A stretch of DNA of 64,000 bases. Origin: Chloroflexota bacterium (lineage in GTDB: Bacteria; Chloroflexota; Anaerolineae; Anaerolineales; Villigracilaceae). The stretch is taken from contig JACRBI010000008.1 of NCBI GenBank assembly GCA_016234495.1, positions 1 through 64,000 of the forward strand, read 5' to 3'. This document shows positions 1 through 64,000 of this stretch, in pieces. The notes under the pieces are model-generated. The model worked only from the letters and a program-made list of their open reading frames with translations. It was not told the DNA's origin and did no database searches. Each line of letters opens with the position of its first letter. The stretch's first letter is position 1. Both the position numbers and the translations under genes were made by a program.

Positions 1-2
1 TC

Positions 3-608
3 AACCGCAGACTCCATCGGATCGCCGAACTGTTTTTGACTTTGTTCCTTCGTCTGGGAGAGACGTGGAAGAAATTGAATGAAAAATCAGTCTATGTGAT
101 TGATAGTTACCCAATTGCCGTATGCGATAACTACCGTATTAGACGCTCGAAAATTTATCACGGAGAAGACTTTCGAGGCTATATTGCGAGTAAAAAGCGC
201 TATTTTTATGGTCTCCGTATTCATATTTTGGTGACCGAGCAAGGCGAACCTGTTGAATTCTTTCTCGAACCTGGAGCTTTTAGTGACACCAGCGCACTTG
301 GTTTGTACAACTTCGATGTTCCAGAAAACTCATTCATCACTGGCGACAAAGCCTATAACGATTACACGATTGAAGATGTGATGCGTGAGGCAGGTCTTGA
401 ACTTATGCCCCTGCGAAAAAAGAATTCGCTTCGTCCAGTACCTGCATACATGACTTACTTCCAAGCCAGCATTCGCAAAATCGTTGAGACTACTGGAAGT
501 CTAATTGAACGTTTGTTACCTAAATCGATTCATGCCGTCACTGCCAAAGGTTTTGAAATCAAAGTTGCACTTTTTGTGCTCGCTTGTAGCGTCACTTTCC
601 TTTGGTAG
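3..608 (+). mobile_element. IS982-like transposase, 5'-truncated by the window edge
   Basis: DDE transposase of an insertion sequence, cut off by the window start. The frame is open from base 3, so the TTG at 36 is not the real start. Features seen: 'VIDSYPIAVCDN' (first catalytic Asp), 'IASKKRYFYG', 'ITGDKAYNDY' (second Asp), and a C-terminal 'PKSIHAVTAKGFEIKV' block with the likely catalytic Glu. This block pattern is typical of IS982-type transposases. The reading frame is intact to its TAG, so there is no sign of decay in the visible part. A perfect 14-bp hairpin follows 21 bases after the stop. The left end and terminal repeats cannot be judged here. Confidence 0.8.
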
Positions 609-629
609 GTAGCAACTTGGATTATATAT

Positions 630-663
630 GGACGGGTGTAATCAAACTGGATTACACCCGTCC
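630..663 (+). terminator. Perfect 14-bp hairpin after the transposase
   Basis: GGACGGGTGTAATC pairs perfectly with GATTACACCCGTCC across a 6-base loop. It lies between the transposase stop and the next lipoprotein start at 689. There is no clear T-run, so it may be a terminator, an IS-end structure or a barrier to read-through; the sequence does not decide. Confidence 0.45.
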
Positions 664-688
664 AGCATTTACAGCAAAAGGCATATCC

Positions 689-2641
689 ATGAAAAAACAT
701 TTCATCATTTTGATTCTATTGTTTTCTATTCTCCTATCCGCCTGCGGAGCGCAATCGGCAGAACCCGCCGTCACTGAAACGCCCGCCCATAACATGGCAA
801 ACGTCTTTCCGGAAGTTGAGCCGATCTATGAAACCTTCGAACAGGACGGCGTAAAGGTTGAATTCACCGTAAAGGCCGAAGACCCATTTTTAGGAAACAC
901 TGAAATCGCCAAAGGCGCTTATGCAACCGTCCGTTTTCGCATCACAGACATTGCAAGCGGCAACCCGTTGACCGAAGCACGTCCGGCCGCGTGGATGGAC
1001 CTGTTTGTCGCAGGTTCCCCGGATGATGAACAAGCCTGTCAGGATAAAGTGAACGGATATTTAAAGGGTCAAATCAGCAACCGTCCGCTGGTTGACCTCA
1101 ACAGTTTTTTCATCCTCGCCATGAACTCGGGCAACACCATCTCGGTCATTGACCCTCTGGTTCAAGTGGGAGGCATCACCCAACTTTATACAACATTGCT
1201 GCTTGAAAGCCCCGGCCAGGATTGGGTCGCCAGCGGGGACGGTAATACGCTTTATATCAGCCTGCCCGAAGCCGGCAAAATTGCCATCGCTGATTTGCAG
1301 TCCTTTCGTGTGACCGATAAGATTTCCGCCGGCGATGTGCCTGTGCGGCTGGGGTTGCAACCGAACAGTCCGCACCTTTGGGTTGGTAATGACAGCAAGT
1401 CTGCGCGGGACAGCGGCGTGACGGTGATTGATTCAAAAACACACGACATCGTTTCATCCCTGACCCTCGGCCGGGGACACCACGAACTGGCATTTACTCC
1501 CGACGGAAAATACATCCTCGTCACCAGTGAATCTGATAATGAAGTTGCCCTGATAAACACTAAAAATTTTAAAGTTGTAGAATCGAGCACCACAGGCGAT
1601 CTTCCTGTGGCGGTGAAAGTTTCGCCAGACGGCAGGCGCGCATTTGTCGCGAACGGTGGAGAGGGCACAGTGGATATTTTTTCCCTGCCCGATTTAGCGC
1701 TCCAGACTTCACTGCAAGTGGATCCTGGACTGACAGGCATGAGTCTCGCCCCGGATGGACGTTGGGCATTTGTGTTGAACCCAAACCGCAATCGCGTGTA
1801 TCTCATTGACACAGCCAGCGGGGAACTCCGTCAGATACTGGAAATTTCCGCTGCGCCCGATCAGGTCATCTTTGGGAAAGAATCGGTTTACATCCGCCCG
1901 CTGAACGGCACGAGTCTCTTCTCCTTCGCGTTATCTGACCTTGAAAGCGGGCAAACGTTAAAGTTGACTGAAGTTCCGTACGCGCGCCGCGCGCCGGGCG
2001 AATCGGCGGAGCACGCCATTGCAAACCCCCTCGCGGCATTGCCCGATGAAGGAGCGATCCTGGTTGCGAACCCAGCCGATAACATGATCTATTATCTGAT
2101 CGAAGGGACGCTTTCACCAGCCGGCTCGTATCAGGATCAGGCGACCCTGCCAAGGGCGGTGACTTTTGTAGATCGCAGCCTCAAGCAGGAGGCGCCTGGT
2201 ATTTATTCAGGCAGGGTGCTTATTCCATTTGGCGGCGCCTATCAAGTGGCGCTGATGCTCGATACGCCAAAGTTGATGCATTGCTTCGACTTCACCGCCA
2301 AGCCGGGTGAGGCTGAAGTCAGCGCTCAAGCGCAAATTAAAATCGAAGCATTAAATCCTCCGAGTCAGATCAAGCGCGGAGAGATGGTCAGCATGAACTT
2401 CCTCGTCACGGATTCAAAACTCGAACAACCTGTAGATGGCATTGAAGATTTTGTGGTATCCGTCAATCAAATCGGCGGCAATTGGAGTCAAAGATATCTT
2501 GCGAAATCTGTTGGCGGAGGCATGTACGAAATTCAAGTCACCATCCCGCAAAGCGGATCATATAACCTGTTGCTGGGAGTCAGCTCGCGTAACTTCGGGT
2601 TGGATAGCATGGCGCCATTAAGTATGCAGGTGGTGGAGTAA
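689..2641 (+). CDS. Lipoprotein with YncE-like beta-propeller
   Basis: Predicted exported lipoprotein of 650 aa. The start is placed at the ATG preceding a classic signal, MKKHFIILILLF, ending in lipobox LSAC; an upstream in-frame ATG would run through the hairpin at 630-663 and is rejected. After a short linker an Ig-like/YtkA-like stretch (about residues 40-110) is followed by a YVTN/cytochrome-d1-like propeller (about 130-450) with repeated 'SPDGRRAFVANGG'-type blades. A C-terminal YtkA/FixH-like domain covers about 550-650. Such proteins often sit outside the membrane as surface or respiratory accessory factors. No CxxCH heme motif is present. The ligand is unknown. Confidence 0.7.
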   Translation: MKKHFIILILLFSILLSACGAQSAEPAVTETPAHNMANVFPEVEPIYETFEQDGVKVEFTVKAEDPFLGNTEIAKGAYATVRFRITDIASGNPLTEARPAAWMDLFVAGSPDDEQACQDKVNGYLKGQISNRPLVDLNSFFILAMNSGNTISVIDPLVQVGGITQLYTTLLLESPGQDWVASGDGNTLYISLPEAGKIAIADLQSFRVTDKISAGDVPVRLGLQPNSPHLWVGNDSKSARDSGVTVIDSKTHDIVSSLTLGRGHHELAFTPDGKYILVTSESDNEVALINTKNFKVVESSTTGDLPVAVKVSPDGRRAFVANGGEGTVDIFSLPDLALQTSLQVDPGLTGMSLAPDGRWAFVLNPNRNRVYLIDTASGELRQILEISAAPDQVIFGKESVYIRPLNGTSLFSFALSDLESGQTLKLTEVPYARRAPGESAEHAIANPLAALPDEGAILVANPADNMIYYLIEGTLSPAGSYQDQATLPRAVTFVDRSLKQEAPGIYSGRVLIPFGGAYQVALMLDTPKLMHCFDFTAKPGEAEVSAQAQIKIEALNPPSQIKRGEMVSMNFLVTDSKLEQPVDGIEDFVVSVNQIGGNWSQRYLAKSVGGGMYEIQVTIPQSGSYNLLLGVSSRNFGLDSMAPLSMQVVE

Positions 2642-2834
2642 CGCTTTTCGAAAGGAATATTCAATGAACGTTTGCAGATGATTGGGCAGACAGATAACCC
2701 CCACTCCAGAAGGATACAATACTGTTGATTCATGGATATACTGTAAACGTCAGGCGCTTATCTTACAGTATGGGCATCGGCAGCTCATAAGATTACACTC
2801 CAAATCAAAAAATTGAATTGACGGAACGAAACAA

Positions 2835-3782
2835 ATGAAGCCAATCATGCGCTCTTACAAAAACGAAGAAGACTGCTGGCGCATCCGCGAGTTCTTGCGC
2901 TCGGTCATGCAGGCCAATCACCGCCGCGAATTAAGTTGGCATGTCTCGCGTTGGGATTACTGGATATGGTTCGCCAACCCTGATATCGAAAAAATTTCGC
3001 TCGAAGAAAATGTTTTTCTCTGGGAAACCGAAGATGGGAAGATTGCTGCTGTGCTCAACCCAGAGGGACACGGCCAGGTTTTTCTGCAAACCCACCCCGA
3101 TTTCTGCACGCCTGAACTTGATGAAGAGCTGATTGTTACAGCCGAGGAACGGCTGGCAACTGTCGGCAAGGATGGGCGCCGAAAGGTATGGCTTTTCGTC
3201 GATTCGCAGGATTCCGCCCGCAAGCAGATTCTGACACGGCGCGGCTTTCGGCGGGTTGAAGAAAACGGGAATCAGGAATTTCAGCATCGCCGTTCGCTGG
3301 ATGAACCGCTTCCCGAATCTGCGCCGATAGCTGGTTACACCATCCGAGCCTTGGGTGATGGCTTGGAACTGCTCGAACGCTGCTACGCCTCCGGGCTTGG
3401 ATTTCACAATGATGACATCCACACCGCGCGCGATAATCGCGACCACCCCGAGTGGTATCATCACCTCCAATCTGCTCCGCTCTACCGTCGAGACCTCGAT
3501 ATTGTCGCGGTTGCAAAAGATGGATCAATCGCCTCGTTTTGCACCATCTGGTTTGACGATGTAACCCGCACTGCATGTTTCGAGCCGCTGGCAACTGTCC
3601 CCGCTCATCAAAGGCGCGGACTCGGCAGGGCGGTCATGATCGAAGGACTGCACCGACTCAAGCGCATGGGATGTAAAATGGCATTTATCAGCGGGTTCTC
3701 GAAGGCAGCCAACGCGCTGTATTTCTCTGTGATGGGTCCCGAGCATGACATCTCTGAGCCGTGGGAGAAGGTGTTTGAATAA
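2835..3782 (+). CDS. Tandem-domain GNAT family N-acetyltransferase
   Basis: A 315-aa protein with two GNAT-like folds, about twice the length of a single-domain acetyltransferase. The C-terminal half carries the acetyl-CoA-binding region 'VPAHQRRGLGRAVMIEG' (about residues 255-271), matching the Q/RxxGxG/A pyrophosphate loop. The N-terminal half (about 1-130) looks like a degenerate GNAT domain without that loop. The substrate cannot be inferred. It stands alone between a lipoprotein and a VanZ-like gene. The upstream 193-base gap shows no recognisable motif. Confidence 0.75.
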   Translation: MKPIMRSYKNEEDCWRIREFLRSVMQANHRRELSWHVSRWDYWIWFANPDIEKISLEENVFLWETEDGKIAAVLNPEGHGQVFLQTHPDFCTPELDEELIVTAEERLATVGKDGRRKVWLFVDSQDSARKQILTRRGFRRVEENGNQEFQHRRSLDEPLPESAPIAGYTIRALGDGLELLERCYASGLGFHNDDIHTARDNRDHPEWYHHLQSAPLYRRDLDIVAVAKDGSIASFCTIWFDDVTRTACFEPLATVPAHQRRGLGRAVMIEGLHRLKRMGCKMAFISGFSKAANALYFSVMGPEHDISEPWEKVFE

Positions 3783-3886
3783 CTTACGATGGATGTGGGA
3801 TGAATAATCTGACCCCCGAAATCATCTCACGCGGAGGGTGAGTTCCATTTTTACGCAGATAGCAACTTATTTTTTCAGGGAACCCC

Positions 3887-4255
3887 ATGACCAAAAAACT
3901 GACCATCACTTCAATTGCGCTCATTGTCGGCGCATTGCACTTCGTCACAGGTGAAAATTATCAGGGGCCGTTTCCTGTTTTTGTAAACGGCTATCTGATC
4001 GATGTCCTGTTGCCGATGACTTTGTTTCTTTTGATGGGATTGATTGCAATCAAGGGTGTTCGTTCAGTCCTCTTTCGCGCTTGTGCAGTCTTCGGCTTCG
4101 GCTGTTTCGTGGAAGCCTCTCAATATTTTGGCCGACCCATCTTCGGCAGCACGTTCGACCCGCTCGACATTCTTGCATATGCCAGTGGAGTATTGCTCGG
4201 CGTGTTCCTTGATTCGTTTTTGTTCCCGCGCATCGTACCGCATTGGGCGGAATGA
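3887..4255 (+). CDS. Small VanZ/DUF2809-like membrane protein
   Basis: A 122-aa integral membrane protein with about four hydrophobic segments. The third segment runs into the 'EASQYFGRPIFGSTFDPLDI' stretch, which resembles the E..Q....R..D..D pattern of VanZ-like and DUF2809 proteins. Family function is poorly known (VanZ relates to teicoplanin resistance). It is preceded by a plausible ribosome site (CAGGGAA) and converges on the TlpA-like gene across a strong hairpin. The assignment is by pattern only. Confidence 0.6.
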   Translation: MTKKLTITSIALIVGALHFVTGENYQGPFPVFVNGYLIDVLLPMTLFLLMGLIAIKGVRSVLFRACAVFGFGCFVEASQYFGRPIFGSTFDPLDILAYASGVLLGVFLDSFLFPRIVPHWAE

Positions 4256-4307
4256 CTGCTGATGATATAACCTCCCCAAAGTTTCCAAAAATGACGCAGG
4301 CCATTAA

Positions 4308-4346
4308 AGTAAAAGAGAGAATCGCCAATCGATTCTCCCTTTTACT
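4308..4346. terminator. Bidirectional terminator between convergent genes
   Basis: A 17-bp stem with one mismatch (AGTAAAAGAGAGAATCG against CGATTCTCCCTTTTACT) and a 5-base loop. It lies between the ends of the VanZ-like gene (plus) and the TlpA-like gene (minus), so it can end transcription from both sides. Confidence 0.75.
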
Positions 4347-4358
4347 TCACAATGAAAA

Positions 4359-4946
4359 TTAATTTTCGATCAATAACGGGGTGACATATTCTTCAAGCAT
4401 TTCGCGGCTGATCTCGCCAACCCAGGCCAGGCGCACCGTGCCTTTGCGGTCGATCACATATGAACTTGGCAGGCTTTCATTGCGGAATGCTTTCATTGCC
4501 GCGCTCGTTAGATCAATCCAGACCGGATACGTCATGTTGTTTTCACGCACAAATTTTAAGACATCGCTTTGAGGTTCGCCGGCTTCGACACCAATGATCA
4601 CAAAGCCGTCATTCGTGTGTGTTTCGTAATAAGCCTGAAGCGTTGGGATTTCCGCCTTGCACGGCGGGCACCACGTCGCCCAATTATTGACCAGCACAAC
4701 CTTGTCGCGGTAATCAATTAATGACTCGGCTGCGCCATGCACGTTTTCAAGCGAAAGCTCCGGCGCGGGATAATTCACTTCCATCGGCGTCACTGATCTG
4801 GTGACAGCTTGCGGTTGGGCGCTGCTCTTTTCGCCAGCCAGCACCAGAAATGCCGCCAGACCTATCAGAACCAGACCCACGCCCAGAGTAAATTTCAGCC
4901 CGTCGGTGGGATTCCTTTTTTTGCGACGATGAATTTTCTTTGTCAT
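4359..4946 (-). CDS. Membrane-anchored TlpA/ResA-like thiol-disulfide oxidoreductase
   Basis: A 195-aa thioredoxin-fold protein. A basic N-terminus (res 1-17) is followed by one membrane anchor (about 18-38), so the domain faces the outside. The redoxin domain carries the catalytic motif WCPPC in 'NNWATWCPPCKAEIP' and the cis-Pro region 'ESLPSSYVIDRKG'. Members reduce or remake disulfides outside the cytoplasmic membrane, for example in cytochrome c maturation. It is the last gene of a minus-strand run with an ECF sigma factor, its anti-sigma and the Sec-containing thioredoxin-fold gene, 21 bases downstream of the latter. This supports a role in thiol redox stress. Confidence 0.85.
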   Translation of the reverse strand: MTKKIHRRKKRNPTDGLKFTLGVGLVLIGLAAFLVLAGEKSSAQPQAVTRSVTPMEVNYPAPELSLENVHGAAESLIDYRDKVVLVNNWATWCPPCKAEIPTLQAYYETHTNDGFVIIGVEAGEPQSDVLKFVRENNMTYPVWIDLTSAAMKAFRNESLPSSYVIDRKGTVRLAWVGEISREMLEEYVTPLLIEN

Positions 4947-4967
4947 TTGAAACCTGCGCGATTGGTT

Positions 4968-5633
4968 TTAACGTACCGCCCGCATGATCTCTGCGAGTAA
5001 ATTTTTCTCCGGCAGCGCTCCGACGACTGTGCCTTTGCCTGCGTTGATGACAGTTTGCGGAACGCCCCTAACGTTGAACTGATTCGCCAACTCGGGAAAT
5101 TCCGTCGCTTCGACACCTTCCGCGCGGATCATGCCCGGGTTTTCCATGGCCATTTGATGTGCGAGCAACACGGCTCGCGGACAATGCGGTCAGGTAGGGG
5201 TGACGAATACCTGCAGGTGCAATGGCTTTTCGAGATTCTTTAGAAAGTCACGCACTTCTTCGCTCAAGCCTGAGTCACGGCCGGAGACGAGGAGAATGTC
5301 GTTGATCAGCGTGCCGAATTCGTGCCCGGCTGGAATGCCGGAATATTGAATCCCGAAATCAATGACCTGGTCGCCGTCTCTGGCGGCGATAACGATTGCG
5401 GGTGCTTTATCCACGTTGAATTTGGCGGCCATGTCTGCATCCGCTTGCAGGTCGTAAATGCCCAGGCTGAGTTTTTCGTCAATGGCGGCCACTTCTTCAA
5501 GAAGCTGGCGCGTGTCGGCGCAGTACTCGCAATTATCCTGCGACCCAAAGAATAGGATCTGCACCGGTTCCTTCAATTGTTCGAATGTTTGTTTGATCTG
5601 GCTGATGACTTGCTCGTTGAGAAGTTTTTCCAT
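4968..5633 (-). CDS. Candidate selenoprotein: two-domain thioredoxin-fold (PDO/glutaredoxin-like) with UPHC active site
   Basis: Two open segments (5193-5633 and 4968-5189) are in the same frame and separated only by a TGA at 5190-5192. Read through, they give a 221-aa protein of two thioredoxin folds, the usual size of protein disulfide oxidoreductases. Domain 1 has CEYC (C35, C38). Domain 2 has VTPT-X-PHC-PRAV, where X148 is the TGA codon at the exact place of the first catalytic Cys, so the active site reads U-P-H-C. The cis-Pro motif 'RGVPQTVIN' follows. A SECIS-like hairpin starts 11 bases after the TGA. A plain nonsense mutation (TGC or TGT to TGA) or sequencing error is the alternative. 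The gene follows an ECF sigma/anti-sigma pair and has its own promoter-like motif. Confidence 0.75.
5161..5178 (-). promoter_or_regulatory. Candidate bacterial SECIS hairpin
   Basis: On the minus strand, 12-29 bases after the in-frame TGA, GCGAGC pairs perfectly with GCTCGC around the loop CGTGTT. Known bacterial SECIS elements are small hairpins right after the UGA with a G in the first two loop bases, roughly 16-37 bases from the UGA. Here the loop G is base 19. The fit is good but the hairpin is short and overlaps coding sequence, so it is suggestive and not proof. Confidence 0.6.
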
Positions 5634-5668
5634 TTATTTGCTCCGTGTGGGTTTTGTTTATGGAACTT

Positions 5669-5695
5669 GGATGCGGGCAAATAGGAAAAGTTACA
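5669..5695 (-). promoter_or_regulatory. Predicted ECF-type promoter upstream of the selenoprotein gene
   Basis: The minus strand carries TGTAACTTTT, 12 bases, then CATCC, in the gap between the anti-sigma stop and the selenoprotein start (36 bases from CATCC to the ATG). The same two boxes with the same 12-base spacing precede osmC at 7080-7106. An AAC-containing -35 box is typical of ECF sigma factor promoters, and the ECF gene lies between these two sites. Confidence 0.55.
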
Positions 5696-5725
5696 AACCT
5701 TTGTTCCCTTTTTCTGGTTTGATGT

Positions 5726-5995
5726 TTATTTGGTTGACGGTTTCAAATAGTCGTCGAGGTTTAGGCGCTTGAAGAGCCGACTCCGCACATCGTCCGGCAG
5801 ATCAGTTTGCGGGTCGTTTGAAGCGTGGACGAGGTCAATCGTCTTGCGGGTCGTGTCCACAACGATGCGGCAGTCTTCACATTCCGCAATATGTTTTTCG
5901 ATCTGGCGGCATAACTCAGCGCCGAGTTCGCCGTCGATGTAATCGGAGAGGGAGCCAAGCAGACCTTCACAGGTGTTATGAGTTGATTCAGTCAT
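5726..5995 (-). CDS. Zinc-finger anti-sigma factor (ZAS type)
   Basis: An 89-aa soluble protein with the HxxxCxxC signature 'HIAECEDC' (about residues 35-42) and an earlier Cys29 and Cys9, the pattern of zinc-binding anti-sigma factors such as RsrA. These proteins bind an ECF sigma factor and release it when Zn-ligand thiols are oxidised. Its start overlaps the sigma gene end by 8 bases, which indicates translational coupling. No membrane segment is seen, so it probably senses the cytoplasmic redox state. The downstream thioredoxin-fold genes fit a thiol-stress regulon. Confidence 0.85.
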   Translation of the reverse strand: MTESTHNTCEGLLGSLSDYIDGELGAELCRQIEKHIAECEDCRIVVDTTRKTIDLVHASNDPQTDLPDDVRSRLFKRLNLDDYLKPSTK

Positions 5996-6596
5996 TTGAT
6001 TTCTCCTTCTTCATTCGTTCACCGTAATAATAAGATAATTGTTCCCGTAACATTAAACGCGCTCTTAGCAGACGCACCTTGACGTTGGCTTCGCTGAGGT
6101 TCAGCGCCTCGGCCGTGTCTTTTATCGACAGGTCTTGAATGTCGCGCAGCAGAAAAACCATGCGCAGGTTTTCGGGTAAATTTTGGATGGCATGGTCAAG
6201 CGCCTGCCTGCCTTCAACTGAGAGCAATTCGTCTTCAGGCAATGCGCCCCAATCTACAAATTGGGTCGGGCGGATGTCATCGTGTTCGCCGCTTGAGTCA
6301 TGATCGTCAATATTAACCTCTGGCTTTCCGCGGCGCAGGATCATCAAGGCTTCGTTGACGGCGATGCGATACAGCCAGGTTAAAACGCTGGAGCGCCCTT
6401 CAAAATTGGAGAGATGCGTTAGCGCGCTGAGAAATGTGTTTTGCAAGACGTCTTCAGCATCCTGCTCACTGCCAAGCATCCGCAAACTTAAACGGTAGAT
6501 CGGGGCGGAATACGCGTCCACCATTTGGGCGAATTCCGCCCGGTCTCCATTGCGCAGGGCTTCAATTGATATATCTTTGATTGTTGTTTCAACCAT
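5988..6596 (-). CDS. ECF-type RNA polymerase sigma factor
   Basis: A 202-aa sigma-70 family protein. Region 2 (about residues 20-90) has 'LRMLGSEQDAEDVLQNTF' and the -10 recognition stretch 'TWLYRIAVNEAL'. Region 4 (about 130-185) has 'LPENLRMVFLLRDIQDLS' and the helix-turn-helix 'IKDTAEALNLSEANVKVRL'. An acidic linker (about 95-125) separates them. It overlaps the ZAS anti-sigma gene. Its targets probably include osmC upstream and the selenoprotein downstream, which share a promoter-like motif; no such motif is seen directly before the sigma gene itself, so it may be transcribed from the osmC promoter. Confidence 0.92.
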   Translation of the reverse strand: MVETTIKDISIEALRNGDRAEFAQMVDAYSAPIYRLSLRMLGSEQDAEDVLQNTFLSALTHLSNFEGRSSVLTWLYRIAVNEALMILRRGKPEVNIDDHDSSGEHDDIRPTQFVDWGALPEDELLSVEGRQALDHAIQNLPENLRMVFLLRDIQDLSIKDTAEALNLSEANVKVRLLRARLMLREQLSYYYGERMKKEKSND

Positions 6597-6650
6597 CGCT
6601 TGCTGTATCCAAATAAGAATTTTTATTAGTATACACGATGGCTGGATGCG

Positions 6651-7046
6651 TTAAGCAACCGGTTCGACCACTCTCGTGGTGACATCAAATACTGGCGGAT
6701 TTTCCAGATGCTTTTTAACCGCGCATAATTCAGCAGTGTGGATTAGAGAGGGGCGGTACTTTTCGGGGAAACCTGCCGGGACCTGAATTTCGAGATCGAT
6801 CTTTTCGATCATGCCGCTCAGGGGGTTGCTCTGCATTCGCTGCACAATGCGGATTCCGTCAGTGGGGAGGTTGCGCTGTTTGCAGAACCCGAGCACATAA
6901 ATGCCTGCGCATGTGCCGATCGAGGCGAGGAATACCGCAAAGGGAGTTGGCGCGCTCGCCATCGGTGGCTGGTCGGTGGCGACTGTGTGAGGGCCGAAGT
7001 GTGCGTCCACGCGGGAACCGCCGGGGAAGTCAATGATCATTTCCAT
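6651..7046 (-). CDS. OsmC-family peroxidase-like protein
   Basis: A 131-aa protein of the OsmC/Ohr superfamily, whose members reduce organic hydroperoxides or persulfides with two cysteines. Cys in 'GTCAGIYVLGF' and in 'ELCAVKKHLENPP' match the two redox Cys of the fold. The start is set at the ATG of MEMIIDFPGG because GGAGAT lies 8 bases before it; a longer frame from 7094 would overlap the predicted ECF promoter. It sits 55 bases upstream of the sigma gene on the same strand, so the sigma operon may begin here. Confidence 0.85.
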   Translation of the reverse strand: MEMIIDFPGGSRVDAHFGPHTVATDQPPMASAPTPFAVFLASIGTCAGIYVLGFCKQRNLPTDGIRIVQRMQSNPLSGMIEKIDLEIQVPAGFPEKYRPSLIHTAELCAVKKHLENPPVFDVTTRVVEPVA

Positions 7047-7079
7047 GTGAATTATCTCCTGATTTTTTAGATATGCATT

Positions 7080-7106
7080 GGATGTGCAAATCATAAAAAA
7101 GTTACA
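7080..7106 (-). promoter_or_regulatory. Predicted ECF-type promoter upstream of osmC
   Basis: Minus strand TGTAACTTTT, 12 bases, CATCC, 33 bases before the osmC ATG. Identical boxes and spacing are found before the selenoprotein gene (5669-5695). Confidence 0.55.
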
Positions 7107-7121
7107 TCCGCTTTGTTATTG

Positions 7122-7697
7122 TCATTGCCCGGAAATACCTGTCAGATAATCGATCGTCTTTTCAAATAGCAGGGTCTTGGCGGCCTGACCCGTGCCTGTA
7201 GTTTCGCCTGCTGCCGTTTTTGTAGCCTCGGCGGCGGCTTTTTCTTCCTCGGTCTTGCCGCTGCCAGAACCTGGGACTTTCGTCACGCCCGGAATGGGAG
7301 TCGGCAGGGTGACGCCATATTGCGCGTAAAATTCATTCAGCCCGGCATTCGTGATTTGCATTTCTGCGATTGCCTGCAACTGTGATTCGGTCATCACCGC
7401 GGTGATTTGATCCTGGACTGCGGTGAGTTCCTCGCTGGCAGTGGTCGTGTCGCCGCTCAAGCTGATGACTGCCTGCCAAAGCGGAATCAGGGTACTGGCT
7501 TGTTCGGGTGTTATGTCTGTTAGTTTGAGCGTGCCATACGCCAGTTGACTGCGGAGATTCGCGGCGTCACTGTATTCGATGCTGAGGTAGGCAGATGCCA
7601 GCGAGGTGGGAGACGCTTCAACTGTCGGCGCGCAGGCGTAGATCAAGAATGCGGCGAGCAGGGTAAAGAGGGCGATACGAAAGATGCTTTTTTTCAT
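7122..7697 (-). CDS. Lipoprotein, second of a paralogous pair
   Basis: A 191-aa predicted lipoprotein; start chosen at MKKSIFRIALF, behind GGAG, giving a signal peptide ending in IYAC. The middle (about 35-120) parallels the upstream gene product: 'LRSQLAYGTLKL', 'ITPEQASTLIPLWQAV' and 'MTESQLQAIAEMQIT' align with matching blocks there. The tail is rich in Gly, Thr, Lys and Glu and low in complexity. The 'TxxQLQAI' block is faintly like CpxP/Spy-type proteins, but I cannot assign a family. It is the last gene of the MacAB-like efflux operon. Confidence 0.7.
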   Translation of the reverse strand: MKKSIFRIALFTLLAAFLIYACAPTVEASPTSLASAYLSIEYSDAANLRSQLAYGTLKLTDITPEQASTLIPLWQAVISLSGDTTTASEELTAVQDQITAVMTESQLQAIAEMQITNAGLNEFYAQYGVTLPTPIPGVTKVPGSGSGKTEEEKAAAEATKTAAGETTGTGQAAKTLLFEKTIDYLTGISGQ

Positions 7698-7710
7698 GGG
7701 GTTCTCCGAG

Positions 7711-8280
7711 TTACTGAATCTGTGCTTGCAACGTGGCGATGACCGCATCCATTAATGCCGTTGGAAGTTTGCTGCCGCTTCCGCCTTCACTGGAGGTAAT
7801 TCCTTCAGCGGCTTGTTTGGTGGCGCGCGCTTCGGGTGACATTCCGCTGCCTTGCCCGGGCTGTCCGCCGCCGCTGCCCATCGTGATGCCGTTGGCGGCT
7901 GCCCATTCCTGCATGTCCGTAAAGGTCAACTTCATGCTGGCAATCGACTGTAATTGTTCGGGTGTCATGGCGGCTTCGATCTGAGTCAACAACGCGCTGA
8001 CTTCGGCCTGGGCTGTTCCGCCCGCCTGTTGGGTGCTGCGAAGCGCCTGCCACAGCGGAAGGAGAGTCTGCGCCTGTTTGGGGCTGATGGCTGAATCGGT
8101 TTGAATCAGTTCGAGGGTTCCGAGCGCCAGTTGATTGCGGACTGCCAGCGCTCCTTCGTAATCTGTTGGCAGATTCTGACTCAGGTAGATGTCGCCAGTT
8201 GGGGCAGTAGCAGCCGTCCCTGAGCAGGAGGCGATGAAGAGGGCGAGGGAAATGCTGAGGAGGAGAAAAATCTTTTTCAT
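7711..8280 (-). CDS. Lipoprotein, first of a paralogous pair
   Basis: A 189-aa predicted lipoprotein with a signal peptide and lipobox IASC. Helical middle (about 35-125) with 'VRNQLALGTLELIQ', 'ISPKQAQTLLPLWQAL' and 'MTPEQLQSIASMKLT', the same order of blocks as its downstream neighbour, so the two arose by tandem duplication. A Gly/Ser-rich linker precedes a short C-terminal helix. It lies 58 bases after the permease gene. A role next to the MacA-like adaptor outside the membrane is an inference from position only. Confidence 0.7.
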   Translation of the reverse strand: MKKIFLLLSISLALFIASCSGTAATAPTGDIYLSQNLPTDYEGALAVRNQLALGTLELIQTDSAISPKQAQTLLPLWQALRSTQQAGGTAQAEVSALLTQIEAAMTPEQLQSIASMKLTFTDMQEWAAANGITMGSGGGQPGQGSGMSPEARATKQAAEGITSSEGGSGSKLPTALMDAVIATLQAQIQ

Positions 8281-8338
8281 GGTTATATCCTTTTAGTTGA
8301 ATGATTCGAAAAACTGATGACTGATAACTAATCACTTT

Positions 8339-9550
8339 CTATTCGCGTCGTAACGCTTCGATGGGATCGAGTTTCGCGGCTTGTGTGGCGGGATAGTAGC
8401 CGAAGAAAATGCCGACGATGGTTGCCGCGCCAAAGGCGAGCGGAATGGACATGGGGACGATCTCGGTGCGCATGGTGCCGAATGTGCCGAAGAGATATGA
8501 GCCGCCGACGCCGAGGATGACGCCGACGAAACCGCCTGCGAGGCTGAGGATGATGGCTTCGATCAGGAATTGCATGAGGACGGTGGAGGCGCGCGCGCCG
8601 AGCGCCTGTCGCAGACCGATCTCGCGCGTGCGTTCGGTGACGCTGACCAGCATGATGTTCATGATGCCGATGCCGCCCACGAGCAGCGAGATGCCCGCGA
8701 CCCAGGCTAACAAGTCACGAAAGGCGGCGGTAGTGGCTTCCTGTGTGGCGATGATGTCTTGTTGAGTTTGTACGGTGAAGTCGGGCTTGGCTGGGTCAAC
8801 ATCGTGACGCTCCGCCAGCAATGCGGTTGTCTGCGCGATGATGCTGTCGATCTGTTCCTGACTTTCCGATTTGAGATAGATCGTGCGGACGGCGTCTGTG
8901 CCCATTGGCGAGGCGGTCATGAATTTTTGGAAGACAAGATTGATCGGCAGATAAACGCGACCGTCGTAATCAATATCTGCCACGAGACCTTTGGTCTCCA
9001 TGACACCAATGACGGTTAACTTGGTTGAGTCGACTGTGATGGTTTGACCGATGGCGCTTTCTGTCCCAAACAAGTCTGCGGCAATGCCTGAGCCGAGAAT
9101 GACGACTTTTGCTTTGCGGTCGTCTTCGTCGGTGGTGAAGTAACGTCCTTCGGAAACGTCGTAATCACGCACTGATGGAAAATCTGCGGTGGTGCCGACG
9201 ACGGGAATGGATTCGAGAGTGACGCCGCCCGCGCGGATATTTTGAGCGGCGGGTGATTGCTCGGCGGAGATGCCAGTGATACCGACCACCTGTTCAGCGA
9301 TTGCGTAGGCATCATCAATCAGCAGGGTGCGCCCCGCGCCAGGGACGCCGCGCATGGGTGAGACGATGATCAGGTTCGCACCGAGTGCGTTGATCTGTTC
9401 GGCGATCGAGGCTTCTGCACCTGCGCTGACTGCCAGCATGACGATGACCGATGCCACGCCGATGATGACTCCCAGTGTCGTCAGAAACGAGCGGACTTTG
9501 TTGAGCATTAAGCCTTCCCAGGCTGTGTGAAATATTTTTTTGAGTTTCAT
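8339..9550 (-). CDS. MacB/FtsX-family ABC transporter permease
   Basis: A 403-aa permease. One N-terminal membrane helix (about 20-45, 'FLTTLGVIIGVASVIVML'), a large extracellular MacB-core domain (about 46-275), and three C-terminal helices in the FtsX domain (about 280-400, including 'VAGISLLVGGIGIMNIMLVS'). The sequence 'ERTREIGLRQALGARAS' is the typical cytoplasmic coupling loop. It lacks the fused ATPase of Gram-negative MacB; the ATPase is the separate gene at 9652. Together with the MacA-like adaptor it would form an efflux or mechanotransmission system for peptides, lipids or drugs. Confidence 0.92.
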   Translation of the reverse strand: MKLKKIFHTAWEGLMLNKVRSFLTTLGVIIGVASVIVMLAVSAGAEASIAEQINALGANLIIVSPMRGVPGAGRTLLIDDAYAIAEQVVGITGISAEQSPAAQNIRAGGVTLESIPVVGTTADFPSVRDYDVSEGRYFTTDEDDRKAKVVILGSGIAADLFGTESAIGQTITVDSTKLTVIGVMETKGLVADIDYDGRVYLPINLVFQKFMTASPMGTDAVRTIYLKSESQEQIDSIIAQTTALLAERHDVDPAKPDFTVQTQQDIIATQEATTAAFRDLLAWVAGISLLVGGIGIMNIMLVSVTERTREIGLRQALGARASTVLMQFLIEAIILSLAGGFVGVILGVGGSYLFGTFGTMRTEIVPMSIPLAFGAATIVGIFFGYYPATQAAKLDPIEALRRE

Positions 9551-9576
9551 AAGTTACCTTTTATTGAAAACTTCTA

Positions 9577-9649
9577 AACACGAAGGACACCAAGTACACA
9601 AAGGGAAGAGCGCTATTTTGTTGGCTTTTACTTCGCGTCCTTTGTGTTT
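9577..9649. repeat. Dispersed self-complementary repeat (CACnAAGG family)
   Basis: The left arm AAACACGAAGGACAC and right arm GCGTCCTTTGTGTTT form an imperfect stem in the gap between permease and ATPase genes. Related hairpins built from CAC/AAGG words occur at 15366, 25774, 30747, 33831, 43428 and 56513. Confidence 0.6.
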
Positions 9650-9651
9650 AA

Positions 9652-10374
9652 TCATTTATGCGAACCCAAACAGGGATTGGAACCACTGCGCCCGTCAGAA
9701 AGTATGAGTCCGTCTTTGACGCAGATCACTCGCTCAGCGTGCATAGCAATGTCTGGCTCGTGCGTGACCATCACAATCGTCGCGCCGTTCTTGTGCAAGC
9801 CATGCAGAATGTCCATGATTTCCACGCTTGATTTTGAATCCAGATTGCCTGTGGGTTCATCTGCCAGAATCAGCGGCGGCTGGTTGACCAGCGCGCGCGC
9901 AATGGCAACCCGTTGTTGCTGTCCGCCGGAGAGCTGATTGGGACGATGGTGCAGGCGTCCGCCCAGACCGACCGCTTCAAGCGAGGCAACCGCGCGGGCT
10001 TCGGCATCTTCGTCGCTCAGGTCATCGCTGTTGTAGAGCATGGGCAGCATCACATTGGCGAGCGCGCTCAAACGCGGCAGCAAATTGAATGACTGAAAAA
10101 TAAATCCCAGTTTTTCGTTGCGGATTTCAGCCAATTCGTCTTTGCTCATCTGGCTCACGTTGCGCCCGTCGAGGATGTATGTGCCGTCTGTCGGGCGGTC
10201 GAGGCAGCCGACGATATTCATCAGCGTGGACTTGCCCGAGCCGGAAGGTCCCATGATGGCGACAAACTCTCCGCGCGAAACATCCACATTCACACCTGCC
10301 AGCGCAGAAACAGCCGCTTCATCCATGCCGTATATTTTGGTCATGCCTGTAATTTCAATTAGTGGTTGATTCAT
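9652..10374 (-). CDS. LolD/MacB-type ABC transporter ATP-binding protein
   Basis: A 240-aa ATPase. Start set at MNQPLIEITG, with AAGGA 6 bases upstream; an earlier in-frame ATG runs into a repeat. Walker A GPSGSGKST (about residues 40-48), Q-loop 'FIFQSFNLLPRL', signature LSGGQQQRVAIARAL, Walker B LILADEPTGNLD, and H-loop 'VMVTHEPDIA'. The 'RLSALANVMLPM' region is typical of the MacB/LolD subfamily. It would energise the permease encoded just downstream. Confidence 0.93.
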   Translation of the reverse strand: MNQPLIEITGMTKIYGMDEAAVSALAGVNVDVSRGEFVAIMGPSGSGKSTLMNIVGCLDRPTDGTYILDGRNVSQMSKDELAEIRNEKLGFIFQSFNLLPRLSALANVMLPMLYNSDDLSDEDAEARAVASLEAVGLGGRLHHRPNQLSGGQQQRVAIARALVNQPPLILADEPTGNLDSKSSVEIMDILHGLHKNGATIVMVTHEPDIAMHAERVICVKDGLILSDGRSGSNPCLGSHK

Positions 10375-10391
10375 TTGAATTCCTTTTTCAT

Positions 10392-10436
10392 TTACTGGAG
10401 ATTGCTTCGACGGATGAGCACCGCCTCGCAATGACA
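10392..10436. repeat. Partial copy of the TCATTGCGAG repeat
   Basis: Contains GGAGATTGCTTCG and CCTCGCAATGACATG, matching the right half of the fuller repeats at 20810-20899 and 29733-29820. It lies between the adaptor and ATPase genes. Confidence 0.55.
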
Positions 10437-10443
10437 TGGAAAA

Positions 10444-11841
10444 CTACTTCGTTTCCACCGTGCCAGTGCTGACCACATCGCCAACTTTTACGCCGCTCAA
10501 AATTTCGGCATTGGCAAAATCACGCAAACCCACGCTGACGGGAGTCATCGTCAACTGTCCGCCTGCACCTACCAGAAAAACAGCGTATGAGCCTGGAGCC
10601 AATTCGCGTAATGCCTGCACGGGGACGATCAGAGTTTGAAGCGACTCGCCCGCGATGACTTCCGCATCCACGGTCATGCCGGACAAGAGGTTGAGTCCTG
10701 TTTCAGTTGGCAGGCTTGCCCAGACGACGATCACGGGCGTGCCGTCCACCACTTGCAGGGAAGGCTCCACGATGACCACTTCACCATCCACAGGCTGATC
10801 TGGATATGCATCAAACATAAAGGTGACGCGATTGCCAACAGCCACTTTGTCAATATCGGTTTCATCAAGATAAAAACGAACCATTAATTTTTCAGTGGTG
10901 GCGATGGTCATGATTGGGGAAGTACCAACAGCCTGCCCGATGATTGCATCCAGGCTGATGACTGTGCCGTCGAACGGGGCGCTTAAGCGGGTGGCCTCAA
11001 CAGCCAGACGCGCCTGCTCCAGTTTTGCCATCTGCGGACCAAGCGCGGTCAGAGGCGCGGTCAATGCCTCAGGCCCCGCCTTGACAATTTCCAGCGCGGC
11101 GAGAGCGTCTTGCAAATTCACTTTCGCAGATTCAATGTTTGTGCGGGCCAGGGTGATATCGGCATCAGTCGGTGGGATAACAGCCGTCATGATCTCCCTT
11201 GTCTCTTCATCCACCCAGGTGTACGTGAAGTATGCGGGCAGATATTCGTAAATGTAGCGAGACTGAGCGGCCGTCAGATTGATCGCAGCCTGATCAAGAT
11301 TTTTTTGAGCCTCAGCCCTCGCGTCGTCCGTGGCGGCTGGGTCTGCATTCAGGCTGTCCAACAAGGTCTGAGCCTCAGCCAGTTTCACTTCATAGTAGTA
11401 CACATCCGGGCTGATCAAATACATCAGCGTTTCGGGAGCATCATCCAGCGCGACTTGAGCCGCCGCAACCGCTCCTTCGGCTTGCGCTACACCCAGCGGA
11501 GTGAACAGCGCCTGAAAATCCGCTTCGGCTTGTATGTTCTCTTCGAGCCTTGCCAGTACCTGAGCCGCTTCAACTCCATCGCCGACGGCAACATTCAATT
11601 CGGTCAGCACGCCCGAAGCACGAAAGCCCAGTTCCATTTGAGCCGATGGCACAATCGTGCCCGCGCCGCTGGCAGTGACCACCAGATCACCCATGCGGAC
11701 TTTGGCGGTCTGCAATGCGGGCGTCTCAGCGGCGTCACTGGTTGTGGGGCGCGCAAAAACTACAACGGCGGCAACAACTGCCAGCGCAACGAACAGCATG
11801 ATGAAAATGGATTTACGAGTAAAGCGTTTTGTCTTTTGCAT
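10444..11841 (-). CDS. MacA/HlyD-like periplasmic adaptor (membrane fusion protein)
   Basis: A 465-aa protein with an N-terminal membrane anchor (about 12-31). Two half lipoyl-like motifs flank a long helical hairpin: the first around 'GVLTELNVAVGDGVEAAQV' (about 74-92), the second around 'RLSAPFDGTVISLDAIIGQ' (about 295-313). A beta-barrel domain with 'YLDETDIDKVAVGNRV' follows. This is the layout of HlyD/MacA adaptors that link an ABC permease to the outside. It is the first gene of the five-gene minus-strand operon (adaptor, ATPase, permease, two lipoproteins). Confidence 0.88.
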   Translation of the reverse strand: MQKTKRFTRKSIFIMLFVALAVVAAVVVFARPTTSDAAETPALQTAKVRMGDLVVTASGAGTIVPSAQMELGFRASGVLTELNVAVGDGVEAAQVLARLEENIQAEADFQALFTPLGVAQAEGAVAAAQVALDDAPETLMYLISPDVYYYEVKLAEAQTLLDSLNADPAATDDARAEAQKNLDQAAINLTAAQSRYIYEYLPAYFTYTWVDEETREIMTAVIPPTDADITLARTNIESAKVNLQDALAALEIVKAGPEALTAPLTALGPQMAKLEQARLAVEATRLSAPFDGTVISLDAIIGQAVGTSPIMTIATTEKLMVRFYLDETDIDKVAVGNRVTFMFDAYPDQPVDGEVVIVEPSLQVVDGTPVIVVWASLPTETGLNLLSGMTVDAEVIAGESLQTLIVPVQALRELAPGSYAVFLVGAGGQLTMTPVSVGLRDFANAEILSGVKVGDVVSTGTVETK

Positions 11842-11954
11842 ATCAAACTCCTTGAATTCTTGATTTCATTTATGCTGCCAAATTTAATGGACAGCCATAA
11901 AGAAAACATGACGCTATTGTGAAGAACTTGTAAAGAAGAATGTTGGATATAAAA

Positions 11955-11991
11955 AATCAAGCCCGCATCTTTTCTGAACGCAGGCTTGATT
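11955..11991 (-). terminator. Terminator of the cytochrome bc operon
   Basis: On the minus strand, a 12-bp stem (AATCAAGCCTGC with GCGGGCTTGATT, one G-T wobble) is followed by a T-run reading into TTTTTATAT. It lies 25 bases after the cytochrome c stop, so it should end the bc operon transcript. Confidence 0.8.
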
Positions 11992-12016
11992 CTGTTTCGA
12001 AGAGAAACACCTTCGC

Positions 12017-13342
12017 TTATGCCTTGTCCATTTTCGGCGGCTTGCGGCGCAGAGATGCAACGCCCAGGAAGATCAACGTGAACGAAATGGACAGCGCGCC
12101 AAAAGCAAGCAGAAGGATGCGCCAGTCAAGCGTTGTGGTTTGCGTCACGGCTTGCTGCGTTTGATGTGGATTGTTTGCCTGCCCGGCGGTTGAATTGGAT
12201 GTGCCCGCTGCGGGTTGCTGTGCGGCTGTCGTTGTTGTTTGATTGCGCAGCCACGGCGGGCCGCCTCCGCCGCCTTTGGCTGGCACGGCCACTTCGGGAG
12301 CAGTTGCCTCCCACTGACGGATGAATCCGACAATGGCTTGAATCTCGGCATCCGTCATGCGGTCGCCCCAGGTGGGCATGGCCGTGCCGGGCACACCGGA
12401 GGTGATGATCTGCTGCAGGGCTAAATCGCTGGTGGTGGTCAGCAAACCTTTGACATTAAGTGACGGCGCGCGCGGCGTGCCTTGTCCGTCCGGGCCATGA
12501 CAGCGCGAGCAGTTGGCTGTGTAAAGGTCGCTGCCCAAGGCAATGCTTTCGGCAGTGGTTGGGATTGGGACATTCGGCGCGGGGATGATCCCTGCGGGAA
12601 TTTCGTCCCAACGTTGAATTAGCGTGACCATCGCATTGATTTCTTCTCCGGTCAGGGAGTTGCTCCAGCCAGCCATGAGCGTGCCGGCGTTGCCAAAGGT
12701 GATCGTACGCGTGAGTTCGTCGGCGGTCTTTGCGCGGACGGCGGGATCATTTAAAGCCGGGGCAATGCCGGTGCCGAGTCCGTCTGCGCCGTGACAGGCT
12801 ACGCAGCTCGACGCGAAAATTTGGATGGCGGTTTGCAGAGTCAAGCCGTCGGGGAGATTCTGCACCTCGGCGAAGAGAGCAGGATTCGGGTCGGTGGTGA
12901 ACGGGACGAGTGGGGCAAGTCCCAAATTGACCACGCGTTCGCCGGTCGCATTCCAATCTCCGTACTGAATCAACGCGACCATTTCCTCGATCTGATAATC
13001 GCTGAGCGGGCCGCCGTCTTCCTTGCTCCAGGCGGGCATGGCGGTATCGAAGCGGCCGCGTGAGATGGTTTTGTAAAGATCGTCGAAGGTCATTGTGACG
13101 AGGGCCGGGTTGTCCAGCGCGGGCGTCGCGCCGATGCCTTCGCCGTTCAGTCCGTGACAGACCGCGCAGTTTTCGGCGTAGAGCGTCATCGATTCGTCGA
13201 GTTGCGCGCTTAGAACTTTGGCTTGCGCTTCGTTGATGCGGCTGGATTCATTGAGCATGTACTGGCCGAGGGTTGTGACGATGATGAGCGTTGCGCCGAG
13301 GCCGATGAGCGCTTCGATCAAATAGGTTCGTGTGTTGTTCAT
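12017..13342 (-). CDS. Triheme cytochrome c, subunit of the bc complex
   Basis: A 441-aa membrane-anchored cytochrome with three c-type domains. CxxCH motifs: CAVCH (C59), CVACH (C180) and CSRCH (C278), each followed by a later Met ligand region such as 'AMPAW', 'LMAGW' and 'AMPTW'. One N-terminal helix (about 8-28) and one C-terminal helix (about 405-430) bracket the domain, with a Gln/Asn/Thr-rich linker. It overlaps the Rieske gene by 4 bases. It likely replaces cytochrome c1/f as electron exit of the complex. Three fused mono-heme domains, with no separate acceptor nearby, are unusual. Confidence 0.9.
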   Translation of the reverse strand: MNNTRTYLIEALIGLGATLIIVTTLGQYMLNESSRINEAQAKVLSAQLDESMTLYAENCAVCHGLNGEGIGATPALDNPALVTMTFDDLYKTISRGRFDTAMPAWSKEDGGPLSDYQIEEMVALIQYGDWNATGERVVNLGLAPLVPFTTDPNPALFAEVQNLPDGLTLQTAIQIFASSCVACHGADGLGTGIAPALNDPAVRAKTADELTRTITFGNAGTLMAGWSNSLTGEEINAMVTLIQRWDEIPAGIIPAPNVPIPTTAESIALGSDLYTANCSRCHGPDGQGTPRAPSLNVKGLLTTTSDLALQQIITSGVPGTAMPTWGDRMTDAEIQAIVGFIRQWEATAPEVAVPAKGGGGGPPWLRNQTTTTAAQQPAAGTSNSTAGQANNPHQTQQAVTQTTTLDWRILLLAFGALSISFTLIFLGVASLRRKPPKMDKA

Positions 13343-13833
13343 GGGTAAACCACCTGTGCGGTTTCATAGGATTGGCGCTGGAGGATTGTGCCGGTATCCA
13401 CTTTGACTTCGCCGTTTTCGATGGCGACCGGGAACAGGTCGAGCGGGCGTGGGGCGGGAGGATTCTCCACGAGTCCCTGCTGATCGAATTGCGAATTGTG
13501 GCAGGGGCAGATGAATTTCTGCGCGGTTGAGTCCCACGGCACGGTGCATCCAAGATGGGTGCAGCGATGATAGACGGAGACAAATCCGCCATCGCCGAGG
13601 CGCACAATATAGAAGCGCCCGTTGGTGATATGTGTGACCGAGTTGGCCGGAAAATCATCCACGAGGCCGGCAGTGATGATGGAACCAAATTCACCTTCTG
13701 CCAGGCGCGGTTGAAGATAGGCAATGAACACACCCGCGGTTTCGAGCAAGGCGACGCCGCCTAAAAATGCCCAGGCAATTTTTAGAAAGTCGCGGCGGGA
13801 TAGATTTGGATCAGGAGAGGCTGTTTGTGTCAT
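13339..13833 (-). CDS. Rieske iron-sulfur subunit of the cytochrome bc complex
   Basis: A 164-aa protein with an N-terminal Tat-like sequence 'SRRDFLK' leading into a membrane helix (about 18-40). The 2Fe-2S ligands are CTHLGC (about residue 100) and CPCHNSQF (about 120), with the expected Cys and His spacing and the disulfide Cys in each box. It moves electrons from quinol at the Qo site to cytochrome c. Its last four bases overlap the cytochrome c start (ATGA), and it follows the cytochrome b gene by 36 bases. Confidence 0.94.
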   Translation of the reverse strand: MTQTASPDPNLSRRDFLKIAWAFLGGVALLETAGVFIAYLQPRLAEGEFGSIITAGLVDDFPANSVTHITNGRFYIVRLGDGGFVSVYHRCTHLGCTVPWDSTAQKFICPCHNSQFDQQGLVENPPAPRPLDLFPVAIENGEVKVDTGTILQRQSYETAQVVYP

Positions 13834-13869
13834 GGTTAAGTCCAGTTATTAGTAAAAAGTGATCAGTCA

Positions 13870-15273
13870 TCAGTGAATGGTGGGAATTGCCCACGGCCAG
13901 TAAAGGCTCATGCCCGGGCCGCGGAAGAAAATGCCGATGATGGTCAGAACGATAAAAGCGGTAAAGAGGAATGTCGCGATGAAGAGCACACGTTCCTCGG
14001 TATCTGCGCGGAAAGTTTTGTATATCCATTCGTCGAGGAAGATCAGCGGAAGTAGAACAACTGCCAGCGGGATCAAACCATTCGAGATCAACATGTCCCA
14101 TGTCGGCAGCCATGCATTCCAGTTCAGCACATATTCATCGAGCACCACCCAGATCGGTGTGGCGATCAATGCGAGGCCGATGCCGAGCAAGGTCAGCGAA
14201 CGTCCGCGCTGCGAGCGGAAATAAACGCCGACACTCGTGAGGTTGATGTCAAAGAACGGCAGCAGGAAGACGGCAAGGATCGCGAGTCCGGGCAAAATGA
14301 TCGCGCCGAACAATGGATGGAAATGCAGCAGAAGTTCCTGTAAGCCCATGAAATACCACGGCGCCTTGGCAGGGTTGGGAGAAATGTCCGGGTTGGCGAT
14401 TCCTTCCAACGGAGCAGGAACAAGCATGGCAAAGACCAGAATGATCGCGATCCACACGATGGCAAAAATAAATTCACGGCGGATGAGATGCGGGATCGTT
14501 GTCACGCGCTCAGGCTTGACCTGTGAGTCGGATTCCGCTTTCTTTGGGAGAGTCAGCCCTCCATCTTTTCGCACGCGCCAGAAGTGATACGACATCAGCC
14601 CGAAAATCAAGAGCGGGATGAATGAAATGTGCATCGAATAAAAATTGAGCAGTGTGTTGGCGCCGACCTCCGGCCCGCCGAGAATCAGCCGGCTGAGCCA
14701 GTTGCCGATTAGCGGCACATAACTGATGATGCTCGTGCCGACGGTAATAGCCCAGTACGCGAGTTGATCCCACGGCAAAAGGTAGCCCGTGAAGTTCGCG
14801 CCGATCACGAGCAGCAGCATCGCCACGCCGATCAGCCAGTTCAACTCACGCGGCGGACGATATGCGCCGGTGACAAACACGCGAATCAAATGAAGCACCG
14901 AGACCACGATCAGCAGGTTCGCGCTCCAGTGATGCAGGTTGCGAATCAGTTCGCCGAACCAGACGTTCGAGTTGAGTTCGAGAATGTCAAGGTAGGCCTG
15001 CGGCGCGGCGGGCGTGTAATTGTTAATCAACACGATTCCTGTCAGCCCGAGGATGGTCATCAATAAACCAGCGAGGCCGCCGAGACCCCAGGTGTATGTC
15101 CACTTTAAAGTAGAGGCTTCCACCTTTGCGGGGTGGATGTGGAGAACCAGGCTGTCCATCACCATGCGCATCCGGCCGCGGTCATCGCTGGGCATGGCAT
15201 CTGGCACGAGTCGTTCGCGCATTCGGTCGATCATGGAAGGTTCAGGGTTGGGTTGTGGAGTTGGTTCGGTCAT
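13870..15273 (-). CDS. Cytochrome b subunit of the bc complex
   Basis: A 467-aa full-length cytochrome b (b6 and subunit IV regions in one chain). Heme-ligand His pairs are seen in 'RNLHHWSANLLIVVSVLH' (helix B) and 'NFYSMHISFIPLLIFGLMSYH' region (helix D). The Qo-loop motif usually PEWY is here 'KAPWYFMGLQELL'. About 10 membrane helices are predicted. A cytoplasmic N-terminal extension (1-45) precedes the first helix. AGGAG lies just before the ATG. It is the first gene of the operon cytochrome b, Rieske, triheme cytochrome c. Confidence 0.94.
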   Translation of the reverse strand: MTEPTPQPNPEPSMIDRMRERLVPDAMPSDDRGRMRMVMDSLVLHIHPAKVEASTLKWTYTWGLGGLAGLLMTILGLTGIVLINNYTPAAPQAYLDILELNSNVWFGELIRNLHHWSANLLIVVSVLHLIRVFVTGAYRPPRELNWLIGVAMLLLVIGANFTGYLLPWDQLAYWAITVGTSIISYVPLIGNWLSRLILGGPEVGANTLLNFYSMHISFIPLLIFGLMSYHFWRVRKDGGLTLPKKAESDSQVKPERVTTIPHLIRREFIFAIVWIAIILVFAMLVPAPLEGIANPDISPNPAKAPWYFMGLQELLLHFHPLFGAIILPGLAILAVFLLPFFDINLTSVGVYFRSQRGRSLTLLGIGLALIATPIWVVLDEYVLNWNAWLPTWDMLISNGLIPLAVVLLPLIFLDEWIYKTFRADTEERVLFIATFLFTAFIVLTIIGIFFRGPGMSLYWPWAIPTIH

Positions 15274-15600
15274 GGTGACTCCTAAATATCAGAATGACCA
15301 TTTTTATCAATGCAATTTGGCGGGGAGAAAAAGATGCCGTGAAGATTTGGTAAAGAGAAATATCCCACCACGGAGACCACAGAAAGCACGGAGATTTAAG
15401 AAATTTTCTCTGTGGCCTCCGTGCGCTCTGTGGTGAATATCTCGTCTTCACCCAGTCAAATCCTTCGCAGACTCTTGAAGCAATATTTACACTCCCTTTA
15501 CATGGAAAAACTATCATGCAGGCATCGTTGAAATGAACAACGAATGTCCAATAAAACAAGAAGCCACGCTTCGAGCGTGACTTGACAACAAGGAGAAAAA
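15274..15600. other. 327-base gap: operon starts and a repeat
   Basis: Lies between divergent genes (cytochrome b minus, DUF2202 plus). It holds the self-complementary repeat at 15366-15435 and a short hairpin near 15560-15583 (AAGCCACGCT with AGCGTGACTT, one mismatch). AAGGAG precedes the DUF2202 start. I see no confident -35/-10 pair. Confidence 0.5.
15366..15435. repeat. Dispersed self-complementary repeat (CCACnGAG family)
   Basis: Left arm words CACCACGGAGACCACAG and CACGGAG pair with CTCTGTGG, CTCCGTG and CTCTGTGGTG on the right. Close relative of the copy at 25774-25845. Confidence 0.7.
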
Positions 15601-16737
15601 ATGTTCAACAACCTCAAAAACATTCTGATCGGCACCCTGTCGGCGGTCATCGTGATCGCCATCAGCGCAAGCGCATACAGCGCATTTGCCTCAGCGGGAA
15701 GTTCTCCCGTTGCGGCGCCAGAAACAACCAGCGCAAGTAATGGAAATGGGAACGGAAATGGCGGCAGCGGCACTGGCACAACTGTTTTGGATATCCCAGC
15801 CACTGACTTAAGCGCCGAAGAAACCGCCTCCCTGCTCTTCATGCGCGAAGAGGAAAGACTTGCCCGCGATGTCTACAATGCGCTTGCCGCAACCTGGGGA
15901 CAGCCGACCTTTACAAATATCGCCGCCAGCGAACAACAACACATGGATCAGATCAAACTGCTGCTGGATCGCTACGCTCTGGCCGACCCCGCGCTGGCTC
16001 CCGGACAATTTACAGACTCCACTCTGCAAACGCTTTACGATCAACTGATCGCGCAGGGAAATCTGTCCCTTGCGGATGCGCTCAAAGTCGGCGCGGCCAT
16101 CGAAGAGATCGACATCCTCGATTTGCAAACCCGCTTTGAACAGACCGACAACGCAGACATTCAACTGGTCTACAACAACCTGATGAAAGGTTCTTTCAAT
16201 CACTTGCAGGCATTCTCCAGTACTCTGACCCAGCAGACCGGCGAAACCTATCAGCCTCAATACCTGCCCGCTGACCAATACCAGACCATCATCGCCAGCA
16301 CGGGCGCAAACGGAAATTCAAATGGCAACGGCAATCAAGGCTCAAACGGTCAAGGCAACGGAACACAAGGCGCAAACGGACAGGGTAACGGCGGTTCAAC
16401 ATCTGCCGGCACAGGCGTTCCGCAGGCCAACATCAGCGGTGCAACGACAGTGCATGGCATCGTCAACAGCTTTGATCTCACTGGCATGAGCATCACACTC
16501 GATGATGGCACGATCCTTTATGTTCAACTCGGCAATTCACGCTACAGCCAGTCGATCGGATTTGCCCCCGCAGTTGGTGAAGGTGTCACCGTCAGCGGCT
16601 TCCCCGGCGATCAGGGACTCTACAGCGCCATCACTGTCATGGTTGACTCAACCTCCCAAACCTATACCTTCCGCGACGCCAATGGCGCGCCCATGTGGTC
16701 GGGCGGCAATGGAAATGGTCACGGCGGAAAGCCATAG
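15601..16737 (+). CDS. Exported DUF2202 (ferritin-like) protein with C-terminal DUF5666-like domain
   Basis: A 378-aa secreted protein: signal peptide (about 1-33), then a DUF2202 four-helix domain (about 70-225) with conserved 'FMREEERLARDVY', 'SEQQHMDQIK' and 'AAIEEIDILDLQ', whose Glu and His suggest a ferritin-like metal site. A linker of Asn/Gly/Gln repeats (about 235-275) leads to a beta-rich domain (about 280-360) that resembles DUF5666 ('GIVNSFDLTGMSITLDDGT'). A Gly/Asn/His tail ends the protein. Its function is unknown. AAGGAG precedes the ATG and a strong terminator follows. Confidence 0.8.
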   Translation: MFNNLKNILIGTLSAVIVIAISASAYSAFASAGSSPVAAPETTSASNGNGNGNGGSGTGTTVLDIPATDLSAEETASLLFMREEERLARDVYNALAATWGQPTFTNIAASEQQHMDQIKLLLDRYALADPALAPGQFTDSTLQTLYDQLIAQGNLSLADALKVGAAIEEIDILDLQTRFEQTDNADIQLVYNNLMKGSFNHLQAFSSTLTQQTGETYQPQYLPADQYQTIIASTGANGNSNGNGNQGSNGQGNGTQGANGQGNGGSTSAGTGVPQANISGATTVHGIVNSFDLTGMSITLDDGTILYVQLGNSRYSQSIGFAPAVGEGVTVSGFPGDQGLYSAITVMVDSTSQTYTFRDANGAPMWSGGNGNGHGGKP

Positions 16738-16748
16738 CATAGTTACAC

Positions 16749-16782
16749 AACCCCTGTTGATTTCAACAGGGGTTTGTTTTTT
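16749..16782 (+). terminator. Rho-independent terminator after the DUF2202 gene
   Basis: AACCCCTGTTGA pairs with TCAACAGGGGTT and is followed by TGTTTTTT. Starts 12 bases after the stop codon. Confidence 0.9.
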
Positions 16783-16903
16783 AACGAGAAAAATTTTCAC
16801 CGGGCAATAAGTGTGCATTTCATCAGCAACCGCAAAAAAAGAAACAGCCTGATAAAATCTAATCTGCCCGCAAAATTACAAAAGGAAAAAAAGGAGAAAA
16901 TAA

Positions 16904-17239
16904 ATGAAAACTGAAAGCGGATTGGAATACGAAGAAACTCATGCGGGGACTGGCGCGCAAGCAAAGGCTGGCGACCTCGTGCGAGTGCATTACACCGGCA
17001 AATTCCTCGACGGCAAGGTCTTTGATAGTTCTGTCAGCCGCGGCGAACCGCTTGAATTTCCGCTTGGCAGAGGACGCGTTATCAAAGGCTGGGACGAAGG
17101 TATTGCGCTGATGAAAGTCGGCGGAAAAGCAGTACTCACCATTCCGCCGCAACTGGCTTACGGTGAAAGCGGCGCAGGTGGAGTCATCCCGCCCAACGCG
17201 ACACTTGTTTTTGATGTGGAATTGGTCGGGATCAAGTAA
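16904..17239 (+). CDS. FKBP-type peptidyl-prolyl cis-trans isomerase
   Basis: A 111-aa single FKBP domain with no signal peptide, so cytoplasmic. Typical blocks are seen: '[19 protein letters not shown]', '[19 protein letters not shown]', '[19 protein letters not shown]' and '[10 protein letters not shown]'. These include the active-site Tyr, Asp, Trp and Phe positions of the FKBP fold. It speeds prolyl isomerisation during protein folding. AAAGGAG lies 7 bases before the ATG. It is monocistronic. Confidence 0.95.
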
Positions 17240-17279
17240 TGACCGATACCCCCAGATAAAAACCTCATTTCATTTTGTT

Positions 17280-17314
17280 CAACCACAGACTCATGCACTG
17301 GGCGTCTGTGGTTG
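17280..17314. terminator. Hairpin after the FKBP gene
   Basis: CAACCACAGAC pairs perfectly with GTCTGTGGTTG over a 13-base loop, 40 bases after the FKBP stop. It lacks a T-run. It is either a weak terminator or a short member of the CCACAG repeat family. Confidence 0.5.
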
Positions 17315-17421
17315 AATTCTAATAATAGCTCCGCCCAATTTTCATTCAGAGCTACCACTCTCATACCTTCAAGTAAGTCCATGGCTCTTAGCTTTGAGTA
17401 GTAAAATAGCCCACAACATCC

Positions 17422-20112
17422 ATGCGCAGATGGCTGACTTTTCACCGCGATCTTGGGCTTCAACTTCTGGCGTTTTACCTGTTCCTGATCATTCCGTTTC
17501 TGGTAACGCTGCTGGTATTTGACCGCCTGGTGGGGGAGAGAATTCGCAGGGATGTGGAAGCAAATGACATTGCGCTGGCGCGTGCCATTGCGCTTGAAAC
17601 CAATATTGCAATCGGAAATTCATTGAAGACCGTCGGGGAACTTTCCACCTACATAAGCGTGATCAACGTGGACGAGGAAAACATGGGGAAGTTGTTTTCA
17701 ATCGTATTGAGCACACGACCTGATGTAAATTTAGTCTACCGCCTGGATGCAGATGGGATTATGTTGTATCACTACCCAACTGGCCCAAGCTCCACAGTCG
17801 GGACGGATTTTTCATTCCGCAGTTACTATCAAAATGCGTTGGCATCTGACGGCGCTTTGATTTCAGAGGGACGCATTTCGCCCACAACCAATCAAGCTGT
17901 TGCAACTGCTGTCATGCCAATCCGCTCAAAGAGTGGAGACTTCCTGGGGCTGGTGGGCACGAACATAAAACTGGAAAGCCTGAGCAATACTTTATCTGCG
18001 ATTGTCGCGGAACATGGAAATGACGAGGGGTTCGACGTCCTCATTCTCGATGCAAGCGGACAGGTCATTGCCCATCCCGACGCAGCATTCCTGCTAAAAC
18101 ATGCGAATGAAATCTTGCCAGATATTTACACGCGCGCGCTCACGGGCGACAGCGGCTCGATCGTGGAAACCGATCTCAACAACGAAGAACGCTTATACAC
18201 CTACGCCTCCATCCCCAGTGTGGATTGGGGCGTGATCATCAGCCGCCCAACCGCGAACGCATTTGCGACCCGCATCATTCTCCAGCGCATCACACTGGTG
18301 GCGATGGCAACCTTCGTTTTAATCGGGCTTGCGTTTTGGGGCATTCTGGCTTGGCGTGTGATCAATCCAATAGAAAAACTTTCGCTTGTCTCGGAAGCCA
18401 TCGGACTGAATCAAGAGATCGAGCAAAATCAACGCAGCCAGATAACAAAGATGTCGCGCCGCGCCGATCAGATCGGAAACCTCATTCGCAGTATTTTACG
18501 GATGGAAAACTCGATCGCCGAACGGATGAAGGAACAGGCGACATTGCTCGAAACCAGCACCGCTGTCGTCTCGTCTCTGGACTTAAGCGTTGTGTTGGAT
18601 CGCATTCTGGAACAGGTCGGCCGTCTTTTGAATGTTCAGAGAATCGCCATCATTGCATTGGACGAGACTCACGGCGAATTCCGCGTCCGCGCCAGCCGTG
18701 GCCTCTCTCAAAGTTTTACCGAACAGCTGTCCCTTCAGCCGAGCGAACCGAGTTCCGTAAGTATGCGTTCATTGCGCGCGCGTGAGCCGGTCCAGGTCAG
18801 CGATACGGAAACCGATCCATCCTATGTGCCGCAAAGGCCGCGGGCGAGAGCTGAAGGCTACCGAGCGGTATTGGGCGTACCCCTCAACACGCAGCACGCG
18901 CCTCCAACGTGTCTGCTTGTGTTCCATCCCATGCCGCACGAATTTTCAGTTAACGAAATACAACTGCTGTCGAGTTTTGCGAACCAGGCTACGATGGCAA
19001 TTGAGAATGCGATCCTGTTCGAACGCAGCGACACAAGATTGCAGGAGCAAACCCGCCGCCTTGAATCACTGGTGCAATCCATGGAAGACGGATTGATCCT
19101 GAGCGACTTGAAAGGCATGGTGATTTACGCCAACCGAAGAGTGGCTGAATTGTCTGAGCTTGCCAGCGAGGACATGACGAATATAAAAGTGGAGCGCGTG
19201 ATCAGCCGTATTTTGAGCAAGTCCGCAGAAAATTCAACAAAGGATGATGAATTAAAAAATATTTTTGAGAGCAAAAAAACGGAGATCGCTTTGGTCTATT
19301 CTGGAAGACCGCTGCATCTTCGTTTTGAAGTTTTCGATGTGACCGATGCAAGGGGCTTACCCATTGGGCGCGGCGTGATTTTGCATGACATAACCGCCGA
19401 CCGTGAATTGGACCGCATGAAATCGAACCTGATCTCAACTGTTTCGCATGAACTGCGTACACCGCTGGCTGCCATCAAGGGGTATGCATCCACTTTGCTG
19501 GCGGAGGATGTGGAATGGGATAGCAAATCGCAGCGCGAATTTCTAGCCATTATTTCAAACGAGACAGACAGGTTAACCAGCCTGGTCAATAACCTTTTGG
19601 ATTTATCGCGGATCGAAGCCGGGTCGTTGAAGCTGTCACTTGAAAAGTGCAATATCGAGGAGATCATCATGCGCGGGGCGAGACAGTCGCATCTCGAAGG
19701 CGGGAACAGGTTCGAGGTCCAGATCGAAGCGGATCTGCCGTCGATTTATGCGGATGTGCCGCGCTTGGAAACTATCATCCGAAACCTGGTTGAGAACTCG
19801 GTCAAGTACGCGGGTGAGCGGGCGTTCATTCAGGTTAAAGTTAACAGGCGGGGAGAGGCGATTGTGTTTCGCGTGATCGATGACGGACCTGGAATTCCGC
19901 CCGAAAAAAGTGGTCGAATTTTCGAAAGGTTTTTTCGTTTGGATGACAGCCTTGCGCGTGTCACCAGCGGGGCAGGGTTGGGGTTGGCGATCTGTCAGGG
20001 GCTTGCGCGCGCGCATGGCGGAGATATTTGGGTCGAGCCGGGTTACGCGGGGGCTTGTATTGCGTTTTCCATCCCATTGAATTTATACGAAGCGAGAGAT
20101 GAACCGTTATGA
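17422..20112 (+). CDS. Sensor histidine kinase with dCache, HAMP, GAF and PAS domains
   Basis: An 896-aa membrane sensor kinase. A first membrane helix (about 15-37) and a second (about 290-312) bracket an extracellular dCache sensor (about 45-280). A HAMP segment follows, then a GAF domain (about 370-520), a PAS domain (about 550-650), and the kinase core: phospho-acceptor His676 in 'STVSHELRTPLAAIKGY', N-box 'NLVENSVKYAG', G1 'DDGPGIPP', F-box 'FERFFR' and G2 'GAGLGLAIC'. The two cytoplasmic sensor domains suggest integration of internal and external signals. It overlaps the response regulator gene by 4 bases. The ligand cannot be inferred. Confidence 0.93.
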   Translation: MRRWLTFHRDLGLQLLAFYLFLIIPFLVTLLVFDRLVGERIRRDVEANDIALARAIALETNIAIGNSLKTVGELSTYISVINVDEENMGKLFSIVLSTRPDVNLVYRLDADGIMLYHYPTGPSSTVGTDFSFRSYYQNALASDGALISEGRISPTTNQAVATAVMPIRSKSGDFLGLVGTNIKLESLSNTLSAIVAEHGNDEGFDVLILDASGQVIAHPDAAFLLKHANEILPDIYTRALTGDSGSIVETDLNNEERLYTYASIPSVDWGVIISRPTANAFATRIILQRITLVAMATFVLIGLAFWGILAWRVINPIEKLSLVSEAIGLNQEIEQNQRSQITKMSRRADQIGNLIRSILRMENSIAERMKEQATLLETSTAVVSSLDLSVVLDRILEQVGRLLNVQRIAIIALDETHGEFRVRASRGLSQSFTEQLSLQPSEPSSVSMRSLRAREPVQVSDTETDPSYVPQRPRARAEGYRAVLGVPLNTQHAPPTCLLVFHPMPHEFSVNEIQLLSSFANQATMAIENAILFERSDTRLQEQTRRLESLVQSMEDGLILSDLKGMVIYANRRVAELSELASEDMTNIKVERVISRILSKSAENSTKDDELKNIFESKKTEIALVYSGRPLHLRFEVFDVTDARGLPIGRGVILHDITADRELDRMKSNLISTVSHELRTPLAAIKGYASTLLAEDVEWDSKSQREFLAIISNETDRLTSLVNNLLDLSRIEAGSLKLSLEKCNIEEIIMRGARQSHLEGGNRFEVQIEADLPSIYADVPRLETIIRNLVENSVKYAGERAFIQVKVNRRGEAIVFRVIDDGPGIPPEKSGRIFERFFRLDDSLARVTSGAGLGLAICQGLARAHGGDIWVEPGYAGACIAFSIPLNLYEARDEPL

Positions 20113-20798
20113 ATGACCCCGTTGTGCTGGTTGTGGATGACGAAAAATCGCTGCGTGATTTTGTGCGCCGTAATTTGGAGGCGCGGCATTATAAAGTCCT
20201 TACCGCATCGAACGGCCTGGAGGCGATGGCGACTTTTAATAACGAAAAAGTTGATCTTGTGATACTGGATTTGATGATGCCGCATTTGGATGGATTGGAA
20301 ACGACTCGCCGCATCCGCGAGTCTTCCCAGACTCCGATCATTATTTTGACTGCGCTGGGCGAAGAGGCAGACAAGGTGCAGGCGTTCGATATGGGCGTGG
20401 ACGATTATCTGACCAAACCGTTTGGCGTTGGCGAGTTGATGGGTCGCATCAAGGCTGTGCTGCGCCGCTCACGCTGGCAGGAGCCTGCATCCAACGAAGA
20501 GCAATTGGTGCGCGGTGATATCCGTGTGGATATGGAGCGCCATCTTGTAACAGTTAAAGATTCACCTGTGGATTTAACCCCAACTGAATTTAACCTGCTG
20601 GTGTATTTATTGAAACATTCGGGCAGGGTTTTACCGCATCGCGCCATTCTGCAAAATGTATGGGGCATGGAATACGGCAACGAGGCGGAGTATCTGCGAG
20701 TTTACATTGGCCGCCTGCGCCAGAAAATAGAAGTTGATCCCCTCAACCCGCGCCATTTGTTTACCGAGCATGGAATAGGATATCGCTTCGAGGGATAG
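20109..20798 (+). CDS. OmpR/PhoB-family response regulator
   Basis: A 229-aa regulator with a receiver domain (about 1-118; acidic pair D10/D11, phospho-acceptor Asp54 in 'VILDLMMPHLDG', Thr in 'IILTALGEE', Lys in 'YLTKPFGVGEL') and a winged-helix DNA-binding domain (about 130-228; 'LTPTEFNLLVYLLKHSGRV', 'LRVYIGRLRQKIE'). It is translationally coupled to the kinase gene (ATGA overlap) and is its probable partner. KdpE-like in overall shape, but no kdp genes are in the window. Confidence 0.93.
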   Translation: MNDPVVLVVDDEKSLRDFVRRNLEARHYKVLTASNGLEAMATFNNEKVDLVILDLMMPHLDGLETTRRIRESSQTPIIILTALGEEADKVQAFDMGVDDYLTKPFGVGELMGRIKAVLRRSRWQEPASNEEQLVRGDIRVDMERHLVTVKDSPVDLTPTEFNLLVYLLKHSGRVLPHRAILQNVWGMEYGNEAEYLRVYIGRLRQKIEVDPLNPRHLFTEHGIGYRFEG

Positions 20799-20809
20799 AT
20801 ATATAACTT

Positions 20810-20899
20810 GTCATTGCGAGCCCGACAGGGCGAAGCAATCCCCTCGCTTTTTGGAGATTGCTTCGCCGCCAAAATACAAAAGTGACAGCTCGCAATGAC
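20810..20899. repeat. Two-level inverted repeat (TCATTGCGAG / GAAGCAATC family)
   Basis: Outer arms GTCATTGCGAG and CTCGCAATGAC pair perfectly; inner arms GCGAAGCAATC and GATTGCTTCGC also pair perfectly. The same double structure recurs at 29733-29820, with partial copies at 10392 and 61377. This repeat type is known from many bacterial genomes as a small non-coding mobile-like repeat. Confidence 0.8.
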
Positions 20900-20954
20900 G
20901 CATAAACGGGGGAATTATTTATAAATTATTTATAACCACCCATCCATTTTTTAT

Positions 20955-20981
20955 TTGATATTTCCCCTTCTTCCCTATAAT
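20955..20981 (+). promoter_or_regulatory. Predicted sigma-A-like promoter of the LIV-type ABC operon
   Basis: TTGATA and TATAAT separated by 15 bases, with expected transcription start near 20988. This position supports the binding-protein start at 21056 and argues against an upstream in-frame ATG at 20990. Confidence 0.5.
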
Positions 20982-21055
20982 CATTTCAAATGCGGTCCAA
21001 AATTTTTGCGATTCGCAATTCATTCTTTCACGCCACGAAGGAGGCTTGTTCAAAA

Positions 21056-22399
21056 ATGAAACGCACACTGTTCAATCTCTTTGCCTTAATGATCGTCCTT
21101 GGTCTCGCGCTGACCGCTTGCGGAGGCGCTGCCCCCGCCGCGACAGAAGCGCCCGTTGTGGAAGCTCCCGCCGCGACCGAAGCTCCAGTTGCCGCAACCG
21201 AAGCGCCTGTTGTAGCGGAAGAAGTAACTGTCACAATCGGTTTTACCGCTTCACAGACAGGGGCACAGGAAGTTTCATCCAAGCGCCAGGTCAATGGCTT
21301 TAATTTGTGGATGAATCAAGTCAACGAAGCAGGCGGACTTACCTTGAGCGACGGAACAGTCGTCAAATTTGCCGCGCAAAGCTATGACGATGAATCCACC
21401 AAGGAACGCGTACAGGAACTTTACACACGCCTCATCACAGAAGACAACGCTGACTTTTTGATCAGCCCGTATTCCTCCGGCCTGACCGCTGCCGCCGCAG
21501 TCATTGCGGAACAGAACGGCAAGTTGATGATTACCACCGGCGCCGCCGATGATGATACCTACAAGCAGGGTTACACCGGCGTTTTTCAGCTTTATACCCC
21601 CGGCTCACTGTATCTCACCAGCACCGTGGATATGCTCAAGACTCTTGACCCCGCTGCCAAGATCGCCATCGTAAATGAAAGCGACAAATTCTCCACAGCC
21701 GTGGTCGGCGGATTGAAACCCTATGCCGAATCACAGGGGTTTGAGATCGTTTTAGAAGAAGCCTACGCATCCGACACCGCTGACTTTGGCCCGATCATCA
21801 ACAAGATCGTTGACTCAGGCGCGACAGTTGTTTTAGGTGGTGGTCACTATCCGGATGGCAGCACTTTTGCCCGCCAGCTCTATGAGCGCAAGGTCGGCAT
21901 CCAATTCATCGGAATTCTCGTTGCTCCTCCTGACAGCAAATTCTCCGAGTTGGGTGATGCCGCTCTCGGTGTGACGGGTCCCAGCCAGTGGGAAGGCAAA
22001 GCCACACATACCGAAGAGGAAGCCAACGGACTCGGCATTGAATGGTTCGGCCCCAGCGGCGAAGAATTTTCTGCAGCGTTCGAAGCCGCCTATGGCGACA
22101 AACCCACCTATCATGCCGCTGGTGGATACACGGCTGGCCTGCTCCTCGAAAGAGCCATCCGCAACGCTGACTCTGTCGAAAGCGAAGCAGTCAAAGCTGC
22201 GCTGGATGCGATCAACATCTTCACCTTCTACGGCGGCATCAAGTTTGATACATCCGCTGAAGCCCATGGCTTGCAGATCGGTCACAGCATGGTCGTCATT
22301 CAATGGCAGAAGAACGAAGCAGGCGAATTGGTCCGCGAAGTCGTCTGGCCTGCGGATGTTGCCACCAAGGCTCCGATCTTCCCGATCACAGCCCCGTAA
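21056..22399 (+). CDS. LIV-type ABC transporter substrate-binding lipoprotein
   Basis: A 447-aa lipoprotein. Start at MKRTLFNLFAL, with GAAGGAGG upstream; lipobox LTAC is followed by an Ala/Pro/Glu/Thr-rich spacer of about 40 residues. The remainder is a type I periplasmic-binding fold (Peripla_BP_6): 'IGFTASQTGAQEVSSKRQ', 'DDESTKERVQELYTRLI', 'ISPYSSGLTAAAA'. It would capture a small solute and deliver it to the LivHM-like permeases. The family binds branched-chain amino acids, amides or urea. With the purine/ureide cluster converging from downstream, a nitrogen compound is plausible but unproven. Confidence 0.88.
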   Translation: MKRTLFNLFALMIVLGLALTACGGAAPAATEAPVVEAPAATEAPVAATEAPVVAEEVTVTIGFTASQTGAQEVSSKRQVNGFNLWMNQVNEAGGLTLSDGTVVKFAAQSYDDESTKERVQELYTRLITEDNADFLISPYSSGLTAAAAVIAEQNGKLMITTGAADDDTYKQGYTGVFQLYTPGSLYLTSTVDMLKTLDPAAKIAIVNESDKFSTAVVGGLKPYAESQGFEIVLEEAYASDTADFGPIINKIVDSGATVVLGGGHYPDGSTFARQLYERKVGIQFIGILVAPPDSKFSELGDAALGVTGPSQWEGKATHTEEEANGLGIEWFGPSGEEFSAAFEAAYGDKPTYHAAGGYTAGLLLERAIRNADSVESEAVKAALDAINIFTFYGGIKFDTSAEAHGLQIGHSMVVIQWQKNEAGELVREVVWPADVATKAPIFPITAP

Positions 22400-22415
22400 T
22401 TTATTAACCTCGTGC

Positions 22416-22449
22416 AGACTTCGGAAGTCCCCCAAGACTTCCGAAGTCT
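22416..22449 (+). promoter_or_regulatory. Intra-operon hairpin between binding protein and permease
   Basis: AGACTTCGGAAGTC pairs perfectly with GACTTCCGAAGTCT over a 6-base loop, followed by TTTC. Such hairpins after binding-protein genes often protect the upstream mRNA or reduce read-through, so that the binding protein is made in excess. Confidence 0.55.
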
Positions 22450-22470
22450 TTCACATTTTGGAGTTGATCC

Positions 22471-23337
22471 ATGCAACAAATAAGCCTGCTCCTTGCTTCA
22501 TTGCCAGATGGGATTCTGCTTGGGTTTGTATACGGTGTTGCCGCGATGGGCTTGACCTTGATCTGGGGCGTGATGAACGTCATCAACCTGTCGCATGGCC
22601 CCATCATTGCGCTCGGCATGTTCGGCACTTATCTTATCTTTTTCAAGCTGGGCCTAAACCCATATCTGGGATTATTTCTCGTCGCACCGCTGGGTTTGCT
22701 TCTCGGGATTTTGATCTATGTTGTTGCGGTTCATCGTGTGATCAACGCGCCGCATCTTTCTTCATTGCTGGCCACATTCTCGGTGAACATGATCATCATC
22801 GGGCTGGGGACTGCGGCTTTCACTACATCTCCCTACAACGTGGATTTCAACATGGGCAGCGTCAGCCTGGGATCAACGACCCTGCTTGGCACACGTCTGA
22901 TCGCAGCATTGGCGGCGGTCATTGCGACGGGAAGCTTGTACCTGTTTCTCTATCGCACCCGCCCCGGGAAATATATCCGCGCTGTGGCAAATAACCGCTC
23001 CGCCGCAGAGTTGATGGGCATTCCATCGTCGCGCATCCTGGCATTAAGTTTTGGTCTGGGAACCATGCTGGCCGCCATCTCGGGTGCGCTAATCGCAACC
23101 TTCTTCCCATTCAGCATCCTCTCCGGCGGCGGATACGAACTCAAGAGTTTTGTGATCGGCGTGCTTGGCGGATTAGGCAACCCCGTCGGAGCCTTGATCG
23201 GCGGGCTGACACTCGGAGTACTTGAAGCCGTCATCCCTGCGTTCATGGAAACCTCATGGGTTCCCGTCATTGAATTTGGTCTGTTCATTTTGGTTTTGCT
23301 TGTTCGTCCCAATGGATTGTTTGGAGCGAAACAATGA
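22471..23337 (+). CDS. LivH-like ABC transporter permease
   Basis: A 288-aa permease with about eight membrane helices. Typical LivH features are 'VAAMGLTLIWGVMNVINLSHG' region at the N-terminus and the coupling helix 'AVANNRSAAELMGIPSSRI' (about 170-188). 'LKSFVIGVLGGLGNPVGAL' is the conserved C-terminal block. It pairs with the LivM-like permease to form the membrane channel. TTGGAG precedes the ATG. It overlaps the next gene by 4 bases. Confidence 0.93.
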   Translation: MQQISLLLASLPDGILLGFVYGVAAMGLTLIWGVMNVINLSHGPIIALGMFGTYLIFFKLGLNPYLGLFLVAPLGLLLGILIYVVAVHRVINAPHLSSLLATFSVNMIIIGLGTAAFTTSPYNVDFNMGSVSLGSTTLLGTRLIAALAAVIATGSLYLFLYRTRPGKYIRAVANNRSAAELMGIPSSRILALSFGLGTMLAAISGALIATFFPFSILSGGGYELKSFVIGVLGGLGNPVGALIGGLTLGVLEAVIPAFMETSWVPVIEFGLFILVLLVRPNGLFGAKQ

Positions 23338-24305
23338 AAAACTTTCAAAAATATATTGGCATTATCATTCCTCTGCTTGTCATTGCAGGCTTGTTGTTAT
23401 ATCCAGCCATCACGGGCAAAGCTGCCGCGCGTGAGACAGCCTTCACGATCTTGAAAGCGATTGCGCTTGCCTCCAGCCTCAATATTTTGCTCGGCTACAC
23501 CGGCTACGTGAGTTTTGGTCACATCGTGTTCTTTGGTTTCGGCGGCTATGTTGGCTTTTACCTGCTCAGCACACAAGGCATGTCGCTTTGGATCTCCATC
23601 CTCGCTGGCGGACTCAGCTCCGGAATTCTGGCTTTTCTTTTGGGGAAGGCGATCTTAAGATTGCGCGGCGCTTATTTTGCTCTCGCCACCATCGGCGTGA
23701 ACGAAGCGATGAGAGCGTTCATCAATAACTTTGACCTGTTCGGTGGACCGACAGGCATTACCCTCAATTTCAAAGCGTACCTTGCTTATGGTGGCGCTGC
23801 CAAAGCATTGGAAATGTCATTTTACGTTGTGGGTGCGCTTGCCGTTTTGGCGATCATCCTGAGTTACATCATCCGCACATCAAAATTCGGGCTGGGACTT
23901 TTGGCGATCCGCGAGAACGAAGATGCGGCGGAAGTGATGGGAGTTTTCGCACCGGATGCGAAGACCTGGGCTTATGTCTTGTCTGCCATCATCCCCGGCA
24001 TGATCGGCGTGTTGTTCTTCTTCAAGAATGGAAACGTCGAACCGCATGATGCATTCCCTCTTCATGCTTCGATCGAGTTGCTTGTCATGGTCATGCTCGG
24101 CGGGCAGGGCACGGTGCTTGGACCGATCCTCGGCGCTTTTGCTTATCAGGGCATGCGCGGATATTTGGTGACCAGCGATTTCTTCAAGGATATTCAACTG
24201 TCTGTCTCAGGCGCGCTGCTGCTCATTATCGTTTTGTTCATTCCCGCGGGCGCAATTGGCTGGCTTAGACAACGTAATGCAATTTTGAGGAGGGTATTGG
24301 CATGA
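23334..24305 (+). CDS. LivM-like ABC transporter permease
   Basis: A 323-aa permease with about nine membrane helices. 'LNILLGYTGYVSFGHIVFFG' and 'LRGAYFALATIGVNEAMRAF' are hallmark LivM blocks, and 'AIRENEDAAEVMGVFAPDAK' is the coupling helix. 'VMLGGQGTVLGPILGAF' lies near the C-terminus. It overlaps livH and the downstream ATPase by 4 bases each, showing a tightly coupled operon. Confidence 0.93.
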   Translation: MKNFQKYIGIIIPLLVIAGLLLYPAITGKAAARETAFTILKAIALASSLNILLGYTGYVSFGHIVFFGFGGYVGFYLLSTQGMSLWISILAGGLSSGILAFLLGKAILRLRGAYFALATIGVNEAMRAFINNFDLFGGPTGITLNFKAYLAYGGAAKALEMSFYVVGALAVLAIILSYIIRTSKFGLGLLAIRENEDAAEVMGVFAPDAKTWAYVLSAIIPGMIGVLFFFKNGNVEPHDAFPLHASIELLVMVMLGGQGTVLGPILGAFAYQGMRGYLVTSDFFKDIQLSVSGALLLIIVLFIPAGAIGWLRQRNAILRRVLA

Positions 24306-25054
24306 CTCTTCTTTTACAAGTGCAGGGAGTTACCAAACGCTTCGGCGGTTTGCAGGCGCTGACGCAGGTTACCTTTGATCTACCCAAGGGACAAATTTTG
24401 GGGTTGATCGGTCCGAACGGCGCGGGCAAGACGACATTGTTTAATACCATCAACGGCGTCTATCATCCTGAAGAAGGGCGCATCCTGTTTAAAGGTCAAG
24501 ATGTGACGAATAAAATGCCCTACCATCTTGCGAAGATGGGCATGGCTCGCACGCATCAGATCGTGCGCCCGTTAAATGAGTTGACTGTACGTGAGAACGT
24601 GATGGTCGGCGCATGTTTTGGGCATGAGAATCAAAGTTTGGGAAAAGCCGCAAAGATCGCGGACGAAGTGCTTGAGTTTGTGGGAATCTTAAATCGCGCC
24701 GACCAGCTAGCGGGGAGTCTGAACGTGGCGCAGAAGAAAAGGCTTGAGATGGCGCGCGCGCTTGCGTCGCATCCGCATTTACTTTTGCTGGATGAAGTCC
24801 TCGCTGGGTTGAATCCATCTGAAATTGACGGGATGATCCAAATGGTTTTGAATATTCGCGAGCAGGGCATCACCATCATCATGATCGAGCATCTGATGAA
24901 GGCGGTGATGAATGTTTCCGACCGCATTTTTGTGTTGGACTACGGCGAGCAGATCGCGGAGGGTTCTCCAAATGAAATCGTGAATCACCCGAAGGTGATC
25001 GAGGCTTATTTGGGCGACCCTAAACTTGCCGAGCAGTTGATGGAGGAGGAGTAA
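24302..25054 (+). CDS. LivG-like ABC transporter ATPase
   Basis: A 250-aa ATPase with Walker A GPNGAGKTT (about residues 38-46), Walker B 'LLLLDEVLAGLNPSE' and H-loop 'IIMIEHLMKAVM'. The signature is 'GSLNVAQKKRLEMARAL', where the usual LSxGxQ reads LNVAQK, a known variation in LivG-like subunits. The C-terminal 'VIEAYLGDP' tail is typical for the family. AGGAGG precedes the ATG. Confidence 0.92.
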   Translation: MTLLLQVQGVTKRFGGLQALTQVTFDLPKGQILGLIGPNGAGKTTLFNTINGVYHPEEGRILFKGQDVTNKMPYHLAKMGMARTHQIVRPLNELTVRENVMVGACFGHENQSLGKAAKIADEVLEFVGILNRADQLAGSLNVAQKKRLEMARALASHPHLLLLDEVLAGLNPSEIDGMIQMVLNIREQGITIIMIEHLMKAVMNVSDRIFVLDYGEQIAEGSPNEIVNHPKVIEAYLGDPKLAEQLMEEE

Positions 25055-25055
25055 C

Positions 25056-25766
25056 ATGTCCCTTCTTGAAGTTCGCGATGTCACTTCCGGGTATGGCGAA
25101 GTGCAAATTTTATGGGGTGCAAGCATGAAGCTGGACGAAGGAAAATTAACCTGCCTTGTCGGCGGGAACGGTGCGGGCAAGACAACCATGCTGCGCTCAG
25201 TGATGGGTCTGCTCAAACCGTGGAGCGGCTCGGTCTGGTTCCAGGGGCAGGATGTGAGCCGGATGCCGGCATACACCAAGGCAGAAATGGGATTGGTGCT
25301 TGTGCCAGAGGGCAGGCAGTTGTTCACGGATATGAGCGTGTATGAAAACCTTGAAATGGGTGCATCGAATAAGCGCGCGCGTCCGCATGTAAAGAAAAAT
25401 CTTGAAAAGGTATATGCAATGTTCCCGCGTCTGTTGGAACGCCATACTCAAAAGGCTGGCACGCTGAGCGGCGGGGAGCAACAGATGTTGGCGGTGGCGA
25501 GAGGCATCATGGCGGACCCGGTGGTCTTGATGATTGACGAACTCTCACTGGGTCTTGCCCCTTTGCTTGTACTTCAACTCTTTGAAGGTCTGCGCGCACT
25601 GCGGGATGCCGGTCTTACGATCATGCTGGTAGAACAAAATGTGCAGATGGCGCTGGCTATCAGTGATTATGGATATGTGCTGGCGGAAGGTAAATCTGGC
25701 ATCGAAGGCCCTGCGCGGCAATTGATCAAAGACAAGCATGTCCGCGAGGCGTATCTTGGCCTGTAA
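25056..25766 (+). CDS. LivF-like ABC transporter ATPase
   Basis: A 236-aa ATPase: Walker A GGNGAGKTT (about residues 35-43), signature LSGGEQQMLAVARGI, Walker B 'VVLMIDELSLGLAP', H-loop 'IMLVEQNVQMA' with Gln in place of the usual His, as is normal in LivF. The tail 'HVREAYLGL' is the standard end. The gene begins one base after livG, with GGAGGAG just upstream, and it ends the transporter gene set. Confidence 0.93.
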   Translation: MSLLEVRDVTSGYGEVQILWGASMKLDEGKLTCLVGGNGAGKTTMLRSVMGLLKPWSGSVWFQGQDVSRMPAYTKAEMGLVLVPEGRQLFTDMSVYENLEMGASNKRARPHVKKNLEKVYAMFPRLLERHTQKAGTLSGGEQQMLAVARGIMADPVVLMIDELSLGLAPLLVLQLFEGLRALRDAGLTIMLVEQNVQMALAISDYGYVLAEGKSGIEGPARQLIKDKHVREAYLGL

Positions 25767-25773
25767 AAACTCT

Positions 25774-25845
25774 AACCACAGAGACCACAGAAAGCACTGA
25801 GATTTTAAAAAGATCTCCTCAGTGACCTCTGTGCGCTGCGTGGTT
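25774..25845. repeat. Dispersed self-complementary repeat (CCACAGAG family)
   Basis: AACCACAGAGACCACAG and CACTGAG on the left pair imperfectly with CTCAGTG, CTCTGTG and CGTGGTT on the right. Nearly the same word order as 15366-15435. Confidence 0.7.
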
Positions 25846-25882
25846 AATTCTTTTTTATCTTTGCTCAAATTAGGAGGCTCCC

Positions 25883-26542
25883 ATGTTAGTCGGCGAAAGA
25901 ATGTCCCGCCCTGTTATTTCGATCACGAAAGAAATGCCCATTCATGACGCGCTGGCCTTGTTCAAAAAGGAAAAAATCCGCCGCGCGCCAGTCTTGAAGG
26001 ACGGAAAACTGATCGGTATCATCTCGGACAAGGATTTGTTGAACGCTTCCCCGTCACAGATTACAAGTTTGAGCGTCTGGGAGATGAATTACATGCTCAG
26101 CAAGATCACTGTCAGGGAAGTGATGACGCGCAAAGTGTTGACTGTTCAAGTGGATACTCCCATCGAGGAAGCCGCCCGCCTGATGGCAGATAACAAGATC
26201 GGCGGAATGCCGGTGATGAAAGCCGATAAAGTCGTCGGCGTGATCACTGAAACTGACTTGTTCAAAATCTTCCTTGAATTGATGGGCGCGCGCACGAAGG
26301 GAATCCGCGTGACGGCTCTAGCCGAGGATCATCCCGGTCAACTGGCAAAGATCACCAAAGCCATTGCAGATGCGGGCGGCAACTTCATTTCCTTCGGCCA
26401 ATTTGCGAGCGTAGCGAACGGATCGAGCGCAGGTGTAAAAACAGTCGTTGTCACCTTCAAAGTGGCAGAGATGAAATTGGATAGCGTCAAGAAGGCGCTG
26501 GCGAAGGTGGTGGTCAAATTGGTGGATGTGAGGGAGTGCTGA
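25883..26542 (+). CDS. CBS-pair and ACT domain protein
   Basis: A 219-aa soluble regulatory protein. Two CBS motifs are visible (about 5-62, 'IRRAPVLKDGKLIGIISDKD', and about 75-135, 'GGMPVMKADKVVGVITETD'), followed by an ACT domain (about 145-215, 'HPGQLAKITKAIADAGGNF'). CBS pairs bind adenine nucleotides or related ligands and ACT domains bind amino acids. It may thus sense energy and amino-acid status. It resembles AcuB-like proteins. It follows the ABC operon by 116 bases, has its own AGGAGG, and its 3' end overlaps the convergent allH gene by 29 bases. Confidence 0.85.
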   Translation: MLVGERMSRPVISITKEMPIHDALALFKKEKIRRAPVLKDGKLIGIISDKDLLNASPSQITSLSVWEMNYMLSKITVREVMTRKVLTVQVDTPIEEAARLMADNKIGGMPVMKADKVVGVITETDLFKIFLELMGARTKGIRVTALAEDHPGQLAKITKAIADAGGNFISFGQFASVANGSSAGVKTVVVTFKVAEMKLDSVKKALAKVVVKLVDVREC

Positions 26543-27410
26543 TAAGGCCCATCAACAACCCGCTGACTGCGTCCATGCCGGAGGTGTGACCAACCTGCAT
26601 GGCAGAATTAAGCAGCGCAAGCAGGCGCTCGGAATTTTCGCCGCAACAAATTGCTTCGGCTAGTTCCGACAATCGGCATGAAACCTGTCCCTGTGCGGCG
26701 TGGTAAAGGTAGGTGCGGCTGATGTCATTTGTCAGATGGGAGAGACTGTTGACCACATCGCCGAGATTTGAAATAAACCTGGCGCGCGCATCCTGATCCG
26801 CAACTGAGCACCACAACCCGGCCAGATACCCAACGAGAAGATCGTCACCGCTGGGAGTTAAGCCGCTGCCCAGCCCGATCAATGCGCGGATTGCGGAAAC
26901 ATCGGTCAAGTCAAGTCGCTGGGCTGCGTCAAAAAGTTTTCGCATGGCTTCGCCGGCTTTGCGCGGGACGCCTGCCACTCTGTCATCCAAACGAAATAAA
27001 TTCTGTGCGACGATTTCAGTGTTCAATTGCATCTGCTTCTGGTTGAGAATTTGCCAGACGCGCTGCCAGGAGGTTGATACTGCCGGGGTTGTCAGATCAG
27101 CTTGCAGGGCGGGAAGATCGCACTTCCAGCGTTTGGCATTCCTCAGCTCAATCATCAAAGAGCCGAGTTGCAAATTGCTATTCTGGCAGGTCGCTAATTC
27201 GCCTGCGTGGAAAATTTCAAAAGAGAAATCGTCGGGCACATCCACGCGAATCCCCTGTGGAAGATCGGCCTCGCTGGATGTGGTCAGCGTAAGCAGGCTG
27301 CGGTCGTTGTTCAAACGCAGATTCAAAACCGACCGAAATACGCTGTGAACGGCAGCATCGAAATTTGCGCGCGGAATTGCATAGCCAATCGAGATTGCTT
27401 TAAAGCGCAT
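26514..27410 (-). CDS. allH: AllH-like protein (DUF2877), oxamate carbamoyltransferase subunit
   Basis: A 298-aa protein of the DUF2877/YlbF family. Conserved 'ALIGLGSGLTPSGDDLLVGYLAG' region (about residues 190-210) and the C-terminal 'GHTSGMDAVSGLLMG' are diagnostic. In E. coli, FdrA, AllG (YlbE) and AllH (YlbF) act together as the oxamate carbamoyltransferase of allantoin breakdown. The start is set at the ATG after a hairpin; a longer frame to 27533 would overlap the upstream DUF35 gene. It is the last gene of the minus-strand catabolic cluster, apart from its partners FdrA and AllG by four genes. Confidence 0.8.
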   Translation of the reverse strand: MRFKAISIGYAIPRANFDAAVHSVFRSVLNLRLNNDRSLLTLTTSSEADLPQGIRVDVPDDFSFEIFHAGELATCQNSNLQLGSLMIELRNAKRWKCDLPALQADLTTPAVSTSWQRVWQILNQKQMQLNTEIVAQNLFRLDDRVAGVPRKAGEAMRKLFDAAQRLDLTDVSAIRALIGLGSGLTPSGDDLLVGYLAGLWCSVADQDARARFISNLGDVVNSLSHLTNDISRTYLYHAAQGQVSCRLSELAEAICCGENSERLLALLNSAMQVGHTSGMDAVSGLLMGLISTPSHPPI

Positions 27411-27421
27411 CAACTGATTCC

Positions 27422-27455
27422 AAAAAGGTGACAGCCAATTGACCGTCACCTTTTT
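27422..27455 (-). promoter_or_regulatory. Hairpin between DUF35 gene and allH
   Basis: AAAAAGGTGAC pairs perfectly with GTCACCTTTTT over 12 bases. It fills the 56-base gap in the operon. It could act as a partial terminator on the minus strand, lowering allH expression, or stabilise the upstream mRNA. Confidence 0.5.
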
Positions 27456-27466
27456 TTGATTTTCTT

Positions 27467-27823
27467 TTATTCCACTGGCTCGAACTTCAAACCGTAGACG
27501 TCTTCGCCGTACTGCACGCGGACTGGCTCCCAACTGGGAATCACGGTCATGCCTACTTTGAGCTGATCCACTGAATCGGCTTTGATCTGCCCCATGGCTT
27601 TGACGTGGTTTTCAAACTCAGCCACGCCGATGACGAGGAAGCGCTGGTCGAAGCCCCACGGTAAATTGAAGATGACCGTGTAGGTGAGCAGTTTGGCATT
27701 TCCCTCGGGTTTGATCTTGTCGAACTCGCGGTGCTTGCATCCGAGGCAGCGGTCGTGATAGGGATAGTGAATCCTGCCGCACTTTTTGCATTTGAAGGCT
27801 GTGATTGCGATTTCTTTTTTCAT
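27467..27823 (-). CDS. DUF35/OB-fold zinc-ribbon protein, partner of thiolase-fold protein
   Basis: A 118-aa protein with an N-terminal rubredoxin-like zinc ribbon (CKKCG at about 12-16 and CLGCKH at about 26-31) and a C-terminal OB fold (about 40-115). Such proteins bind thiolase-superfamily enzymes, either channelling acyl-CoA (archaeal thiolase/HMG-CoA synthase) or completing an aldolase (ChsH2 with Ltp2). The gene overlaps the thiolase-fold gene by 4 bases, so the two probably form a complex. Confidence 0.87.
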   Translation of the reverse strand: MKKEIAITAFKCKKCGRIHYPYHDRCLGCKHREFDKIKPEGNAKLLTYTVIFNLPWGFDQRFLVIGVAEFENHVKAMGQIKADSVDQLKVGMTVIPSWEPVRVQYGEDVYGLKFEPVE

Positions 27824-29010
27824 TGTTCTACCCTCTTTAATACGAACGCCAGAACGTTATTCCCAAAGCCGCCGAAGTTGACGGTCAACCCTGTTTGGGC
27901 ATTTTTCACCTGCCGATTCTTTGGCAGTTCATGGCGAAGCTGGAAGGTGATGTCAACGATTTGCGCCACACCCGTTGCGCCGACGGGATGCCCGCGCGCT
28001 TTCAGCCCGCCTGAAACATTGATCGGAATCTGACCCCCGAAGCGGGTCTTGCCGGCCGCCGCAGCCTTGCCGCCCTCTCCCTTTTTGAAGAAGCCGACAT
28101 GTTCGCTTTCGGCAATTTCCAAAATGGTGAAGGCATCGTGTAATTCAGCCACGCTGATGTCGGACGGTTTTAGTTTGGCGCGCTCGAAGGCTTGTTGAGT
28201 TGCGAGGGTGACGGCCTTCAAGTCGGTCGGGTCATCGCGCTCTTGCAGGGTGTGTGTGTCTGTGGCTTGACCAAAGCCGGCGATCAAAACCGGCGGCTTT
28301 GATAGTTTCTTTGCCATATCCAAAGGGCAAATGACAATCGCCGCCGCTCCATCACTGACCGGGCAGAGATCATACAAATGCAGCGGGTCAGCCGAAACGG
28401 GATTGTTCACGATGGCATGCGGGCTGTCGAATATGCCATCACGGTCAAGCGCCATCTCGACATGCGCGAATGGATTCAACGCGCCCATCTCCTGATTCTT
28501 CAAAGACACAGCCAGCAAGTGTTCGCGCGTCACGCCGTACTTTTCCATGTAGAGCCGCGTGAACATGCCCGCCATGCCGGGCAGGGTGATGCCGTACGGA
28601 TATTCCGCCTGCGGGTGAGTCATTGTGGCCACGAAATCGGTGGCGCGCCAGCCGGTCACCTCACGCATTTTCTCGCCGCCGACGACCAGCACGTAATCGT
28701 AGTAGCCAGATGCCACAGCCAGCAATCCGTTCTTGACGGCCGAGCCGCCCGAGGCGGGTCCGTTTTCGACTGTATCAGCAGCGGCGGGTAACAGGTTCAG
28801 GCGATCTGCCAGCGAACTGGCGATTGCTGACTGGCGCTGGAGCATCCCGGCGCCCATGTTGCCGACATAGACCGCATCCACTGATTTATCACCCAGACCC
28901 GCATCATCCATCGCCTTCAAAGAGGCAAAGGACAGCATATCCATTAATGTGTCTTCATCGCGCCGACCGAACGGGATCATGCCGGCGCCGATAACTGCTA
29001 CGTCTCTCAT
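27820..29010 (-). CDS. SCP2-type thiolase-fold protein lacking the nucleophilic Cys
   Basis: A 396-aa protein with the full thiolase fold: 'VIGAGMIPFGRRDEDTLMDM' N-terminus, 'ELHDAFTILEIAESEHVGF', and 'SGGLKARGHPVGATGVAQI' with the catalytic-region His. At the place where thiolases have the acyl-accepting Cys (E-A-A-C-A-S-G), this protein reads V-E-N-G-P-A-S-G-G, so Cys is replaced by Pro85. It therefore should not do normal Claisen chemistry. The Cys-less relative Ltp2 works as an aldolase with a DUF35 partner, which is also present here. Overlaps the DUF35 gene by 4 bases. Substrate unknown. Confidence 0.85.
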   Translation of the reverse strand: MRDVAVIGAGMIPFGRRDEDTLMDMLSFASLKAMDDAGLGDKSVDAVYVGNMGAGMLQRQSAIASSLADRLNLLPAAADTVENGPASGGSAVKNGLLAVASGYYDYVLVVGGEKMREVTGWRATDFVATMTHPQAEYPYGITLPGMAGMFTRLYMEKYGVTREHLLAVSLKNQEMGALNPFAHVEMALDRDGIFDSPHAIVNNPVSADPLHLYDLCPVSDGAAAIVICPLDMAKKLSKPPVLIAGFGQATDTHTLQERDDPTDLKAVTLATQQAFERAKLKPSDISVAELHDAFTILEIAESEHVGFFKKGEGGKAAAAGKTRFGGQIPINVSGGLKARGHPVGATGVAQIVDITFQLRHELPKNRQVKNAQTGLTVNFGGFGNNVLAFVLKRVEQ

Positions 29011-29014
29011 GGTG

Positions 29015-29704
29015 TCATCTCCCTTTTAGCCCGGCAATGCGTTCGCGGATCGTGTCGTCGTCGGCAAATTTGATTTCCAGCATGGCTTCGTCCATCAATT
29101 CCTGCGGAACGGGACGGTCGCCGACAACGAGGCGCGGTTTGGCTTTGAGATAAATTTCGCGCGTCAGCCGCCACGAATCGCCGCCCCCCAGTTCATGTGG
29201 AATTTTGGTTTCTTCCAATGGATATTCGACCATCCAGCGCCGGAAGCCGATCGGGCTTTCTGCAACGATCAAGACTTCATCCTGCCCCATGTAATCCATG
29301 TGATATTCCATCTTGGCGGCGAACAGGTGCGAGCCGATGCGCAGGCCGCGGTCAATCGCCAGGGTGTGATAGCTCATGCCGACCTTCTCATTCTCCAACC
29401 GCCCATTGACGATTCCCACCAGATAGCCATCCACCTGGCCCATCAGGCAGTATTCGCTTTTCACGCGGTAGCGATACCAGGCCAGCAGTTCCCCGTATAA
29501 GCGGGCGCTGACAATGTCGTAATAATCCCGCTCGATGAACAAGCAGGGATGCACCGATTTGAGGATGGCCGGCACATCCTCGCGGACAGCCTGCCGAATG
29601 ACCATTTTCTTGCCATTGGCTAGAACGATGACCTTCGGCGGGTAGGGCGGCATTGGGTATTGCATTGGCCTCAGGACGGCCTCGAGTTCCATGTCAACGG
29701 GCAT
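29015..29704 (-). CDS. GNAT-like acyltransferase domain protein
   Basis: A 229-aa protein with a GNAT-like core (about 35-170): 'MVIRQAVREDVPAILKSV', 'YLVGIVNGRLENEKVG', and 'LAIDRGLRIGSHLFAAKMEY', where the last resembles the acetyl-CoA loop without a clear Q/RxxGxG. The N-terminus is Pro-rich. It lies 4 bases upstream of the thiolase-fold gene, with AAGGAG before its ATG. It may transfer an acyl group in the same pathway, but its substrate is not inferable. Confidence 0.65.
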   Translation of the reverse strand: MPVDMELEAVLRPMQYPMPPYPPKVIVLANGKKMVIRQAVREDVPAILKSVHPCLFIERDYYDIVSARLYGELLAWYRYRVKSEYCLMGQVDGYLVGIVNGRLENEKVGMSYHTLAIDRGLRIGSHLFAAKMEYHMDYMGQDEVLIVAESPIGFRRWMVEYPLEETKIPHELGGGDSWRLTREIYLKAKPRLVVGDRPVPQELMDEAMLEIKFADDDTIRERIAGLKGR

Positions 29705-29732
29705 ATTGTTTTCTCCTTTGTTGGTTTATTGT

Positions 29733-29820
29733 ATGTCATTGCGAGGGTGCTCTCCCCGAAGCAATCCCGGTCTTTGCGAGGAGATTGCTTCGCTCGAAGT
29801 GCGCTTGCTCGCAATGACAT
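29733..29820. repeat. Two-level inverted repeat (TCATTGCGAG / GAAGCAATC family)
   Basis: Outer arms ATGTCATTGCGAG and CTCGCAATGACAT pair perfectly (13 bp). Inner GAAGCAATC and GATTGCTTC pair too. Fuller partner of the copy at 20810-20899. It lies inside the catabolic operon between the GNAT and cyclase genes. Confidence 0.8.
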
Positions 29821-29828
29821 GTAGCTAA

Positions 29829-30710
29829 TTAACTAAGATTCACCTTGCTCAACTTGTTGATGCTGTCCACGTGCGACGAGTCGAAAGCGTCGCCGAATTT
29901 CGTTTTCTGCATGGCGGCTTTCTTTGCTTGCATGGCTTCATACTCTGCGTCGTCTACGATCGCAACACAGCGCGAGATGCTTGACTCGCCGTCCACAAAA
30001 CGCCAGGGGAACATGCCGATCGTTGTGCGGCGATTAAGCAGCAGGTCAATCTCACCGCCGAGACATTCAGCGTGGATGATGCCGAAGGGGAACATCTCAA
30101 GGTGCATGAGCTGGTACTTGCTGTCGTCGAAGAAATCCGCCAGCGGCATCCCATGCTTCTTCTTGAAGACCTTTTCCGCCTGTCGGGCTTGACGCGGCAT
30201 CCAATCGCGGATGATGGTATTCATCGGATGGTCGGCGCTGCCGCAGTCCACGCCGATCCAGCGCAGTTTCTTGGCTTTTGCCCACTCGGCAAATTCACGG
30301 TCGGGACCAGGGTGCATGACCATGTAGCGGATTTCATTGGCGGTGGGCATATCCCAACCGAAATGATGGTAGCCGGTGTGGATGATGAGAATGTCACCCT
30401 CGCGGACTTCAACGCGATCCTCGACCATCTTGCTGGTGTACACATCGTAGTCGCCGCAGACATCGCTCAGGTCAACGACAGCGGCATCATGTACGAGAAA
30501 GTCCATTTCCAACGAGGCAATATCCTTGCCCGGGGTGTGGAAATGAATCTCACCATCCAGATGCGTGCCGAGATGGTTGGAGTGAGTCAGCACCTGCCCG
30601 TTCGCTCCGTTGGGCGCGAGACGTTTGAAATACTTTAGTTGCAATGGCTCATACGTCGGCCATGGGGGGGTGGCAACACCGAGAGGGATTGTCAGATCAA
30701 TGAATTTCAT
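29829..30710 (-). CDS. Cyclase-family metal-dependent hydrolase
   Basis: A 293-aa protein of the cyclase/kynurenine-formamidase-like family. The metal motif HxGTHxDxxxH is present as HLGTHLDGEIH (about residues 48-58). Further conserved 'VREGDILIIHTGYHHF' and 'IGVDCGSADHP' are seen. Members hydrolyse amide or ring C-N bonds (isatin hydrolase, kynurenine formamidase, and ureide-type hydrolases). Start set at MKFIDLTIPLG behind AGGAG. Its place between AllG and the thiolase pair suggests it opens or deformylates a nitrogen-containing intermediate. Confidence 0.82.
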   Translation of the reverse strand: MKFIDLTIPLGVATPPWPTYEPLQLKYFKRLAPNGANGQVLTHSNHLGTHLDGEIHFHTPGKDIASLEMDFLVHDAAVVDLSDVCGDYDVYTSKMVEDRVEVREGDILIIHTGYHHFGWDMPTANEIRYMVMHPGPDREFAEWAKAKKLRWIGVDCGSADHPMNTIIRDWMPRQARQAEKVFKKKHGMPLADFFDDSKYQLMHLEMFPFGIIHAECLGGEIDLLLNRRTTIGMFPWRFVDGESSISRCVAIVDDAEYEAMQAKKAAMQKTKFGDAFDSSHVDSINKLSKVNLS

Positions 30711-30746
30711 GGTTATGCTCCTATTTGGATTTGGTAAAAAACAATT

Positions 30747-30828
30747 AACCACAAAGGGTCACAAAGGGACACGAAGGAAAACCTTTTTACTTATTAACCT
30801 TTGTGACACTTCGTCTCCTTTGTGGTTT
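30747..30828. repeat. Dispersed self-complementary repeat (CCACAAAGG family)
   Basis: AACCACAAAGGGTCACAAAGG on the left pairs imperfectly with CCTTTGTGACACTTCGTCTCC and TTTGTGGTTT on the right, with a T/A-rich loop. It lies between the cyclase and allG genes. Confidence 0.65.
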
Positions 30829-30853
30829 TAAAAGATTTCTGCATTGTGGCTCC

Positions 30854-32251
30854 CTACATTTTTTGCAAAGCCTCAAAAGCATCTCTAAAACACTTCTCCG
30901 GAGCGCGCAGGATTCCCGCACCAACCATGCCGACACCGGGATCTTTATGGGCAATGCCGGTATTGATCTGCGGCAGGATGCCGGTCTCCATCACCTTGCG
31001 CACATCAATGCCAAGTGGCGTGCCGCGAAAGTTCAGCGCGGGGATGGTAAAGTTTTCATGTTCGCCAAAAGTGATCTCGTACATTTCGAGCGTGTTCTGC
31101 GTGGCCATTTGCGGAGTGCCGCCGACAAATTGGGTGATCGCGGGTGCGGCTGCCATGGCCATTCCGCCATACCCTGCAGTTTCGGTGATGGTGCTGTCGC
31201 CGATGTCGGGGTTGGCGTCCTTCTCCGTGAACTGCGGGAAATACAATCCCTGCACTTTGCCAGCAGGCGCGGTGAACCAACGCTCGGGCATGGAAGCGAG
31301 TCGGATTCCAAAATCAGTTCCGTTACGCGCCATCACCGTGACAATGGTACTGCCCTCAACTCCCTCCGCCGCTTCGAGCATGGCTTTGCCCGCAGGCATG
31401 GACAGGTTCAGGAAGAAATGATCGTTGCGGTCAATGAACTCGATCACCTTCGCCAGCACTTCATTATCTTTATTGGTTCGAGCCAATGCTGGGCCGATCG
31501 CGCGCAGGAATAATGACGTGGCGGCACGGTTGCGATTGTGGCATTCGTCGCCCATGTGCATGGCCTGAGCGATCAAACTCTTAATGTCAATTCCATTGGG
31601 CAGGGTTTGCAGTGCGCGATCCAGAGCGGGGTAAAGATCGGTCTCCATCCATTTCAGACGGGCGTACACTTCTGCCCCCATTCCGCCGTAGCGCAAAACT
31701 TTTCCAAGTCCCTCGTTCTGCGTGCAATAGGCGCGGCTGCCGAAGGTTTTATTTTCGAGGATGAATACCGGCATACTTGGTGAAACGACTCCCGCCATCG
31801 GACCAACCGCGTGATGATGATGACAGGGCGAAAATTCGATCGCGCCAGATTCAACCAAAGCAATCGCTTCTTTTTCATCCTGCGCCAGCCCCTCGTAAAT
31901 CAACGCGCCCATCACCGCGCCGCGCGTCGGCCCGCACATGCGATTCCATTCAATCGGCGGCCCCGCGTGCAGGATCATGCGATCGTGCATACCGGGGATG
32001 ACGTCCCGCGCGATTCCCATCCCAACCAAAACTGCCTGACCGCGCTTGATGCGACTCACCACTTCCTGATTCGCCGCATCCATGCCGACCCCGGACTTGG
32101 TTGCCCTCAATCGCGGAATCCCATCTTTGGGAGGCTGCCAATCAAGGTCAACCACCTTCACGCCCTGATCGCTGACAGATTTTGCCATGCCCGCCAGCCC
32201 AATATTTATGACCGTCAAATCTTTTCCGAAAACATCGTTGATCTTCGCCAC
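30854..32251 (-). CDS. allG: AllG-like protein (DUF1116), oxamate carbamoyltransferase subunit
   Basis: A 465-aa protein of the DUF1116/YlbE family. Typical blocks are 'GMIARDVIPGMHDRMILHAG'-like (here 'GIARDVIPGMHDRMILH'), 'CHHHHAVGPMAGVVSPSMP' and 'GDECHNRNRAATSLFLRAI'. It is thought to work with FdrA and AllH in carbamoyl transfer between oxamate/oxalurate and carbamoyl phosphate. The start is set at a GTG with GGAGG five bases upstream; this lies one base after the fdrA stop, and an upstream TTG at 32266 is less likely. No carbamate kinase gene is in the window. Confidence 0.85.
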   Translation of the reverse strand: MAKINDVFGKDLTVINIGLAGMAKSVSDQGVKVVDLDWQPPKDGIPRLRATKSGVGMDAANQEVVSRIKRGQAVLVGMGIARDVIPGMHDRMILHAGPPIEWNRMCGPTRGAVMGALIYEGLAQDEKEAIALVESGAIEFSPCHHHHAVGPMAGVVSPSMPVFILENKTFGSRAYCTQNEGLGKVLRYGGMGAEVYARLKWMETDLYPALDRALQTLPNGIDIKSLIAQAMHMGDECHNRNRAATSLFLRAIGPALARTNKDNEVLAKVIEFIDRNDHFFLNLSMPAGKAMLEAAEGVEGSTIVTVMARNGTDFGIRLASMPERWFTAPAGKVQGLYFPQFTEKDANPDIGDSTITETAGYGGMAMAAAPAITQFVGGTPQMATQNTLEMYEITFGEHENFTIPALNFRGTPLGIDVRKVMETGILPQINTGIAHKDPGVGMVGAGILRAPEKCFRDAFEALQKM

Positions 32252-32252
32252 A

Positions 32253-33812
32253 TCACCCTCCGACAATCAATCCGCTCAAACGCGCCGCGGCGGAGTTGCT
32301 GTTGAGCACGATCACGCCCGCCCGTTCCAAATTGGATGTGGTGCGGCTTAGACTCTGCGGATCATCTTCCGTCCCAGTTACGGATGCGATGACGAGAAGT
32401 TCTCGCTTCTGACTCTGCCCAAGACTGATCGCTTCTTCGATGGCACTTCCCAACTCTGATGCAGGGTCAGGGTGCGCTCCATAGCCAATGACCACATCCA
32501 GCATGATGACCGCCGTCTCAGGGTCGCGTGCCTCTTGAAGCAGACGGCGAATGCGAAGATCGTTGTCAATCATCGGGTGCGGACGACCCACTGTGAATTC
32601 TTCTTCGCCTAAGTCCACTGCTGTATGTTGATAACTTTTTGTTGAATCAAGCAAAGCAGATTCATTCGGCAGCGGCGCGTTGGAATATACCGGGCTGTCC
32701 AGTATATCCTTCCAAATGACCTGAGCCTCGTAACACAACGTGCCGCCGGAGAACAGTCCGCGCAGATAACGCTGATTGAGATTTAGTTTTTTCCTGAGTG
32801 TATTAGCCTGCTTTTTGAGGCAGGCATTTTCAGCTGCGAGGTAATTTTTTATTTCCCCGCTTTCAGAATTAACTACCTGCGCAGTAAGCAAAGCACATTC
32901 ATATAAAGTGCGGGCGGGAATTACGTTTGGAATCTTCGCCACCGAATCCATGTTGCCGCCGAGGAAGCAGATCACTGTCGGCTTGTCGCTGGCGGATACT
33001 TGCGCGAGGATGGCCTGCACAACTTCGTCAGCGGGTGGTTTGCTGATCAGGGTCAGCACAGCAGTCGTCGGGTCGAGTTGAAGCGCTTTGATCGCCTCCA
33101 GCATCATGATCCCGCCGACCTCTTTTTTCAAGTCGCGGCCTCCCGTTCCAATCCCCTGCGTGATGCCCACGCCGCGCCGCGCAAGCAATGTGCTGACTTC
33201 CTGCAAACCTGTGCCGGCTGCAGAGACGATTCCCACAGGTCCGGCGGGAAGCGCGTTTGCAAAACCAAGCGCGACATTGTTGAGGATGGTCGTGCCTGCG
33301 CCGGGGCCCATCAAAAGCAAGCCATGATCGCGGGCATATTTTTTTAGCGCGATTTCATCTTCGAGCGAGACGTTGTCGCTAAAGAGCAGGACGTGCAAGC
33401 CGTGGGTGAGGGCGTCCCAAGCCTCGTCGGTGGCGTAACGGCCAGCCACCGAAATGACCGCCACATTTGCATCCGCGTGTGAAGCAAGCGCGCCGCGGAT
33501 GGTCTTGGATTGAAACACGCCTGCTTCGCTCGATGTAGTTTTCTTTTTCAGCAGGCTGTCAACTTTTTGTAAAGCCGCGTCAGCGGATGACTCGCTCTCG
33601 GAACTGACTGCGATGACGAGGTCATTCGGGGTGGCGGATTTAACTTCATCGGTCAGCAAGCCTGCCTCGGCTAGGATGGATTTGTTCGCTTCGGTTGCCA
33701 TGACCACCGCCGCATCGCGCACTCCATCCAGTTTGGATAGTTCGCGGGCGGTCAGCATCAGGCTGACAGAGTCGTGATATTCGCTGGGTTTGATCAATGT
33801 TTTAGTAATCAT
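32253..33812 (-). CDS. fdrA: FdrA-like protein, oxamate carbamoyltransferase subunit
   Basis: A 519-aa protein related to succinyl-CoA synthetase alpha, the FdrA family. Seen: an N-terminal ligand domain (1-110), a CoA/nucleotide-binding-like domain with 'GPVGIVSAAGTGLQEVSTLL' (about 205-225) and 'TQGIGTGGRDLKKEVGGIMM', and a C-terminal domain with 'MLDVVIGYGAHPDPASEL'. Start at MITKTLIKPSEY; a longer frame is preceded by a repeat. It is adjacent to allG and follows the xanthine dehydrogenase-like operon by 99 bases. Known role: with AllG and AllH, oxamate carbamoyltransferase. Confidence 0.85.
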   Translation of the reverse strand: MITKTLIKPSEYHDSVSLMLTARELSKLDGVRDAAVVMATEANKSILAEAGLLTDEVKSATPNDLVIAVSSESESSADAALQKVDSLLKKKTTSSEAGVFQSKTIRGALASHADANVAVISVAGRYATDEAWDALTHGLHVLLFSDNVSLEDEIALKKYARDHGLLLMGPGAGTTILNNVALGFANALPAGPVGIVSAAGTGLQEVSTLLARRGVGITQGIGTGGRDLKKEVGGIMMLEAIKALQLDPTTAVLTLISKPPADEVVQAILAQVSASDKPTVICFLGGNMDSVAKIPNVIPARTLYECALLTAQVVNSESGEIKNYLAAENACLKKQANTLRKKLNLNQRYLRGLFSGGTLCYEAQVIWKDILDSPVYSNAPLPNESALLDSTKSYQHTAVDLGEEEFTVGRPHPMIDNDLRIRRLLQEARDPETAVIMLDVVIGYGAHPDPASELGSAIEEAISLGQSQKRELLVIASVTGTEDDPQSLSRTTSNLERAGVIVLNSNSAAARLSGLIVGG

Positions 33813-33830
33813 CTCAGATTCAATCTTTTC

Positions 33831-33893
33831 AAACACAAAGGACACGACGTACACGAAGGCAAAAGCAAGAAAGAGGTTTTCCTTCGTGGTTAA
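33831..33893. repeat. Dispersed self-complementary repeat (CACAAAGG family)
   Basis: AAACACAAAGGACACG and CACGAAGG pair imperfectly with CCTTCGTGGTT across an A-rich loop. It lies between the molybdoenzyme and fdrA genes. Confidence 0.55.
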
Positions 33894-33911
33894 TGGAATT
33901 TTTCAGTGAAG

Positions 33912-36263
33912 TCATTTGACTATTCCTGCATCCAACATGGCAAGGTAGATCTTTTCTGCGGTGAAGGGCGGTCCTTCGAGCCGGATGCCAACTGCATCGA
34001 AGATGGCATTTGCAATCGCCGGGATGGTTGGCACCATCGAATGTTCGCCAATGCCGCGCGCACCCCACGGCCCATCATCTTGCGCGACTTCGACGATGAT
34101 TGATTGCATTTCTCGCGGGATGTCTGAGGAGGTGGCAATGCGGTAATCCACAAGGTTGGCGTTTTTGGGGAAACCATCTTTCAGTTGAAGGTGTTCGAGC
34201 AGCGCCGAACTTATTCCCTGCACCAGACCGCCTTCCATCTGGGCTTTCACCAATTCAGGGTTGATGGCTTTGCCGACATCGAATGCCGCCACGCCTTTGA
34301 GTATCTCGATCCGTCCGGTATCCAGATCCACTTCCAATTCGACGGCTTGCGCGCCAGTGGTGTAATGGACGACGCCATGCTCGCCCTGCCCCGTTTCGGC
34401 GTCAAGCCCGGTGACATCTTTCGGCATGAAGTTGCCGCGCCCAATGACCGGGCCGCCTTTCCAGCCGCGCCCATCAGGGTTGGGCAACCCATAAATCACC
34501 AGATTTTTCAGCGGTGTCTCTTTTTCGCTTTTATACGAAATCACCACGCCGTTGACAATGTCCAATTCGTCGGGCGATTCATCCCACGCTTCAGCCACCA
34601 AATCCAAAATTTGCTTGCGCACATCCTTTGCCGCGTTGACGATGGCATTGCCCATGCTCCATGTCAGTCGGCTGGCGACGGTCTGCCACTCGTACGGACT
34701 ATAGCGAGTGTCCACCGGCGCAGCGACGCGCACCCACTCGTACGGGACTCCCAACGTCGCAGCAGCCATCTGCGCTGAAATCGTGAACGCTCCCTGACCG
34801 ATATCCTGCCCGCCGATTCCCACGTTGACCTTGCCATCTTCAGCCAGTTCCACCCACGCGCTCGAACCCGCATTGGGCGGCATGGCTGGGGCCTTCCACA
34901 TCGCGGCTATGCCTTTGCCGCGGCGTTTGTTGGGCGCGCTCGCAGGTGACTTCCTGCCCCAGTCCACTGCGTTGGCTGCTTTCTGGATGCACTCCTCCAA
35001 ACCAATCGGGTGGATTTTTCCGCCCGTTGCCAGAATACTGTCAGTCTTCAAGCAATTCAACTTGCGGAATTCGACCGCGTCCATCCCGATTTGGGCGGCA
35101 AGCTCATCCATGCACTGCTCGAGCCCGGCATGCATCTCGGGCATTCCAAAGCCGCGCATCGGTCCGCCAACGGGGTGATTCGTGTAAACGCAATAACTGT
35201 CACCTTTGACGTTCGGCACTTCGTACGGCCCGGTGCAGCTGTAGCCAGCGGCGCGGGCGATGTTCACGCCATACTCGGTGTATGCTCCGCCGTCCCAATA
35301 GAAGCAATTTTCCATGGCGAGCAGTTTTCCATTTTTGTCGCAGCCCATTTTGAAATGTGCCGACAATCCCTGCCGCACGAATGCCGTGAAAAATTCCTCT
35401 TCGCGTGTCAGGCGCAGTTTGACGGGATGCCCCTTCACTTTCGTGGCAATCGCAACCGCCAGCGACTCCATGCTGACGCCTGCCTTGCCGCCAAATCCGC
35501 CGCCAACTGCGGGCGAGATGACGCGCATCTCACTCTGCGAAATTCCCAGCGACTGGGCAATGAGGTTGCGCTGAGCGAACGGCGACTGCGAGCTGGTCCA
35601 CATGGTAACTTCGCCGCGCTCATCCACTTTGGCGATGGCGATGTGCGGCTCGATAGGTACATGCTGAATGTGCGGGATTCGATACGAGCGCTCGATGACT
35701 GCCGCGCATTTATCCCAAGCCTCCTCCACATTTCCTTTGCGAAGTTTAAAGTGATTGGAAATATTCGTCCCTGCTTTTGGATAAATAAAGCCTGCCACCA
35801 CATACTTGCCAAGGTCGGGATGAAGCAGCGGCGCATCGGGACGGATGCCGGCTTCGGGATCGAGAACCGGTTCCAGCGCTTCATACTGGACCTCGATCAG
35901 GTCCAGCGCTTTTTGGGCAATTTCCTCGCTGACGGCTGCCACGCCGGCAACCGGGTCGCCCACGTAACGCGCGCGGTCACGGCAAAAGATGTAACGGTCT
36001 TGCAGATACAATCCGATGTAGCCGGGGAAATCCTCACCGGTGACGACTGCCTTCACGCCGGGTAAAGCCTTCGCCCTCGCCACATCGGTCTTTTTGATCA
36101 GCGCGTGCGGGTGCGGACTGCGTTTGATGCGTGCATAAAGCAATGCGTTCCCAAATTGCAGGTCATCGGTATAGATCGCCGCCCCTGTGACTTTTTCACG
36201 CGCGTCAATGCGCGGCGTGCTCTCGCCGACCGGGCTTGAATTTTGAATTTTCGGTTCAGCCAT
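33912..36263 (-). CDS. Xanthine dehydrogenase-like molybdenum-binding subunit
   Basis: A 783-aa large subunit of the xanthine oxidase family. N-terminal domain 'DAREKVTGAAIYTDDLQFG' (about 17-35), Mo-pterin domain with 'GGGFGGKAGVSMESLA', the loop 'GGPMRGFGMPEMHAGLEQ' (FRGFG-type and not the CODH AYRCSFR loop), and C-terminal 'WGARGIGEHSMVPTIPAIAN' bearing the catalytic Glu. It hydroxylates a purine or other N-heterocycle using water. It forms a complex with the 2Fe-2S and FAD subunits encoded upstream. The nearby NCS2 permease and FdrA/AllG/AllH favour a purine-type substrate. Confidence 0.9.
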   Translation of the reverse strand: MAEPKIQNSSPVGESTPRIDAREKVTGAAIYTDDLQFGNALLYARIKRSPHPHALIKKTDVARAKALPGVKAVVTGEDFPGYIGLYLQDRYIFCRDRARYVGDPVAGVAAVSEEIAQKALDLIEVQYEALEPVLDPEAGIRPDAPLLHPDLGKYVVAGFIYPKAGTNISNHFKLRKGNVEEAWDKCAAVIERSYRIPHIQHVPIEPHIAIAKVDERGEVTMWTSSQSPFAQRNLIAQSLGISQSEMRVISPAVGGGFGGKAGVSMESLAVAIATKVKGHPVKLRLTREEEFFTAFVRQGLSAHFKMGCDKNGKLLAMENCFYWDGGAYTEYGVNIARAAGYSCTGPYEVPNVKGDSYCVYTNHPVGGPMRGFGMPEMHAGLEQCMDELAAQIGMDAVEFRKLNCLKTDSILATGGKIHPIGLEECIQKAANAVDWGRKSPASAPNKRRGKGIAAMWKAPAMPPNAGSSAWVELAEDGKVNVGIGGQDIGQGAFTISAQMAAATLGVPYEWVRVAAPVDTRYSPYEWQTVASRLTWSMGNAIVNAAKDVRKQILDLVAEAWDESPDELDIVNGVVISYKSEKETPLKNLVIYGLPNPDGRGWKGGPVIGRGNFMPKDVTGLDAETGQGEHGVVHYTTGAQAVELEVDLDTGRIEILKGVAAFDVGKAINPELVKAQMEGGLVQGISSALLEHLQLKDGFPKNANLVDYRIATSSDIPREMQSIIVEVAQDDGPWGARGIGEHSMVPTIPAIANAIFDAVGIRLEGPPFTAEKIYLAMLDAGIVK

Positions 36264-36330
36264 AAGTTGTCTCCTTATGGGAATGTCAAAGGTTGGATAA
36301 TGCCAATCGAATCACGCGGCAGGTCACAGG

Positions 36331-36810
36331 TCAGGTTTGATGCGGTTTCATATCAGCGGCTTTCTTTACGCTTTCGATGATCCGCACGTAACCGGTGCAG
36401 CGGCATAAATTCCCGACGAGGGCTTCGCGTATCTCTTCCTCGGTGGGGCTGGGGTTGCGGTTGAGCAAGGCTCGCGAAGAAATCAAAATTCCGGGCGTGC
36501 AAAACCCGCATTGGACTCCGCCTGCTTGAATGAGCGCGTCTTGAACTGGGTCGAGTTGTTTGTCGCGCGCCAGCCCTTCCACGGTGATGATATTTGCGCC
36601 GTCACATTCCGCTGCCAGCACCATGCAACTGTTGACCGGTTCGCCGTTCAGCAAGACGGTGCAGGCGCCGCATTCGCCGGCAGAGCATCCGTTTTTGGTG
36701 CCGGTCAATGCCAGGCTTTCGCGCAGCATTTGCATGAGCGTCATGTTTGATGGAACGACCATTTGCTCCGGTTCGTGGTTTACGGTGACGTTAATTTTGT
36801 GGAATGCCAT
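36331..36810 (-). CDS. Xanthine dehydrogenase-like 2Fe-2S subunit
   Basis: A 159-aa small subunit with a plant-type 2Fe-2S domain ('CSAGECGACTVLLNGE', about residues 42-57) and an alpha-helical 2Fe-2S domain ('QCGFCTPG' about 100, 'LCRCTGY' about 135). It carries electrons from molybdenum to FAD. The order FAD subunit, 2Fe-2S subunit, Mo subunit is the usual one in bacteria. It follows the FAD subunit by 13 bases. Confidence 0.94.
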   Translation of the reverse strand: MAFHKINVTVNHEPEQMVVPSNMTLMQMLRESLALTGTKNGCSAGECGACTVLLNGEPVNSCMVLAAECDGANIITVEGLARDKQLDPVQDALIQAGGVQCGFCTPGILISSRALLNRNPSPTEEEIREALVGNLCRCTGYVRIIESVKKAADMKPHQT

Positions 36811-36823
36811 GCTGCCTCCGACT

Positions 36824-37717
36824 TCACCCCAGTTTTTTCCAAACTTCGGTCAATGCCTTCTCGGATAAATTCCTGACCATCTCTTTGCGATAGCGGGCGC
36901 TGCCGCGCACATCGTCAATCGGTGTGCAGGCTTCCGACGCCAGACGTGCCGCTTCATGAATTGCCTCCGCCGAAATGGGATGTTCCGCCAGATGGGTTTC
37001 AACTTCCGTTGGCATGAGCGGCAGCGGGGCAACCGATGCCAGCGCCAGGCGGAAGCGATAACCGGAGGCGCAGGTTGGTTCTTTGTATCCGAATGCTGTC
37101 ACCCCGACGATGGACAAATCGCTCAACTGATTCCGCCCGAGCTTGATATATGTTCCCGAACATTTCTGTGGCGGGAGGGGGAAGTGGATTGCCGTCACGA
37201 TGTCGCCGGGTTCGAGTGTCGTCTTGCCGGGGCCGAGAAAAAATGCGGACAAATTTTCTTCGTGTGAGCCGTTTATTCCATGAATGTGCAGGATGCCGCC
37301 CAAAACGAGACATGCTCCGATGACGTCGCCGGCAGGCGAGGCGTTGCAGATATTTCCGATAATGGTGGCGCGCGTCCGCAATTGGTAGCTGGCGACTGAG
37401 CGACAGGCTTTTACCAGCAGCGGATAATGTGCCTGCACCTCAGGTGAGGCGATGATGCGATTCATGTTGACGGCCGCGCCGACGGTCAGACCTGACTGCG
37501 GGTCAAAAGTGAGCAGGCTCATGCCGCTTAGATTTTTTACATCAACCAGATATTTTGGCGATAAGAAGCCGTCGCGCATACGAACAAAAACATCCGTCCC
37601 GCCGAGGAACGGACGCGCTTCGTTTGCATGGTTCGATAAAAATTCGCTGGCTTCGTTCAGCGTCTGTGGTTGGACATATTCAAATTCAGGAAGCGCCGGA
37701 TGCGTGTCTGAGGTCAT
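36824..37717 (-). CDS. Xanthine dehydrogenase-like FAD-binding subunit
   Basis: A 297-aa medium subunit. FAD loops 'ARPFLGGTDVFVRMRDG' (about 34-50) and 'ATIIGNICNASPAGDV' (about 115-130), and a C-terminal CO-dehydrogenase-flavoprotein domain ending 'SARYRKEMVRNLSEKAL'. It hands electrons to NAD or another acceptor. First gene of the three-subunit set. Confidence 0.93.
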   Translation of the reverse strand: MTSDTHPALPEFEYVQPQTLNEASEFLSNHANEARPFLGGTDVFVRMRDGFLSPKYLVDVKNLSGMSLLTFDPQSGLTVGAAVNMNRIIASPEVQAHYPLLVKACRSVASYQLRTRATIIGNICNASPAGDVIGACLVLGGILHIHGINGSHEENLSAFFLGPGKTTLEPGDIVTAIHFPLPPQKCSGTYIKLGRNQLSDLSIVGVTAFGYKEPTCASGYRFRLALASVAPLPLMPTEVETHLAEHPISAEAIHEAARLASEACTPIDDVRGSARYRKEMVRNLSEKALTEVWKKLG

Positions 37718-37812
37718 AGTGGTTTCCTTGCAATAGAATCGGTCATCCCTACAGATGGTAGAAATTAAGAATCACTTTTTGTTTAAATAATTCCACCATG
37801 GATAAATCAATG

Positions 37813-37841
37813 AGTGCCAGCCTTCAAATAGGGCTGGCACT
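37813..37841 (-). terminator. Hairpin after the NCS2 permease gene
   Basis: AGTGCCAGCC pairs with GGCTGGCACT over a 9-base loop, 10 bases beyond the permease stop on the minus strand. The T-run is weak, so termination may be partial and allow read-through into the dehydrogenase operon. Confidence 0.5.
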
Positions 37842-37850
37842 TTCGTTCCA

Positions 37851-39230
37851 TTACAGATTAATATTTTCCCGTTCTTTTACGCCAAACACTGATGGCGGCA
37901 AAATCAAGAAGAGGGTATTCATCAGGATGCCGGCGATTGCGGCGAAGACGATGGCGGGAATTCCGCTCGGGAACAGCACCGGAATGTTGAAGGGGAAGAT
38001 GCCGTTCGGCAGGGCGAGGTTGCCGCCGATTCCGCAGATCAAGATGGTCGCGCCGACTGCCAGCTGGCGCGGCTCGAAAAGGTTGACCTTTTCAGATTGG
38101 ATGAGCGCAACGCCCTGCATACCGATCACGCCGAACAGGTAGATCGCAAGCCCGCCGGTGACGGCTACTGGAATGGTGTTGACCAGCGCCGCAAGCTTGC
38201 CGATGAACCCAAGCAGGATCGCCATCACACCGGCAACCATCAAAACCGGAACTGAATAGTTGCGAGTGATGGCCATCAGGCTGTTGTTCTCGCCGTAGTT
38301 GGTGCCGGCGCATCCGCCCAGCAAACCGACGATGACATCATCAGCGCCGTCGGCGATAAGGTTGAGCCCGATCAGTTTTTTGATTTCGATCGGGGCTTTC
38401 TTTAATTCCTTTGCCAGCGCATCAATATACAGACTCATTTGATACAAGTGAGCGGTACTTTCAGGTATGGTGGCAATGGCGATTAATGAAATGCTGACGA
38501 CAACTGCCCAGGCATTGGGATCAGCAAAAGCTGGCAGGGTAATATTGGGGACTCGAATCCATTCAGCCTCAGAGATCAGACCAAAGTTCACCAATCCCAT
38601 TGGGATTGAAACGAGGTATCCCACGACCGCGCCCAATAGAATGGGCAGCATTCCGATCAGTCCTTTGCCTTGTAAATATACCGAGAAGGCGACGGTGAAA
38701 ATAAGCGTAATAAACGCAACCAGCCAGTTCGCTCCTGCCATGCCCAAAGCTGCGCCAGCCAGGGCAATACCAATGACAATGGCGACGCTGCCGGTTATGA
38801 CCGGGGGCAGCGCCTTATCGAGAGCTGCCTTGCCAATTCGCATGATCAACAAACCTACAAGAACTTCCACCACAGCGGTGCCGATGATACCGACCTGCAC
38901 CAACTTCACACCTTCGGGGCAATAGAAGGTGGCCGGGTCGGCAAAGCAATCATTGGCATACAGGCTCATTGCGGTGACGACAACGGTGATATAGCTGAAA
39001 CTCGAACCGTAATACATTGGGATACGGCGGCCTGAGACGAGCAGGGCGATGATCGTCCCAAGCCCGCTGGCGAGAAGGGTAACGCCAATGTCAAATTTGG
39101 TGAGAATGGCCACCAGAACGGTGGCGGGGAACATGGTTAGCACCTGCTGGAACGCCAGACTAAGCATGGCGCCCCAAGGGGGCGTGTCCTGCGGCAAATA
39201 ACCAACAATCGGTTGTTCTTTAACTGCCAT
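37851..39230 (-). CDS. NCS2-family nucleobase permease (uracil/xanthine type)
   Basis: A 459-aa transporter with about 12-14 membrane helices. NCS2 signatures: 'GFIGKLAALVNTIPVAVTGG' near the C-terminal half and 'GLLGGCAGTNYGENNSLMAI', which holds the conserved QN/GxxGxT-type substrate site. 'VTGSVAIVIGIALAGAALGM' is also typical. It imports uracil, xanthine or uric acid with protons. AGGAGG is 6 bases before the ATG. It lies 133 bases upstream of the xanthine dehydrogenase-like genes on the same strand, so it probably supplies their substrate. Confidence 0.92.
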   Translation of the reverse strand: MAVKEQPIVGYLPQDTPPWGAMLSLAFQQVLTMFPATVLVAILTKFDIGVTLLASGLGTIIALLVSGRRIPMYYGSSFSYITVVVTAMSLYANDCFADPATFYCPEGVKLVQVGIIGTAVVEVLVGLLIMRIGKAALDKALPPVITGSVAIVIGIALAGAALGMAGANWLVAFITLIFTVAFSVYLQGKGLIGMLPILLGAVVGYLVSIPMGLVNFGLISEAEWIRVPNITLPAFADPNAWAVVVSISLIAIATIPESTAHLYQMSLYIDALAKELKKAPIEIKKLIGLNLIADGADDVIVGLLGGCAGTNYGENNSLMAITRNYSVPVLMVAGVMAILLGFIGKLAALVNTIPVAVTGGLAIYLFGVIGMQGVALIQSEKVNLFEPRQLAVGATILICGIGGNLALPNGIFPFNIPVLFPSGIPAIVFAAIAGILMNTLFLILPPSVFGVKERENINL

Positions 39231-39644
39231 TTCGCTCCTCCTGAAAAAATTCTATTGGTGTCATTTTGGAACCAGGTTGTGCTTCCGAACCTCACTTAAA
39301 ACAAAAACGCGCTGTACGCGCACGTTGAAAATCACTCGATAAGCACCTCCTCATCAATTCCAATACAAAAGACTCGGGCAAAGTATTTCTTCATGAGAAT
39401 TGTTTTCCGGGAAAAACACCCGGGAAAGTGATCGCTAAACTAAAGTTATTATGGATTTAATCCGAGAGACAAAATAACACTATAACAATTCCTGTCCGCG
39501 GGCAAATTACAGATATCCTTATTTGTTGTTACATTTGTCAGGTGGCTCGTTGCCAATCACCCAATGTAATAACCCCCGTGAGCGACGCCTGGATACGCAG
39601 ATGGTCTTTTCCTGTACTGCGAAGCCAATTAAAACACGCGTATA
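39231..39644. other. 414-base gap upstream of the NCS2 permease
   Basis: The largest gene-free stretch. It should hold the promoter of the permease (minus) and the transcription end of the two-component genes (minus). I see only a weak hairpin near 39405-39425 (CCGGG with CCCGG) and A/T-rich sequence at 39430-39540. No riboswitch, tRNA or coding signal recognised. Confidence 0.5.
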
Positions 39645-40292
39645 TCAACTCCTCTGAATTTCGATCAGCCCCGCGCGCATGGCTGCCAGCACGGCCTGGG
39701 CACGGTTGGGCTGTTTCATTTTTTCAAGGATGTTCTTTGCATGACTGCGGATCGTTTCTTCGCTGACGCTTAATCGCATGGCGATCTGACGATAGGTATT
39801 CGGCGTCGCCATCCATTCAAGTACTTCATGTTCGCGGGAAGTCAATGAAAATGAAGGCACCAGTTGCGGATGCATTTTGCCGACCACCTTTTTCATCACG
39901 TCGGGGTGAAGGTATGCCTCGCCATGCACCACCGCATGGATCGCGCGCACCAGTTCGGCTGGCTCGATGTTTTTCAACACGTAGCCCTCAATGCCCGCCG
40001 CCACAAGTTCAAAGACGCGGTCATCAACTTCTGTGCCGGTCAGCATCACAATTTTTATTTTGGGGTTCGACTTGCGCAGCGCCAGCGCCATCTCCTGCCC
40101 GTCCATTTCAGGCATGATCAGGTCAACGAGGACGATATCTGGATTTAGATTCTTCGCCGCTTCTAGGCCGACTCGTCCATTTTCCGCTTCGCCGACTACC
40201 TCCAAATCTGATTCCAGACGAAGGACCATTGCCAACCCTTTGCGGACCACGGCGTGGTCGTCAACGATGAGGATGCGAATTGGTTCAGGCAT
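39645..40292 (-). CDS. NarL/LuxR-family response regulator
   Basis: A 215-aa regulator: receiver domain (about 1-120; 'ILIVDDHAVVRKGLAMVL', phospho-acceptor Asp in 'IVLVDLIMPEMDG', Lys in 'YVLKNIEPAELV') and a C-terminal LuxR-type HTH (about 150-212; 'LTSREHEVLEWMATPNTYRQ', 'SVSEETIRSHAKNILEKM'). The ATG lies inside the end of the kinase gene (8-base overlap), indicating coupling; a TTG at 40307 is a weaker alternative. It probably controls the divergent sulfur cluster, by position. Confidence 0.9.
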   Translation of the reverse strand: MPEPIRILIVDDHAVVRKGLAMVLRLESDLEVVGEAENGRVGLEAAKNLNPDIVLVDLIMPEMDGQEMALALRKSNPKIKIVMLTGTEVDDRVFELVAAGIEGYVLKNIEPAELVRAIHAVVHGEAYLHPDVMKKVVGKMHPQLVPSFSLTSREHEVLEWMATPNTYRQIAMRLSVSEETIRSHAKNILEKMKQPNRAQAVLAAMRAGLIEIQRS

Positions 40293-42012
40293 GGTGATGT
40301 CTGCCAATTGGAAGATGGATTAAGATGCGCGCTCCCGCCTCTGGCTGGCTGATGATCTCGCAATCGCCGCCCATGGCACGCGCACGTTCTTGAATACCAT
40401 GCAACCCAAAATGTTCGCGGTTGACGCTGCGGGATAATGCGATGCCGGGTTCAAATCCGCGGCCATCATCTGAAACATTTAAATGCACATGGTCTTCGGA
40501 GATGTTCAAACATAAGCGCGCCGAGTTCACACCCGAGTGCCTCGCCGAGTTTGCCAGCGCTTCCTGCGCCATGCGATAGATCGTCCTTCTTAAGCCGGAG
40601 GGCAGAGAGTTGAAATCTCCGCTGTGATTGAAAATAATATTGAACGAACGCGGGCGGCAGCAACTGTTGATGTAGTTCGTCAGGTCAGCCATGAACAACT
40701 CGATGGTGAGCGCAGACGGCCACAGGTCAAACACCGAGCGGCGGACTTCGTCATGCGCGCCGCTGGCGAGCGAACGTAATTCGATCAACTCGGTTTTCAC
40801 GTCGGCGGCCTGTTCGGGGAGCATGGCAATGCAGGCTTCGAGCGAGTACACGATGCCGAAAAGCGACTGCGCGACTGTGTCGTGGATGTCGCGGGCGATG
40901 CGGTTGCGCTCGGTTTCCACGGCGAGGCGCCGGGCACGGTCAATGCAAAGGATGGTTGTACCAAGCGCGAGTGAGGCTTGATTCGAAACCATCATGATGG
41001 CATCTTCGCGCTGGCGCGTCAATTCCTCGTTCCGGTCCATTTCCACCATCAAAATCCCGACGGTGTGTTCGCGCAGTGAGAGCGGATAAACATACCAGCG
41101 GCAGGTTTTCAGCCACGAATTCATACCCGCGTGGCTGATGAGGATTTCGTCGTCAGTACCTGTTTTGAAAATTCTGCGTTCGAGCAGGGCTTTGAAGATT
41201 TCGCCGTTTTCAGATTTGAGCGGAAGGGGGGCGATGGCGGGGAAGGTTGAGTTGGCGGGATAGAGCATCCAGTTGCCCATTTCTTCGAGCGCCGGGTCCA
41301 CCATGCCGACGATTGCCCGGCGGAACCCAAGCCCGGTGGTCACTGCACCAAGTACACGCTGCTCGACGGAGACGAGATCAGGCGCGGCCTGCAGGAGGAC
41401 AGTGAGATCGTGGATGACCTTTAACTGGCGGTGGGCGGTGGTGAGATTTTTGTTTTGTTCAGCGAGTTCATCGCGCGCGCCGAATAATTCCTCCCGCGCG
41501 CGGTTAATGTCTTTGAGCAGGGTGGATGGGAATGCGAAGAGAAGCGGGAAGAGCCATATTCCGGTCAGTTGGGTGATCAGTACGATGGTGTCTGCCGGCG
41601 GCTGGGAGCGATAGTCGCTGCTTATGAAATACAGCGGAGTGAATACAAGTGAAACAATCAGCGCGCCGCGGGCTTGAAAGAAAAATGCTCCCGCCAGTAA
41701 TGGGCTGAGAGCATAAAGATAATACGGGCTGTGTGATCCGCCGCTGGCCCACAGGACGAAGGCGGAGAAGAGCAGGTCAATGCTCATTGCGGCGGGATAA
41801 TCCACCACGACTTGATTCAGGCGGTGGTTGAAGATCGAGATGACCACATTGATGAGGATGGCGATAGACAATACAGTAAGAGGCGGAAGAATGTTTTGGG
41901 CGCTGACGCGGGTTAAGGTCAGCACGGCGGGGATTAACGAAGCCCAGCGGAAGATGACGAGGAAAATAAAAACGCGGTTTGTGCGAAAAACAGATTTAAT
42001 GTTTTTTAGCAT
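40285..42012 (-). CDS. Membrane sensor histidine kinase (HisKA_3/NarX-like)
   Basis: A 575-aa kinase. About six membrane helices (residues 10-190) form an integral sensor, then a GAF-like domain (about 225-360), then dimerisation and phosphotransfer helices with 'NRIARDIHDTVAQSLFGIV' (His in DIHD) and an HATPase with 'MAQEALANSARHSGV' and 'SDDGRGFEPG'. Start at MLKNIKSVFRT; a longer frame crosses a likely -10 (TATAAT on the minus strand at 42055-42060). The kinase type matches its NarL-like partner. Divergent from tusA by 158 bases. Confidence 0.9.
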   Translation of the reverse strand: MLKNIKSVFRTNRVFIFLVIFRWASLIPAVLTLTRVSAQNILPPLTVLSIAILINVVISIFNHRLNQVVVDYPAAMSIDLLFSAFVLWASGGSHSPYYLYALSPLLAGAFFFQARGALIVSLVFTPLYFISSDYRSQPPADTIVLITQLTGIWLFPLLFAFPSTLLKDINRAREELFGARDELAEQNKNLTTAHRQLKVIHDLTVLLQAAPDLVSVEQRVLGAVTTGLGFRRAIVGMVDPALEEMGNWMLYPANSTFPAIAPLPLKSENGEIFKALLERRIFKTGTDDEILISHAGMNSWLKTCRWYVYPLSLREHTVGILMVEMDRNEELTRQREDAIMMVSNQASLALGTTILCIDRARRLAVETERNRIARDIHDTVAQSLFGIVYSLEACIAMLPEQAADVKTELIELRSLASGAHDEVRRSVFDLWPSALTIELFMADLTNYINSCCRPRSFNIIFNHSGDFNSLPSGLRRTIYRMAQEALANSARHSGVNSARLCLNISEDHVHLNVSDDGRGFEPGIALSRSVNREHFGLHGIQERARAMGGDCEIISQPEAGARILIHLPIGRHHHA

Positions 42013-42079
42013 GAAAAACCTGAGCTTGTAAAAGAAAATGAAAGTTGTAGAATGATTATATCCGAATAATTTTTCCGTC

Positions 42080-42131
42080 TCCCCCGCGCGGGGGATGTAA
42101 ATCCCCCTGTATGCGGGATGGTCAATCCCGC
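42080..42131. promoter_or_regulatory. Cluster of competing palindromes in the tusA/kinase intergenic region
   Basis: Three perfect structures: TCCCCCGC/GCGGGGGA (42080-42095), GGGGGAT/ATCCCCC (42090-42107), sharing bases with the first, and GCGGGAT/ATCCCGC (42113-42131). They lie in the gap between the divergent kinase and tusA. They could be operator sites or alternative 5'-UTR folds for the sulfur operon. Confidence 0.45.
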
Positions 42132-42170
42132 GCCGAATCGGTATCATGGCGCAGTTCAAAGGAGGCTCGA

Positions 42171-42410
42171 ATGACAGATGTAATTAAAGAAGATCAGGTG
42201 CTTGATTGCTCAGGTATGCTTTGCCCCATGCCAGTTGTGAAAACATCCAAGGCCATGAAGGAAATGCAGTCTGGGCAGGTGTTGAAGATGGTCGCCACCG
42301 ACCCCGGCGCTCCGCCGGACATGGAAGCATGGAGCCGCCAGACCGGCAACGAACTTATGCGCTCCATGACCGAAGGCGGTAAATTTATCTTCTATTTAAA
42401 GAAGAAATGA
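42171..42410 (+). CDS. tusA: TusA-family sulfurtransferase
   Basis: A 79-aa sulfur carrier with the CPxP motif in 'DCSGMLCPMPVVKTSKAMKE' (second Cys about residue 16). TusA binds sulfane sulfur as a persulfide and passes it on; in sulfur oxidisers it feeds DsrE/LbpA/Hdr-like complexes. Start set at MTDVIKEDQ with AAAGGAGG in front. First gene of the plus-strand sulfur cluster, 33 bases before dsrE2. Confidence 0.9.
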   Translation: MTDVIKEDQVLDCSGMLCPMPVVKTSKAMKEMQSGQVLKMVATDPGAPPDMEAWSRQTGNELMRSMTEGGKFIFYLKKK

Positions 42411-42443
42411 TCGACTCTTTTTCAAACCTTTAGGAGTGATACC

Positions 42444-42968
42444 ATGTCCAAATCTGACCCGAACGCCCCCAAACGACTTGCCTTGATCGCAAGCAAGGGA
42501 ACACTTGACTGGGCCTATCCCCCGTTCATTCTCGCCAGCGCTGCCGGCGCGATGGGCTGGGAGGTGGGCATTTTCTTTACCTTTTACGGTCTGCCCTTGC
42601 TCAAGTCTGACCTTCATATGCAAGTCTCCCCGCTTGGTAACCCTGCCATGCCGATGAAAATGCCGTTTGGTCCGGAAGGCTTCCAAAACATTGTGTGGCC
42701 CATGCCGAATATTTTGATGGCAAACGTGCCTGGGTTTGAAGCAATGGCGACCAGTTTAATGAAGCAAACCTTCAAGAACAAAGGCGTTGCGTCCATTGAA
42801 GAATTGCGCGACATGTGTGTGGATTTGGATGTCCGCATGATCGGCTGCCAGATGACCATGGATGTCTTTGGCTTCAAGCGCGAAGAATTTATCAAGGAAT
42901 GTGAAGTTGGCGGTGCAGCCATGTTCCTTGAATATGCCGCGGACGCGGATGTGCAGTTGTTTGTCTAA
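42444..42968 (+). CDS. dsrE2: DsrE2-like sulfur-carrier protein
   Basis: A 174-aa DsrE/DsrF-superfamily protein. 'GAMGWEVGIFFTFYGL' and 'MIGCQMTMDVFGFKREEF', with the persulfide-bearing Cys in GCQM, match DsrE2-type proteins. The MFGPEGFQN-like central segment is a typical insertion. It takes part in cytoplasmic sulfur transfer, together with TusA. Not preceded by DsrF/DsrH, so it is not a DsrEFH trimer. Confidence 0.82.
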   Translation: MSKSDPNAPKRLALIASKGTLDWAYPPFILASAAGAMGWEVGIFFTFYGLPLLKSDLHMQVSPLGNPAMPMKMPFGPEGFQNIVWPMPNILMANVPGFEAMATSLMKQTFKNKGVASIEELRDMCVDLDVRMIGCQMTMDVFGFKREEFIKECEVGGAAMFLEYAADADVQLFV

Positions 42969-42977
42969 GCAATAAAA

Positions 42978-43004
42978 GTAGGTCACGCTTAAAGCGTGAC
43001 CTAC
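42978..43004 (+). repeat. Perfect inverted repeat between the two dsrE-like genes
   Basis: GTAGGTCACGCTT and AAGCGTGACCTAC are perfect arms around a single base. It begins with GTAG but is not otherwise like the REP elements near the RAYT gene. Confidence 0.7.
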
Positions 43005-43024
43005 AAGTTAAAGGAGAGGGCAGT

Positions 43025-43426
43025 ATGAGCGTGTGGAAAACGAACGACCCAGATACAAAAAAAATATTGTACGTTCAGACTCACGGTGAAAAGGATCCTG
43101 AACGAACGGCAACGCCGTTCTTTTTGGCGACTGCCGGCGCGGCGATGGATAACGAAGTCTGCATTTATTTCACCATGAACGGTCCACAGTGCGTGGCAAA
43201 AGGGAATGGCGACACGATCATCATTCCACGCAAGGGCGGCGGCGGCAAGGAATTGAAGTTCTTCATCGAACAGGCGCAGGAGATCGGTGTGCGCTTCCTC
43301 GTCTGCCAGCCTTCGCTCGACCTGCATGGTTACACCATGGACGACATGATCGAAGGCGTGGAAATGATCGGCGGCGCGGCGTTCAACGACATGGCGTGTG
43401 ACGCTGACGCTGTTATAGGTTTCTAA
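43025..43426 (+). CDS. DsrE-family protein
   Basis: A 133-aa DsrE-fold protein. 'KKILYVQTHGEKDPERTATP' N-terminus and 'GVRFLVCQPSLDLHGYTMDD' with the conserved Cys in LVCQPS. It differs from DsrE2 in lacking the central insertion. In sHdr operons a DsrE protein commonly joins TusA and DsrE2 to deliver sulfur. AAGGAG precedes the ATG. It is followed by a hairpin repeat (43428-43486). Confidence 0.83.
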   Translation: MSVWKTNDPDTKKILYVQTHGEKDPERTATPFFLATAGAAMDNEVCIYFTMNGPQCVAKGNGDTIIIPRKGGGGKELKFFIEQAQEIGVRFLVCQPSLDLHGYTMDDMIEGVEMIGGAAFNDMACDADAVIGF

Positions 43427-43427
43427 T

Positions 43428-43486
43428 CCACGAAGAGCACGAATTTTCACGAAGGTTTTATTCGTGTTTCTTCGTGTCCTTCGTGG
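43428..43486. repeat. Dispersed self-complementary repeat (CCACGAAG family)
   Basis: CCACGAAGAGCACGAA with CACGAAGG on the left pairs imperfectly with TTCGTGTTTCTTCGTG and CCTTCGTGG on the right. It lies just before the GTG start and AGGAGG of shdrC1. Confidence 0.6.
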
Positions 43487-43505
43487 AAAAGTAAAGGAGG
43501 CACAC

Positions 43506-44213
43506 GTGCCCACCACACAAGAAAATTGGAACCCTGGCAAGAAGCAGGATCGCCACCCCGAAGTTTCATACGAAGAGAAAGAGAAACTCTTTCTCGAAGT
43601 GAAAAATGACCCGCGCTACGAAGACTTCCTTTATGGATGCTACGAGTGCGGCATTTGTGTTTCGACCTGCCCTTCGGCGCGCTTCTATGACTATTCTCCG
43701 CGGGTGATCGCTCAGGCGATGGCGCGTGAAGATGTGGAACGCGTGTACGACATCATCTCGGAAGACATTTGGAATTGCGCACAATGCTTTTCGTGCGTGC
43801 GCTGTCCGCGCCAGAACAACCCGGGCGGACTTGTCACTCTCCTGCGTGAAGTGGCGGTCAAGAACGGTTTGCAGGAAACCAAAGACGTTCTGCAAGGTTA
43901 CAGCCGCGTGATCTACAAGGTCATGCTCAAGGGCAACCAGGTCTCGCCAGATATGCTCCAGCCCGATTTCTTCCCTGACTGGGGTCCGTGGGTGCAGAAC
44001 TTCTCCGCGAACATGCCCGTGTGGAGAAAAGCCATCCCAGTGGATACGTTGCGCGGCGTGACCGATGCGGCGTGGAAAACGAATAGAAAGACCCTGCTCG
44101 AACTCTACACCATCTGGTTCGAGACAGGCAACATGGAGATCATCAAGGAAATTGACGAAGGCTTGCACGATTTATTGGCAGATGTGATGCAGGAAGAATT
44201 GGAAGAAGGATAA
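43506..44213 (+). CDS. shdrC1: sHdrC1-like iron-sulfur protein
   Basis: A 235-aa HdrC-type protein with two 4Fe-4S motifs: 'YGCYECGICVSTCP' (CxxCxxCxxxCP, about residues 44-57) and 'NCAQCFSCVRCP' (about 95-106). It transfers electrons in the sulfur-oxidising heterodisulfide-reductase-like (sHdr) complex. The start is a GTG with AAGGAGG five bases upstream; an earlier in-frame ATG lies in a repeat. Gene order C1, B1, A, hyp matches the sHdr operon. Confidence 0.9.
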   Translation: MPTTQENWNPGKKQDRHPEVSYEEKEKLFLEVKNDPRYEDFLYGCYECGICVSTCPSARFYDYSPRVIAQAMAREDVERVYDIISEDIWNCAQCFSCVRCPRQNNPGGLVTLLREVAVKNGLQETKDVLQGYSRVIYKVMLKGNQVSPDMLQPDFFPDWGPWVQNFSANMPVWRKAIPVDTLRGVTDAAWKTNRKTLLELYTIWFETGNMEIIKEIDEGLHDLLADVMQEELEEG

Positions 44214-44289
44214 AGAGCGTCAAAAGTCGAACGTCGAAGGTCAACCTGCCGACCTTTGACTTTTGACCTTCGACCTTACTGGAGAACCC

Positions 44290-45495
44290 ATGACCACAAC
44301 CGTAGAAGAAATCCTTGAACGAAAATCCCATGCAGTGACTCGTGACCCTGAGATCGCGCCAACGCACGACATCCGCGAATCATTGTTCGAACTGGAAGCG
44401 AAGGGCGAGATCGTCGTCCAGCGCGTGCCTGAAAACCATGTGGAAGTGAAGACCAAGTTCGGGCGCACCAAGAAGATTCCCATTGACCACACCTGGCACC
44501 ACAAATCCTGCGGTCAATGCGGACATATCCCTGGCTACACTTCGTCCATCTTTTGGCTGCATCGCCAATTCAATCTGGATTATCTCGACCCAACCGACCA
44601 GACTTCTTGCACGGGTTGGAACTACTACGCTTCGGCGACATCCAACGCTGCTGCACAGGCTGCGGTGATGAGTCGCAACTTCGCCGCCGCGCATGAGACG
44701 GGTTACTTCCCGATGATCCATTGCGGCACTTCCTACGGACATTACAAAGAGATCCGCGAGCAACTCGTCCACCACAAGGGACTGCGCGATGAAGTCCGCC
44801 GCATTTTGGACAAACTTGGCAAGCCGCTCGTCATCCCTGAAGAACTTGTCCACTACAGCGAGTGGGTGCATGTCATGCGCAATAAGTTCGCAGAGAAGCA
44901 AACCGTGGACATGAGCATGATTCGCGCCACGGTTCACCCTGCCTGCCATTACTACAAGATCGTCGCGGAAGACGCGATCTACGACCCTGATATTTACGGC
45001 GGTCAACGCACGGCGACGGTGACAGGTACGCTCGAAGCGCTCGGCATTGATGTAGCGGATTATTCAACCTGGTTCGATTGCTGCGGCTTTGGCTTCCGTC
45101 ATGTGCTCGTTCAACGTGACTTCACCCGCTCTTTCTCAACTCTGCGCAAGATCGAAGTGATGAAGAACGAAGTCAACCCTGACCTGACCGTGACCCACGA
45201 CACAGGCTGTGTGACCACGCTTGATAAGAGTCAGTTCTCGGCTAAGGCACACGACCGCAATGTGGGAATTCCCGTGTTGTCAGATGCGCAGGTTGCGGCG
45301 TTGGCGATGGGAGCACATCCCTTCCGTGTGGTGCAGTTCCACTGGCATTCCACGGATTGGCGTCCGTTCCTGGACAAACTTGGAATCAACTGGCAGAAAT
45401 ACTGGGACGAATTCCAAGGCGACCTCGAAGCAATTCGCGCAGGGACGAAATCGGGCATTACGTGGGAAGACGCGGATAAGCCCGTAGTTTATTAA
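44290..45495 (+). CDS. shdrB1: sHdrB1-like CCG-domain protein
   Basis: A 401-aa HdrB-type subunit. CCG-like motifs: 'KSCGQCGHIPGY' in an N-terminal extension, and 'HPACHYYK...WFDCCGFGFRH' in the second half, with later 'HDTGCVTTLDKSQF'. These Cys coordinate the non-cubane cluster where disulfide chemistry takes place in the Hdr family. Start at MTTTVEEILE behind TGGAGAA. The gap before it holds a self-complementary repeat made of GTCAAAAGTC-like words. Confidence 0.87.
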   Translation: MTTTVEEILERKSHAVTRDPEIAPTHDIRESLFELEAKGEIVVQRVPENHVEVKTKFGRTKKIPIDHTWHHKSCGQCGHIPGYTSSIFWLHRQFNLDYLDPTDQTSCTGWNYYASATSNAAAQAAVMSRNFAAAHETGYFPMIHCGTSYGHYKEIREQLVHHKGLRDEVRRILDKLGKPLVIPEELVHYSEWVHVMRNKFAEKQTVDMSMIRATVHPACHYYKIVAEDAIYDPDIYGGQRTATVTGTLEALGIDVADYSTWFDCCGFGFRHVLVQRDFTRSFSTLRKIEVMKNEVNPDLTVTHDTGCVTTLDKSQFSAKAHDRNVGIPVLSDAQVAALAMGAHPFRVVQFHWHSTDWRPFLDKLGINWQKYWDEFQGDLEAIRAGTKSGITWEDADKPVVY

Positions 45496-45583
45496 GTGTC
45501 AAAAGTCAAAGGTCAAAAGTCGCCCGACCTTTGACCTTTGACTTTCGACCTGAAACTTGACACTTGAAACAGGAGAACTGTAA

Positions 45584-46639
45584 ATGTCATCAAACAAAAT
45601 TTTGGTAATCGGCGGCGGACCTGCGGGATTGGAAGCGGCTCGGTCTGCGGCTGAACTCGGCGGGGAAGTCATTCTCATTGAAAAGCGCGAACGCCTCGGC
45701 GGCACGCCCGACCGTGAGGGATACGCCAAACTCACCCATCACTGGCGCGACGCGTCTGAAGCGATGGCAGAACTCAGCAATGCCGTCACAAGCAACGCCA
45801 ATGTGCAAGTGAAGTATCAAGCCGAAGTGAAGGGAATGTCTGGGAGCGCTGGCAACTTTGAAGTCCAGATCGAAGCGGGCGGCGCAGCCGAGTCCCTCAA
45901 CGTGGGCGCGGTCATCATCGCCACGGGTTTCCAGCATTTTGACCCAGGTCGCGCCACGCAATACTACAACTACTACTCGTTCCCCGATGTCATCACGCTC
46001 ACCGATCTCGAAAAGATGTTGAAGGAACACAACGTCGTGCGCCCGTCGAACGGACAAGCGCCGAAGAAGATCGCGTTCATTCAATGTGTGGGTTCACGTG
46101 ATAGACAAATTGGAAACGAATATTGCTCGAAGGTTTGCTGCGGCATTGCCAGCAAGCAAGCGATCGAATTGCGCGAGCAGTTGCCTGATAGCAAAGTGAT
46201 GATCTTCTACATTGACATGCGCATGTATGGTTATTGGGAAAATGAAATCTACTGGCCCGCGCAGGAAAAATATAAAGTCAATTATGTAAAGGGCGTCATC
46301 AGTGAAGTGCTCAAGAAGGGCGACCAACTTTTGATCCGCGGTGAAGACACCACGATGAGCCGCCCGATGGAAGTGACGATGGATATGGTCGTGCTCTCGG
46401 TCGGCATGGAGCCGAGCGCAGGCACACGCGCCATCGCGCAACTGATGGGCGTTCAGCAAAACAAATACGGTTTCATCGAAGCGGGCGGTGCGGGTGGTCT
46501 CGACACCGTTGCAACTTCTGTGCCTGGCATTTTCGTCGCAGGCGCGGCAGCGGGTCCATCAGACTTGGACGACTCGATCTCTGAAGCAGGTCTCGCCGCG
46601 GCACGCGCCGTTGCGTTGACTCGCAAAGTGATGGCGTAA
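45584..46639 (+). CDS. shdrA: sHdrA-like FAD/iron-sulfur subunit
   Basis: A 351-aa HdrA-type flavoprotein. N-terminal FAD motif 'VIGGGPAGLEAARSAAELGG' (about 7-26), a Cys cluster 'CVGSRD...YCSKVCCG' (about 165-185) for a 4Fe-4S centre, and C-terminal 'VPGIFVAGAAAGPSDLDDS'. It is about half the size of methanogen HdrA, as known for sHdrA, and lacks the extra ferredoxin modules. It should be the electron hub of the complex. Its stop overlaps the next gene start by one base. Confidence 0.9.
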   Translation: MSSNKILVIGGGPAGLEAARSAAELGGEVILIEKRERLGGTPDREGYAKLTHHWRDASEAMAELSNAVTSNANVQVKYQAEVKGMSGSAGNFEVQIEAGGAAESLNVGAVIIATGFQHFDPGRATQYYNYYSFPDVITLTDLEKMLKEHNVVRPSNGQAPKKIAFIQCVGSRDRQIGNEYCSKVCCGIASKQAIELREQLPDSKVMIFYIDMRMYGYWENEIYWPAQEKYKVNYVKGVISEVLKKGDQLLIRGEDTTMSRPMEVTMDMVVLSVGMEPSAGTRAIAQLMGVQQNKYGFIEAGGAGGLDTVATSVPGIFVAGAAAGPSDLDDSISEAGLAAARAVALTRKVMA

Positions 46640-47412
46640 TGCTCCCTCAGCGACAGAGTCACATCATCAAGCAAAAGACGGGACCCGACGACCCCGAACT
46701 GCAAACCAATTTGCAGGAAGCGTTGGGACAAGTCGCGCCTGAGGATGTGATTGCGATAGCAGACGAATTGGCGGAACGTCACGCCCGCCTCTTTCTTGGA
46801 CTTCGAGCGGACTCTGCTTCTCTAGCCTCTTCCTTCGCTGACATCGCTTCCGCTGTCGCGCACACCAAAGCGAACGCGCGAACCATCACCAATTACTTTG
46901 CGCAAGGTGATTACTCGCTCTTCGAGCAATTACTACAAGGCGAAGCGTCCGCGCCTGTACGTGTGGCAGTCTTTGTCGAAAAGTTGAACGCGCTCGATAC
47001 GCGTCTCGCTCTCGAACTCGCTACTGGACTTTTACACAACACCTTCCCCTCCCAACACTGGCTATGGACTCGCTGGCTATGGGATCCGACCGTCGGCACG
47101 GGCATTCTGCCTTTGCTGGCGGGCAGCACGCACAACCTCAACGCCGAAAATCTCGCGGACGGATACGCCCGAGTCGGCGCGGTAACGGCGATGAGCGTGA
47201 AGTTCGGTGAAGGGACTGGCTTGTTTGTTGACGAGTTAATGAGTAACGAGAAACGAGTGCCGTTTGCGAATAGTGCGTTCCTGGCATGTGCTTACAGTGT
47301 GTATCTGTACGGCACGACGAGTTGGCGATTGAGTAGAGAGTTCAACGGGTTGTTGCCTACGTTGCCGAACATGGCGAGACGGCTACTTGGGTTGAAGAAG
47401 AGCGGCGCGTAG
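46639..47412 (+). CDS. Hypothetical protein between shdrA and the HdrCB fusion
   Basis: A 257-aa soluble protein without Cys-rich motifs, signal or membrane segment. The helical sequence has 'LELATGLLHNTFPSQHWLWTR' region, Trp-rich, and 'FANSAFLACAYSVYLYGT'. Its position matches the conserved 'hyp' gene of sHdr operons (C1-B1-A-hyp-C2-B2). The family has no known activity. It begins on the last base of the shdrA stop and ends Ser-Gly-Ala-stop, where the stop TAG belongs to a REP element. Confidence 0.7.
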   Translation: MLPQRQSHIIKQKTGPDDPELQTNLQEALGQVAPEDVIAIADELAERHARLFLGLRADSASLASSFADIASAVAHTKANARTITNYFAQGDYSLFEQLLQGEASAPVRVAVFVEKLNALDTRLALELATGLLHNTFPSQHWLWTRWLWDPTVGTGILPLLAGSTHNLNAENLADGYARVGAVTAMSVKFGEGTGLFVDELMSNEKRVPFANSAFLACAYSVYLYGTTSWRLSREFNGLLPTLPNMARRLLGLKKSGA

Positions 47413-47460
47413 GGGACGTTCTCTAACGTCCCCGTCGGCGTAAGAGAACGCCGACTACGC
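47407..47460 (+). repeat. BIME-like REP doublet A
   Basis: GCGTAG, hairpin GGGGACGTT/AACGTCCCC with loop CTCT, then hairpin GTCGGCGT/ACGCCGAC with AGA in the loop, then TACGC. The first GCGTAG contains the stop codon of the preceding gene. Compare 49613, 52783, 53401 and 53769. Confidence 0.8.
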
Positions 47461-47487
47461 AAAAAAATAAACAGGAGACCATCCTTC

Positions 47488-48771
47488 ATGGCACCTAAGT
47501 TTGAAAAAGCAAAAGCAGTCGAAAAAGAACACGCAGTCGTAGATGGCGTTGACGTTTCGGGTCACTGGAACCGCATGTTCGAACAGCGGGTGATCTTCGA
47601 GTACACGCCCGAACTGATCGAAAAGATCGCGGACATCCCCAACGCGGAATCATTTGCGAATTGTTATCAGTGCGCCAAGTGCGTCGCCGTCTGCCCCGTG
47701 GATGTGGTCGGGAATTACGGTCCGCGCAAGTTGTATCGCTACGCCCAAACAGGCATGGACTTAACCGAAGCGCCCGAGTTGTGGCTTTGCACCACCTGTG
47801 CCAACTGTCTGCGCGTGTGCCCCAAAGAAGTGAACATGGTCAAGATCATGCCCGCCGCACGCGAGCAGGCGATCTTGGATGGCAAGTTCGTGCCCGCGGA
47901 ATTACAGCAGGCATTCGAGAATACCGCCAAGAGCGGCAACCCGCTCGGTCAGCCTCAGCGCAAACGCGACGCTTGGATTCAGTCCGCGGGCGTGCCTGTG
48001 CCGATCATCAAAGACTTGGGTCGCAAAGTGAGTGTGCTTTGGTATGTCGGCTCGTATCCTTCGTATCATCCACGCGGCATTGACGCGGCGGCTGCAGCAG
48101 CGCGAATCTTCAACGCGCTCGGCATTGACTTTGCCATTCTCGGCAAGGAAGAAAAAGACGACGCCGACTCTCAGCGTCTGGCTGGCGAGAAGGGTCTGTT
48201 CGAGATGATGACCGAGCAAAATATCGAGACCTTCAATAAATATGAATGGGACGAAATGGTTGTCACAGGTCCGCATGAGTTGAATGCCTTCAAGAACGTG
48301 TACCCGAAGTATGGCTTTGAACGCCCTGTCGTTCATTACAGCACCTTCCTTGCGCGTTACCTTGACCAACTCAAGCCCATGCTCAAGCACCCTGTCAATA
48401 AGAAGATCACCTATCACGATCCGTGCTATCTCGGGCGTCACAACGGTGAATACGAAGCGCCGCGCAAACTGCTCGAAGCCATCCCTGGCGTGGAGTTGGT
48501 TGAAATGCAGCGCAACCGCGAGAACGGTTACTGCTGCGGTGGCGGTGGCGGCGGTATGTGGATGGACTCCTTCACCGCCAAGCACAACACCACCATGCGC
48601 CTCTCCGAAAAACGCGCCATGGAAGCTGCGTCCACGGGCGCGAACGTGCTGGCAGTGGCTTGCCCCTTCGAAGTCTCGCGCTTCACCGACGCGGTCAAGT
48701 CCACGGGCAATGAGCATGTGGATGTGTTGGATATCCTTGAATTGCTGGATAGGTCGATGAGGGGTGAGTAG
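47488..48771 (+). CDS. HdrC-HdrB fusion (HdrD-like), in the sHdrC2-B2 position
   Basis: A 427-aa fusion. N-terminal HdrC part with two 4Fe-4S motifs ('CYQCAKCVAVCP' about residues 58-69, 'CTTCANCLRVCP' about 100-111) and a C-terminal HdrB part with two CCG domains ('HDPCYLGRHNGEYE' and 'GYCCGGGGGGMWMD'). It stands in the position of hdrC2 and hdrB2 of sHdr operons, here as one gene. It is a close relative of the soluble half of the EMO protein at 50731. AGGAG lies before the ATG. Confidence 0.87.
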   Translation: MAPKFEKAKAVEKEHAVVDGVDVSGHWNRMFEQRVIFEYTPELIEKIADIPNAESFANCYQCAKCVAVCPVDVVGNYGPRKLYRYAQTGMDLTEAPELWLCTTCANCLRVCPKEVNMVKIMPAAREQAILDGKFVPAELQQAFENTAKSGNPLGQPQRKRDAWIQSAGVPVPIIKDLGRKVSVLWYVGSYPSYHPRGIDAAAAAARIFNALGIDFAILGKEEKDDADSQRLAGEKGLFEMMTEQNIETFNKYEWDEMVVTGPHELNAFKNVYPKYGFERPVVHYSTFLARYLDQLKPMLKHPVNKKITYHDPCYLGRHNGEYEAPRKLLEAIPGVELVEMQRNRENGYCCGGGGGGMWMDSFTAKHNTTMRLSEKRAMEAASTGANVLAVACPFEVSRFTDAVKSTGNEHVDVLDILELLDRSMRGE

Positions 48772-48853
48772 TAATTGGTAATTAGAGATTGGTAAATAGT
48801 AATTACCAATTACCAATCTCCAAAAGGAAACGTAACTCGAAATAGGAGCCTTC
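48772..48853. repeat. Self-complementary repeat before etfB
   Basis: TTGGTAATTAGAGATTGGTAA on the left pairs with TTACCAATTACCAATCTC on the right, after the HdrCB stop at 48771. Different in sequence from other operon hairpins. Confidence 0.6.
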
Positions 48854-49618
48854 ATGAATATCGTAGTAGCCATCAAACATATCCCCAGCATTGCCGATGA
48901 CCTGCCCGTCAAAGGTAATAACGTGGATTTCGACTCGGTGGATTTTGTCCTCAATGAATGGGACGAGCATTCCATCGAGCAAGCCGTTTTGATCAAGGAA
49001 TCTGTCGGTGGGACAGTGACCGTGATCGGCGTGGACTTGATCGGGGAGTTGGACAACGCGCTTCATCTCGCGCTGGCAAAGGGCGCCGACAAAGTGGTCA
49101 AGATCACCGCTGACGATCCCGCCGCGGATTCGCACATGCAAGCCAAATGGCTGTCAGAAGCGATCAAGGGCATGGGCGCGAACATGGTCTTCGCGGGCGT
49201 GCAGGCGTCGAATGACCTTGATGGACAGATCGGTCCGATGATTGCGGCGTATTTGGATATGCCCTACATCGGCGGCGTGAGTTCTGTTGAAGCCAACGGC
49301 GACTCTGCCACGGTCAATAAGGAATTTGCGGGTGGGGCGGGCGCGAAGTATGCCGTGTCCATGCCGTTCGTGGCGGGTGTGCAGTCTGCGCCGAAGCCGC
49401 CGCGTTATGCGCCCGTGAGCAAAGTCCGCCAGATGGCGCAATCCGCTACGGTGGAGAAAGTCGCTCCGTCGGGTGACGCGGACGTTAGAGAACGTCCGCT
49501 ACGCATATTGAAGATGGCTCCGCCCGTGGTGACGGGTCATGCTGAGATGATCGAAGGTTCGTCGAAGGAAGTGGCGGCGAAGATCGTGGAGTTGTTGAAG
49601 AGCAAAGGCTTAGCGTAG
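48854..49618 (+). CDS. etfB: Electron transfer flavoprotein beta subunit, with an in-frame REP insertion
   Basis: A 254-aa EtfB. 'NIVVAIKHIPSIADDLPVKG' N-terminus, 'LNEWDEHSIEQAVLIKE' and 'VFAGVQASNDLDGQIGPMIA' are typical, with the C-terminal 'MAPPVVTGHAEMIEGSSKEV'. Pairs with EtfA and accepts electrons from dehydrogenases. Residues about 209-217 (DADVRERPLR) are encoded by a REP half-element (49478-49504), adding roughly nine residues in frame to a loop. Its stop lies in another REP. The neighbours suggest it serves the sHdr complex. Confidence 0.9.
   Translation: MNIVVAIKHIPSIADDLPVKGNNVDFDSVDFVLNEWDEHSIEQAVLIKESVGGTVTVIGVDLIGELDNALHLALAKGADKVVKITADDPAADSHMQAKWLSEAIKGMGANMVFAGVQASNDLDGQIGPMIAAYLDMPYIGGVSSVEANGDSATVNKEFAGGAGAKYAVSMPFVAGVQSAPKPPRYAPVSKVRQMAQSATVEKVAPSGDADVRERPLRILKMAPPVVTGHAEMIEGSSKEVAAKIVELLKSKGLA
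49478..49504 (+). repeat. Intragenic REP half-element F inside etfB
   Basis: GCGGACGTT/AACGTCCGC with loop AGAG and foot CTACGC (the reverse complement of GCGTAG). It is identical in arms, loop and foot to the right half of 53769-53823 and is in frame within etfB. Confidence 0.85.
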
Positions 49619-49694
49619 TGGACGCTCTCTAGCGTCCACATTCGGCGTTACACCTGCCCTGGCGGGCGGTGCCAGGGGAGAACGCCGAGTACGC
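49613..49694 (+). repeat. BIME-like REP doublet B
   Basis: GCGTAG, hairpin GTGGACGCT/AGCGTCCAC with loop CTCT, then TTCGGCGTT paired with AACGCCGAG across an inserted inner hairpin CCCTGGC/GCCAGGG, then TACGC. The TAG is the etfB stop. Confidence 0.8.
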
Positions 49695-49710
49695 ATAATG
49701 AGGAGATAAC

Positions 49711-50658
49711 ATGAGCAATGACATTCTCGTAATCACCGAACACATGGATGGCAAGTTCTCTGATGTGTCGTTTGAAATGGTAGGAAAAGCCAAAGAGTTG
49801 GCGTCCGCTTTGGGAGGGCAAGCAGTTGCCGTCGTAGTCGGAGGCGGGGTTTCATCCAATGTGTTCGCGTCTGATTCCACGATCCACATTGATGACGCGG
49901 CTCTGTCGAATTTCAATCCTGAAGCGTATGGAAAAGTGATCGAAGCGCTGGTCAAGGAGAAGTCGCCGAAGGTCGTGATGTTCGGCTGGACGGTGACGGG
50001 CATGGATGTGGCGGCGTGGCTTTCGGCGCGGACAGGCGCTCCGTTGGCGGCGTATGCGAAGGATGTGCGTGTTGAAGGCGGCTCGCTCGTGGTGAGCAGC
50101 CAGGCATACGGCGGTAAGTTGATGGCGGAAGTTGCGCCCGAAGGCGACATGGCGATCGTGGCGTGTTTGGCGGGTTCGTTCCCTGTGGAAGCGGGGCAAG
50201 GCTCGACGGCGGGGACGACAATGGCTTCACCTGTGGACGCGGGTTCGTTGAAAGTGAAATTTGTCGAAGCGATCAAACCCGCTGGCGGCGATGTAGACAT
50301 CACTGCACAGGCGAAGTTGGTTTCGATAGGTCGCGGTATCGGCGGCAAAGAAAATGTGGAACTCGCTGAAGAATTGGCGAAGGCGCTCGGGGCAACGGTC
50401 TCCGCTTCTCGTCCCGTGGTGGACGCAGGCTGGTTGCCGCGCACGCGTCAGGTGGGCAAGTCGGGTCTCAAGGTCAAGCCGAAGTTGTATCTCATGCTCG
50501 GGATCTCTGGCGCGCCCGAACATCTCGAAGGCATGAAGAGCGCCGAGTTGATCATCGCGGTCAACACCGATAAGAAAGCGCCGATCTTCAATGTGGCGCA
50601 TTATGGTGCGACGGCGGATCTGTTCGAAGTGGCTGAGGCAATGTTGGAATTGCTGTAA
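49711..50658 (+). CDS. etfA: Electron transfer flavoprotein alpha subunit
   Basis: A 315-aa EtfA. N-terminal domain I ('DILVITEHMDGKFSDVSFEM') and the C-terminal FAD domain with 'GRGIGGKENVELAEELAKAL', 'SRPVVDAGWLPRTRQVGKSG', 'GISGAPEHLEGMKSAELIIA' and 'VNTDKKAPIFNVAHYGATAD'. The conserved FAD contacts (R in SRPVVD, S in VGKSG, H in PEHL) are present. It forms the Etf dimer with EtfB and passes electrons to the membrane EMO protein encoded next. AGGAGAT precedes the ATG. Confidence 0.93.
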   Translation: MSNDILVITEHMDGKFSDVSFEMVGKAKELASALGGQAVAVVVGGGVSSNVFASDSTIHIDDAALSNFNPEAYGKVIEALVKEKSPKVVMFGWTVTGMDVAAWLSARTGAPLAAYAKDVRVEGGSLVVSSQAYGGKLMAEVAPEGDMAIVACLAGSFPVEAGQGSTAGTTMASPVDAGSLKVKFVEAIKPAGGDVDITAQAKLVSIGRGIGGKENVELAEELAKALGATVSASRPVVDAGWLPRTRQVGKSGLKVKPKLYLMLGISGAPEHLEGMKSAELIIAVNTDKKAPIFNVAHYGATADLFEVAEAMLELL

Positions 50659-50730
50659 ATCTTCGATCTTCGATATTTGGTTTTCGAATAACCAATATCG
50701 AATATCGGTTTTCGTTTTCGGGAGGGTTTC
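50659..50730. repeat. Self-complementary repeat before the EMO gene
   Basis: ATCTTCGATATTTGGTTTTCGAATAACC and AATATCGAATATCGGTTTTCG contain inverted words (CGATATTTGG, CCAATATCGAATATCG) between etfA and the EMO gene. GGAGGG follows before the TTG start. Confidence 0.5.
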
Positions 50731-52788
50731 TTGCTCACAACGATTGAAAAAATCATCTTCATTGTGCTGGCGATCACGGCGGCGGGGTTCACATTTCATG
50801 GGTTCAAGACCATCATCGACTCGATCCGCAAGGGACGACCTGCACCCGAGTTGAAGAACATCCCTGCGAGTTTGCTCAATGCAGGCGTGAAGGTGTTGTT
50901 CCAGCAGACCATCTTCAAAGCACGCAAAGTTCTCAGCGCCATTCACATGGGACTGTTCTTCGGTCTCATCACGTATGCCATCGTCAACTTGATGGATGTT
51001 CTCGAAGGTCTCGTCCCTGGCTTCGACTTGGTCTATGGCGGCAAGCACATCCCCAACGCGCCGACGGGACTCGTCAATGCCTTCAATCTCATCGCCGACG
51101 TGATGAGCATGTTCCTGTTGATTGCCATCACCGTGTTTTTGGTGCGCCGCTTCATCGTCAAGGACAAGGCGCTCACTTACCGCGATAACGTCCTGCTGAA
51201 TCCAAAAGTCAAAGCGGGCGGGCAGGCGCGAGACTCGCTCACTGTGGGTGTGTTCGTCATCATGCACGTTGTCGCGCATGTGCTCAGTCAAGCCTATCGC
51301 CTCACCGAAGGCGCCGACCCGTTCATGCCGTTTGCAAGTTTTCTCAATTCGATTTTCGGCGTGTCCGAAACGGGCGTGCATGTTGCGTGGTGGGTCAGCA
51401 TTGGCTGGGTGATGTTCATCGTCCCCTACCTCTCGCGCAGCAAGCACACGCACTTTTTCATGTCGCCCATCAATCTCGGTTTGGCGAAACAGAATCCGCG
51501 CGGTCAACTCGACACACCCGCGAAGGTTGACCCTGGCGCGAAATTTTTGCATGACCTTTCGTGGAAGCGCGTTCTGGATTCCTACGCCTGCGTGCAATGC
51601 AATCGCTGTCAGGATGTCTGCCCCGCGAATTTTTATGGGCGACCGCTCTCCCCTTCGGCATTGGAAGTGAACAAGCGTTATCTCCTTAAGGAGGCGACCT
51701 TCGGCTCTCACCCCGACCGATTGCTGGTTCCGCTTACTGAGAGCGTTATCTCCCCTGAGGCGGTTTGGTCTTGCACAACCTGCTATGCGTGTGTCCGCGT
51801 GTGTCCTGTCGGCAATGAACCGATGGCAGACATCGTGGACATCCGTCGGCGCATGTTGATCGATGGCTATGAAATTGACAGCGGCGTGCAGAACGCGCTT
51901 CAATCTCTCGCCACGAACGGCAACTGGATGAGCAAAGGCAAACGTCTGCGCGGACGCTGGGCAAAGGAAATGGAATTCCCCGTCAAGAACGCGACTGAAG
52001 AACCCGTTGAACATCTCTGGTTTGTCGGTGATACCGCTTCCTTCGATGAACGCGTCATTCCAAATACAAAGATGGTAGCGCGGCTCTTCAATCAAGGCGG
52101 CTTGGACTTCGGCATTATGTACCAGAACGAATCCAACTCTGGCAACGATGTGCGCCGCGTGGGCGAAGAAGGTCTGTTCGAGCAACTCGTCGAGCAGAAT
52201 ATGGCGGCGTTTGGCAAAGCGCAGTTCAAACAGATCGTCACAACTGACCCGCACTCGTTCAACACACTCAAGAACGAGTATCCGCAATTCGGCGGGACGT
52301 TTGAAGTGAAGCATTACACCGTGACGCTGCTCAAGTTAATTGAAGAAGGCAAACTCACGATCAAGAATAAACTGTCCAATTACAAAGTCACTTTCCACGA
52401 CCCGTGCTATCTCGGTCGCTACAACGGCGGATTCACCGCTCCGCGTAAACTACTCGAACTGCTCGGTGTGGAATTCCACGAAATGCCGCGCAACTGCGAG
52501 AACTCATTCTGCTGCGGCGCAGGCGGCGGTCAGATCTGGATGGGCAAGGTTGCGCCTGGGGAACGTCCCGCCGAGAACCGAATCAAAGAAGCGTTGACCA
52601 CCTTCGGTGAAGGCTCAAACGCGAAGACCCAACTCTTCATCGTCACTTGTCCCAAAGACATGATCATGTACTCCGACGCGGTCAAGACCACTGGCAACGA
52701 AGGCAAGATCGAAGTCCGCGACATCATTCAGTTGGTGGCGGAAGCCGTCGGAATTGAGGAACCTATCCACGCACCCGTCGCCGCGTAG
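50731..52788 (+). CDS. Membrane Etf:(mena)quinone oxidoreductase, EMO/EtfD-like
   Basis: A 685-aa protein fusing a NarI-like membrane domain (about 1-240, about six helices with heme-candidate His such as 'LSAIHMGLFFGL' and 'VFVIMHVVAHVL') to an HdrC-HdrB part: 4Fe-4S motifs 'CVQCNRCQDVCP' (about 288) and 'CTTCYACVRVCP' (about 348), CCG motifs 'FHDPCYLGRYNG' and 'NSFCCGAGGGQIWMG'. This architecture is that of EtfD/DUF224-type proteins, which pass electrons from Etf to menaquinone. The start is TTG with GGAGG upstream. Ends Ala-Ala-stop in a REP element. Confidence 0.9.
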   Translation: MLTTIEKIIFIVLAITAAGFTFHGFKTIIDSIRKGRPAPELKNIPASLLNAGVKVLFQQTIFKARKVLSAIHMGLFFGLITYAIVNLMDVLEGLVPGFDLVYGGKHIPNAPTGLVNAFNLIADVMSMFLLIAITVFLVRRFIVKDKALTYRDNVLLNPKVKAGGQARDSLTVGVFVIMHVVAHVLSQAYRLTEGADPFMPFASFLNSIFGVSETGVHVAWWVSIGWVMFIVPYLSRSKHTHFFMSPINLGLAKQNPRGQLDTPAKVDPGAKFLHDLSWKRVLDSYACVQCNRCQDVCPANFYGRPLSPSALEVNKRYLLKEATFGSHPDRLLVPLTESVISPEAVWSCTTCYACVRVCPVGNEPMADIVDIRRRMLIDGYEIDSGVQNALQSLATNGNWMSKGKRLRGRWAKEMEFPVKNATEEPVEHLWFVGDTASFDERVIPNTKMVARLFNQGGLDFGIMYQNESNSGNDVRRVGEEGLFEQLVEQNMAAFGKAQFKQIVTTDPHSFNTLKNEYPQFGGTFEVKHYTVTLLKLIEEGKLTIKNKLSNYKVTFHDPCYLGRYNGGFTAPRKLLELLGVEFHEMPRNCENSFCCGAGGGQIWMGKVAPGERPAENRIKEALTTFGEGSNAKTQLFIVTCPKDMIMYSDAVKTTGNEGKIEVRDIIQLVAEAVGIEEPIHAPVAA

Positions 52789-52852
52789 TGGACGTTCTCT
52801 AACGTCTACGGGTTGCGCCAACCGACATGGCGCTAGAGAGCGCCTAGTACGC
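52783..52852 (+). repeat. BIME-like REP doublet C, upstream of the RAYT gene
   Basis: GCGTAG (stop of the EMO gene), hairpin GTGGACGTT/AACGTCTAC with loop CTCT, spacer, hairpin GGCGCT/AGCGCC with loop AGAG, then GTACGC. Confidence 0.8.
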
Positions 52853-52867
52853 ATAGAAAAGGAGTTT

Positions 52868-53404
52868 ATGTACCCACGAATTCGTATGGAAGGTTCGGTG
52901 TACTACATCACAACAAACGTGTACGGACGTTTGAAAATATTCAATACACCATCCTTCATCATACCGATTCTGGATAGCCTGAATTTCTACCGCCATCAAT
53001 TCAAATGCAAACTTCTCGGTTACGTCATCATGCTCGACCATTTGCACTTGCTGATTTACCCAACTGGTGATTCTTCCGTCGTTTCCGATTTCATGCGCGA
53101 TTTCAAACGCTTTACGTCAGGCAGGATTGCGCGACAGGCAGAGTTGGAAGGCAAAACCGAATGGACAGCTCATTTTCAAGAGTCAGGCGAAGAGACAAAA
53201 CGAGCCGAGAAAAAGGTTTGGCAGGACTCGTTTTGGGAGCAATTCATCATCACCGAAAAGTTCCTGACCGAGAAGTTGAATTACATCCATATGAACCCCG
53301 TTCGTGCAGGTTTGGTGGATGACCCAGCAAAATATCCGTATTCGAGTTATCGCAATTACGAGTTTAATGACAGTGCGCTGATTGAGATTGACAAGGATTG
53401 GTAG
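52868..53404 (+). CDS. REP-associated tyrosine transposase (RAYT, Y1_Tnp family)
   Basis: A 178-aa IS200-like HUH enzyme. HUH pair in 'MLDHLHLLIYPTGD' (about residues 57-70), catalytic Tyr in 'KLNYIHMNPVRAGLVDDP' (about 137-154), and the following 'YPYSSYRNYE'. RAYT proteins nick single-stranded DNA at REP hairpins with a GTAG foot. Start at MYPRIRMEGS with AAAGGAG upstream. BIME-like REP doublets flank it on both sides (52783 and 53401), and others lie in the same operon. It splits a sulfur operon, so it is probably a later insertion. Confidence 0.93.
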   Translation: MYPRIRMEGSVYYITTNVYGRLKIFNTPSFIIPILDSLNFYRHQFKCKLLGYVIMLDHLHLLIYPTGDSSVVSDFMRDFKRFTSGRIARQAELEGKTEWTAHFQESGEETKRAEKKVWQDSFWEQFIITEKFLTEKLNYIHMNPVRAGLVDDPAKYPYSSYRNYEFNDSALIEIDKDW

Positions 53405-53478
53405 CGCAATGCGCAGGAGACGTTCTCTAACGTCGAATTTGGATGGCGCAAAATGGCGGTAGAGACCGCCTGCTACGC
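53401..53478 (+). repeat. BIME-like REP doublet D, downstream of the RAYT gene
   Basis: GTAG at the RAYT stop, hairpin GACGTT/AACGTC with loop CTCT, spacer, hairpin GGCGGT/ACCGCC with loop AGAG, then CTACGC. The first stem is shorter and more decayed than in the other copies. Confidence 0.75.
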
Positions 53479-53492
53479 AGAAACAATGAATT

Positions 53493-53774
53493 ATGTTTAA
53501 ATGTCCCTATTGCGATTTTAGCGGTAAGCGATCCGAAGTCCACAATCACCTCGCGGAAAATCATGGCGATACGCTTGGTGTGCGCGTGGACGAATTTACA
53601 AAGCACACGTTTTACGTGATCACCTGTCCCGTTTGCGGCGCGAGTTATGAACAGGTCACGAAGAAAGCGCGCCGCGACCCGAGTTTTGTGTCAGAATATG
53701 AATACGAGATTCGGTTGGTTGTTTTCGATCTACTTCTGTATCACCTGCAAGGTGAACATCAACTTGGCGCGTAA
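53493..53774 (+). CDS. Small zinc-finger protein of unknown function
   Basis: A 93-aa protein with a C2H2-like finger ('FKCPYCDFSGKRSEVHNHL' then H25 in 'AENHGD') and a second CxxC ('TCPVCGASY', about residues 44-52). The C-terminus ('VFDLLLYHLQGEHQLGA') has a hydrophobic helix and His. No family recognised. It lies between the RAYT gene and lbpA1, and ends Gly-Ala-stop in a REP element. No good ribosome site is seen, so translation is less certain. Confidence 0.55.
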   Translation: MFKCPYCDFSGKRSEVHNHLAENHGDTLGVRVDEFTKHTFYVITCPVCGASYEQVTKKARRDPSFVSEYEYEIRLVVFDLLLYHLQGEHQLGA

Positions 53775-53823
53775 GTGGCGCTCTCTTGCGCCACAAGCGG
53801 ACGTTAGAGAACGTCCGCTACGC
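53769..53823 (+). repeat. BIME-like REP doublet E
   Basis: GCGTAA (stop of the small ORF), hairpin GTGGCGC/GCGCCAC, then GCGGACGTT/AACGTCCGC with loop AGAG and foot CTACGC. The right half is the same as the intragenic copy in etfB. Confidence 0.85.
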
Positions 53824-53845
53824 AACGAAAAAATTGGAGGCTCAA

Positions 53846-54283
53846 ATGGCAACAGTTCGTGGATGTAACATTCCTGAAAATCTCTACTACTGGGTGGAGA
53901 AACACGCCTGGGCATTGCCCATGGACGATGGCACCGTGAAGATTGGCATTACCGATGTAGCGCAGAATTTGGCGAAGGGCATTGTCAACGCCACGCCGAA
54001 GGAAGCGGGACGCACCGTGCAGAAGGGCAAATCGGCGGGGACGCTGGAGAGCGGAAAGTGGGTGGGACCTGTCACATCACCTGTGACAGGTGAGATCGTG
54101 GAAGTGAATGAAGCAATGAAGGGCAAGCCATCGCTAATCAACTCCGACCCGTATGGTGAGGGCTGGTTCGTGAAGGTCAAGCCCACCGATTGGGCTGGCG
54201 AAAGTGCCGCGCTGTTGACTGGTGAAGCGGCTGTGGCTGCGTATCAGAAATTTATGGAAGAACAAAACCTAAAGTTTGAATGA
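53846..54283 (+). CDS. lbpA1: Lipoate-binding protein 1 (LbpA/GcvH-like)
   Basis: A 145-aa GcvH-type protein with the lipoyl Lys71 in 'GTLESGKWVGP', in the ESxKWVG form known from LbpA of sHdr systems (GcvH usually has ESVKA/ESTKA). Conserved 'KIGITDVAQ' and 'NSDPYGEGWFVKVKP' are seen. No glycine cleavage genes are near. LbpA carries the sulfur substrate as lipoyl persulfide to the sHdr complex. Start at MATVRGCNIPEN behind TTGGAGG. A second copy follows. Confidence 0.9.
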   Translation: MATVRGCNIPENLYYWVEKHAWALPMDDGTVKIGITDVAQNLAKGIVNATPKEAGRTVQKGKSAGTLESGKWVGPVTSPVTGEIVEVNEAMKGKPSLINSDPYGEGWFVKVKPTDWAGESAALLTGEAAVAAYQKFMEEQNLKFE

Positions 54284-54340
54284 TGAATGAAGAATGCAGA
54301 ATAAAAAAATTCTGCATTCTCTATTCTGCATTCTTCATTT
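54284..54340. repeat. Self-complementary repeat between lbpA1 and lbpA2
   Basis: GATGAATGAAGAATGCAGAA on the left and TTCTGCATTCTTCAT on the right form a long stem over an A/T-rich loop. Confidence 0.65.
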
Positions 54341-54344
54341 CCCC

Positions 54345-54791
54345 ATGATTTTCTACGCCTGTGACATTCCCGAAGACCTCTATTACGACATCGAGCGCGA
54401 TGTGTGGATTCGCTTTGACGGCGAGATCGCCACGCTCGGCATGACCGATGTCGCCCAAACCCGCTGCGGAAAGTTTGCCGCGCTCAGTTTTCGGGAAGTT
54501 GGCAAGAAGGTTGCACAAGGCAAGGCGTTGGCAACCATTGAGTCCGCCAAATGGGTGGGACCGTTCCCTGCGCCGTTCTCGTGTGAGATCGTAGCAACGA
54601 ATGAAGAAGCATTTGCAAATAATATCCTGCTCGCTAATAAAGAACCGTACACCGATGGCTGGCTAGTAAAAGTGAGACCGACGAATTTGGAAAGCGAACG
54701 CGGTCACCTAGTTACAGGCGACGAAGCAGTTGAGAAATACAAAGCAAGAATTCAGGAATTGAAGATCAATTGTCTAAGGTGTATTGATTAG
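54345..54791 (+). CDS. lbpA2: Lipoate-binding protein 2 (LbpA/GcvH-like)
   Basis: A 148-aa paralogue of LbpA1 with the lipoyl Lys69 in 'ATIESAKWVGP', 'LGMTDVAQ' and 'NKEPYTDGWLVKVRP'. It shares the same order of blocks but differs in many positions, so the duplication is not recent. Start at MIFYACDIPEDL; the segment before it is a hairpin (54290-54340) rich in TTCTGCATTC words and no clear ribosome site is present. It may have a distinct partner from LbpA1. Confidence 0.88.
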   Translation: MIFYACDIPEDLYYDIERDVWIRFDGEIATLGMTDVAQTRCGKFAALSFREVGKKVAQGKALATIESAKWVGPFPAPFSCEIVATNEEAFANNILLANKEPYTDGWLVKVRPTNLESERGHLVTGDEAVEKYKARIQELKINCLRCID

Positions 54792-54799
54792 GAGATTCC

Positions 54800-55396
54800 A
54801 TGTTCACGATTTATTGGATAATCGCTGGCTCAATCGCAATGGCTGTCGGCGCAATACTTCTCGGTGTTTGGTTGCGAAGAAATCCATCCAAAGAAAATGC
54901 AGAGAAATCAAGCCGTGTCATGCACTTCCTATTTTTTGCAGGACAGATCGCTCCACCGATTGTTGCGTTTTTTTACCCTGGGATATCTCGTCTCGATGAA
55001 CTGGTCGGATTAAACCCTTTGCCCATGCGACCTATCTTTCTCGGAATCGGTATCTTGCTTGCCATCCCAGGTTTTTATTTCATGGCAGTGACCAATAAAT
55101 TGCTGCGTTCCATTGGGAAAGGCACTAATGCCTTTGTATTGACCAGGCATGTCGTCAATGACGATATTTATAAGCGCACTCGAAACCCAATGTCATTAGG
55201 CTTTTACCTGCTTGCCATTGCGCTGGGATTCGTCACTAGCTCAACCTTTGCCACACTCGCCGCTGTTCTTTGCATTATCCCGTCTCATTTGATCTTCATT
55301 AAGTACTTTGAAGAAAAAGAATTGGAACTTCGTTTCGGCGAATCCTATCTTGAATATAAAAAGAACGTCCCGTTTCTCTTTCCAAAACTCGGTTAG
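54800..55396 (+). CDS. Isoprenylcysteine methyltransferase-like membrane protein
   Basis: A 198-aa membrane protein (about five helices) with a C-terminal phospholipid/isoprenylcysteine methyltransferase motif: 'YKRTRNPMSLGFYLLAIALG' and 'KYFEEKELELRFGESYLEYK'. The HxxxRNPxxxG and E..L...FG..Y..Y pattern is typical of ICMT/PEMT-like proteins that bind SAM. The substrate is unknown. Its place between lbpA2 and the lipoate ligase is suggestive of a lipid or lipoate-linked role but may be chance. Confidence 0.8.
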   Translation: MFTIYWIIAGSIAMAVGAILLGVWLRRNPSKENAEKSSRVMHFLFFAGQIAPPIVAFFYPGISRLDELVGLNPLPMRPIFLGIGILLAIPGFYFMAVTNKLLRSIGKGTNAFVLTRHVVNDDIYKRTRNPMSLGFYLLAIALGFVTSSTFATLAAVLCIIPSHLIFIKYFEEKELELRFGESYLEYKKNVPFLFPKLG

Positions 55397-55420
55397 ACCA
55401 TACTTTCATAGAGGTGAATC

Positions 55421-56506
55421 ATGTCCAAGAAAATCCGTTTGCTTTACATGGAAGGCGTATCCCCACTCCGCTCGCAGACTGTCTATCACGCGGTCGGGTA
55501 CGCCATGAAAGAAAGCACGCCCAACACCATCATCATGGTCTCGCCGAATGGACCGTATGTGTCCATCGGCTACCATCAGGATATGCAAAAGGAAGTTGAT
55601 CTCGATTACTGCGAGAAACACAACCTGCCCGTCTATCGTCGTGAAGTCGGCGGCGGCGCGGTGTTTTTGGATAACGGTCAATTGTTTACGCAATGGATCT
55701 TCCACAAGGAAGATTTACCCACCACATTGGAAGAACGCTTCAAACTTTACATTGATCCGCTTGTGGCAACTTATCAGGAACTCGGCATCCCCGCCAATCA
55801 CCGTCCGATCAACGATGTGCATGTCAACGGCAAGAAGATCGGCGGCACGGGCGCGGCGCAGATGGGCATTGCCGAAATTCTCGTCGGCAGTTTGATGTAT
55901 ACCTTCGACAAGAAGACCATGTCGCAGGTACTGAAAGTCCCTTCCGAGAAAATGCGCGACAAGATTTTCGAATCGCTCGAAGCCTACATGACCACGATGA
56001 CCGAGCAACTCGGATCCACGCCCGACCGCGCCACAGTCAAAGACTTGTATATGAAGAAAGTCTCCGAAGCGTTGGGCATGGAAGTTTACGAAGGCGAGTG
56101 GACAGAGGAGGAAGAAGCGATGGCAAAAGAGATCGACGCGCGCTTCACCTCCGATGAATGGCTGTATCAAAAAGGTCAACTCAAACAGCAGGGCGTGAAA
56201 ATTCATCAGGATGTACACATCGTCGAAGCGGCATTCAAGGCTCAGGGCGGTTTGATCCGCATCATCGCCCGCCTGCGTGAAGGTCGCATTGACGACGTCA
56301 CCATCTCTGGCGATTTCACCCTGCTGCCTGTCTTCGCTCTCGGCGCGCTCGAACAATCCCTGCGCGGTGTCGCCGCCACGCCTGAGAATCTCAAATCCAA
56401 GATCGAAGAAGCGTACTATCGCCTCAACATCCAATCCCCTGGCGTCACGCCCACCGATTTCACAACGGCGATCATGAATGCCGTGACTCCTCCGCAAGCC
56501 GCTTAA
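55421..56506 (+). CDS. lplA: Lipoate-protein ligase (sLpl-like, with C-terminal accessory domain)
   Basis: A 361-aa ligase. Catalytic domain 'REVGGGAVFLDNGQLFTQWI' (about residues 68-87), 'NDVHVNGKKIGGTGAAQMG' (about 130-148, with the catalytic Lys), and a fused C-terminal LplB/accessory domain (about 255-355). It activates lipoate and attaches it to the lipoyl Lys of LbpA1/LbpA2. Dedicated lipoate ligases are a hallmark of sHdr clusters. LipS1/LipS2 lipoate-synthesis genes are not in the window. It follows the methyltransferase-like gene by 24 bases. Confidence 0.88.
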   Translation: MSKKIRLLYMEGVSPLRSQTVYHAVGYAMKESTPNTIIMVSPNGPYVSIGYHQDMQKEVDLDYCEKHNLPVYRREVGGGAVFLDNGQLFTQWIFHKEDLPTTLEERFKLYIDPLVATYQELGIPANHRPINDVHVNGKKIGGTGAAQMGIAEILVGSLMYTFDKKTMSQVLKVPSEKMRDKIFESLEAYMTTMTEQLGSTPDRATVKDLYMKKVSEALGMEVYEGEWTEEEEAMAKEIDARFTSDEWLYQKGQLKQQGVKIHQDVHIVEAAFKAQGGLIRIIARLREGRIDDVTISGDFTLLPVFALGALEQSLRGVAATPENLKSKIEEAYYRLNIQSPGVTPTDFTTAIMNAVTPPQAA

Positions 56507-56512
56507 TGATTC

Positions 56513-56594
56513 ACCACAGATGAACACAGATCGACACAGATGTTTGATGAACGTTTTTCAAACTTATCCAATTCATCAGCGTTTATCTGTGGTT
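56513..56594. repeat. Dispersed self-complementary repeat (CACAGAT family)
   Basis: ACCACAGATGAACACAGAT on the left pairs imperfectly with ATCTGTGGTT on the right. It lies between the lipoate ligase and the SoeBC-like genes. Confidence 0.6.
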
Positions 56595-56611
56595 AAAAGG
56601 TTTTTCACTTA

Positions 56612-58255
56612 ATGACTCAAAACTACGGCTTCCTCATCGACCAATCCAAATGCATCGGCTGTCACGCCTGCTCCACCGCGTGCAAATCCGAGAATCAAGT
56701 GCCGCTTGGCGTGTATCGCACATGGGTCAAGTATGTGGAGACAGGCTCCTACCCCGACGTGCGCCGCCGCTTTCAGGTGACGCGCTGCAACCACTGTGCT
56801 AACCCGCCTTGCGTGCGCATCTGTCCCGTCACTGCGATGTATCAACGTGATGATGGCATCGTTGAATTTGATCCGTCAATCTGCATCGGATGTAAATCCT
56901 GCATGCAAGCCTGCCCCTACGACTCGATCTATCTCGACCCCGAAACCAACACCGCTGCGAAATGCACCTTCTGCGCGCATCGTTTGGATGTGGGACTCGA
57001 ACCCGCCTGCGTGGTGGTCTGCCCCGAACACGCGATCCTCGCTGGCGACTTGAACGACCCCGCCTCAGAAATAAGCCGAAAGTTGTCCACTGCGCAAGTG
57101 AGCGTTCGCAAGCCTGAGCAGGGGACGGGTCCCAAACTGTTCTACATCAATGGCAACGATTGGTCGCTGCATCCTTCTGCCACTCAAACCCACGACTCCT
57201 ACATGTGGGCGGATAAGGTCACCGAGCAAAACGTCACTGCTTTTGAGCGCGGATCAATTGCATTGCCTGTCTTGAAATCCAAATCGGGCACGCCCATCCG
57301 TACCCCGCAGACTCAAGGCGAGCCGCTCAACGGTCCCATTCAGTTTGGCGGACGTGTTGCCGAGCACATGGTGCAGACTGCATACACCGCACAGCACAAG
57401 ATCAACTGGCACTGGGAACTGCCTTCGTATCTCGTCACCAAAAACATCGCAGGCGGATTGTTCATGCTGCTCAGCCTTGGTGCAGGTTTGGGGATGTTCA
57501 CATTCGACTCCGCGACCTTCCTTGCTACTGGCTTCACGGCAATGATTTTCATGCTTATCACAACCATCTTGCTCATCAAGGATTTGTCACAACCCAAACG
57601 TTTCTTGAATATTTTGTTCCGCCCGCAATGGAAGTCATGGGTGGCGCGCGGCGCGTACATCATGGTCACGTTCACGGTGATGGCGGGGCTGTGGTGGCTG
57701 CTCGAAGCGGGCGCATTCTGGAACATCCTCCTTGCTGATTTTGTCGCAGGCATTCGTCCGTTCGCGGCATGGATCGTCTTCCCCTTCGCATTGGGTGTGG
57801 TCATCTACACCGCCTTCCTGCTCAATCAAGCCGAAGGGCGCGACATGTGGCAAAGCCCATTGCTGTCATTCCAACTGTTGTCGCAATCCATCATGGTTGC
57901 CAGCAGTGTTTTCTTTGGGCTGAATACGATCCCTGCTATTCGTTTGCCAGCAGATTCGATTGAATTTCTACGCGTTGTCCTCCCCGCAAGCATCGTCATC
58001 AACTTGCTTCTAACCCTCGCGCCTAAACTCACTTCCTTTGCGACTGACACCGCCATGCTCGCCTCGCGCGAAATGACCCACGGCAAATTCCGCAATCACT
58101 TCTGGTGGGGCGGCATAGCGCTGGGACACATCATCCCCATGTTGCTCTGGCTCTTCCTACCCTTCACCCTGCCCATCGCTCTGACGATCATGATCGGCAT
58201 GTTCTTCTACGAATACGCCTTCGTGATGGCGCCGCAGTATATTCCGAATTCTTAG
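56612..58255 (+). CDS. Fused iron-sulfur and NrfD-like membrane subunit (SoeBC-type)
   Basis: A 547-aa fusion. N-terminal ferredoxin-like subunit with four Cys clusters ('CIGCHACSTACKSENQ', 'CNHCANPPCVRICP', 'CIGCKSCMQACPYDS', 'CTFCAHRLDVGLEPACVVVCP') (residues 14-150), and a C-terminal membrane domain (about 275-545) with eight or so helices, typical of DmsC/NrfD. These usually are separate B and C genes. It passes electrons between the quinone pool and the molybdenum subunit encoded downstream. Sulfite, polysulfide or DMSO-type substrates are all possible from this subunit alone. Confidence 0.87.
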   Translation: MTQNYGFLIDQSKCIGCHACSTACKSENQVPLGVYRTWVKYVETGSYPDVRRRFQVTRCNHCANPPCVRICPVTAMYQRDDGIVEFDPSICIGCKSCMQACPYDSIYLDPETNTAAKCTFCAHRLDVGLEPACVVVCPEHAILAGDLNDPASEISRKLSTAQVSVRKPEQGTGPKLFYINGNDWSLHPSATQTHDSYMWADKVTEQNVTAFERGSIALPVLKSKSGTPIRTPQTQGEPLNGPIQFGGRVAEHMVQTAYTAQHKINWHWELPSYLVTKNIAGGLFMLLSLGAGLGMFTFDSATFLATGFTAMIFMLITTILLIKDLSQPKRFLNILFRPQWKSWVARGAYIMVTFTVMAGLWWLLEAGAFWNILLADFVAGIRPFAAWIVFPFALGVVIYTAFLLNQAEGRDMWQSPLLSFQLLSQSIMVASSVFFGLNTIPAIRLPADSIEFLRVVLPASIVINLLLTLAPKLTSFATDTAMLASREMTHGKFRNHFWWGGIALGHIIPMLLWLFLPFTLPIALTIMIGMFFYEYAFVMAPQYIPNS

Positions 58256-58257
58256 AG

Positions 58258-58358
58258 CAAGTTTGAAAGTTGACAGGTTGGAAAGTTTGAATGTTGCGTT
58301 CTTTATAACCAGCAAACCTTCTAACTTGTAAACCTGCAAACTTGACACCTGGAACCTG
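58258..58358. repeat. Self-complementary repeat between SoeBC- and SoeA-like genes
   Basis: CAAGTTTGAAAGTTGACAGGTT and CAAACTTGACACC with TTTGAATGTTG are inverted A/T/G words that can fold over most of the 110-base gap. Confidence 0.5.
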
Positions 58359-58365
58359 AACCCTT

Positions 58366-61290
58366 ATGACAAAAATTCCTCAAACCTCCGCAGGCACCGC
58401 CGTCCCGCAATTTGCGGACTCTGACCGCAAGCCCATCAAACTGACCGAAGTCGTCCACCCCGATGGGCGCATCAGCCAGTATCCACCTCCCGAAGTATGG
58501 GATGAATGGGTGGAATGGGACGGCAAGGAGTGGCCTCGCAAAGTGGCGCGGCGCTATACGCTCGTGCCGACCGTCTGCTTTAACTGCGAATCTGCGTGTG
58601 GACTTCTCGCCTACGTGGACAAGGACACCTACGAGATTCGCAAGTTCGAAGGCAACCCTGTCCACCCTGGCTCGCGCGGACGTAACTGCGCCAAGGGACC
58701 CGCGACTCATAATCAAGTCTATGACCCTGAGCGGATTTTGTATCCGTTGAAACGAGTCGGCAAGCGCGGCGAAGGCAAATGGGAGCAAATCTCCTGGGAG
58801 CAGGCGTTGACCGAGATCGCGGAGAAAATGCGCGAGAGCAAATTACGCCGTCCGAATGGGATCGTCTATCACGTCGGACGCCCAGGCGAAGACGGATACA
58901 CCAACCGTGTCGTGCAGACTTGGGGCATGGATGGTCACAACAGCCACACCAACATCTGCTCATCGTCCTCTCGCGCTGGCTACAACTTCTGGATTGGGCA
59001 GGACCGTCCCAGCCCAGACTTTGCCAACGCAAGGGTCATTCTGCTCATCTCAAGTCACCTCGAAACGGGTCATTACTTTAACCCGCATGCCCAACGCATC
59101 ATCGAAGCCAAAACAGATGGCGCAAAACTCATCACCTTCGACCCGCGTTTGAGCAATACCGCATCCATGAGCGATGTCTGGCTGCCGACCTACCCTGGCA
59201 GTGAAAATACGATTCTGCTTTCGATTGCGAATCATCTGATTCAAAATAATTTATACAACAAAGACTTCATGCAGAAATGGGTCAACTGGAAGGAAACACT
59301 GCAAGCCGTCGCCGATGGAAAATTGTCAGTAAACAGCGACCAACTTGCGGCGGAGATTCGAAGCGCGTGTTCTTCATCCAGCCTTCAATCTTCAGCCTTC
59401 GACCTGTTCGACCGTCTGCTCAAAGAACTCTACGCCGAGTACACCTTCGAACGCGCCGCAAAGGAATCAGAAGTACCGATCGAGCGCATTCAAGAAACGG
59501 CGCGGCTGGTTGCCAATTGCGAAGGCAAACTTGCCACGCACGTTTGGCGTTCTGCGAGCGTCGGCAATTTGGGCGGATGGCAGGTGGCGCGTTGCCTACT
59601 CTTCCTCAATGTGTTGACGGGCAGCATCGGCAACAAAGGCGGCACATCGATGACGGGTTGGAACAAGTTCGTGCCCAAGCCGTTCAAAGGTGCGCCTGCT
59701 CCAGAAACGTGGAACGAACTGCACTACCCCATCGAGTATCCGCTCGCGCATTACGAGATGTCGATTCTCCTCCCGCACATGCTTGAAGAAGGTCGCGGCG
59801 ACATTGATGTCTATTTCACCCGCGTCTACAACCCGATGTGGGTCAACCCCGATGGCTTCATGTGGCTCAAGGCGCTCAAGAATGAAGACTCGAAGATCAA
59901 GTGTTATGTTGCGCTCACGCCCACGTGGAACGAGACCGCATGGTTCGCCGATTATGTTTTGCCGACGGGGCACGGACCCGAACGTCACGACCTGATGAGT
60001 CAGGAAACGCACGCGGGACAGTGGATCGCATTTCGCCAGCCTGTGCGCCGCGTTGCGATGGAACGCGCGGGCATGAAGGTGGACTTCACCTATCAAGCCA
60101 ACCCTGGCGAAGTGTGGGAAGAGAACGAGTGGTGGATTCAACTTTCCGCGAAGATGGATCCCGATGGTTCGCTCGGCATTCGTCAGTGGTTCGAGAGTCC
60201 GTATCGCCCTGGCGAGATCATCACCGTGGATGAATACTATCAATGGATCTTCGAAAACTCCGTGCCAGGTTTGCCCGAAGCCGCCGCAAAAGAAGGATTG
60301 ACTCCGCTGGCGTACATGCGCAAGTATGGCGTGTTCGAAGTGAAGAAGGAAATTTACGTTCCCTTCACAAAGGAAATTGGCAAAGCGAACGATTATCAAG
60401 TGGATGAGTTCAATCGCGCCTCAAAAGACGGACATGTAGTTGGTCTGGCGGTGGACGGTGTGGTCACCCCTGGATTTGAAACCCCCTCGAAGAAACTCGA
60501 ATTCTTCAGCGATACCCTCGCCAACTGGGGCTGGAGTGAAAAAGAAAATGTCATTCCGTGGGCGGTGAAGAGTCACGTCCACCCCGATACGATTGACCGC
60601 TCCAAAGGCGAGATGATTCTGCTCCCCAATTTCCGCTTGCCGACGCTGATCCACACACGCTCGGCAAACGCGAAGTGGCTGTATGAGATCTCGCACAAGA
60701 ATCCGATTTGGATGAATCCCGAAGACGCGCAACGCCTCGGGCTGGACACAGGCGACCTCGCCAAAGTAGAGACCGAGATCGGTCACTTCGTGGATACGGT
60801 CTGGGTGACCGAAGGCATCAAACCAGGCATCATCGCCATTAGCCACCACTTGGGACGCTGGCGCTTGAACGAAGATAAAGGTGTGAGCAAAGGTTCGTCG
60901 AATCTCGTCGAACTCCACGACGATGGCAAAGGCGGATTCCTCATGCGCGTCATTCACGGCGGCAAAGCATGGGAATCCTCTGACCCCGATACCAGCCGCA
61001 TCTGGTGGAGCAACGTTGGCGTGAACCAGAACCTTGCTCATGCCGTCCATCCCGACCCCATCAGCGGAGTCCATTGTTGGTTGCAAAAGGTGTTCAAGGT
61101 CAGCAAAGCCGAAGCAGGCGAAAAAGCAGGTGACCTTTTTGTGGATACAAACAAGTCGATGGAGATCTATCGCAAATGGCTGGCAATGACCCGCTCTGCG
61201 GAAAAGGTCAGCCCCGATGGGAATCGCAGACCGATGTGGTTAGCGCGTCCGCTCAAGCCGACGAAAGAGGCGTATAAATTACCCAAATAG
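58366..61290 (+). CDS. Molybdopterin oxidoreductase, SoeA-type sulfite dehydrogenase-like
   Basis: A 974-aa DMSO-reductase-superfamily subunit. 4Fe-4S ligands in 'CFNCESACGLLAYVDKDTYE' and 'GRNCAKGP' (about residues 72-115), and the presumed Mo ligand Cys198 in 'THTNICSSSSRAGYN'. No Tat signal is present: the N-terminus has no RR motif or hydrophobic stretch, so the enzyme should be cytoplasmic, as SoeA is. That fits oxidation of cytoplasmic sulfite released by the sHdr system. A polysulfide or tetrathionate enzyme would usually be exported. The C-terminal MGD-binding domain ends near residue 970. Confidence 0.82.
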   Translation: MTKIPQTSAGTAVPQFADSDRKPIKLTEVVHPDGRISQYPPPEVWDEWVEWDGKEWPRKVARRYTLVPTVCFNCESACGLLAYVDKDTYEIRKFEGNPVHPGSRGRNCAKGPATHNQVYDPERILYPLKRVGKRGEGKWEQISWEQALTEIAEKMRESKLRRPNGIVYHVGRPGEDGYTNRVVQTWGMDGHNSHTNICSSSSRAGYNFWIGQDRPSPDFANARVILLISSHLETGHYFNPHAQRIIEAKTDGAKLITFDPRLSNTASMSDVWLPTYPGSENTILLSIANHLIQNNLYNKDFMQKWVNWKETLQAVADGKLSVNSDQLAAEIRSACSSSSLQSSAFDLFDRLLKELYAEYTFERAAKESEVPIERIQETARLVANCEGKLATHVWRSASVGNLGGWQVARCLLFLNVLTGSIGNKGGTSMTGWNKFVPKPFKGAPAPETWNELHYPIEYPLAHYEMSILLPHMLEEGRGDIDVYFTRVYNPMWVNPDGFMWLKALKNEDSKIKCYVALTPTWNETAWFADYVLPTGHGPERHDLMSQETHAGQWIAFRQPVRRVAMERAGMKVDFTYQANPGEVWEENEWWIQLSAKMDPDGSLGIRQWFESPYRPGEIITVDEYYQWIFENSVPGLPEAAAKEGLTPLAYMRKYGVFEVKKEIYVPFTKEIGKANDYQVDEFNRASKDGHVVGLAVDGVVTPGFETPSKKLEFFSDTLANWGWSEKENVIPWAVKSHVHPDTIDRSKGEMILLPNFRLPTLIHTRSANAKWLYEISHKNPIWMNPEDAQRLGLDTGDLAKVETEIGHFVDTVWVTEGIKPGIIAISHHLGRWRLNEDKGVSKGSSNLVELHDDGKGGFLMRVIHGGKAWESSDPDTSRIWWSNVGVNQNLAHAVHPDPISGVHCWLQKVFKVSKAEAGEKAGDLFVDTNKSMEIYRKWLAMTRSAEKVSPDGNRRPMWLARPLKPTKEAYKLPK

Positions 61291-61303
61291 CATGTCACAC
61301 CTG

Positions 61304-61325
61304 CACTTGCGTGCTGGTGCAAGTG
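61304..61325 (+). terminator. Hairpin after the SoeA-like gene
   Basis: CACTTGC pairs with GCAAGTG over an 8-base loop, 13 bases after the stop. No T-run, so termination is uncertain. Confidence 0.4.
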
Positions 61326-61376
61326 TTGCGAGTGAGCGCTGGTCGAGTAGCGCGAGGCGCATATCGAGACCAAGCG

Positions 61377-61437
61377 AGCGAAGCAATCTTCTCGTCGAAT
61401 TGGGGATTGCTTCGACGGAAGAACATCGTCTCGCAAA
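61377..61437. repeat. Partial copy of the GAAGCAATC/GATTGCTTC repeat
   Basis: Inner arms CGAAGCAATC and GATTGCTTCG are present with a decayed outer arm (TCTCGCAAAGAC). Compare 20810 and 29733. Confidence 0.65.
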
Positions 61438-61507
61438 GACAGGGAATTCGAAACAGAGTCAACTATCAGTTAAGTCCGAAGCGTGATTATTTGAAGGCGA
61501 ATCTAAC

Positions 61508-62590
61508 ATGGCAGAAAAATCTACAACGGCAAAGAAATCCACAAAAGCACGGAAATCCGCACAGGAGGAGGAACCCGAAGAGCCTGTCTGGACTTATCGC
61601 GGCTATCACCTTAAGACCAGTGAATTTACCACGGCGATGGTGCATTTCTTTCGCGCGGAGATTCAGCGGGCGAATGTCTGGCGGCAGCGATTGGACACCA
61701 CCACCAACTGGGCGGTGGTTGCCACTGGCGCGACGCTTTCAATTGCGTTCGGTCAATCGAACGTTCATCACGCCATCATTTTATTAAATACATTGCTGGT
61801 TTTATGGTTTCTTTTTATCGAGGCGCGCCGTTACCGTTATTATGAGTTGTGGGCTTATCGCGTGCGTTTGATGGAAACGGATTTTTATGCGGCCATGCTT
61901 GTGCCTCCATTTCATCCGTCGCCCGAGTGGGCTGAGAACCTTGCTGAAAGTTTGCTCACGCCAAGTTTTCCCATTTCAGTTTGGGAGGCGTTCGGCCGCC
62001 GTCTGCGCCGAAATTATTATTGGATATTCCTGATTCTTTATGCGGCGTGGGTCGCAAAGATATGGCTTTTCCCGTCTGCGCCATTGACCGTGCAGGAGTT
62101 CATAGACCGCGCTTCTGTTGGCCCCATTTCCGGCGAGATCATGATCATGATGGGCATTGCTTTGTATGCCATCCTGACTATCTTCGCGATTGCCACGGTC
62201 AACATGACGCGCGCGGCGGGCGAAGTGCTTCCACGTTTTGGAGACGAGAGCGCGACCGCCGCGCCGTCTGAGCAGGGAAAACCGAAGGGCTTGCGCGCCT
62301 TGATCGCGCCCCGTCAGCGCCGCCGCCAGCTTCTCGCGCTGGTCATCACCGGCAAGCCCGATACTGTTTCAAGCCGCATCCTCACTGACCTTGGCCGCGG
62401 CGTCACGGCCATCAGCGGAAAAGGTATGTATACAGGTTCAGAGCGGACTGTGCTCATGTGCGCGTTGACGGTCACCGAAGTACATAACCTGAAAACTGCC
62501 GTGGCAAAAGAAGACCCGCAGGCTTTTGTGATCGTTTCTCCGGCGCAGGAAATTTTGGGACGCGGCTTCAACCCGCTTGAGGAAAAATAA
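61508..62590 (+). CDS. DUF2270 membrane protein with C-terminal DUF2179 domain
   Basis: A 360-aa protein. Lys/Glu-rich N-terminus (1-30), a DUF2270 domain with four membrane helices (about 65-235, 'FFRAEIQRANVWRQRLDTTT' lead-in and 'YYELWAYRVRLMETDFYA'), and a C-terminal DUF2179 domain (about 275-355, 'SRILTDLGRGVTAISGKGMY' and 'LMCALTVTEVHNLKTAV'). Function unknown. The next gene begins directly after its stop, so the two are probably cotranscribed. Confidence 0.8.
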   Translation: MAEKSTTAKKSTKARKSAQEEEPEEPVWTYRGYHLKTSEFTTAMVHFFRAEIQRANVWRQRLDTTTNWAVVATGATLSIAFGQSNVHHAIILLNTLLVLWFLFIEARRYRYYELWAYRVRLMETDFYAAMLVPPFHPSPEWAENLAESLLTPSFPISVWEAFGRRLRRNYYWIFLILYAAWVAKIWLFPSAPLTVQEFIDRASVGPISGEIMIMMGIALYAILTIFAIATVNMTRAAGEVLPRFGDESATAAPSEQGKPKGLRALIAPRQRRRQLLALVITGKPDTVSSRILTDLGRGVTAISGKGMYTGSERTVLMCALTVTEVHNLKTAVAKEDPQAFVIVSPAQEILGRGFNPLEEK

Positions 62591-63211
62591 TTGCGGACTC
62601 TTGATCAAATTCTGGCGGAGAGCGCCAAACGCCACAAGCATCTTTGTCCGCGGCAGGTGCTTGGCGCGCGCATGGGATTGTTTGCCGCCGAACTTCTCGG
62701 GCTTGAATTGCCGCGCGGCGACAAGCGGCTGCTGGTCATCTCTGAAACGGATGGCTGCGCCGTGGATGGACTCATCGCTGCGACAGGCTGCCGCGTCGGC
62801 AGCCGCACGCTTCGCATCCTGGATTTTGGCAAGGTTGCTGCTACTTTTACAGATACCTACACTGAAGAATCGATCCGCATCGTTCCGCGCTTGCAGGCGC
62901 GCTTCACCTCCGCCGAGCACGCGCTGGGCGCGCGAAGCAATTGGGAAGCCATGCTGCTGGGCTATCAGGTAATGCCTGTGTCTGAGTTGTTTATTACCCA
63001 GCGTGTGAAACTGGATGCGCCCCTGTCAGAGATCGTCAACCGCCCCGGCAATAAAGCGATTTGTACGATCTGCGGTGAAGAGGTCATGAACGGACGGGAG
63101 GTATTAAATAATGGCATTGTCCTCTGCCGTGCCTGTGCAGGGGAGGGGTATTATCATTCTTTCGCAGAATCCATGACTGCGGAAATTGTTGAGCGCATCA
63201 AGGGGAATTGA
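62591..63211 (+). CDS. FmdE-like protein with C-terminal zinc ribbon
   Basis: A 206-aa FmdE-family protein. 'ESAKRHKHLCPRQVLGARMG' (about 9-28) and 'ISETDGCAVDGLIAATGCRV' hold the conserved Cys of this family. A C-terminal ribbon 'AICTICGEEVMNGRE' and 'VLCRACAGE' (about 154-185) may bind zinc. FmdE is linked to molybdenum formylmethanofuran dehydrogenase in methanogens; in bacteria its role is unknown, perhaps metal cofactor handling. The start is a TTG directly after the DUF2270 stop. Confidence 0.8.
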   Translation: MRTLDQILAESAKRHKHLCPRQVLGARMGLFAAELLGLELPRGDKRLLVISETDGCAVDGLIAATGCRVGSRTLRILDFGKVAATFTDTYTEESIRIVPRLQARFTSAEHALGARSNWEAMLLGYQVMPVSELFITQRVKLDAPLSEIVNRPGNKAICTICGEEVMNGREVLNNGIVLCRACAGEGYYHSFAESMTAEIVERIKGN

Positions 63212-63222
63212 ACGATACTCTA

Positions 63223-63879
63223 TTAACCCATTCTGCCAGATACTTCTATTTCCCGTTTTCTTTCCAAAATATGCTTTACCATTTTCAGCCGAAAATGGTC
63301 GGCGCGTTCGCGTTCGTCGAGCGACATCTGGATAAAGTCGCGCTCGGATTTCAGACGCGGAATGACAAAATGATCGAGCGCGTTCAACCTTCTGGATGTG
63401 CGTTGTATTTCATCGCCCAAACGTGCAAGCCGCAGCTCGGATTCTGCGAGTTGAAGAATGGCCTCCACTTCCGCTTCAAATGCAGATGCAGTTTCGTCTA
63501 TCGTGATGGATTCTCCCACAATGGAATACCCGCGCTCCAACATGGAACGCGAGACCCGCTTTTGTTCGATATGCGGAACACGCACCCCCATTACGCTGAC
63601 AGTTGAAACGTTAATTCTGAAGGCTGATCGTGACGCCAGCGCCGCCGAGCGGACAACTTCTGCGCCTGCCATGGCCTTCGCGCGCGCGAGCGCCTGACGC
63701 GCATTGGCAGCAGTCAGGTTCAAGACATCCGAGCGTTCGAGGGCGGTATCGGCTGTACGCAGAAATTCCTTGAGCAGAGCCGTCCGCTTTTGCTCGAGCA
63801 AATCGCGGCCTTGACTCGCCAGCGCGATCTGCGCTTTGCGGGCTAACAAGTCCATGCGGGTGACGGAGACAGTGCTCAT
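63223..63879 (-). CDS. atpD: V/A-type ATP synthase subunit D
   Basis: A 218-aa protein of the V/A-ATPase D family: N-terminal helix 'VTRMDLLARKAQIALASQG' and 'LEQKRTALLKEF', C-terminal helix 'LDHFVIPRLKSERDFIQMSL' and 'RERADHFRLKMVKHIL'. These two long helices form the central rotor shaft. It converges on the FmdE-like gene with 11 bases between stops and sits downstream of the B subunit gene. Marks the end of an A-type ATPase operon. Confidence 0.92.
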   Translation of the reverse strand: MSTVSVTRMDLLARKAQIALASQGRDLLEQKRTALLKEFLRTADTALERSDVLNLTAANARQALARAKAMAGAEVVRSAALASRSAFRINVSTVSVMGVRVPHIEQKRVSRSMLERGYSIVGESITIDETASAFEAEVEAILQLAESELRLARLGDEIQRTSRRLNALDHFVIPRLKSERDFIQMSLDERERADHFRLKMVKHILERKREIEVSGRMG

Positions 63880-63889
63880 TGTTTTTCTA

Positions 63890-63955
63890 GGCCATAGACG
63901 ATGGCCGATAGACGATGGAGTTCGATCTGTGGTCTATTGTCCATCGTCTATCGGC
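63890..63955. repeat. Self-complementary repeat between V-ATPase B and D genes
   Basis: CCATAGACGATGGCCGATAGACGATGG and CCATCGTCTATCGGCC are inverted copies of the same words. Confidence 0.65.
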
Positions 63956-63998
63956 CGCTCTTGTGATACTGCTCAATAAATTCCTTCGGAATCCGTTT
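63948..63998 (-). CDS. atpB: V/A-type ATP synthase subunit B, C-terminal end only
   Basis: The last 16 codons of an incoming minus-strand gene, read K-R-I-P-K-E-F-I-E-Q-Y-H-K-S-G-R-stop, match the 'IPKEFIEQY' C-terminus of V/A-ATPase B subunits. The rest lies beyond the window. The stop falls in the self-complementary repeat at 63890-63955, so this repeat has trimmed or extended the last codons. Confidence 0.65.
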   Translation of the reverse strand, partial: KRIPKEFIEQYHKSGR

Positions 63999-64000
63999 GA

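Follow-up and report, generated by a model that had tools for sequence, protein, structure and literature searches.

Does the TGA that interrupts an otherwise intact reading frame in this Chloroflexota (Anaerolineales) genome end a protein or encode selenocysteine (Sec), and what part might the product play in the cell? The window, by which is meant the whole 64,000-nucleotide stretch of DNA analysed, had been read from its letters alone as holding a probable selenoprotein at 4968-5633. These coordinates are correct and the gene, here called Sec-PDO, lies on the minus strand, with its ATG at 5633 and its TAA at 4970-4968. Its main elements are as follows.

4968..5633, minus strand: Sec-PDO gene of 221 codons before the TAA, encoding two thioredoxin-fold domains (TIGR02187)
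5520..5531, minus strand: first active site, CEYC, residues 35-38, from the translation and relatives
5190..5192, minus strand: in-frame TGA, predicted Sec codon 148, at a column holding TGA or Cys codons in relatives
5161..5178, minus strand: SECIS-like hairpin GCGAGC-CGUGUU-GCUCGC, beginning 11 nt past the TGA and conserved with it

Translation confirmed that a single TGA interrupts the frame, at the codon for the Cys that opens the second CxxC. It is the only table 11 stop codon before the end of the gene, and the read-through product has 221 residues (...VFVTPT-U-PHC...), the second site becoming UPHC (residues 148-151). TGA-read-through ORFs of the window contain 33 candidate UxxC, UxxS, UxxT or CxxU sites, Sec-PDO among them; the rest resemble non-coding frames by eye. 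Judged by its sequence and that of its relatives, the UGA of the Sec-PDO gene is almost certainly read as selenocysteine.

The protein scores 272.5 bits against NCBIfam TIGR02187 ('PDO_seleno_TRX', cut-off 185) and residues 14-219 match the PDO of Pyrococcus furiosus (PDB 1a8l) with E 3.9e-46. An AlphaFold2 model in which Cys stands for Sec reached pLDDT 95.9 and pTM 0.92, and it superimposes on solved PDOs with TM 0.92 (2ayt) and 0.93 (1a8l). The family score and the model bear out the proposed two-domain thioredoxin-fold architecture, and on these grounds the predicted protein is a protein disulfide oxidoreductase (PDO) with two thioredoxin folds, each bearing a CxxC or UxxC site. It resembles the PDOs of P. 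furiosus (1a8l) and Aquifex aeolicus (2ayt, 2ywm) in whole-length homology, fold and possession of two such sites, but the aligned solved proteins have Cys at the second site, where Sec-PDO has its predicted Sec. The solved PDOs come from hyperthermophiles. The N-terminal domain of AhpF (6il7, 1zyn, 1hyu) also consists of two fused thioredoxin folds (TM 0.78-0.86); in contrast to AhpF, however, Sec-PDO has no flavoprotein part, and its score against the NCBIfam AhpF model (91.3) does not reach the cut-off of 502.9.

Sec-containing members of TIGR02187 are already known, and the short name of the NCBIfam model itself says 'seleno'. A UxxC protein of the family from C. hydrogenoformans (ABB15282.1, 'Homolog of AhpF N-terminal domain (Grx-like domain protein)') is listed by two reviews as a high-confidence or predicted selenoprotein (PMC13188914, PMC9312934), and the list of a 2006 survey gives a TIGR02187 selenoprotein for Carboxydothermus and Symbiobacterium (PMC1794560). 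As listed, ABB15282.1 shares family and UxxC motif type with Sec-PDO. While the listed Sec proteins are from Carboxydothermus and Symbiobacterium, Sec-PDO belongs to Chloroflexota and to a group with many Sec/Cys switches. A review (PMC7465337) states that PDOs occur only in thermophiles, that they take electrons from NADPH and thioredoxin reductase in place of thioredoxin, and that the C-terminal site of the Sulfolobus solfataricus enzyme is fundamental for thiol-transferase activity. The predicted Sec therefore stands where the residue should matter most. In four TGA copies (L124, L127, L128 and L129) another residue stands in for the first Cys of the N-terminal CxxC (EDAC, SDTC, QETC and QEAC, respectively), which leaves the Sec site as the only possible full redox pair in these proteins.

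Machinery for Sec insertion is present in the source assembly (4,095,714 bases in 57 contigs, 98% complete). A search for selA, selB, selC and selD, which had been proposed as a check on the Sec reading, found all four above curated cut-offs: selA at 552.7, selB at 360.8 and selD at 341.7 bits, and tRNA-Sec at 66.3 bits (gathering threshold 47), for which ARAGORN reports tRNA-SeC and the anticodon UCA. Only scores above cut-off are counted, weak matches to tRNA-Sec, selB and selD occurring in all 14 control genomes. ARAGORN found no tRNA within the 64-kb window. The selD of this genome (contig C49, ORF 1402-2811, minus strand) itself holds one TGA, in CAG-U-ASK, and its sequence makes it likely to be a second selenoprotein. 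Use of Sec in Anaerolineales has already been published for formate dehydrogenases (PMC4959059). Above-cut-off selA occurs in 141 of 152 genomes of the family and 321 of 400 of the phylum, and because it is so common its presence does not discriminate between Sec and Cys states: by hand count, 49 genomes have a TGA copy that passes the PDO cut-off and 46 of them a strong match, against 42 of the 49 whose copies are all of the Cys type. Of the three TGA-copy genomes lacking a strong match, G177 and G351 have none listed and G463 weak ones only (88, 76 and 77% complete, respectively); the seven Cys-only genomes without a strong match are G305, G324, G376, G457, G468, G481 and G493.

Searching those 152 family and 400 phylum genomes gave 120 loci with 106 distinct coding stretches, one of them a partial copy without the Sec column. 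Among the 105 copies that cover the site, the window copy included, the codon is TGA in 55, TGC in 35 and TGT in 15, and no copy has any other in-frame stop. The comparison of homologues that the sequence-only reading had called for has thus given the mixture of TGA and Cys codons, with the hairpin kept alongside TGA and lost alongside Cys. Purifying selection acts on the sequence past the TGA, where dN/dS is 0.059, compared with 0.072 before it (L020 against L023). Six of 80 named relatives have TGA, which gives no frequency, since one of the two scan patterns (QVFVTPTC) excludes TGA copies and several rows duplicate genes already in the set. Two records of Tepidibacillus decaturensis disagree at the site, strain Z9 having TGA and the MAG BL5_bin.8 TGC. 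Many relatives (L140-L145 and others) are from MAGs named for lake or groundwater.

The perfect 6-bp hairpin that had been noticed 11 bases past the TGA, with G at loop position 2, was also confirmed. Read along the minus strand, GCGAGC (5178-5173) and GCUCGC (5166-5161) form six Watson-Crick pairs around the loop CGUGUU (5172-5167), and the hairpin is present in the minimum-energy fold. Its stability is ordinary (z -0.75; 39 of 200 dinucleotide shuffles fold equally well), making energy weak evidence for Sec, and the argument therefore rests on conservation of codons and pairing. A synonymous-recoding energy test separated TGA copies (median z -1.19) from Cys copies (-0.51) only moderately (p = 0.0007). 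In copies with at least 52% identity to the window protein, all six stem pairs are present in 46 of 49 with TGA versus 2 of 35 with Cys, and the three TGA exceptions have only the outermost pair broken; at any identity, the figures are 48 of 55 and 2 of 50. Of the six more distant TGA copies, at under 52% identity, only two share the hairpin register of the window copy, and several show none in single-sequence folds, other registers being found or the result indistinct.

Codon choice within the hairpin follows the same division. Its Ala codon is GCC in 49/49 TGA copies versus 10/35 Cys copies and its Val codon GTG in 49/49 versus 8/35, while its Arg codon is CGA in 41/45, although CGA makes up 4.8% of the 625 Arg codons elsewhere in the same genes. 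Where the site is TGA the hairpin codons hardly vary, and where it is Cys they vary freely, which argues against a chance hairpin. Covariation is thin, as three of the six stem pairs are invariant, but one pair has changed from G-C to A-U on both sides in four sequences. Five Cys copies (L031, L050, L083, L093 and L118) retain one arm of a Sec-type hairpin and are apparently relics of former Sec genes. One of them, L031, retains GCGAGC-CGTG and groups with Sec copies on the protein tree, as expected of a recent Sec-to-Cys change.

That tree, of the quick kind, was built from 92 rows (50 Sec, 42 Cys) with the Sec site entered as Cys everywhere, the hairpin-coding columns included and the partial copy L131 omitted; eight of the 80 named rows were hand-picked as extras, and the tree gave a warning of long branches meeting (L177 with L185). 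The best tree has 21 changes between Sec and Cys, of which supported branches force at least ten. On average the hairpin follows the codon in 9.9 of 10 independent supported pairs and never goes in the opposite direction (sign test, P = 0.002). By itself the tree cannot separate gain of Sec from its loss.

Three other accounts of the TGA have to be set against this evidence. A point mutation, pseudogene or assembly error, by which TGA replaced TGC or TGT and left the gene dead or wrongly read, needs a single substitution, and the closest relatives include Cys copies at 86-89% identity. However, TGA is found in 55 of the 105 copies, which come from separately assembled genomes, no copy has a further disabling change, dN/dS past the TGA is about 0.06 and the hairpin codons are frozen in TGA copies only, so that this account is exceedingly improbable. 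Its assembly-error form, raised when the gene was first noticed, is ruled out because TGA recurs in 54 other copies, among them one from another genome with 89% protein identity. Alternatively, the TGA may be a true stop, with a 147-residue N-domain protein ending at 5190 and the C-domain separately re-initiated; a mechanical ORF list does give a 147-aa ORF and a 67-aa ORF with a GTG start. Sec decoding is usually partial, and some truncated product is likely for that reason. As the whole explanation a true stop is nevertheless highly improbable, for it would always have to coincide with the catalytic Cys codon, 50 relatives read through with Cys, and both hairpin and Sec machinery are present. 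A third possibility, reassignment of UGA to an amino acid such as Trp or Cys in this organism, would also leave one frame open, but the adjacent sigma factor gene ends in UGA, relatives have Cys and never Trp in this column, and a tRNA-Sec with anticodon UCA is present; its probability is negligible.

The Sec reading is supported by the Sec machinery of the genome, the mixture of TGA and Cys codons in relatives and the hairpin that tracks TGA. There can be very little doubt that the gene encodes a predicted PDO with a Sec-x-x-Cys C-terminal site, its UGA being decoded through the SECIS-like hairpin, and selenium insertion at codon 148 is predicted with high confidence. SelB with Sec-tRNA(Sec) would read the UGA, and the hairpin 11 nt downstream would act as the bacterial SECIS element. 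Recognition of SECIS elements can differ between species. By analogy with the family, NADPH would supply electrons by way of thioredoxin reductase to the Sec-x-x-Cys site, and this site would reduce or exchange protein disulfides, Sec148 attacking and Cys151 resolving.

The surroundings of the gene bear on when such an enzyme might be made. The relevant features are these.

4359..4946, minus strand: ResA/TlpA-like thiol-disulfide oxidoreductase (WCPPC), 21 nt downstream of Sec-PDO
5670..5695, minus strand: ECF-promoter-like element TGTAAC-N16-CATC upstream of Sec-PDO, putative in function
5726..5995, minus strand: zinc-type anti-sigma factor (C9-H35-C39-C42)
5988..6596, minus strand: ECF sigma factor; its gene shares 8 nt with that of the anti-sigma factor and ends in TGA
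6651..7046, minus strand: OsmC-like protein, first gene of the OsmC-sigma-anti-sigma cluster, ATG presumed at 7046 (longest ORF from 7094)
7081..7106, minus strand: second TGTAAC-N16-CATC element of promoter-like type, preceding the OsmC-sigma-anti-sigma cluster, putative in function
1501-1526 of L221, elsewhere in the genome: third promoter-like element, before a thioredoxin reductase gene

The ResA-like gene and Sec-PDO are probably on the same transcript. Homologues of the anti-sigma factor and of ResA accompany 77 and 76, respectively, of the 106 distinct loci, whose flanks vary; some loci carry the sigma pair on the opposite strand. C9, H35, C39 and C42 of the anti-sigma factor are present in 77, 76, 77 and 76 of its 77 rows, respectively.

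The pattern TGTAWC-N14..18-CATC (spacings found, 16 and 17) occurs upstream of PDO in 27 of 82 loci, compared with 0.09 expected from single-base shuffles, the loci being related to one another. Of 67 loci, 11 also have it ahead of sigma; in the same set of loci it was found before none of 75 ResA, 73 anti-sigma and 10 OsmC starts. TGA and Cys copies of PDO have the motif alike. The motif differs from the SigR promoter. A stricter form has only four matches in the whole genome (4.1 Mb; backward control 0): before Sec-PDO, before the OsmC-sigma-anti-sigma cluster, 107 nt before the start of the thioredoxin reductase gene (TIGR01292, 385.4 bits, cut-off 343.45) and inside an unrelated serine-peptidase-like ORF. 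Eight congeners, which are closely related and hence non-independent, have 35 matches, the backward control giving 0 in seven genomes and 2 in G126. Among the 30 of these that were inspected, eight are before PDO (in 8/8 genomes, partly by construction of the pattern), six before OsmC, three before thioredoxin reductase, five about 300 nt before a WCGPC thioredoxin-like ORF and one before a rhodanese-like ORF, the last two types of ORF being named by eye; seven fit none of these.

The closest known parallel is SigR/RsrA of Streptomyces coelicolor, where RsrA has C11, H37, C41 and C44 (PMC4960319, PMC3961337), spaced identically to C9-H35-C39-C42. In both systems an ECF sigma gene overlaps the gene for a CHCC zinc anti-sigma factor that includes the N-terminal Cys needed for redox sensing; here the putative promoter motif also precedes thioredoxin reductase. 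Unlike SigR/RsrA, the putative targets here include Sec-PDO. The anti-sigma factor misses the RsrA cut-off of NCBIfam (TIGR03988, 37.3 versus 62.5 bits) and matches RsrA in the PDB with E 0.059 only; it is therefore not filed as RsrA and is said only to work like it.

On this analogy, the adjacent ECF sigma factor rather likely controls Sec-PDO within a thiol-redox regulon working like SigR/RsrA. The zinc anti-sigma factor would hold the sigma factor until thiol oxidation, and the freed sigma factor would then drive its own cluster, the PDO-ResA pair and thioredoxin reductase. A less probable but serious alternative is that the sigma/anti-sigma pair is a neighbour by descent with no control over PDO, the motif belonging to another factor. 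The strict motif is absent upstream of PDO in 55 of the 82 loci, the pair is on the opposite strand in some loci, as noted, and part of the input to the search pattern came from these same PDO upstream sequences. On the other hand, the motif also precedes the OsmC-sigma-anti-sigma cluster and thioredoxin reductase, which were outside the input to the pattern, in this genome and its congeners, and its occurrence before sigma in the set of related loci is not matched before the ResA, anti-sigma or OsmC starts of that set.

If the adjacent sigma factor does control Sec-PDO, a Sec-dependent feedback loop might tentatively be proposed, although it is rather doubtful. Oxidation of the RsrA-like anti-sigma factor would free the ECF sigma factor, which would induce thioredoxin reductase and Sec-PDO, and Sec-PDO would re-reduce the anti-sigma factor. 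Titles and abstract openings of the papers listed in library searches on selenoproteins with SigR/RsrA-type sigma factors, and on ECF sigma factors with Chloroflexi and thioredoxin reductase, contained no description of a Sec-PDO feedback loop.

Pipelines in which TGA is always a stop would break the gene up, leaving a fragment of 147 aa and a remnant and masking the catalytic Sec. A link to a thiol-stress sigma regulon, if true, gives Sec-PDO a physiological place. The Anaerolineales copies amount to a natural series of high density: a single atom of the active site, Se or S, has been exchanged at least ten times on supported branches, the hairpin appearing or decaying alongside the codon while the sigma, anti-sigma and ResA neighbours are often retained. 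With 49 Sec and 35 Cys versions in related genomes, often in the same neighbourhood, this is a series for asking what Sec buys, and its matched Sec and Cys enzyme pairs would allow a test of why bacteria retain or lose selenocysteine.
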